From: an uncultured Lysobacteraceae bacterium
Lineage (GTDB): Bacteria > Pseudomonadota > Gammaproteobacteria > Xanthomonadales > Rhodanobacteraceae
Assembly: GCA_946482585.1 (NCBI GenBank)
Contig: CAMLSI010000011.1
Span: 1-28,016, forward strand
DNA: 28,016 bases
Direction of reading: 5' to 3'
How positions within the stretch are numbered: position 1 is the first letter of the stretch; the number at the start of each line of letters is the position of its first letter. Below the pieces are notes generated by a model, which saw nothing but the letters and a program-made list of their open reading frames with translations, had not been told where the DNA came from and made no database searches. Below are positions 1 to 28,016 of the stretch, piece after piece. A program made the position numbers and the translations under genes.

Positions 1-3000
1 CCCGACCTGCCGCCGCTCGCCGGCGCCGGCGCGCTCGCGAGCGGCGACCAGGAAGCGCGCAGCCTCGTGCGCAGCCGCGACGGCAGCCTCTGGATCGGCA
101 CGCGCACCAAGGGCCTGCTGCGCTACCGCAACGGCCAGGCGCTGAAGATCTGGCGCCATGACGACGCCGACCCGGACAGCCTGCCGAACAACATGGTGCT
201 CGCGCTCTGCGAAGACAGCCAGGGCCGCCTCTGGATCGGCACGCTGGACGGTCTGGCCCTGCTCGATCCGGCCACGGGCCGTCTGCGCCGCCTCGTGGGC
301 ACGACCACGGCGCCGGGCGCCCATTCCGGAAACATCGTGCGGCACATCCACGAGAGCCGCGACGGCACGATCTGGATCGGCTCGCACAGCGGCCTGCTGC
401 GGCTGGAGCAACTGACCGAAAGCGGCGTGCGGCTCGCGCGCGTGTCGACGCAGGACGGTCTCGCGAGCAATACCATCTACGGCGTGCTCGAGGAGCAATC
501 CGGCGCGCTGTGGCTGTCGACGAACCGCGGCCTGTCGCGCTACGAGCCCGGCACGCGCGCGGTGCGCAACTTCTCACTGAAAGACGGCCTGCAGGCCTAC
601 GAATTCAACGGCGCGGCCGCGTTCGCGCTGGGGCCGGACGAGCTGCTGTTCGGCGGCGTCAACGGCATCAACCTCGTGCGTCCCGACCAGCTCGCGCGCG
701 AGCGCTACGACGCGCCGGTGGTGCTGACCGCGATGACGATCGGCGGCCGGCGCGAACAGATCGTCGGCAGTCTGCCCGAGCGCGAGATCCCGCAGGCGGA
801 ACGGCTGCTGCGCTTTGAGTTCGCTGCGCTGGATTTCAGCGCGCCGGAGACCAACCGCTTCGCCTGGAAGCTCGACGGCTTCGACGACGACTGGATCGAC
901 GGCGGCACGCGCCACGACGTCACCTACACCAATCTCGATCCGGGCCGCTACGTGTTCCGCGTGCGCAGCGCGCAGAGCGATCCGCAGACCGCGCGCAGCA
1001 GCGCGTTCGCGTTCGTGATCGTGCCGCCGTGGTACGCCTCGACCGTGATGAAACTCGCCTATGCGAGCCTCGCGAGCCTCGTGGTGTTCGTGATCTGGCG
1101 CGAGCGGCGCAGCAAACGCCTCGAGGAGAAGCGTCACCAGAACGAGCTGCGCATGCGCGAGGATCGCCTGCGCCTCGCGCTCTGGGGTTCCGGCGACGAA
1201 TTCTGGGACTACGACATGCGCGAGGGCCGCATCTACCGGTTCGGTGCGGATCAGTTGCTCGGCAGCTCGCCCGAGGAGAGCCTCAGCGCGGAGGACTGGC
1301 GCAATTTCGCGGTGCACCCGGACGATCTGCAGCGCGTGGACCGCACCATGACCGACCACATCGCCGGCGTCATCGATCATTTCGAATCCGAGCATCGCGT
1401 CGCGCACGCGCAGGGCGGATGGATCTGGGTACTGTCGCGCGGCAAGATCGTCGAACGCGACGTCGACGGCCTGCCCACGCGCATCAGCGGCACCGCGCGC
1501 AACGTGACCGCATCGCGGCTGGCCGAGCGCGAGCGCCGCATCGCCGCCGAAGTCATCCGCAACATGACCGAGGCGGTGACCGTGACCGATCTCGACTACC
1601 GCTTCACCTCGGTCAATCTCGCATTCACGCGCATGACCGGCTACCGCGAGGACGAAGTCGTCGGCCAGAACGCGGCCATCCTCAATTCGCCGCAGCACGC
1701 GCCCGAGGTCTACGAGCACATGCGCGAGACCTTGAGCCAGACCGGCCACTGGCGCGGCGAACTGTGGCAGCGGCGCAAGGACGGCGAGGAATTCCTGAGC
1801 TGGCTCGAGCTCGCGGAAGTGCGCGATGCGCACGGCACGCGCACGCACTTCGTCGGCGTGCTCGCCGACATCACCGATCGCAAGCGCGCCGAGCAGGAAC
1901 TGCGCTATCTCGCCAACTACGACACCCTGACCGGACTGCCGAACCGCACGCTGCTCGGCGAGCGGCTGGGCCACGCGATCATGCGCGCGCGCCGCAACGG
2001 CCGCCGCGTCTCGGTGCTGTTCCTCGACCTCGACCGCTTCAAGCACGTCAACGATTCCATGGGCCATGCCGCGGGCGATCGCATGCTCAAGGCGGCCGGC
2101 TCCCGCCTGCGCGCGCACGTGCGCGACAGCGACACGGTCGCACGGCTCGGCGGCGACGAGTTCACCGTCGTGCTGGAAGACGTGCACGACGGGGCCGAAG
2201 CCGAGCAGGTCGCGCAGAAACTGCTGCTGGCGTTCGCCGAACCGCTGGAGCTCGACGCAGGCCAGGAAGTCGTGATCTCGCCGTCGATCGGCATCAGTCT
2301 GTATCCCGATCACGCGCAGGTGCCGACGGATCTGCTCAAGTACGCCGACACGGCCATGTACCAGGCGAAGGAAAGCGGCCGCAACACCTACAAAATGTAC
2401 ACCTCGGAAATGGATTCGGCCGCGCGCCTGCGCGCGACCATGGTCGGCGCGCTGCGCAAGGCCATGGAGCGCGGCGAATTCCGCCTCGTGTTCCAGCCCA
2501 AGCTCGCGCTCGTCGGCGAACGCATCGTCGGCGTCGAGGCGCTGCTGCGGTGGCACAGCGAAGACCTCGGCGAGATCTCGCCGTCCGTGTTCATCCCGCT
2601 GGCCGAGGAAGCCGGCATGATCATCGACATCGGCGAATTCGTCCTGAGCCGCGCCTGCGCGACCCTCGCGCGCTGGCGCCTGCAGGATGTCGACGACATC
2701 GTCATGGCGGTCAACGTCTCGGTGTTGCAGTTGCTGCGCGGCGAGCTGCCGCGGCGCCTGCGCGAAATCCTCGCCGAACACGACATCGCGCCGCAGCAGA
2801 TCGAGCTCGAACTCACCGAGAGCACGATCATGAACAACGCCGAGCAATCGGTGCGGACGCTCAACGATCTCAAGGCCATCGGTGTGTCGCTCGCGATCGA
2901 CGACTTCGGGACGGGCTATTCGTCGCTGTCCTACCTCAAGCGCCTGCCGATCGACACGCTGAAGATCGACAAGGAATTCGTCGGCGACATCACGTCCGAT

Positions 3001-3216
3001 CCCGACGACGAAGCGATCACGGCGACCATCATCACGATGGCGCATTCGCTGGGCCTCAACGTCATCGCCGAGGGCGTGGAGACGCGCGAACAGGTCGAGT
3101 ACCTGCGCGAACAGGGCTGCGACGAGATCCAGGGCAACTGGCTGTCGCTGCCGCTTTCGGCCGAGCGCTGCCTCGAATTCGTCAAGGCGCAACGACGCGA
3201 GACCGCGCCGCTGTGA
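1..3216 (+). CDS. Propeller-sensor PAS-PAS-GGDEF-EAL cyclic-di-GMP enzyme (5' end missing)
   Basis: The reading frame is open from base 1, so the N-terminus lies outside the window; the GTG at 67 is only an internal codon. The first ~620 bases encode repeated two-component-regulator propeller motifs (variants of DG-x-LWIGT at about 82, 229 and 364). A Y_Y_Y-like domain follows at about 780-1030, then one membrane helix at about 1048-1098, two PAS/PAC modules at about 1156-1500 and 1537-1890, GGDEF at 1900-2390 and EAL at 2440-3190. GGDEF is intact at 2149-2163, with an RxxD inhibitory site (RDSD) at 2122-2133. EAL is at 2536-2544, and the metal and catalytic residues look complete (NVS, ELTES, DDFGTG, KID, AEGVE). 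The usual QGY/F near the C-terminus reads QGN. From the family, it should bind a ligand in the periplasm and make and/or degrade c-di-GMP in the cytoplasm. Which activity dominates cannot be told. Confidence 0.93.
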   Translation, partial: PDLPPLAGAGALASGDQEARSLVRSRDGSLWIGTRTKGLLRYRNGQALKIWRHDDADPDSLPNNMVLALCEDSQGRLWIGTLDGLALLDPATGRLRRLVGTTTAPGAHSGNIVRHIHESRDGTIWIGSHSGLLRLEQLTESGVRLARVSTQDGLASNTIYGVLEEQSGALWLSTNRGLSRYEPGTRAVRNFSLKDGLQAYEFNGAAAFALGPDELLFGGVNGINLVRPDQLARERYDAPVVLTAMTIGGRREQIVGSLPEREIPQAERLLRFEFAALDFSAPETNRFAWKLDGFDDDWIDGGTRHDVTYTNLDPGRYVFRVRSAQSDPQTARSSAFAFVIVPPWYASTVMKLAYASLASLVVFVIWRERRSKRLEEKRHQNELRMREDRLRLALWGSGDEFWDYDMREGRIYRFGADQLLGSSPEESLSAEDWRNFAVHPDDLQRVDRTMTDHIAGVIDHFESEHRVAHAQGGWIWVLSRGKIVERDVDGLPTRISGTARNVTASRLAERERRIAAEVIRNMTEAVTVTDLDYRFTSVNLAFTRMTGYREDEVVGQNAAILNSPQHAPEVYEHMRETLSQTGHWRGELWQRRKDGEEFLSWLELAEVRDAHGTRTHFVGVLADITDRKRAEQELRYLANYDTLTGLPNRTLLGERLGHAIMRARRNGRRVSVLFLDLDRFKHVNDSMGHAAGDRMLKAAGSRLRAHVRDSDTVARLGGDEFTVVLEDVHDGAEAEQVAQKLLLAFAEPLELDAGQEVVISPSIGISLYPDHAQVPTDLLKYADTAMYQAKESGRNTYKMYTSEMDSAARLRATMVGALRKAMERGEFRLVFQPKLALVGERIVGVEALLRWHSEDLGEISPSVFIPLAEEAGMIIDIGEFVLSRACATLARWRLQDVDDIVMAVNVSVLQLLRGELPRRLREILAEHDIAPQQIELELTESTIMNNAEQSVRTLNDLKAIGVSLAIDDFGTGYSSLSYLKRLPIDTLKIDKEFVGDITSDPDDEAITATIITMAHSLGLNVIAEGVETREQVEYLREQGCDEIQGNWLSLPLSAERCLEFVKAQRRETAPL

Positions 3217-3244
3217 CGGCTCCCGCAGGCCCGCGTCAGCGCCG

Positions 3245-3272
3245 TTGCGGCGTCACGGCCCTCTGTTATAGT
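3245..3272 (+). promoter_or_regulatory. Sigma70-type promoter of the zapB-like gene
   Basis: TTGCGG at 3245-3250 and TATAGT at 3267-3272 are separated by 16 bases. The expected transcription start falls at 3279-3280, on or next to the ATG at 3280, so the message would be leaderless or nearly so. This is pattern matching only. Confidence 0.6.
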
Positions 3273-3279
3273 CCGGCCC

Positions 3280-3504
3280 ATGTCCGCGGCCCAGAACACG
3301 CTTGCTGACCTTAACGAGGTCAGCGCCCGCATCGACCGTCTGGTCGAGCTGTGCCAGCGCCTGTCCGAGGAAAACCGCAGCCTGCGCCAGAGCCAGGAAC
3401 AACTGGCCAACGAACGCGCGCTGCTGCTGCAGAAGAACGAGCAGGCACGCACGCGCGTCGAAGCGATGATTGCGCGGCTGAAGTCGCTGGAACAGAACGC
3501 GTAG
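3280..3504 (+). CDS. ZapB-like coiled-coil protein (TIGR02449-type)
   Basis: This 74-residue protein is almost entirely a predicted coiled coil, with heptad-spaced leucines from about residue 9 to 70 (LVELCQRL, ENRSLRQ, ERALLLQKN) and many Glu, Gln and Arg. It has no signal peptide or membrane segment. It sits five bases upstream of zapA. In gammaproteobacteria a short coiled-coil protein resembling the FtsZ-ring factor ZapB is commonly found here, which suggests a cytoplasmic role in cell division. The family assignment rests on length, coiled coil and position; no catalytic motif exists to confirm it. No Shine-Dalgarno sequence precedes the ATG, which fits the leaderless promoter directly upstream. 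Confidence 0.8.
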   Translation: MSAAQNTLADLNEVSARIDRLVELCQRLSEENRSLRQSQEQLANERALLLQKNEQARTRVEAMIARLKSLEQNA

Positions 3505-3509
3505 GCCCC

Positions 3510-3812
3510 ATGAGCACACCCGCGCCGGTTTCCGTCAGCATCCTCGATCGCGAATTCCTCATTGCCTGCACGGACGAAGAGCGTCCGGGCCTCATCGCTG
3601 CGGCGGCGTATCTCGACGGCAAGATGCGCGAGGTCAAGAACGCCGCGCGCGCGAGCGGTCTCGATCGCATCGCCGTACTCGCCGCATTGAACATCACGCA
3701 CGAGCTGATCGCTGCACGTCAACAGGGCAGCAGTCAAGCCGACGCCGTGGCACAGCACGTGCAAGCGCTGAAACACAAGCTTGAAGGTGTGCTCAGCGCC
3801 TCCGTAAAATAG
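3510..3812 (+). CDS. zapA: Cell division protein ZapA
   Basis: The 100-residue protein has the ZapA pattern: an N-terminal strand segment with VSVSILDREFLIAC, the segment EERPGLIAAAAYLDGKMREVK, a RIAVLAALNITHEL helix, and a C-terminal coiled coil. ZapA binds FtsZ in the cytoplasm and cross-links protofilaments in the division ring. The start at 3510 follows the stop of the zapB-like gene by five bases, so the two are probably cotranscribed. The neighbours, a zapB-like gene upstream and 6S RNA downstream, are the conserved gammaproteobacterial context. The last codons also carry a promoter for the 6S RNA. Confidence 0.93.
   Translation: MSTPAPVSVSILDREFLIACTDEERPGLIAAAAYLDGKMREVKNAARASGLDRIAVLAALNITHELIAARQQGSSQADAVAQHVQALKHKLEGVLSASVK
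3781..3810 (+). promoter_or_regulatory. Promoter of 6S RNA inside the 3' end of zapA
   Basis: TTGAAG at 3781-3786 and TAAAAT at 3805-3810 are 18 bases apart. The -10 box overlaps the last codons and the first base of the zapA stop. The predicted start, about 3817, falls just before the 5' strand of the 6S RNA closing stem, so promoter and RNA prediction support each other. Confidence 0.6.
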
Positions 3813-3817
3813 GCGCG

Positions 3818-4001
3818 TCGTTCTCTGCCGTGTGCGACAGCACGCCTAACATTTGCCTTGTTCCTAATCGACTACCCCGGGGTTGCAGTGCTGAGGTCGG
3901 TGTGCATGTCCGCCATGTGCGGAAAGCCTGAGATCTCGCGAGCTGTCCCACCTGTTAACGGGGTTCAAGGTCGTTCTGTGTGCATCGGCACGGCGGAGGG
4001 C
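3818..4001 (+). ncRNA. ssrS: 6S RNA
   Basis: A roughly 184-base non-coding segment directly follows zapA, the standard gammaproteobacterial site of 6S RNA. Its ends pair: CTCTGCCGTG at 3823-3832 matches CACGGCGGAG at 3989-3998 over ten base pairs including one G-U wobble. The internal segment around 3949-3970 (CACCTGTTAACGGGGTTCAAGG) resembles the corresponding arm of E. coli 6S RNA. 6S RNA mimics an open promoter and sequesters sigma70 RNA polymerase in stationary phase. Ends are approximate: the 5' end is set by the promoter and stem, the 3' end by the closing stem. Bases 4002-4190 downstream hold nothing I recognise. Confidence 0.85.
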
Positions 4002-4190
4002 GTCCTCCCGAAGCGGTAGTCGCGAGACGAGGCGCCCGCCCGTACTCCCTACCGTCGGTTTCCCCCAACGCACTGCCGCCGTCGGCTCTTGTCGGGTTCG
4101 CGGCTTTCTCGGCCCACCGGCCGCACCGGCGAAACCGCCCGATGCATCGGGCTCTCCGCGATCGCAGGCACTCGCGTGGTCCACCTGCGT

Positions 4191-4204
4191 TTGATCCGAG
4201 TCAA
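4191..4204. promoter_or_regulatory. FNR/Anr-like box upstream of fabA
   Basis: TTGATCCGAGTCAA matches the FNR/Anr consensus TTGAT-N4-ATCAA at nine of ten defined positions. Its centre is about 64 bases before the fabA ATG at 4262. A class II arrangement would place transcription initiation near 4239. No convincing -10 box is seen in this GC-rich stretch. Confidence 0.5.
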
Positions 4205-4261
4205 TGCGGCGACATGGCACGTCGCACACACTCGGGCTCCGCATCCCACGCGCCCCGTCTC

Positions 4262-4777
4262 ATGGCCCGACCGTCTTCGCTGGACCGCGAGCAACTTCTC
4301 GCCTGCGCGCGCGGCGAGATGTTCGGCGCGGACAATGCACGTCTGCCGTTGCCGCCGATGCTGATGTTCGATCGCATCATCCGCATCGACGAACACGGCG
4401 GCGCCTGCGGCAAGGGCTCCCTGCAGGCGGAACTCGACGTTCGACCCGACCAGTGGTTCTTCGGCTGTCATTTCCAGGACGACCCCGTCATGCCGGGCTG
4501 CCTCGGACTCGATGCATTGTGGCAGCTCGCCGGTTTCTTCCTGCCGTGGCTCGGCGAGCCCGGTCGAGGACGCGCGCTCGGCGTCGGTGCGGTCCGCTTT
4601 ACCGGACAAGTGTTGCCGACGGCGCGGCTCGTGAGTTACGAAATCGATGTCACCCGCATCGTTCGCGGGCGCCTGACGCTCGTTGTCGCCGACGGCTGCG
4701 TGCGGGTCGACGCCCGGCCGATCTATACCGCGCGTGACTTGCGCGTCGGCCTGTTCCGCTCGACCGAGGGTTTCTGA
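4262..4777 (+). CDS. fabA: 3-hydroxydecanoyl-ACP dehydratase/isomerase FabA
   Basis: The 171-residue protein aligns along its whole length with E. coli FabA (172 residues). The catalytic pair is at the same numbers: His70 in WFFGCHF and Asp84 in [15 protein letters not shown] and FTGQVLPTA are also conserved, and it ends GLFRSTEGF, close to the E. coli C-terminus. FabA dehydrates 3-hydroxydecanoyl-ACP and isomerises trans-2- to cis-3-decenoyl-ACP, the branch point of anaerobic unsaturated fatty acid synthesis in the cytoplasm. The frame is open further upstream (ATG at 4214), but 4262 gives the family length. No Shine-Dalgarno sequence is obvious. FabB, its usual neighbour, is not in the window. 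An FNR-like box lies upstream. Confidence 0.96.
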
Positions 4778-4829
4778 TCGGAATGCGCGGTGATCTCCGG
4801 AACGGGCGCCTCGACGTCTTGCATGAACG

Positions 4830-4843
4830 CTGATCTGGATCAG
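4830..4843. promoter_or_regulatory. FNR-like palindrome downstream of fabA
   Basis: CTGATCTGGATCAG is an inverted repeat with eight of ten matches to TTGAT-N4-ATCAA. It is almost identical to the box at 8237. It lies 59 bases before a tiny open frame at 4903 and is otherwise between two convergent genes, so its target is unclear. Confidence 0.35.
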
Positions 4844-4902
4844 CGCGTCGGAGTCCGTCCTGCCCGAGGCTCGACGCACCCTCACCACCGCCGGTCACAG
4901 CC

Positions 4903-4995
4903 ATGAGCACCACCGTGCCGCTCCCCGAGCTGATCGAGCAGACGCGCCGCACCCTCGCGACGCACGATGAAAGCGCACACGCGTCCTGCGCGTAG
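4903..4995 (+). CDS. Possible 30-residue small protein
   Basis: ATG at 4903 opens 30 codons ending with TAG at 4993-4995. The product starts MSTTVPLPELIEQT and ends HASCA. It has no signal peptide, no membrane segment and a single Cys near the end. No Shine-Dalgarno sequence is visible. The only positive argument is position: an FNR-like palindrome is centred about 66 bases upstream, a reasonable spacing for an activated promoter. It lies between fabA and the end of the minus-strand cds1-like gene. I do not recognise it; it could be a remnant of a longer gene or chance. Confidence 0.2.
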   Translation: MSTTVPLPELIEQTRRTLATHDESAHASCA

Positions 4996-5049
4996 CTGGT
5001 CTGCGACGACGTACCGGCAGCGCGACAATCCTGTGCCGGTCGCACACGG

Positions 5050-6138
5050 TCATCCCGCCGCGAACGGCGCACGGCCGCTCGCGATGCAATCGTCGAGCAG
5101 GGCGCGCCACGGCAGCGGATCGATGCCGTGCGCGCCGAGCCACGCGCGGTCGAACAAGGTCTCGTCGTAACGCTCGCCGCGATCGCAGAGCAGGCTCACG
5201 ATGCTGCCGCGCTCGCCGCGCGCGCGCATCTCCGCCGCGAGTTGCAGGCAGGCGACGAGGTTCGTTCCCGACGATCCGCCGTAGCGGCGTCCGAACAGGT
5301 TTTCGAGCAGCCATGTGGCCGCAACGGACGCCGCGTCAGGCACGCCGACGACGGCATCGACGACGTCGAACAGGAAACCGGGTTCGACGCACGGCCGGCC
5401 GATCCCTTCGATGACCGTCGGTGTGCCGGCGCGCACGTCGCGATCGCGCGTGCGCCAGCCTAGCGCGAACGCGCTGCCGGCCGGGTCGGCCACGCACAGC
5501 CGCGTGTTCAGGCGGCGATAGCGCAGATAACGGCCGATCGTCGCCGACGTGCCGCCCGTTCCCGCGCCACAGACGATCCATGCGGGCTCCGGCGCCGGCT
5601 CGCGCGCGAGCTGAGCGATGATCGATTCGGCGATGTTGTTGTTGCCGCGCCAGTCGGTCGCGCGCTCGGCGAGCCCGAACTGATCGAGAAAACACGCACC
5701 GCGTGCCGCGTGCGACAGGGCACGCGCATGCACCTGCGCCGGGTCGTCCACGAGATCGCAGCTCGCGCCGAGCGCCTGCACTTCGCGGATCTTGCGCGGC
5801 GCGGTGCAGGAAGGCATCACGGCGACGAACGGCAGCCCGAGCAGACGCGCGAACCAGGCTTCCGATATCGCGGTGCTGCCCGACGAGGCATCGACCACGG
5901 TTTGCCCGGCACGCAGCCGCCCGTTGCAGAGCGCGTAGAGATACAGCGAGCGCGCGAGACGGTGTTTGAGACTGCCGGTCGGATGCGCGGCCTCGTCCTT
6001 GAAATAGAACCCGATGCCGTCGAACCCCGGGAAATCGAGCCTGAGCAGATGCGTGTCGGCGGAACGCGCGCTTTCGCACGCGAGTGCGGCGAGCGCCGCG
6101 TGCTCCCACTGTCGCGAGGCGGCAGCGTGGGTGCCCAT
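5050..6138 (-). CDS. Cds1-like PLP-dependent cysteine desulfhydrase / cysteine synthase family
   Basis: This 362-residue protein is a fold-type II PLP enzyme. The PLP lysine is Lys58 in HPTGSLKHR, the substrate loop is ASSGST at 84-89, and the phosphate-binding loop is GAGTGGT at 191-197. The segments KDEAAHPTGSLKHR, RATDWRGNNNIAESI and IEGIGRPCVEP are typical of the Cds1 branch (L-cysteine desulfhydrase, as in M. tuberculosis Rv3684) rather than CysK/CysM. Cds1 converts cysteine to pyruvate, ammonia and H2S; related enzymes perform beta-replacements. The start ATG at 6138 shares its A with the TGA of the upstream decarboxylase (TGATG), so translation is probably coupled. It lies on the minus strand, convergent with fabA. 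The true substrate is not known. Confidence 0.85.
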   Translation of the reverse strand: MGTHAAASRQWEHAALAALACESARSADTHLLRLDFPGFDGIGFYFKDEAAHPTGSLKHRLARSLYLYALCNGRLRAGQTVVDASSGSTAISEAWFARLLGLPFVAVMPSCTAPRKIREVQALGASCDLVDDPAQVHARALSHAARGACFLDQFGLAERATDWRGNNNIAESIIAQLAREPAPEPAWIVCGAGTGGTSATIGRYLRYRRLNTRLCVADPAGSAFALGWRTRDRDVRAGTPTVIEGIGRPCVEPGFLFDVVDAVVGVPDAASVAATWLLENLFGRRYGGSSGTNLVACLQLAAEMRARGERGSIVSLLCDRGERYDETLFDRAWLGAHGIDPLPWRALLDDCIASGRAPFAAG

Positions 6139-8090
6139 CAGGGAGCCGCCACCGTCGAGGCGGCGCACAGTACGTCGATGCGGCGCGCGAGGTAGCCGAA
6201 ATAGGCGTCGATGTAACTGATGCCGTTCTCCACGTCGATCAGATACGGATTCATCAGCGTGTGCCGCAGGATCACGAGCCGGTCGGCATCGACGCCCGGG
6301 GCATCGAGGCCCAGTGCCGCGAGCACGCGCGACGTGTCGGCCGCGCCGAGCACATCGAAGCGCAGACTCGTCACCGAACCGAAGAATTCCTTGAGCTGCA
6401 ACGGCTGCTGCGGGTCGCAGCGAAGCGCGTCGTGCAGCGCGCGCACGAAGTCGCTGGCCGCCGACACGCTGCGGTTGCCGCGGGGGTTCAGCGCGACGCA
6501 CACGAGATTGCTGTCGGGCGCAAACGGCACCACCACGCGTACACGCGCGGACTGCTCGGCGGCAAAACGCAAAGCGCGCGCGTGAAACGCTTCCGCCGCG
6601 CGCACGGTCGCGCGGGGCAAGCGGCCGAAATGGCGGTGATCCAGCGGCAGCACTTTGTGCGTCACGTAGACCGCGGCGGCGCTCGCGCCGGATTTGGACC
6701 CTTCCGGAATGAACTGGCCGAGGTTGCGGTAGCGCGACAGATAGTCGGGCGGCGAATCGGCATGGAACACGTAGTCGGCGCGTTCGGCCACGAGCGCCAT
6801 CGCGCGATGGTCGCGGCAGACGAACGCACCGGCGCCATAAGGCAGGTAGCCGAGCTTGTGCGGATCGACCGTGATCGAGTCGGTATCGGCCAGCGCGGCG
6901 AATGCCGCATGCGCCTCGGGGCGCGGGAACTGCGTGAATTCGGCTGCCACCTCGCCGTAGGATCGCAACGCGCCGTCCTCTGCGCGGAACAGCGTGGCAA
7001 GGTAACCGCCCCAGGCCGCGTCGACGTGCACGCTGAAATCGAGTCCCTGCTGCCGCGCCCGCGCGCGGGCACCGAGAACGGCGTCGATCGGATCGATCGT
7101 GCCGTATTCGGTGCCGCCGAGCACCGCAACCGCCATGAGCACCGGCTGCCGGTCGCGCGCATGGCGCTGCAGCGATTCCTCGAGCGCAGTCGCGTCCAGG
7201 CGCATGCCGCAGGTCGGCAGCAGTTCGAGCTGGTCGCGCCCGAGTCCGAGCAGCTTGAGGCCTTTGCTCCAGGAATAGTGCGCCGTGACCGGTGCGAGCA
7301 CGCGCGGCACGCGCAGCTGCGGATGTGCGGCGAAGAAACCGGCCAGCCCCAACGTTTCCACGCGTTGCGCCTCGACGCGCGCCTGCCACTGCGCCCGCTG
7401 CGGCGGCGGTTGTACGGCCAGCCAGTCGTTCCAGCGCCCCAGCTGCGCGATGGTCTCGCTGCCGGACTGGTTGAACGCGTCCCAGTCGTCGCGGGGCAAC
7501 GCGATTCCGGGCGGCGCCGCCGCACGCAGCGCGACCGGAAACGCCTTCAGCGCCAGGGCGATGCGCAAGGCCTGGTAGTTTGCGACCGTGCCGCCCGAGG
7601 TCAGGTGGCCGAACGCACAGGCCGGCTGCGCCGGATCGTGCGGATAGCCGACCATGCGCGCGAGCTGCAGGCCGACTTGCACCTCCATGTCGACCGTGAC
7701 CGGCGCGGCGTCTTCGCTGACATTGTTGGGGTTGTACGGCAACGTCAGCATCTGTGCCGCAAGCCCGGGCAACAACAGGTCCGAGACCATGTGCCCGAGG
7801 TACCGCGGACTGTGAAACGGCACGGATTTCTTCAATGCCGCCGACAGCCGATGCAGTTCGCGGCGCATGCGCGCCTCGAAGGCCGCATAGTCCGGATCGC
7901 GCGCCGCGGCGGTGCTGATCGCCGGCGGATCTTCGGGGTGGAAATTGCGTCGCCAGTAAACGTGATCGCGCAGGAACTCGACCACGAGCTTTTCCAGCAG
8001 CGTGTCGTTCTCCCCGTACGGCCCGAGGAAGCACGCATCGATCAGATGATCCCGCGCAGCGGCGGCCGGCATCGGATGGGCGGCGCTCAT
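6138..8090 (-). CDS. Group II PLP-dependent decarboxylase, tyrosine decarboxylase-like
   Basis: The 650-residue protein resembles bacterial TyrDC along its length. The PLP lysine is Lys412 in SITVDPHKLGYLPY, the cofactor aspartate is Asp357 in HVDAAWGGY, and the ring-stacking histidine is His271 in TAHYSW. FIPEGSKSGASAAAVY and the C-terminal ILRHTLMNPYLID follow. These enzymes decarboxylate amino acids (tyrosine, other aromatics, glutamate or sulfinated cysteine) to amines in the cytoplasm. Substrate cannot be assigned by eye. The ATG at 8090 is chosen because GGAG lies about six bases upstream; the frame is open to 8237. Its stop overlaps the start of the cds1-like gene. An FNR-like box at 8237-8250 lies upstream, divergent from fau. 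Confidence 0.88.
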   Translation of the reverse strand: MSAAHPMPAAAARDHLIDACFLGPYGENDTLLEKLVVEFLRDHVYWRRNFHPEDPPAISTAAARDPDYAAFEARMRRELHRLSAALKKSVPFHSPRYLGHMVSDLLLPGLAAQMLTLPYNPNNVSEDAAPVTVDMEVQVGLQLARMVGYPHDPAQPACAFGHLTSGGTVANYQALRIALALKAFPVALRAAAPPGIALPRDDWDAFNQSGSETIAQLGRWNDWLAVQPPPQRAQWQARVEAQRVETLGLAGFFAAHPQLRVPRVLAPVTAHYSWSKGLKLLGLGRDQLELLPTCGMRLDATALEESLQRHARDRQPVLMAVAVLGGTEYGTIDPIDAVLGARARARQQGLDFSVHVDAAWGGYLATLFRAEDGALRSYGEVAAEFTQFPRPEAHAAFAALADTDSITVDPHKLGYLPYGAGAFVCRDHRAMALVAERADYVFHADSPPDYLSRYRNLGQFIPEGSKSGASAAAVYVTHKVLPLDHRHFGRLPRATVRAAEAFHARALRFAAEQSARVRVVVPFAPDSNLVCVALNPRGNRSVSAASDFVRALHDALRCDPQQPLQLKEFFGSVTSLRFDVLGAADTSRVLAALGLDAPGVDADRLVILRHTLMNPYLIDVENGISYIDAYFGYLARRIDVLCAASTVAAP

Positions 8091-8236
8091 GCGTGCTCCG
8101 CGTCGGCGGCATGCGCCGGCCGGGGCACTGCCCGCGCCGCCGGCGGGCTCCGCGGCATACTGGCAGCCATCTGCATCGAAGCGCTCCATTCGTGGGATTC
8201 GGGCTCTCATCCTGCGCACGATCGGCGCTTGCGACA

Positions 8237-8250
8237 CTGATCTGGATCAA
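8237..8250. promoter_or_regulatory. FNR/Anr-like box between the decarboxylase and fau
   Basis: CTGATCTGGATCAA matches nine of ten positions of TTGAT-N4-ATCAA. It lies 147 bases upstream of the decarboxylase start and 108 bases upstream of fau. No strong -10 box fits either direction at ideal spacing; CAGGAT at about 8209-8214 on the minus strand is a weak candidate for the decarboxylase. Confidence 0.5.
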
Positions 8251-8323
8251 CATGCACGGGCACGTTTTTCCGGCCCGCGACCCGACGTATCCGGCCAGCG
8301 CAACGACGCTGCGCGTTCCCCGC

Positions 8324-8329
8324 TACAAT
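8324..8329 (+). promoter_or_regulatory. Probable -10 box for fau
   Basis: TACAAT at 8324-8329 is a good sigma70 -10 match in a GC-rich region, 28 bases before the fau ATG. No clear -35 box is seen at 16-18 bases upstream. The same hexamer serves valS at 13721. Confidence 0.45.
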
Positions 8330-8357
8330 CCGCGGCCAACCCACCGTCCGCTCGCCG

Positions 8358-8957
8358 ATGCCGAATGCCTCCGACCGCCAGCTGTTGCGCCAGCGCCTGC
8401 GCGAGCAGCGCGCCGCGTTGCCAGCGGCGCAACGTATCGCCGCCGCGCAGGGACTGCTGCAGCAGTTGCAGCAACTGCCCGAACTCACGGTCGACGAGCG
8501 CATCGGCGGCTACTTCGCGGTGAACGGCGAACTCTCGCTGCATCTCGTCGTCGCGCATTGCTGGCGCCAGGGCAAGGCGTTTCATCTGCCGGTCGCCGGC
8601 GCCGCGCGTCAGTTGCGTTTCGCGCGCTACACGACGGCGACTCAGGTGCAGCCGAATCGTTTCGGCATTCCCGAACCCGCCGTCCCCGACCACGCGCTCG
8701 TCGCGCCGGACACGCTCGAACTCGTGCTCGTGCCGCTGCTCGGCTTCGACCGGCGCGGCCATCGCCTCGGCTACGGCGGCGGCTTCTACGACACGAGCTT
8801 CGCCTTCCTCGCGCAGCGACAGCGCCCGGCGACGCCGTTGCTCGTCGGCATCGGCTACGCCTTTCAGGAAGTCGATACACTCGTGCCCGAAAACTGGGAC
8901 GTGAAGCTCGACTTCATCGCCACCGAGCGCGAGCTCATCGACTGCACCGAGACCTGA
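8358..8957 (+). CDS. fau: 5-formyltetrahydrofolate cyclo-ligase
   Basis: The 199-residue protein has the family's basic N-terminal helix (RQRLREQRAALP), PVAGAARQLRFARY in the middle, and the ATP/substrate motif RRGHRLGYGGGFYD at 132-145 after LVPLLGFD. It converts 5-formyl-THF to 5,10-methenyl-THF with ATP hydrolysis in the cytoplasm. Length is normal. There is no clear Shine-Dalgarno sequence before the ATG. It heads a plus-strand run with the EVE gene (16 bases downstream) and rpiA. In many gammaproteobacteria fau directly follows zapA and 6S RNA; here fabA and two PLP enzymes lie between. Confidence 0.94.
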   Translation: MPNASDRQLLRQRLREQRAALPAAQRIAAAQGLLQQLQQLPELTVDERIGGYFAVNGELSLHLVVAHCWRQGKAFHLPVAGAARQLRFARYTTATQVQPNRFGIPEPAVPDHALVAPDTLELVLVPLLGFDRRGHRLGYGGGFYDTSFAFLAQRQRPATPLLVGIGYAFQEVDTLVPENWDVKLDFIATERELIDCTET

Positions 8958-8973
8958 TCCGCAAGGACCGTCC

Positions 8974-9426
8974 ATGCGCTATTGGCTGATGAAATCCGAG
9001 CCCGAAGAATTCTCGATCGACGCGCTCGCAAAAAAGAAACTCGAACCGTGGAACGGCGTGCGCAATTATCAGGCGCGCAATTTCATGCGCGACGACATGA
9101 AGGTCGGCGACGGCGTGCTGTTCTATCACTCCAACTGCGACGAGCCCGGCATCGTCGGCCTCGCCGAGATCCGCAGCGCCGCCCATCCCGATCCGACGCA
9201 GTTCGATCCCAAGAGCGACTACTACGATCCGGCGAGCAAGCGCGAAGAGCCGCGCTGGCTGCTCGTCGACGTGGGCTTCAAGCGCAAGCTCAAGCGCACG
9301 ATCACGCTCGCCGAACTCAAGGACAAGCCCGAACTGCAGGACCTCGCACTCGTCAAGAAAGGCAACCGCCTGTCGGTGCTGCCGGTCGCGAAGAAAGAGT
9401 GGGACTACATCCTGTCGCTCGAATAG
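8974..9426 (+). CDS. EVE domain-containing protein
   Basis: The 150-residue protein is a single EVE (PUA-like) domain, starting [15 protein letters not shown], followed by the [21 protein letters not shown] block and VLFYHSNC, and ending EWDYILSLE. It resembles human THYN1 over its whole length. EVE domains bind modified bases in DNA or RNA; the ligand of this housekeeping-located branch is unknown. It begins 16 bases after fau and precedes rpiA by 73 bases, so the three are probably cotranscribed. It is not linked to a restriction nuclease as some EVE proteins are. Confidence 0.92.
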
Positions 9427-9499
9427 CGCACGCGAGCGAGCAGGCTGCAGCCGCGCCGCCGCCCGTATTTTCCTCAGCAGCCATCGCTCCCGGAGTCCC

Positions 9500-10144
9500 A
9501 TGGATCGCGAACAGCAGAAACGCCTGGCCGCGCAGCGCGCCGCCACCTATGTCGAGAAAGGCAGCATCGTCGGCGTCGGCACCGGTTCGACCGTTGCCTA
9601 TTTCATCGACGAACTCGCCGCGATGCGTCACGACATCGACTGCGCCGTATCGAGTTCGGAACGCTCGAGCGAACTGCTGCGTGAACGCGGCATCCGCGTC
9701 GTCGATCTCAACAGCGTCGGCACGGTACCGCTGTACGTCGACGGCGCCGACGAATGCGACGCGCACAAGCGCCTGATCAAGGGCGGCGGCGCCGCGCTCA
9801 CGCGCGAGAAGATCATCGCCGCCGCGTCGGAGCGCTTCGTCTGCATGATCGACGCAGCCAAGCGCGTCGACGTCCTCGGCAAGTTCCCGCTGCCGGTGGA
9901 AGTGATCCCGATGGCGCGCAGCTATGTCGCGCGCGAGATCGCCAAGCGCGGCGGCCAGCCGGTCTGGCGCGAAGGTGTCGTCACCGACAACGGCAACTGG
10001 GTGCTCGACGTGCACAACCTGTCCATCGTGGACCCGGTCGCTACCGAGCGCGAGTACAACCAGATCGTCGGCGTGGTCTGCGTCGGCCTGTTCGCCGCGC
10101 GTCCGGCGGATGTCGTCATCATCGGCGACCAGCTCATGCCCTGA
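9500..10144 (+). CDS. rpiA: Ribose-5-phosphate isomerase A
   Basis: The 214-residue protein matches E. coli RpiA in sequence and in numbering of key residues: GTGST at 28-31 region, Asp81 and Asp84 in VDGADE, Lys94 in [12 protein letters not shown], and catalytic Glu103. It interconverts ribose 5-phosphate and ribulose 5-phosphate in the pentose phosphate pathway, in the cytoplasm. GGAG at 9492-9495 lies four bases before the ATG. The C-terminus is slightly shorter than in E. coli, ending IIGDQLMP. A hairpin terminator follows at 10192. Confidence 0.96.
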
Positions 10145-10191
10145 CGTCGCCATACGCTGCCGTCCTGTGACGCAGTACATGGTTCTTGACG

Positions 10192-10216
10192 AAAACGCCG
10201 CGAAAGCGGCGTTTTT
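10192..10216 (+). terminator. Rho-independent terminator after rpiA
   Basis: ACGCCGC (10195-10201), loop GAAA, GCGGCGT (10206-10212), flanked by AAA before and TTTT after. It is a textbook intrinsic terminator 48 bases after the rpiA stop. Confidence 0.9.
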
Positions 10217-10291
10217 CGTTCGCGGCCATGTTCGCCTGCCGCACGATGCCCCGTTTGTTTCGACGTATCTCTTCCCTGGGAGATCGCACTC

Positions 10292-10570
10292 ATGCGACGT
10301 CGAGTCCTGCTCGCCGGCGTGCTGCTTTCCTGCACCACGTGCGGTGCTGTGCATGCCCAGTATCCTGCCGGCGGTCCTTTCGCGATCGTCAACAGCACGG
10401 TCGATTCGGGCGCCGGCGAAAGCACCGGCGATACCTACCGCGTGCGATTCACCGCCGGACAGCCCGATGCCGCCTACTCGGCCGGCGGCACCTTCGAAGT
10501 TCGCGGCGGATTCTGGGGATCGCGCAGCAATCCGCCGACCGACGAGATTTTCAGCGACGCTTTCGAATGA
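10292..10570 (+). CDS. Small secreted protein with C-terminal IFSDAFE tail
   Basis: The 92-residue product has an N-terminal signal peptide (basic MRRR, hydrophobic core, likely cleavage after AVHA near residue 22). LLSC at 11-14 is a poor lipobox. The mature part holds one copy of a pattern I recall from secreted bacterial proteins, with TAGQPDAAYSAGGTFEVRGGFW near residues 54-75. It ends DEIFSDAFE, almost the same as the unrelated nuclease at 17995. GGGAGA lies seven bases before the ATG. The stop overlaps a possible ATG of the next gene (ATGA at 10567-10570), so the two are probably an operon. Function is unknown; the tail may be a sorting or surface-retention signal. Confidence 0.8.
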   Translation: MRRRVLLAGVLLSCTTCGAVHAQYPAGGPFAIVNSTVDSGAGESTGDTYRVRFTAGQPDAAYSAGGTFEVRGGFWGSRSNPPTDEIFSDAFE

Positions 10571-10581
10571 GGACGACCGCC

Positions 10582-11808
10582 ATGAACGCACTCCGCTGCG
10601 CGCTGCTCGGCGCGCTGCTCGCTGCCGCACCCGCTTTCGCCGACACGACATTCACGTATCAAGGCGAGCTCACCAACAGCAGCGTGCTCGCCAACGGCAG
10701 CTACGATTTTCGCTTCATCCTGTATTCGGCCGATCTCGGCGGCACGCAGATCGGGCCGATCGTCACGCGCAACAACGTGGCCGTGAGCCAGGGCGTGTTC
10801 ACCGTGCCGCTGGATTTCGGCTCGGTCTTCGGCAACGAGGCGCGCTTTCTCGAGATCGCGGTCAAGCCCGGCGGCGCGCCCAGCTTCACGCTGCTGTCGC
10901 CGCGCCAGGTGCTGACGCCCGCGACACACGCGCTGGGCCTCGTACTGCCGTACGCGACGACGTTCGACACGCCGAACTACGGCCTTTTTCTGCAGAACAA
11001 CGGCGACGGCGACGTGGTGCGCGCCGACTCGACCGGGAGCGGCTACGGCTTCATCACGGTCGGCGGCACGGAAGGCGGCGGCATCTATTCGTCGGTCGGC
11101 GCCAATGGCAGCGGCAGCCAGCATTCGGCCGTGACCGGCTACAACACGAGCAGCGGATCGAACCAGCGCTATGCGGCCGAATTCGAGCTCACGAACGCCG
11201 GCAGCGTCCGCGCCGCGATCTACGCGCGCACGTCCGGCACCGGCCAGGCCATCGACGCCGAGGTCAATGCCAACACGACGGGGACGGCGCTCTTCGCGCG
11301 CACGACGAGCAACCTCAGCGGCAGTTACGCCGGTTCGTTCGCCGGCCCCGTCACAATGTCCTGTGCACCGGGCAGCTGCAACACCACGCACGCGCTGCGC
11401 GTGACCGGCAATACGCAGATCGTCGGTACGCTGTCGAAATCCGCCGGTTCGTTCAAGATCGATCATCCGCTCGATCCGGCCGGCAAGTATCTGTCGCATT
11501 CGTTCGTCGAATCACCGGACATGAAGAATCTCTACGACGGCGTCGTCACGCTCGATGCGAACGGCAACGCGCGCGTGGACATGCCCGACTGGTTCGAAGC
11601 GCTGAATCAGGATTTCCGCTACCAGCTGACCGGGATCGGCGCCGCCTCGCCGAACGCCTACGTCGCCGAGGAAATCAAGGACAACAAGAGCGCCGAGGAC
11701 AAGGGGCGCTATCTCGCACCGGAAGCGTTCGGCAAATCACGCGACGCGGCGATCCACCGCGACGACGCCGGCCTGCCCGCGATCAATCCGCCGGCGATGC
11801 AGCAGTGA
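10582..11808 (+). CDS. Secreted fibre-like protein with peptidase-S74-like-region C-terminal module, apparently shortened
   Basis: The 408-residue protein has a signal peptide (cleavage likely after AFA, residue 19). A TYQGELTNSSVLANGSYDF domain follows, running to about SPRQVLTPATHAL near residue 115, as seen in many exported bacterial fibre-like proteins. The middle is rich in Gly, Ser, Thr and Asn (about 120-285). The end carries a conserved module, from VTGNTQIVGTLSKSAGSFKI to YLAPEAFG. In family members I remember, about 30-40 residues lie between AEEIKDN and the AEDKGRYL-like segment; here they are absent. The ATG at 10582 is chosen for AGGA eight bases upstream; ATG at 10567 is the alternative. 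No enzyme motif is seen and the function is unknown. The call name reflects resemblance to fibre proteins only. Confidence 0.75.
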   Translation: MNALRCALLGALLAAAPAFADTTFTYQGELTNSSVLANGSYDFRFILYSADLGGTQIGPIVTRNNVAVSQGVFTVPLDFGSVFGNEARFLEIAVKPGGAPSFTLLSPRQVLTPATHALGLVLPYATTFDTPNYGLFLQNNGDGDVVRADSTGSGYGFITVGGTEGGGIYSSVGANGSGSQHSAVTGYNTSSGSNQRYAAEFELTNAGSVRAAIYARTSGTGQAIDAEVNANTTGTALFARTTSNLSGSYAGSFAGPVTMSCAPGSCNTTHALRVTGNTQIVGTLSKSAGSFKIDHPLDPAGKYLSHSFVESPDMKNLYDGVVTLDANGNARVDMPDWFEALNQDFRYQLTGIGAASPNAYVAEEIKDNKSAEDKGRYLAPEAFGKSRDAAIHRDDAGLPAINPPAMQQ

Positions 11809-11835
11809 CGTATCGGCGAGCGCCGCATCATTCCA

Positions 11836-11864
11836 TTGGCGTGAAGCATGCGGCGCGCTAGATT
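11836..11864 (+). promoter_or_regulatory. Promoter of the lipoprotein gene
   Basis: TTGGCG at 11836-11841 and TAGATT at 11859-11864 are 17 bases apart. The expected start is near 11871, 26 bases before the GTG at 11897. Confidence 0.5.
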
Positions 11865-11896
11865 CGCAACCTCTTGCCCGCAAGCCAGGAGGTGCC

Positions 11897-12463
11897 GTGA
11901 ACACGATGCTGCGACGCTCCGGCGCCGTCGCCGCGATGGCTGCGTCGCTGCTGGCAGGCTGCGCGTCGGCGCCGTCGGAGCGCACGAGCGCGATCACGCT
12001 GCGCTATGCGCAGAACGATTACGTCGTCTACGAGATCGACGCCAACGCGGAAGGCCGCTACGAAGTCCATGACTACGGCGAGCTGACCTATCTGACGCGC
12101 CGCCTGCAGCTCGACGAAGACGAGCTCGCTGCGCTCGCGCGGCTGGCCGGTCGGCAGAACTTCTATGCGCTGCCGGCCGATCTCGACGAATTGCCGGACC
12201 CCGATGCAGACGAGTCCCTCTGCGATCCGAGCGAGACCGCCGACCCCGGTTGCGAGCGACTCGAACACGTCGTCGTGACGTCCGACTGCGGACCGGATTC
12301 GCGCCTGCGCATGAGCGACGGCCGGCGCAGCCGCGAAGTGCACTGGCAGTGCGGCAGCGAACCGCCGGCGGTCATACGGCCGCTGCTCGATGCGATCCAG
12401 GCGCTGTTCGCCGAGCACCCGACCGTGACGAATGCGCCGGCGCCGCGGCGCTGGCGGCGCTGA
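11897..12463 (+). CDS. Putative lipoprotein of unknown function
   Basis: The 188-residue protein begins with a lipoprotein signal peptide: basic N-region, hydrophobic core and lipobox LAGC with the lipidated Cys at residue 22. The mature part begins with Ala-Ser, compatible with outer membrane sorting. It contains an acidic stretch (DELPDPDADES) and four Cys after the lipobox that could form disulfides in the periplasm. AGGAGGT at 11887-11893 precedes a GTG start at 11897; ATG at 11906 is an alternative and leaves the lipobox intact. I recognise no domain. It is transcribed from its own probable promoter and converges with the cyclic-nucleotide/rhodanese gene. Confidence 0.8.
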   Translation: MNTMLRRSGAVAAMAASLLAGCASAPSERTSAITLRYAQNDYVVYEIDANAEGRYEVHDYGELTYLTRRLQLDEDELAALARLAGRQNFYALPADLDELPDPDADESLCDPSETADPGCERLEHVVVTSDCGPDSRLRMSDGRRSREVHWQCGSEPPAVIRPLLDAIQALFAEHPTVTNAPAPRRWRR

Positions 12464-12573
12464 GCCGGCACGATTGATTCGCTGCGCCGCGGAGACGCCG
12501 CGAGGAGGGACCTCGATGCGGGCATCGCCTTCCTTCGGCTCGAACGGCCGGCGCGGTTCGATCAGTGGCGCGC

Positions 12574-13626
12574 CTAGGTCGCCTTGCGATCGATCTGCTT
12601 GATCATCCCCGAGATGCCGCCCTGCAGCGCGTACACCTCGAAGCCCATCTTGGCCATGATGAAGGCCGCCGCGGCGCTGCGTTCGCCGGTGTTGCAATAG
12701 ACGACGTATTTCTTCGCGCGGTCGTATTCGTTGACGGTTTCGCGCAGGGTGTACAACGGCGTGTTGAGCGCGCCCTTGATCGCGCGCTGCTCGAACTCCT
12801 CGGGCATGCGCACGTCGAGCACGATGGCGCCCTGGCGCGCGATGATGGAGGCCTTGCCCGGGGTCAGCCAGTCGACCGCAGGCGGCTTCATGACTTCGTC
12901 GAACGAACGCTTGGCGAGTCGCATGAGCTTGCCGTCCTTGAGCATGCTGACGGTCGCGTTGCGCACGGTGTTCGCAAGCAGCGCGTCCTCGCCGAAGCTG
13001 TCCCCGCGCACGAGGTAGGCAACGATGGAATCGCCGGTCTCGAGGCTTTTCGACACCGACGCGGTGCCGTCCTTGATCACGTAGAAATAGTCGGCGGGCT
13101 CGCCTTCGCGCACGATGATGTCGCCCGCGCGCACGTCGACCTGCTCGAAGCGCTGGAACATGCGCTCAATGCCCGCGGTCGGCAGCTTATGCATGACGCG
13201 CGACTGCAGCAGCCGGAAAACCCAGCGGTTCGCTTCGGGCGACGGGTCCCAATGCCGGAAGTTCTCGGCGCGCGAGAGCTGGTCCCAGCAGATGATCTTT
13301 TCCATGTAGCGCCGGTCGATGCGCGCGATCGTCGCGCTGATCGACGTGACCGTCGCCGTGAAGCGGCGCGGCTGGATGTCGCCGAGTGCGTAGCGGCCCT
13401 GCAGGGTCGACGCGTCGGTTTCCTTGATCTTCCCGTCCGGGTATTCGCCCTTGACCCGGCCTGACAGCACGAAAATCGTGTGGTCGTCGGTTTCGCCGGC
13501 GGTGAACAGCACGGCGCTGCGGCCCAGTTCCTCGACGAGGGTCTCGCGCGCGAGCTGCTCGAGGTTTTCCGGTCGCAGGGAATCCAGCGGATACAACTTG
13601 GCCAGATCAGCGCTGTTGACGCTCAT
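12574..13626 (-). CDS. Cyclic nucleotide-binding-like / rhodanese fusion protein
   Basis: The 350-residue cytoplasmic protein has two cNMP-binding-like domains and one rhodanese domain. The first, residues about 15-120, is degenerate. The second, about 150-245, keeps the phosphate-binding cassette [16 protein letters not shown] with Glu213 and Arg222. The rhodanese domain, about 255-345, has LDVR, and active-site Cys311 in the loop CNTGERS. The family would couple a nucleotide signal to sulfur transfer or persulfide handling; the acceptor is unknown. There is no helix-turn-helix, so it is not a classical CRP regulator. GGAGG lies seven bases before the ATG at 13626. A weak -10 box, TACACT, lies at 13662-13657. 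It is divergent from valS. Confidence 0.88.
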
Positions 13627-13696
13627 GCCGCTCCCTCCGATGCCCAGGCCCGGCCGAGTGTAGCGGGCGTCCGTGGCGGCCGGGAATAGCGCCGGT

Positions 13697-13726
13697 TTGG
13701 GCCGGAAAGCCGCCCGACGCTACAAT
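13697..13726 (+). promoter_or_regulatory. Promoter of valS
   Basis: TTGGGC at 13697-13702 and TACAAT at 13721-13726 are 18 bases apart. The expected start is near 13733, giving a leader of about 55 bases before the ATG at 13788. Confidence 0.55.
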
Positions 13727-13787
13727 CGGGCATCCCTTTTCCGCAGCCGCCTTGACGCCAGCCGTCCGGGCCAAGGTCATTCACGTC

Positions 13788-16571
13788 ATGGACAAGAGCT
13801 TCGAACCCGGCCAGATCGAATCCAAGTGGTATGCGCAATGGGAGGCCAACGGCTGGTTCAAGCCCTCCGGCGAAGGCGAGCCCTACGCGATCCTGCTGCC
13901 GCCGCCGAACGTGACGGGCACCCTGCACATGGGCCATGCGTTCCAGCACACGATCATGGACACGCTGATCCGCTACCACCGCATGCGCGGCTACGACACG
14001 CTGTGGCAGCTCGGCACCGATCACGCCGGCATCGCGACCGAAATGGTCGTGACGCGTCTCCTGGGCAGCGAAGGCAAGACCCGCAACGAACTCGGCCGCG
14101 ATGCGTTCATCGAGCGCGTCTGGGAATGGAAGCAGCAGTCCGGCGACACGATCGAGCGGCAGATGCGCCGCATGGGCGTGTCCGGCGACTGGAGCCGGAC
14201 CATGTTCACGATGGACGAGATTCCGTCGGAGGCCGTGCGCGAGACCTTCGTGCGCCTGTTCGACCAGGGACTGATCTATCGCGGTCAGCGCCTCGTCAAC
14301 TGGGACCCGGTGCTGAAGACCGCGATCTCCGACCTCGAAGTCGTCAGCGAGGAAGAAGACGGCAAGCTCTGGTCGATCCGCTATCCGCTCGCCGACGGTT
14401 CGGGTTCGCTCGTGGTCGCGACGACACGCCCGGAAACGATGCTCGGTGACGTCGCCGTGGCCGTGCATCCCGAGGACGAGCGCTATGCGGCGCTGATCGG
14501 CAAGACCCTGATGCTGCCGCTGACGAACCGCGAAATTCCGATCATCGCCGACGACTACGTCGAGCGCGAATTCGGCACCGGCTGCGTCAAGATCACGCCG
14601 GCGCACGACTTCAACGATTATGCGATCGGCCAGCGCCACGGTCTGACGCCAATCAACATCTTCACCGACGAGGCGAAGATCAACGACAACGCGCCGGCGA
14701 AGTACCGGGGCCTCGACCGCTACGACGCGCGCAAGGTCGTGCTCGCCGATCTCGAGGCCGCGGAACTGCTCGTCGAGGAAAAGAAGCACAAGCTGCAGGT
14801 GCCGCGCGGCGACCGCACCGGCCAGGTCATCGAGCCCTATCTGACCTGGCAGTGGTTCGTGAAGATGGACGGCCTCGCCGCGCGCGGCCTCGATCTCGTC
14901 GAGACCGGCAAGGTGCGTTTCGTGCCGGAAAACTGGATCAACACGTACCGCCATTGGCTGGGCAACATCCAGGATTGGTGCATCAGCCGCCAGCTCTGGT
15001 GGGGTCACCGCATTCCGGCCTGGTACGACGCGAACGGCAACACCTATGTCGCGCGCAGCGAGGAAGACGCGATCGCACAGGCCGCCGCGAAGCACGGCGG
15101 CGCGGCGCCGCCGCTGCGGCGCGAAGACGACGTGCTCGAAACCTGGTTCTCCTCGGCGCTCTGGGCGCATTCGACGCTGGGCTGGCCGAACGAAAAAGCC
15201 ATGGCCGAGCGCGGTTTCGCGCGCTACCTGCCGACGTCGGTGCTCGTGACCGGCTTCGACATCATCTTCTTCTGGGTCGCGCGCATGATCATGATGACCG
15301 ACCACTTCACGGGCGAAGTGCCGTTCAAGGACGTCTACATCACCGGCCTCGTGCGCGACAAGGACGGCCAGAAGATGTCGAAGTCCAAGGGCAACATCCT
15401 GGATCCCATCGACCTCATCGACGGCATCGAACTCGAAGCCCTCGTCGCCAAGCGTACCGGCGGCCTGATGCAGCCGCAGATGGCCGCGAAGATCGAGAAG
15501 GCCACGCGCAAGGACTATCCGCAGGGCATCGCCGCGTACGGCGCCGACGCGCTGCGCTTCACGTTCGCCTCGCTCGCGAGCCACGGTCGCGACATCAAGT
15601 TCGACCTCGACCGCTGCGGCGGCTACAAGAACTTCTGCAACAAGCTCTGGAACGCGGCGCGTTTCGTGCTCATGAACTGCGAGGACTTCAGCATCGAGGC
15701 GGGCGCCGTGCCCGCGCCGCGGACCGAAGCGGAACGTTGGATCCTGACGCGCCTGCAGCAATGCCTCGCCGACGTCGAGACGCAGTTCGCCGCGTATCGT
15801 TTCGACCTCGTCTCGCAGGCGCTGTACGAGTTCACCTGGAACGAGTTCTGCGACTGGTTCCTCGAGCTGGCCAAGCCCGCGCTGACCGGCAACGATGCGG
15901 CCGCCGCGGCGTCGACGCGCCACACGCTGCTCCATACGCTCGAACTGCTGCTGCGCGCGCTGCATCCGCTCGTGCCGTTCATCACCGAGGAAATCTGGCA
16001 GAACGTCGCGCCGCGCCTGCGCATCGCGACTCCCAGCGTGTCGCTGCAGGCCTATCCGCGCGCCGCGGACGTTCCCGCGGACGCGAACGCCGCGGCCGAG
16101 ATCGAGTGGCTCAAGGCCGTGATCTCGCAGCTGCGCCGCATCCGCAGCGAAATGAATCTCGCGCCGAACAAGACGATTCCGCTGCTGTACGCCGCCGGCA
16201 ACGCGCAGGATCGTGCGCGCGCGGAAAAATTCGGCGCGCAGATCGCGTTCCTCGCGAAAGTCGAAAGCCAGCGCTGGCTCGACGCCGGCGAACGCGAGCC
16301 GGCCGCGTCGGCCGCGATCGTCGGCGAGCTGAAACTGCTGATCCCGCTCGCGGGGCTGATCGATCTCGGCGCCGAGAAGGCGCGGCTCGCGAAGGAGATC
16401 GCGCGGCTCGAGGGCGAGATCGCCAAGTCCAACGGCAAGCTCGGCACCGCGACGTTCGTCGCGAACGCACCGGCCGCCGTCGTCGAACAGGAACGCCAGC
16501 GCCTCGCCGGTTTCACGAGCACCCTCGACAGCCTGCGCGATCAGTTGCGTCGCCTGGACGACCAGGCCTGA
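13788..16571 (+). CDS. valS: Valyl-tRNA synthetase
   Basis: The 927-residue class I synthetase has the HIGH motif as HMGH at residues 47-50 after PPPNVTGTL, the KMSKS loop at 529-533, an editing (CP1) domain with [36 protein letters not shown], and a C-terminal coiled-coil arm from about 865. It charges tRNA-Val in the cytoplasm and hydrolyses mischarged Thr-tRNA-Val. The ATG at 13788 gives the family-typical beginning [11 protein letters not shown]; an in-frame TTG at 13752 is less likely. An insert after KMSKS ([27 protein letters not shown]...) is usual for proteobacterial ValS. The next gene follows after 24 bases. Confidence 0.97.
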
Positions 16572-16595
16572 CGCGGCAATAGCCGGGTCGTCGGG

Positions 16596-17714
16596 ATGCC
16601 GAGCTTTCTGTACGAGGCGAACGACCGCAGCGGCCGGCAGCACGCCGGCCGCGTGCAGGCCGAAACGCTGTCCGCCGCGCGCTACAAACTGGAATTGCAG
16701 GGCTGCAGCGAGATCCGCTTCCACACCGACGTCCACAGCGAGGCAATGGGCCGGGCCGAAGGCCATGCACTCGTCGAAGGCGTCACGCCGGCGCAGGAAC
16801 TCCATGCGCGCCGCGCACCGCTCGGCACCGCGGCACAGCTCGTCGAGATCTATCGCGGCAACTGGATAGTCTGGCTGCCGCCTGTCGCCTGGGCCGCGTG
16901 GAAACTCTGCGCCGGCCCGCCGTTCGGGATCGGCGCCTGGATCGCGTCCGCGCTCGCCGTGGTCGGATCGCTGTTTCCGGCCTGGGCGTTCGTGCCGTCG
17001 CGGCTCTACGCGCGCCTGCTCGATGCCGCGGCCTGGGCGCGCTGGGACGAGGTCGCCGCACTCAGCAACCGCGCGCTGACGTGGCAGCGCTTCTTCCTGT
17101 TCGGGCCCATGCTCGTCGATGCGGAACTGCGTCGCGCATCGGCGCGCGCGGCGCAAGGCGATCTGCGCGGCGCGCTCGACGCCGTGCGTCATCTCGAGGC
17201 AACGTTGCCGCACGCCCACTATCTTTCGCGCATCGCGCCGATCCACGGCGCCGCACGCGACTGGCAGGGCATGGCCGACCGGCAGGCACAGGCCGTCGAG
17301 GCGTCGGGCCGCGGACTCACCGAAGTGCTCGATCTGGCGACGACCCTGGTCTGGCGCCTGCGCCGCGCCGACGAAGCCGCCGCACTGCTCGACGAAATCC
17401 GCGACCAGGAAATGGCCATGCTTCCGCGGGCGTATTTCGAGTTCGCGAACGGGCTGGTCGCGCTCGAACGCGGCGACTACCGCACCGCGCAGGATCGCAT
17501 CACGTCGTTCGCCGACATCCTGGGCGAGTCCGGCAACAATCCGCTGCTCGGCTACCTGGCCGACTATGCCCTCGCCTTCCTGGTGATCACGCAGGCGGCG
17601 CTCGGCCAGAAGACACTCGCCGCCCATCTGCTGCGCAACGTGCTGCCGCGCCTCACGGCGTTTCGCGACATCGACCTGACCAGGCGCTGCCAGGCGGCAT
17701 TGCTCGGCGGCTGA
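16596..17714 (+). CDS. Membrane/TPR-like protein with GspF/PilC-like N-terminal segment
   Basis: The 372-residue protein begins MPSFLYEANDRSGRQHAGRV and continues QAETLSAARYKLELQG, closely resembling the short N-terminal segment of type II secretion/pilus platform proteins GspF/PilC. The rest of GspF is absent. Two membrane helices lie at about 89-105 and 112-134. The C-terminal 230 residues are alpha-helical, rich in Ala and Leu, and look like tetratricopeptide-type repeats (for example AYFEFANGLVALERGDYRTA). It starts 24 bases after valS and may be cotranscribed. No enzyme motif is visible. Function is unknown; a scaffold role at the inner membrane is a guess. Confidence 0.75.
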   Translation: MPSFLYEANDRSGRQHAGRVQAETLSAARYKLELQGCSEIRFHTDVHSEAMGRAEGHALVEGVTPAQELHARRAPLGTAAQLVEIYRGNWIVWLPPVAWAAWKLCAGPPFGIGAWIASALAVVGSLFPAWAFVPSRLYARLLDAAAWARWDEVAALSNRALTWQRFFLFGPMLVDAELRRASARAAQGDLRGALDAVRHLEATLPHAHYLSRIAPIHGAARDWQGMADRQAQAVEASGRGLTEVLDLATTLVWRLRRADEAAALLDEIRDQEMAMLPRAYFEFANGLVALERGDYRTAQDRITSFADILGESGNNPLLGYLADYALAFLVITQAALGQKTLAAHLLRNVLPRLTAFRDIDLTRRCQAALLGG

Positions 17715-17924
17715 ACTGCGGACCGCGTCTGCCCAGGACAGAACCTGGTCGGCGACGAATCTCAGTTGCGCAGGGCCGGCACGGTCGAGAGTCCAGCACT
17801 GACGAGGCGGCGGCCGGCCGGGACACCGGGTCGCGTCGTGAGGCGCACCGGGTCGCGTGTGCTCGCGGCAGCGAGCGCACGCGACCCTCTTGGCGGCAAC
17901 TGCAACGTCGCCGATCAGGAAAAC

Positions 17925-17951
17925 GAAAGGGCCGCCTTGGGCGGCCCTTTC
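17925..17951 (-). terminator. Intrinsic terminator between convergent genes
   Basis: GAAAGGGCCGCC at 17925-17936 pairs perfectly with GGCGGCCCTTTC at 17940-17951 around a TTG loop. On the minus strand the hairpin is followed by a T-rich run (CGTTTTCC), so it best serves the nuclease gene ending at 17995. It could also stop plus-strand transcription. Confidence 0.85.
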
Positions 17952-17994
17952 TCGAGACGGGTGCGCCGGCGTCGAGCGCCGGCGCGATGCAGCC

Positions 17995-20049
17995 TTACTC
18001 GAAGTCGTCGGCGAAGATCAGGTCGACGACGGTCGGGCAGTTCACGTTGTCGATGACGCAACGCGCCCATTCCGGATGATCGATGAAGGGATTGCGGTTG
18101 CCCTGGAAGGTCTGGACCATCGCGTTGCGATTGCGGTCGTAGTCGTCCGGCGGATCCTGGTCGTTCCAGTCGAGCAGCACGGTCTTCAGACCCATGTAGG
18201 CGATGCAGCCGCCGCAGGTCGTCGCGTCCTTGCCGACGATGAGGCTGCGGTTGTCGGTGATTTCGAGGTGCGGTTCCGGCGCGCCACTGACGTTGGTGCC
18301 GCCCTGATAGCGTACGACCATGTAGAGCACCGCGCGCGCCATGTCGCCCTTGCGGAAATCCCAGACCTGGAACGTGTTCGCGTTGAAGTAATTGCTGCTC
18401 GTCCCGCCCGTGCCACCGACGCCGTGATTCGCGGTGGTCGGCCGCGCGGTGCAGCCAGGACACAGGCCGTAGGGGCTGTTGCCGCGATCGGAGTTGTAGC
18501 CCACGTGCGAGGCGTACAGCATGTGGCCGTCGGTATGCGGCGGATTCGGGCGACCGCCGGAATCGGTCGGATTCGGGAAGCCCAGCGATTTCGGCCAGGT
18601 GTGCTCGCGGTTGTAGTTCGCCGCGCCGCTGGTCTGCTTCGGATACGACTCGTTCTTGTAGACGTCCCAGACCTTGGTCGCATCGGTCGGATCCTCATCC
18701 GCCTTGTTCATCACGGTGTAGGTGTCGCCGTAATGGATCGAGGTGTGGTCCTTGATGCGGTTGTGCAGCCAGGCCTTGAGCGCGGGACCGCTCGAGGTAT
18801 CGACGCCGGCGTAGTAGTCGTCGAGCGACGCCGCGGTCTCGAAGACGACGACGACGTTCGCGCTCATATCCTGCACGGTGCCGTCCTGGTCGTGCACCTT
18901 GTTGGCCACGATGGTCAGGGTGCACTGTTCCAGAAGTCCCAGATCCACGTCGGGATTGAGCTGGAACGACACCGGACCGCCGCCGGCCAGCGCCGTGTGC
19001 GCGCCGGTGTTCGCGCAGCTCAGCGTGTACCAGCCCGCGTCGACGGTGACGGGCTCGGAGAACGTCACCGCGAGGTTCGCGCTGCCCGGGAAGCCGTGCG
19101 CATTGTTGGCCGGCGTGGTCGACGCGACGCTCGGCGGCAGATCGCCGGCCGTGCTGAAGCTCATGCTGAAATCGGCGGCCATTTCGTCGATCGTGCCGTC
19201 CTGGTCGCTGACCTGATCGGCGATGACGGTCAGCGTGCAGGTCTCGCCGCTCGCGAAATCGACATCGGGATTCAGGGTGCGCGAAGCGCCACTGCCCGTG
19301 GCGAGCGCCGAGTGCGTGCCGCTGATCGTGCACGACAGCGTGAACCAGGCGCTCGTCGTCGTGACCGGCTCGCTGAAGGTCACGACGATGTCGACGGTGT
19401 TCGCCTGACCCGTCGCGTTGTTGGCCGGCGCCGTCGAGGCCACGGTCGGCGGCACGTCGACCGGCGGGCCGAAGCTCTGGCTGGTATTGCAGTCGCCGAA
19501 GGTATGCGCCGCGCTGCCCTGCCAGGTGAACTGGCCGTAGTCGCTGCCCGTGCCGCTGAGCTGCAGCGACGTGCCCGGCGCCGTGGAATTGGTTTCCATG
19601 ACGCCTATGTCGACGCTGGTCATTCCCTGCGCGGGACCCGAGCTCGCGGTCGTCGTGCCTTCATAGCTGAGAAACTGGACGACGGTGCCCGCGTTGTCGA
19701 CGAGGGCGATCGCGTCGCGTTCGCCGTTCTGCACGCCGTTGGTCGCGTACGTCAGGACCTTGATCTGCTTGCTGCCGCAGGTGCTCGATGCCGCGGTGGA
19801 CAGCAGGTCGTCGTCATACGGCGCGCCCGCATTCTGTGTGTTGCCGTTGTAGAGCACGACGCGCCAGTTGCTCAGGTCGACGCCGATCGGCGCAACGACC
19901 TCGACAGACTCGCCGACGTCACCGGAGCCGGTGCTGTCGTCGTAGTGAATCTCGTTGATGAATACCGCGGTATCGGCCATGGCCGGCGCGGCAGCCAGCG
20001 ACAACAGCGCGAACGCCGCGCCGCCGAAGGCCCGGAAACGAAACGACAT
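17995..20049 (-). CDS. Secreted endonuclease I-family nuclease with lamin-tail-like and Ig-like domains
   Basis: The 684-residue protein has a signal peptide (cleavage after AMA, residue 25). A lamin-tail-like domain follows at about 27-185 (VFINEIHYDDSTG, LSNWRVVLYNG). Two SbsA/Big_5-type Ig-like domains at about 195-300 and 300-405 each begin PP-T/S-VAST-x-PANNA and contain VTFSEPVT. The endonuclease I domain spans about 405-675, with active-site NREHTWP (catalytic His483, bases 18595-18612), then HMLYASHVGYNSDRGNSPYG and QGNRNPFIDHPEW. It ends DLIFADDFE. Such extracellular nucleases degrade DNA for nutrients or matrix and NET escape. The paired cysteines fit an exported protein. The ATG at 20049 gives a proper signal peptide. 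A terminator follows. Confidence 0.92.
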   Translation of the reverse strand: MSFRFRAFGGAAFALLSLAAAPAMADTAVFINEIHYDDSTGSGDVGESVEVVAPIGVDLSNWRVVLYNGNTQNAGAPYDDDLLSTAASSTCGSKQIKVLTYATNGVQNGERDAIALVDNAGTVVQFLSYEGTTTASSGPAQGMTSVDIGVMETNSTAPGTSLQLSGTGSDYGQFTWQGSAAHTFGDCNTSQSFGPPVDVPPTVASTAPANNATGQANTVDIVVTFSEPVTTTSAWFTLSCTISGTHSALATGSGASRTLNPDVDFASGETCTLTVIADQVSDQDGTIDEMAADFSMSFSTAGDLPPSVASTTPANNAHGFPGSANLAVTFSEPVTVDAGWYTLSCANTGAHTALAGGGPVSFQLNPDVDLGLLEQCTLTIVANKVHDQDGTVQDMSANVVVVFETAASLDDYYAGVDTSSGPALKAWLHNRIKDHTSIHYGDTYTVMNKADEDPTDATKVWDVYKNESYPKQTSGAANYNREHTWPKSLGFPNPTDSGGRPNPPHTDGHMLYASHVGYNSDRGNSPYGLCPGCTARPTTANHGVGGTGGTSSNYFNANTFQVWDFRKGDMARAVLYMVVRYQGGTNVSGAPEPHLEITDNRSLIVGKDATTCGGCIAYMGLKTVLLDWNDQDPPDDYDRNRNAMVQTFQGNRNPFIDHPEWARCVIDNVNCPTVVDLIFADDFE

Positions 20050-20517
20050 CGGATGGATCCCCTGGTCTGAAGACGGAGCCGCGCATCCGGCGCGAACCCG
20101 ACAGAAAACGACCGGATGCATCCGGTCCGTGACGATGAGCCGCAAAGCCCGCGTGCGCGTCCGCCGTGGAGCGCGCGACCGGTCCGCGTGTCCACAGCGG
20201 CCCCGGCAGTTCCGGACGCCATGGTCCGGACATCGGCCGAATATAGCGAGACTGCATGACAACTGCACGGCAGCCTGCAGCACGAGGCGGCGGCGAATCC
20301 GGCCGCCACCCTGGCGTTTGCGGCACTGGCCGAGAAAGCCGCTTCCGCGATCATCGACCGCAGTCTGGGACAGCGGATTCGGTGGTGCGCGGCCGGGCCG
20401 GCGCTCGCCGTCGTGTCGTGCGGTCGTCGGCTGTGCCGCATTTGCGCCGTCGCGACCGGCTTGCAACATTGCTAAATGTATTATTTTCCACGAAATTGAA
20501 GCACCGGAGATTCGCGC
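20050..20517. other. Divergent intergenic region, no gene seen
   Basis: These 468 bases separate the nuclease and the glutathione S-transferase gene. Both strands carry only biased, Arg/Ala/Gly-rich frames with no recognisable protein. TATATT on the minus strand at about 20240 could be the nuclease -10. An AT-rich patch at 20461-20497 with TTGCAA and TATTAT/TATTTT is a plausible promoter for the GST, but spacing (12 or 15 bases) is poor. Nothing else was identified. Confidence 0.5.
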
Positions 20518-21144
20518 ATGACCGCACCGCTGAAACTCTATTCGTTCGCGCCGTTCGATCGCGCCGCTCGAGTGCGCTGGACCGCGCTCGAACTCGGCCT
20601 GCCGCTCGAGGAGATCGCGCTGAACTACATCGCCGGCGAGCACAAGCTGCCGCCGTACCGCGAGAAGAACCCGTTCTGCCAGGTGCCGCTCGTCGAAACC
20701 GGACAGGGGTCCATGGTCCAGTCCGTGGCCATCTGCCAATACCTGGCCGAGCAACATCCGCAGGCCGGGTTGGTACCTGCGCTCGACTCGCCGCTGCGCG
20801 CACGCTGGCTCAGCTGGCTGTTCCTGTGTTCGTCCGACCTCGATGCGCGCAGCTTTCAGGTCCTGAACTACACGGTACTGCGGCCCGACATCGACAAGCG
20901 CGCGACGGCGATCAAGGTGGTCGAACCGTTGCTGCAAGTGCTGGAAGCGCACATGGCCGGCCGCGACTACCTCGTCTCGGACACGTTCATGCTGCCCGAC
21001 ATCGTGCTCGGTCACGAGCTAGTGCTGCTGAGCTTCTGCAAGGCGCTGAACGATTTTCCGAACCTCGCCCGCTACCGCGACCGGCTCGGCGAACGGCCGG
21101 CGGCGCGGGCCAGCGGCCTGTTCGGCGTGCTGCAGAAAGCCTGA
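20518..21144 (+). CDS. Glutathione S-transferase family protein
   Basis: The 208-residue protein has a thioredoxin-fold N-terminal domain (LKLYSFAPFDRAARVRWTAL; the glutathione-contact NPFCQVPLVET with cis-Pro; QSVAICQYLAEQ with the Ser contacting the gamma-glutamyl group) and an all-helical C-terminal domain (FMLPDIVLGHELVLL). It would conjugate or reduce electrophiles with glutathione in the cytoplasm. The catalytic residue is probably the Tyr8/Ser9 pair; the class is not clear. GGAG at 20506-20509 lies eight bases before the ATG. It precedes the Ada-type gene by 134 bases on the same strand. Confidence 0.92.
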   Translation: MTAPLKLYSFAPFDRAARVRWTALELGLPLEEIALNYIAGEHKLPPYREKNPFCQVPLVETGQGSMVQSVAICQYLAEQHPQAGLVPALDSPLRARWLSWLFLCSSDLDARSFQVLNYTVLRPDIDKRATAIKVVEPLLQVLEAHMAGRDYLVSDTFMLPDIVLGHELVLLSFCKALNDFPNLARYRDRLGERPAARASGLFGVLQKA

Positions 21145-21278
21145 CCGCGCCGGCCGCAAGTCGGCGGATTCCGAGCACGGCGCCGGCACATTCCGATGCC
21201 GCGCCGCGCAAGATGCGGATGGTCGTCGCGACGGGTCGCGCGCAGACTCTGTCCATCGCCATCGCAGGATTCGCCGCC

Positions 21279-22145
21279 ATGTCGCTGAGCACGACCGACC
21301 CCATCACCCGCGCACACGAGCTCATCAGCACCACCGAAGAGGCGCCGAGCCTGCAGGAACTCGCGCAGGAAGTCGGCCTGTCGGCCAGCCATCTGCAGCG
21401 GCGGTTCCGCGCGCGCTACGGCATGAGTCCGGCCGAGCTCGCGGCGAGCCGCCGCCTCGCACGACTCAAGTCCGCCCTGCGCGACAGCCCCTCGGTGACC
21501 GATGCGGTATATGCCGCGGGCTTCGGTTCGGGCAGCCGCGTCTACGAAAAAAGCGACACCTTGCTCGGCATGACCCCGGCCGACTACCGTCGCGGCGGTG
21601 CAGGTACGACGCTGCGTTACACGACGCTGGCCACGCCGCTGGGCCAGCTGCTCGTCGCCGCGACGGAACGCGGCGTCTGCGCGATCCTGCTCGGCCAGGA
21701 CGAAGACGAACTGCTGGCCGAACTCGCACGCGAATTCCCTGCGGCGCAGCGCGATCGCGTCGACACCGGGCGCGACGAATGGCTGGCGCGCGTGATCGCC
21801 GAAGTGCATGCGAACCTCGGCTGGAGCGATCCGGCCGACGTCACCGACACACCGTTGCCGCCGTTCGATCTGCGCGCGACAGCGTTTCAGTGGCGCGTCT
21901 GGCAGGCGCTCACGCGCATTCCGCGCGGCGAAACGCGCAGCTACGGCGCGATCGCCGAGGCGATCGGTTCGCCGCGCGCCGTACGCGCAGTCGCGCGCGC
22001 CTGCGCGACGAACCGGCTCGCGATCATGGTGCCCTGTCATCGCGTGGTGCGCGAGGACGGCAGTCTCGGCGGCTATCGCTGGGGTCTCGCGCGCAAGCGC
22101 CGCCTGCTCGCGCGCGAAGCGGAAGTGGCTCCGCGCGCGATATGA
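21279..22145 (+). CDS. Ada-type O6-alkylguanine-DNA alkyltransferase lacking the zinc domain
   Basis: The 288-residue protein has an AraC-type helix-turn-helix domain at about 10-108 (LAQEVGLSASHLQRRFRARYGMSP) and a methyltransferase domain at 110-280. The alkyl-acceptor is Cys253 in IMVPCHRVV, with RAVARACATN before it and YRWGLARKRRLL after, as in E. coli Ada. It transfers alkyl groups from O6-guanine to itself. The N-terminal Ada domain with the zinc-bound methyl-phosphotriester acceptor cysteine is missing; upstream in-frame sequence does not encode it. AGGA is about ten bases before the ATG at 21279. ATG at 21213 is possible but adds a sequence without similarity. The next gene is a YedA-like exporter. 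Confidence 0.92.
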   Translation: MSLSTTDPITRAHELISTTEEAPSLQELAQEVGLSASHLQRRFRARYGMSPAELAASRRLARLKSALRDSPSVTDAVYAAGFGSGSRVYEKSDTLLGMTPADYRRGGAGTTLRYTTLATPLGQLLVAATERGVCAILLGQDEDELLAELAREFPAAQRDRVDTGRDEWLARVIAEVHANLGWSDPADVTDTPLPPFDLRATAFQWRVWQALTRIPRGETRSYGAIAEAIGSPRAVRAVARACATNRLAIMVPCHRVVREDGSLGGYRWGLARKRRLLAREAEVAPRAI

Positions 22146-22160
22146 GCAGTGGTGCTGTCG

Positions 22161-22180
22161 ACGGCGCGCGCGCGCGCCGT
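22161..22180. repeat. 20-base perfect palindrome, mostly alternating CG
   Basis: ACGGCGCGCG followed directly by CGCGCGCCGT is a loop-free perfect palindrome containing 14 alternating G/C bases. It lies between the Ada-type gene and the exporter, 45 bases before the exporter ATG. Confidence 0.7.
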
Positions 22181-22224
22181 AGCATGCGGAACCTGGGGAC
22201 GGGGGGCCGTTTCCGCGATTGGCC

Positions 22225-23130
22225 ATGACCGACACGACTACCGAAGCCGGCACAGCCGCGCCGCGCTTCTCGCCGCGCCTGCTGGTGCCGCTGGCCCTCC
22301 TATCCCTGTACCTCGTCTGGGGATCGACCTACCTCGCGATCCGCATCGGACTGGAGAGCTACGCACCATTCACGATGGCGGCGTTGCGCTTCCTGATCAC
22401 GGGCGCGGCGCTCTACGCGTTCCTGCGCTGGCGCGGCGCGCCGAATCCGAGCCTGCTGCAGTGGCGCAACTGCGCGATCACCGGCACCTTGCTGCTCGGT
22501 TTCGGCAACGGCCTCGTCTGCTGGGCACAGCAGAGCGTGTCGTCCGGCCTCGCCGCCGTCGCCGTGGCGAGCATGCCGCTGTTCGCTGCCGTGTTCGGCG
22601 CCTTTTTCGGCCAGTGGCCGCGACGCCTGGAGCTCATCGGCCTGCTCGTCGGCTTTGCCGGCGTGATCCTGCTGAATCTCGGTGGCGACCTCGCCGGCTC
22701 GCGGCTCGGCGCGATCGCGCTGCTCGCCGCCGCGGCGAGCTGGGCGTTCGGTTCGCTCTGGTCCAAGCGTCAGGACATGCCCGAGCCGATGATGAACACG
22801 GCTGCGCAGATGCTGACCGGCGGTGTCGCGCTCACTCTGCTCGCCGTGTTCAACGGCAACGGCCTGCCGGAAGCACCGACCCTGCGTGCGACGCTCGCGC
22901 TGGCCTATCTCGCAGTGTTCGGCTCGATCATCGGCTTCAGCGCGTATCTGTATCTGCTGCGCACCGTGCGGCCCGCACTCGCGACGAGCTATGCCTATGT
23001 GAACCCGCCGGTCGCAGTCGTCGTCGGCGCTGTGCTCGCGAACGAACGCGTGCACGCGCTCGACATCGTCGGCATGGCGGTGATTCTCAGCGGCGTGGCC
23101 ATCATCACGCTCGCGCGCGACAAATCCTGA
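22225..23130 (+). CDS. yedA: EamA-family drug/metabolite exporter, YedA-like
   Basis: The 301-residue membrane protein has two EamA repeats and about ten helices. It starts with LLSLYLVWGSTYLAIRIGLE, a signature of the YedA branch, and the second repeat contains YLAVFGSIIGFSAYLYLLRTVRPALATSYAYVNPPVAV. Length matches E. coli YedA (306). It exports small metabolites or drugs across the inner membrane; the substrate is not known. The ATG at 22225 is preferred to an in-frame TTG at 22219. No Shine-Dalgarno sequence is apparent. A 20-base perfect palindrome lies in the 79-base gap before it. Confidence 0.9.
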   Translation: MTDTTTEAGTAAPRFSPRLLVPLALLSLYLVWGSTYLAIRIGLESYAPFTMAALRFLITGAALYAFLRWRGAPNPSLLQWRNCAITGTLLLGFGNGLVCWAQQSVSSGLAAVAVASMPLFAAVFGAFFGQWPRRLELIGLLVGFAGVILLNLGGDLAGSRLGAIALLAAAASWAFGSLWSKRQDMPEPMMNTAAQMLTGGVALTLLAVFNGNGLPEAPTLRATLALAYLAVFGSIIGFSAYLYLLRTVRPALATSYAYVNPPVAVVVGAVLANERVHALDIVGMAVILSGVAIITLARDKS

Positions 23131-23182
23131 GGCAACGCCGATCGCCGAGGCTTCATGCACGACGCATGAGCCGCGCCGACGC

Positions 23183-23692
23183 TCAGCGTCGCGTCAGATA
23201 CGCATGCAGCTCGAACACGGTGTTGAAGTAGTGGCTTTTCGCGTAGGCCTGCTGCTCCGCCGGCAGCTGGTCCATGCCGGGCGCGAGCACGCCGTCGAAC
23301 GCGAGGTCGAAATCGCAGCGGATCGCGTAATGCTCGATGTTCAGGCGCCGGCGCGCTTCCGCATTGAAGTAGAAGTATGACTGCTCGGCGATCGGCGGCC
23401 ACTTGTGCGTCGGATCCTGGATCGCGCCGACGCTGGTCCAGTACGGCGTGATGATCAGCGCCTTTGCGCCGGGCTTGAGCACGCGATGGAGTTCTTCCAT
23501 GAACGCGATGCGCTCGGTGCCGTCGAGATGTTCGAGGAAATGCGCGGAATAGACTTCGTCGACGCTGGCGTCGTCGAACGGCCAGGGCGTCTGCGTCAAG
23601 TCGTGGACGATGTCGGCATCGCAGTCCGGCGACGAATCGACGCCGATGAATCCTTCACGTTTGCGTCGCCCGCAGGCGAGATCGAGCTTCAT
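23183..23692 (-). CDS. Class I SAM-dependent methyltransferase
   Basis: The protein of 169 residues starts MKLDLACGRRKREGFIGVD, containing motif I (LDLACG) and the acidic end of strand 2 (VDSS). It continues with PWPFDDASVDEVYSAHFLEHL and LHRVLKPGAKALIITPY, all typical of small predicted SAM methyltransferases. It is cytoplasmic and its substrate is unknown. The ATG at 23692 matches the usual beginning of the family; a GTG at 23704 with GGAA nearby would add four residues. It is convergent with the exporter and separated from the ABC operon upstream by a hairpin terminator. Confidence 0.87.
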   Translation of the reverse strand: MKLDLACGRRKREGFIGVDSSPDCDADIVHDLTQTPWPFDDASVDEVYSAHFLEHLDGTERIAFMEELHRVLKPGAKALIITPYWTSVGAIQDPTHKWPPIAEQSYFYFNAEARRRLNIEHYAIRCDFDLAFDGVLAPGMDQLPAEQQAYAKSHYFNTVFELHAYLTRR

Positions 23693-23730
23693 TGCGGTGT
23701 TCACGGATTCCAGGAACGGAACCGCAATGA

Positions 23731-23766
23731 TAACGCCCGTCGCGATACAGACCGCGACGGGCGTTA
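23731..23766 (-). terminator. Hairpin terminator of the ABC operon
   Basis: TAACGCCCGTCGCG at 23731-23744 pairs perfectly over 14 bases with CGCGACGGGCGTTA at 23753-23766 around an eight-base loop. It lies 22 bases after the stop of the last minus-strand permease gene. The T-tract is short (TTATCATT), so termination may be partial. Confidence 0.75.
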
Positions 23767-23788
23767 CAAGACCGCAGAACGATGCAAC

Positions 23789-24994
23789 TCAGAGTTCGCG
23801 CAACGCTGTCGTGATCGGCAGTCGCGCCGCGCGCACGGCGGGCAACAGGCCGCCGAGAAACCCGATCACGACCGCGATGACGAGGCCCACGCCGACGAGT
23901 GCCGGCGTCACCTTGAAGCTGAAGACTACCTGCGTGAAGTTCGCCCCGAGCGTCGACAGCGAGACGTTGTTGAACAGCAGGTACGCGATCGTCGCACCGA
24001 CGAGTCCGCCCAGCGCCGACAGCACCAACGCTTCGGCCATGACGGAGACGAGAACCGGCAGCGCGCCGAATCCGATCGCACGCAACGTCGCGATTTCGCG
24101 TCCGCGCGCCGCAACGGCCGCATACATCGTGTTCAGTGCGGCGAAGATCGCGCCCAGCCCCATCACGATCACGAGGAACACGCCGAGCGTTTCGATCATG
24201 CCCCGGAATTGCTTGGTCTGCGCACTGAGGTACTGGCGCTGCGTCGTCACGTCGCTCGCGAGACGCGGGTCGGCGGCCAACGACGATTTGAGCTTGTCCA
24301 TCGCGTCGTCGCCGTCGAGTTGGGCGAGCACCGAACTCACGCTGCCGCCGCGGCGGAACGTCGTCTGCGCCGTGCCGAGGTCGACCCACACTTCGCTCTC
24401 GGCCGCGTCGCCCGATTCGAATACGCCGACGACGGTCCAGTCCGAACCGCGCATGCGCACGACCTTGCCGATTTCCGCGCCTTCGAACGCGCTGATTACG
24501 CCGCGGCCGACGATCATTTCACGCAGACCCGACTGGAACATGCGGCCTTCGGTGACGCGTACGTTGGGCCGCAAGGTGAACGACATCGGCTCGACCCCGC
24601 GCAGGGTCACGTTGACGCCGGTGGCACGCTTGCCCGGCAGCGGCGGCGGTTCACCTTTCTTCGGCAGTTCGGAGATGACGACGAGCTCCGACGCGGCTTC
24701 GGTCTTGCCGTCAGCGCTGCGACGGATGCCCGGCGCCTGCATGATCAGCGTAGCGACTTCGCGCGTCAGCACCGAGTTGAGTTCGGAATCGCTGGAACCG
24801 CCGCGCAGGATCAGCGCGACGTCGTCACGACCGCGGTCGGCCAGCGTGCTCGCGAAGCCCTGCGCCATCGCGAACAGCGCCGTGAACACGGCGACGACGC
24901 CCGCGAGGCCGACGACGATGACGAGCGACGGTCCCCAGCGTTCGGGGATGCTCTTGAGGTTGATGCCGGTAATGGCAGTGATCTGGCTCAGCAT
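23789..24994 (-). CDS. MacB/FtsX-like ABC transporter permease (second)
   Basis: The 401-residue protein has an N-terminal membrane helix at about 22-45, a periplasmic domain of some 230 residues, and three C-terminal helices (from about 280, 325 and 370), the FtsX/MacB permease layout. The conserved RGREIATLRAIGFG segment follows the second helix, as in LolC/E and MacB. It has no fused ATPase. The start at 24994 has GGAG eight bases upstream, overlapping the stop region of the preceding permease gene 12 bases away. With the other permease and the ATPase it should form an inner membrane complex acting on periplasmic substrates. It is only distantly similar to the first permease, which suggests a heterodimer. 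Confidence 0.9.
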   Translation of the reverse strand: MLSQITAITGINLKSIPERWGPSLVIVVGLAGVVAVFTALFAMAQGFASTLADRGRDDVALILRGGSSDSELNSVLTREVATLIMQAPGIRRSADGKTEAASELVVISELPKKGEPPPLPGKRATGVNVTLRGVEPMSFTLRPNVRVTEGRMFQSGLREMIVGRGVISAFEGAEIGKVVRMRGSDWTVVGVFESGDAAESEVWVDLGTAQTTFRRGGSVSSVLAQLDGDDAMDKLKSSLAADPRLASDVTTQRQYLSAQTKQFRGMIETLGVFLVIVMGLGAIFAALNTMYAAVAARGREIATLRAIGFGALPVLVSVMAEALVLSALGGLVGATIAYLLFNNVSLSTLGANFTQVVFSFKVTPALVGVGLVIAVVIGFLGGLLPAVRAARLPITTALREL

Positions 24995-25006
24995 GTCGGC
25001 ACTCCG

Positions 25007-26164
25007 TTAGCGGCCCGCAAGGGCGTCGACGATCTTGAGGCGCTGCGCACGCAGCGCGGGCAGCAGGCCCACGGCCACGCTCATCAGCGCAATCGCGATC
25101 AGGGCAGTCGTCCAGACCGAACCATCCACACTGATCGGCAGGAACGCGCCGGCGAATTTCTGGATCATGATGCCGAGCAGCGTCGCGAGCCCCATGCCGA
25201 TCAGCCCGCCGATGGCACACAGCGCCACGGCTTCGGCCATGACGAAACCGAGCACCGTGCCGTCGGCGAAGCCCAGCGTCTTGAGCACGGCCAGTTCCGG
25301 AATGCGTTCGCGCACGCTCTGCGCCATGGTGTTGCCGACGACGAGCAGCAACGTGAAGAACACCGCGAACAGGATCCAGCGCACGAGCAGTCCGACATCG
25401 CCGATCTGCTTCACGAAGCCGGCCTGCCAGTCCTTCTCGGTCTGGCTCTTGGTTTCGTCGGGCGAATTCTCGTACTTCTTGTCGACCGCCTCGGTCACGC
25501 TCTGTGCGACGTCGCTGTTCGCAAGCCGTAGCACGTAGATGCCGGCCGCACCGCTGCCGAACTGGTTCGCTTCGTTGAAGTAGTCGTAGTTGATGAAGAT
25601 CGCGTTGGTCTGGCGCTGCCACTGCTCGTCCTTTCCGTCGTAGATGCCGACGATGTCGAACGCCCAGTCCTTGCTGCCGTTCTTCTGCGGAAAGATGTTC
25701 GATTTCAGCGGCAGCTTGTCGCCGACCTTCCACTTGTACTGGTTCGCGAGCATGCGGCCGACGATGGCGCCGGTGCGCGTCTGCGCGAATGTCGTCCAGT
25801 TCGCTTCTTCCATCACGTATTCGGGATAGACCGCGTGGATACGCGCGGGGTCGACCGCGAACGTGAACATCTGCGTGTTCTCACCGTACACGCCGCCGAA
25901 CCACTGCTGGAACATCACCTTTTCGACGCCGGGAACGGCTTCGAGCTCGGGCAGTATGCGCAGCGGCAGCGACTGGGTGAACGAAACGCGCGCCTGCACG
26001 ACGACTCGCGTCGCGCCGACGAAATCGGAACCCGCGTTGAACATCACGTTGACGGCCTGCAGCAGGCCGAACAACAGGAAAGCCATGATCACCGAGAGCA
26101 GGGTGAGCACGGTGCGGGTCTTCTTGCGAAACAGGTTCGCAAGGACGAAACCGGTCTTGGTCAT
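25007..26164 (-). CDS. MacB/FtsX-like ABC transporter permease (first)
   Basis: The 385-residue protein starts MTKTGFVLANLFRKKTRTVL, then a membrane helix at about 18-40, a periplasmic domain to about 260, and three further helices with the FtsX-type ERIPELAVLKTLGFADG loop. The ATG at 26164 has GGAG eight bases upstream; the frame is open further but without a good start. It begins 19 bases after the ATPase gene and is followed after 12 bases by a second, different permease gene. Substrate unknown; the presence of an adaptor protein suggests export rather than lipoprotein release. Confidence 0.9.
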   Translation of the reverse strand: MTKTGFVLANLFRKKTRTVLTLLSVIMAFLLFGLLQAVNVMFNAGSDFVGATRVVVQARVSFTQSLPLRILPELEAVPGVEKVMFQQWFGGVYGENTQMFTFAVDPARIHAVYPEYVMEEANWTTFAQTRTGAIVGRMLANQYKWKVGDKLPLKSNIFPQKNGSKDWAFDIVGIYDGKDEQWQRQTNAIFINYDYFNEANQFGSGAAGIYVLRLANSDVAQSVTEAVDKKYENSPDETKSQTEKDWQAGFVKQIGDVGLLVRWILFAVFFTLLLVVGNTMAQSVRERIPELAVLKTLGFADGTVLGFVMAEAVALCAIGGLIGMGLATLLGIMIQKFAGAFLPISVDGSVWTTALIAIALMSVAVGLLPALRAQRLKIVDALAGR

Positions 26165-26183
26165 GGGATTGACTCCGTCGCGC

Positions 26184-26870
<687 letters not shown>

Positions 26871-26928
26871 GATGGGCTCCGGTTCGAATGCAGGGATTCA
26901 CGAATTTCGGACGGCGCTCGCGCGCGCA

Positions 26929-28016
26929 TCACTGGGTCTTGGTTTCGACTTTGTCGCCGGTCTTCATGCCGTCGGGCGGCGCGAGCGCGACGCGTTCGCC
27001 GGCCGCGAGGCCGCTGAGCACCTGGCGTGAACTGGACAGCGTCTGGCCCAGCGTCACTTTGCGCTCTTCGAGACGGCCGTCTTTGATCACATAGGCCATC
27101 GAGGCATCGCCGACGCTCTTGATCGCCTCGCTCGGCACGAGCACGCCCGGCAGCGGCTTGGGCGCTTCGCCTTCCGGCTTGGTCTCGCCGAGAAATGCCA
27201 CGCGCGCGCCCATGTCGGGCACGATGCGCGGATCCTTGACGTCCATGCCGATGCGCACCTTGACCGTGGCCTTGCCGCGGTCGGCGGTCGGAATGATCGC
27301 GATGACCTTGCCGGGGATCTTCCAGTCCGGATACGCGTTCAACGTGCTTTCGACGGGCTGGCCCGGCTGCACGCGGCCGATGTAGGACTCGTTCACGTCG
27401 ACTTCGATCTCGAGCGAGTTCATGTCGACGATCGTGCCGATACCGGTGCGCGTGAAGCCGCCGCCGGCCGACATCGGCGATACGATTTCGCCGGGCTGCG
27501 CCGCCTTGACCGTGATCACGCCAGCGAACGGCGCTTTCACGATGGTGTTGTCGAGATTGACACGCGCCATGTCGACCCCGCTCTGCGCGACGGCGATCTG
27601 ACGTTCCTGCGCGGCAATGCGTGCCTTGAGCGCGGCCACGTCGGTCGCGGCGTTTTCGCTGAGCTGCTGGCTCGTGAGCTTGCGTGCGACGAGATCCTGC
27701 TGGCGCTTGAGATCGCGTTCGGCGCGGGCGAGCTGGACCTTGTGTTCGGTCAGTTGGGCGCGCGCGGCATCGAGCTGCGTCTGGGCCTGATCGAGCTGCG
27801 CCTGCGCGTCGACGGGATCGAGACGTGCCAGCACCTCGCCCTCCTCGACCCGCTGACCTTCCTCGATGCGCACTTCGGCCACGCGGCCGGTGACTTTGGC
27901 CGAGACCGTCGCCTGTCGGCGCGCGGTGACGTAGCCGCTCGCGTCGAGCACCGACGAACTCGCGGCGACGGCCGGCGTGATCGGCTGTGCGACGGCGGTG
28001 GCGACGACCCAGGTCG
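26929..28016 (-). CDS. RND/MacA-type periplasmic adaptor subunit (N-terminus missing)
   Basis: The frame stays open to the window end, so the start lies outside; about 361 residues are visible. It contains a biotinyl-lipoyl-like half (SAKVTGRVAEVRIEEGQRVEEGEVLARLDP), a long alpha-hairpin coiled coil (from QAQLDQAQTQLDAARAQL to about VDMARVNLDNT), the second lipoyl half (IVKAPFAGVITVKAAQPGEIV), and beta-barrel and membrane-proximal domains. These are MacA/HlyD family features. The protein links the inner membrane ABC complex to an outer membrane channel; no such channel gene is in the window. It is the first visible gene of a four-gene minus-strand operon. Confidence 0.93.
   Translation of the reverse strand, partial: TWVVATAVAQPITPAVAASSSVLDASGYVTARRQATVSAKVTGRVAEVRIEEGQRVEEGEVLARLDPVDAQAQLDQAQTQLDAARAQLTEHKVQLARAERDLKRQQDLVARKLTSQQLSENAATDVAALKARIAAQERQIAVAQSGVDMARVNLDNTIVKAPFAGVITVKAAQPGEIVSPMSAGGGFTRTGIGTIVDMNSLEIEVDVNESYIGRVQPGQPVESTLNAYPDWKIPGKVIAIIPTADRGKATVKVRIGMDVKDPRIVPDMGARVAFLGETKPEGEAPKPLPGVLVPSEAIKSVGDASMAYVIKDGRLEERKVTLGQTLSSSRQVLSGLAAGERVALAPPDGMKTGDKVETKTQ

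Follow-up and report, generated by a model that had tools for sequence, protein, structure and literature searches.

The window analysed here is a stretch of 28,016 nucleotides of DNA from an uncultured Lysobacteraceae bacterium, and it codes for two exported proteins, P0001 and P0002, that carry the same kind of tail at the C terminus. The two genes and their features are as follows.

10292..10570, + strand: P0001, a 92-residue exported protein with a "GGFW" mini-domain, without a Pfam family
10292..10357, + strand: predicted Sec signal peptide of P0001 (MRRRVLLAGVLLSCTTCGAVHA), a sequence reading with an inferred cleavage site
10541..10567, + strand: C-terminal tag DEIFSDAFE of P0001, followed by the stop codon at 10568-10570
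17995..20049, - strand: P0002, a 684-residue exported nuclease with a sub-threshold LTD, two Big_5 and an Endonuclease_1 domain (Pfam)
19975..20049, - strand: predicted Sec signal peptide of P0002 (MSFRFRAFGGAAFALLSLAAAPAMA), a sequence reading
18070..18786, - strand: Endonuclease_1 domain of P0002 (PF04231, residues 422-660; Pfam, E 3.2e-35)
17998..18024, - strand: C-terminal tag DLIFADDFE of P0002, followed by the stop codon at 17995-17997

As an earlier note on this DNA had observed, both tails lie directly at the stop codon (DEIFSDAFE-stop in the 92-residue protein, DLIFADDFE-stop in the 684-residue one), both N termini read as signal peptides, and the two proteins are otherwise unlike. 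They have no Pfam domain in common, P0001 giving no match at all in the Pfam scan. The sequence TTYNNNGAYNNNTTYGA was found twice in the window, at the ends of P0001 and P0002 only, and in 100 shuffles of the window the DNA of the degenerate core matched 0.03 times on average, with no shuffle containing two matches. We also looked for a known family that would cover the tail, and no NCBIfam or Pfam match of either protein extends over it. In the structural model of the nuclease, the only segments with pLDDT below 50 are residues 1-24 and 675-684, so in this model the tail hangs free of the nuclease fold. Tagging is not general among exported proteins here: an ORF that overlaps the gene of the 92-residue protein (window positions 10186-11808) includes a tail-less protein that looks exported.

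The tail recurs among the relatives of both proteins, two families picked independently of it, in which 132 of 160 proteins are tailed. It is present in 113 of 121 proteins of the nuclease family (the query and the best 120 of 1648 matches, among which Tahibacter proteins, 84% identical, are the closest named relatives) and in 19 of 39 proteins of the 92-residue family (the query and all 38 matches), the other 20 ending otherwise. Some relatives of the 92-residue domain (P0028-P0032 and P0036) have YLPLV-like ends, possibly the C-terminal signal of another group.

The form of the tail was read from 59 tailed ORFs in 40 regions of 7 genomes, regions that had been picked for holding tails. The consensus is D-[LVI]-I-F-x-[DN]-G-F-E, nine residues. 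The region pattern and the ORF rule fix both F residues and the acidic end (E or D) and favour I (found at -1 in 56 of the 59), D or N (at +2 in 57) and G (at +3 in 38); D at -3, present in 50 ORFs, and [LVI] at -2, present in 51, lie outside the selecting pattern and rule. Among the 65 motif occurrences in these tail-picked regions, 48 are at the exact C terminus, 15 within 1-15 residues of it and 2 internal. Extensions beyond the tail reach 14 residues, and tandem duplicated tails occur in three ORFs (L163:6428-8725, L176:8717-9733 and L179:10479-12158). Short histidine-ended extensions were seen on some tails (L018, L023, L024; P0063, P0073, P0081, P0088, P0096) and suggest that there may be a second terminal motif.

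A C-terminal transmembrane helix, sought as a hydrophobic 19-residue window past residue 80, was found in 0 of the 59 ORFs, and in place of the basic C-terminal cluster described in PMC3237569, 46 of the 59 finish on the motif's acidic final residue with no extension past it. On these counts, the likeness to PEP-CTERM and GlyGly-CTERM minus the helix and the basic end, which had been proposed from the window alone, holds. In the GlyGly-CTERM/rhombosortase, PEP-CTERM/exosortase, LPXTG/sortase and MYXO-CTERM/myxosortase systems, as outlined in PMC3237569, one C-terminal module likewise occurs on many unrelated exported proteins, and these systems are likewise lineage-limited, with up to dozens of proteins per genome; unlike them, the IFxDGFE tag is about nine residues long and has neither membrane helix nor basic cluster. 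The CTDs of the T9SS of Bacteroidota are likewise helix-free C-terminal signals read by an outer-membrane machine, but they are described as Ig-like domains, whereas IFxDGFE is a short flexible peptide of Gammaproteobacteria. We saw no T9SS-type folded domain here, as the tail has pLDDT below 50 in the nuclease model and no CTD model is among the NCBIfam families listed (25 of 46) for the 52 proteins scanned. T1SS substrates are not known to carry an N-terminal Sec signal, and most tail carriers have signal peptides.

The carriers of the tail were clustered after cutting off the last 25 residues, and the 59 fall into 32 clusters. They are largely unrelated outside the tail, as expected of a general C-terminal sorting signal. 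By a home-made rule, a signal peptide with no later membrane helix is present in 50 of the 59 tailed ORFs vs 146 of 411 neighbour ORFs; a stricter first rule, too strict by eye, gave 35 of 59 and 112 of 411. The enrichment of signal peptides that the earlier note had suggested testing is seen in these carriers. The family scans covered 52 proteins, namely the two of the window and 50 of the 59 carriers (the other nine carriers were left aside, either because their frames were cut or split or to keep the set short), and 25 of 33 Pfam and 25 of 46 NCBIfam families were listed. Among the families listed, we found FG-GAP in 5 of the 52 proteins, Big_5 in 3, reprolysin-like M12 in 3, subtilases in 2, Endonuclease_1 in 2 (one of them the nuclease of the window), choice_anch_Q in 4 and choice_anch_I in 2. 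M36 peptidases gave one match each to the T9SS-, rhombosortase- and myxosortase-dependent models, the T9SS-dependent model being the best.

We take the choice-of-anchor and M36 model names to mean that different groups put different sorting ends on these proteins, and in the carriers of these families IFxDGFE occupies the place of the sorting ends of other groups. As such ends include surface-sorting ones, to judge by the model names, the tail might serve surface retention: the proteins would leave through a T2SS, the additional T2SS described below being no more than the usual exporter, and the tail would then dock them on a partner at the outer surface. Extensions and tandem tails are also easier to reconcile with a binding motif than with one that depends on the carboxylate, but the 40 neighbourhoods surveyed in 7 genomes yielded no partner gene, and we consider this reading rather unlikely.

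Whether a given protein carries the tail varies with the lineage. The 80 named nuclease loci comprise 26 in which a tail was read, 48 without one and 6 that were unreadable. All readable loci of Xanthomonas, Lysobacter, Luteimonas, Pseudoxanthomonas and Stenotrophomonas lack the tail, those of Tahibacter, Pseudofulvimonas, Wenzhouxiangella and Dokdonella have it, and Chiayiivirga has one tailed and one untailed copy. The nine-residue tag is well supported as a modular, helix-free and new C-terminal element. We found no description of it in the open-licence literature (PubMed Central full text), where matches to tail strings were judged chance letter runs.

The spread of the tail was followed with an exact-end pattern, the DNA for I-F-x-[DN]-x-F-E-stop, with the reversed pattern as a control. 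In the order of the window, taken as that of the Pseudofulvimonas genome G006 and sampled as 249 genomes drawn evenly and including genomes reached via Xanthomonadaceae and Dokdonella loci, the pattern gave 603 matches in 70 genomes, up to 41 per genome, vs 2 for the control. Enrichment of the motif at protein ends, whose absence the earlier note had named as a refutation, is thus found across the order, and the idea of a terminal recognition signal has withstood the part of that refutation that can be computed. Within the 20 genomes reached via named loci, 11 had an exact-end match (control 0), and the 9 without were picked as Xanthomonas, Lysobacter (two), Luteimonas, Pseudoxanthomonas, Stenotrophomonas, Arenimonas, Silanimonas and Wenzhouxiangella. 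Chance, or a C-terminal domain inherited from a common ancestor and without a role as signal, has in its favour the shared clade and nothing more; set against the 603 vs 2 matches, the 32 clusters of carriers and orthologs that are tailed or untailed by lineage, it is hardly credible.

The class was sampled with 370 genomes, and 24 of them matched, including G006 and G030, which are known to belong to the order. The remaining 22 have 26 matches vs 16 control matches in the whole class sample, and the unbroken I-F-x-[DN]-G-F-E is in none of these 22; beyond the order, the tail pattern hardly exceeds its control. Possible real tails outside the order include two in G420 and one in G362, with the ends IFQNDFE, IFLDSFE and IFKNSFE.

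A gene that does accompany the tail is gspC. We defined a strong GspC as a PF11356 match with E below 1e-12, a cut placed in a gap of the observed values. Strong GspC was present in 64 of the 70 genomes of the order with at least one exact tail vs 23 of the 179 with none (Fisher p 1.5e-32, uncorrected for kinship), in 36 of 37 with at least five, and in 54 of 56 with at least two, the kind of co-occurrence with a secretion gene that the earlier note had suggested testing; a candidate T2SS, as expected for T2SS substrates, is encoded in these same 54. A broad pattern counted anywhere in the genome gave strong GspC in 79 of 84 genomes with at least five matches vs 8 of 165 with fewer. Among the first 30 places listed for it, a stop lay within 6 residues in 9 of the 16 from strong-GspC genomes and in 3 of the 14 from other genomes. 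This pattern carries more noise than its reversed control, so we let the exact-end pattern lead.

Exceptions run both ways. Fewer than five broad matches were found with a strong GspC in G076, G090, G097 and G155 (the last with 3 exact tails) and with a strong but divergent GspC in G196, G213, G223 and G239, and at least five broad matches without a strong GspC in G064, G075, G104, G125 and G149; real-looking tails without a strong GspC occur in G058, G099 and G104. The most useful exception is G090 (locus L404), with an intact gspC-D-E-F locus and one doubtful motif match.

T2SS in general was discarded as the partner of the tail, as GspD was above the cut-off in 56 of 58 genomes, tail-less ones included. 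All 11 tail-bearing genomes checked (G002, G003, G006, G012, G013, G023, G081, G100, G124, G139 and G157) have two GspD, one adjoining gspC and one elsewhere, which we take for the Xps type. With GspD general and a second copy beside gspC, the tail tracks one additional T2SS locus and not T2SS overall, although two GspD above the cut-off were also found in the tail-less G015 and G215 and in G169, which has 1 exact tail. The T2SS-tail link is a correlation. Being found mainly in genomes with a second T2SS gene set, the tail may be a simple address label.

The locus itself recurs with a similar layout, its gene names being our reading of the sequence. We found gspC, gspD and gspE together in L148 and L396-L405, L396 being the locus of a relative of the window's organism, with gspF next to them in L148 and L400-L405 and none recognised in L396-L399. 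One side is flanked by rhlB, trxA and rho (L396, L398, L400, L401, L404, L405 and, less clearly, L397) and the other by ftsE and/or ftsX (L148 and L400-L405), while in G023 (L399) the gspC locus is at a different place. Pseudopilin-like ORFs were absent from the fetched gspCDEF loci except for one prepilin-like ORF about 5 kb away in L402, so the locus of the tail may be an incomplete T2SS. The non-tail second T2SSs of the tail-poor G196 and G239 are located elsewhere, with pseudopilin-like ORFs in the fetched region.

The second T2SS of Xanthomonas, which we take to be the one named Xcs, is likewise a further T2SS with a PDZ-bearing GspC. Its GspC is divergent, with E about 1e-26 vs 1e-47 to 1e-98 for the tail type, and exact tails number 0 in G017 and 1 in G169.

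Kinship was considered with a tree built from rpoB of 119 genomes, both traits being scored in 118. Tail and GspC agree in 107 of the 118 rows, with 8 changes of the tail and 7 of GspC (5 with the four divergent GspC set absent) and three clades largely without both. Both traits were largely lost jointly in about three lineages, with exceptions both ways. A Pagel-type test of correlated evolution gave LR 17.8 (p 0.0014), or LR 22.9 (p 0.00014) with the four divergent GspC set absent. Among independent pairs, 1.6-2.6 agree on average and 0.0 go against, with a non-significant median sign-test p of 0.25-0.5.

The machinery, given as unknown in the earlier note, now has a candidate in the additional gspC-bearing T2SS locus, on the strength of co-distribution, while rhombosortase does not track the tail. 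Unlike in GlyGly-CTERM, rhombosortase was above the cut-off in only 1 of 36 tail-rich genomes vs 2 of 26 tail-zero ones, although four more tail-rich genomes (G045, G120, G157 and G140) come within 11 bits below the cut-off. These counts bear on another explanation, in which the tail would be a tag for an unlinked protease or transpeptidase cutting at [DN]-G and the T2SS correlation would mirror lineage history. Asx-Gly processing sites resemble the [DN]-[GSDN] core, and in the two window families 119 of the 132 tails have D or N at the core position and 100 have G next. Besides D and N, the core position can be S, H, G, Y or A, and besides G the following one can be A, D, S, T, N or Q, a variation that goes against cutting there, as does the distribution of rhombosortase, the one processing enzyme covered by the search, and we regard a processing tag as improbable. 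Genes beside the tail carriers were set aside as machinery too: in the 40 neighbourhoods of 7 genomes, the clusters from at least three genomes are an ABC-type ATPase, an ECF sigma factor, a Ser/Thr kinase and a partly tailed family.

The GspC of the tail-type locus has a PDZ fold. Pfam matched PDZ, at E up to 0.01, in all 17 scanned GspC of this type, with 14 above a curated cut-off; 4 of the 10 GspC in the first-scanned set, part of the 17, are from genomes without an exact tail. In the AlphaFold model, a membrane helix and an HR-like domain are joined by a C-terminal domain modelled for the most part with high confidence, and its best Foldseek matches are the EpsC PDZ, the PulC PDZ and the GspC HR domain. 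We also tried PDZ as the feature separating tail-bearing from tail-less GspC, which it does not do: divergent GspC from tail-less genomes (L210, L212 and L216) have PDZ above the cut-off in 3 of 3, so PDZ alone cannot account for the distribution. DegS-peptide complexes are among the Foldseek matches of GspC as well, and periplasmic PDZ proteases, general in Gram-negatives, bind terminal peptides, so the tail could be a handle for periplasmic quality control or a chaperone, apart from any crossing of the outer membrane. Such a handle is very improbable for a tail that is essentially limited to one order and missing in several lineages of that order.

Our preferred reading remains that the tail is a linear C-terminal tag sending periplasmic proteins to the additional T2SS; it fits the distribution best, and we give it somewhat better than an even chance. 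The carriers would enter the periplasm by their N-terminal Sec signal peptide and fold there, with the flexible nine-residue tail staying outside the fold. The additional T2SS (gspC-gspD-gspE(-gspF), mostly beside rhlB-trxA-rho or ftsE-ftsX) would recognise the tail, most likely through the periplasmic side of GspC, with PDZ as the natural candidate, or the N domains of the secretin, and the tailed protein would then cross the outer membrane. That secretion needs the tail, that the additional T2SS is the reader and which of its parts reads are points that we infer; the computation itself supplies the tag and its modularity, the export of its carriers, the co-distribution with this GspC, the recurrence of the locus and the PDZ fold. 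The extensions and tandem tails are ill-suited to a strict C-carboxylate PDZ ligand.

T2SS recognition of folded substrates is a long-standing open question, and PMC11981180, PMC7949064 and PMC12369372 indicate that no common linear T2SS signal is known. According to PMC12369372, the GspC PDZ is needed for some Vibrio substrates, and in VesB/EpsC of Vibrio and PelI/OutC of Dickeya it helps choose periplasmic T2SS substrates, the information lying in Ig/Fn3 folds with no linear universal signal in the view of its authors. Reading of the tail by GspC is a reasonable guess by analogy with that work (PMC12369372), and unlike in VesB and PelI, the tag is linear and common to dozens of proteins. That a T2SS of this order reads a linear nine-residue tag, and that grafting it onto a periplasmic protein suffices for GspC-dependent secretion, has in our estimate not quite an even chance. 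If true, it would run against the general view that T2SS substrates have structural signals only, and it would let part of the secretome be read from the sequence for Tahibacter, Dokdonella, Pseudofulvimonas and uncultured lineages related to them. With a short tag that a genome can hold on dozens of its proteins and whose distribution follows one T2SS locus, the recognition question becomes directly testable by deletion and grafting.

Last, five of the seven genomes of the neighbour survey have, close to a tailed gene, a gene pair for a Ser/Thr kinase and an ECF sigma factor (L150, L148, L176, L140 and L165), and this pair is perhaps a regulator of exported proteins.
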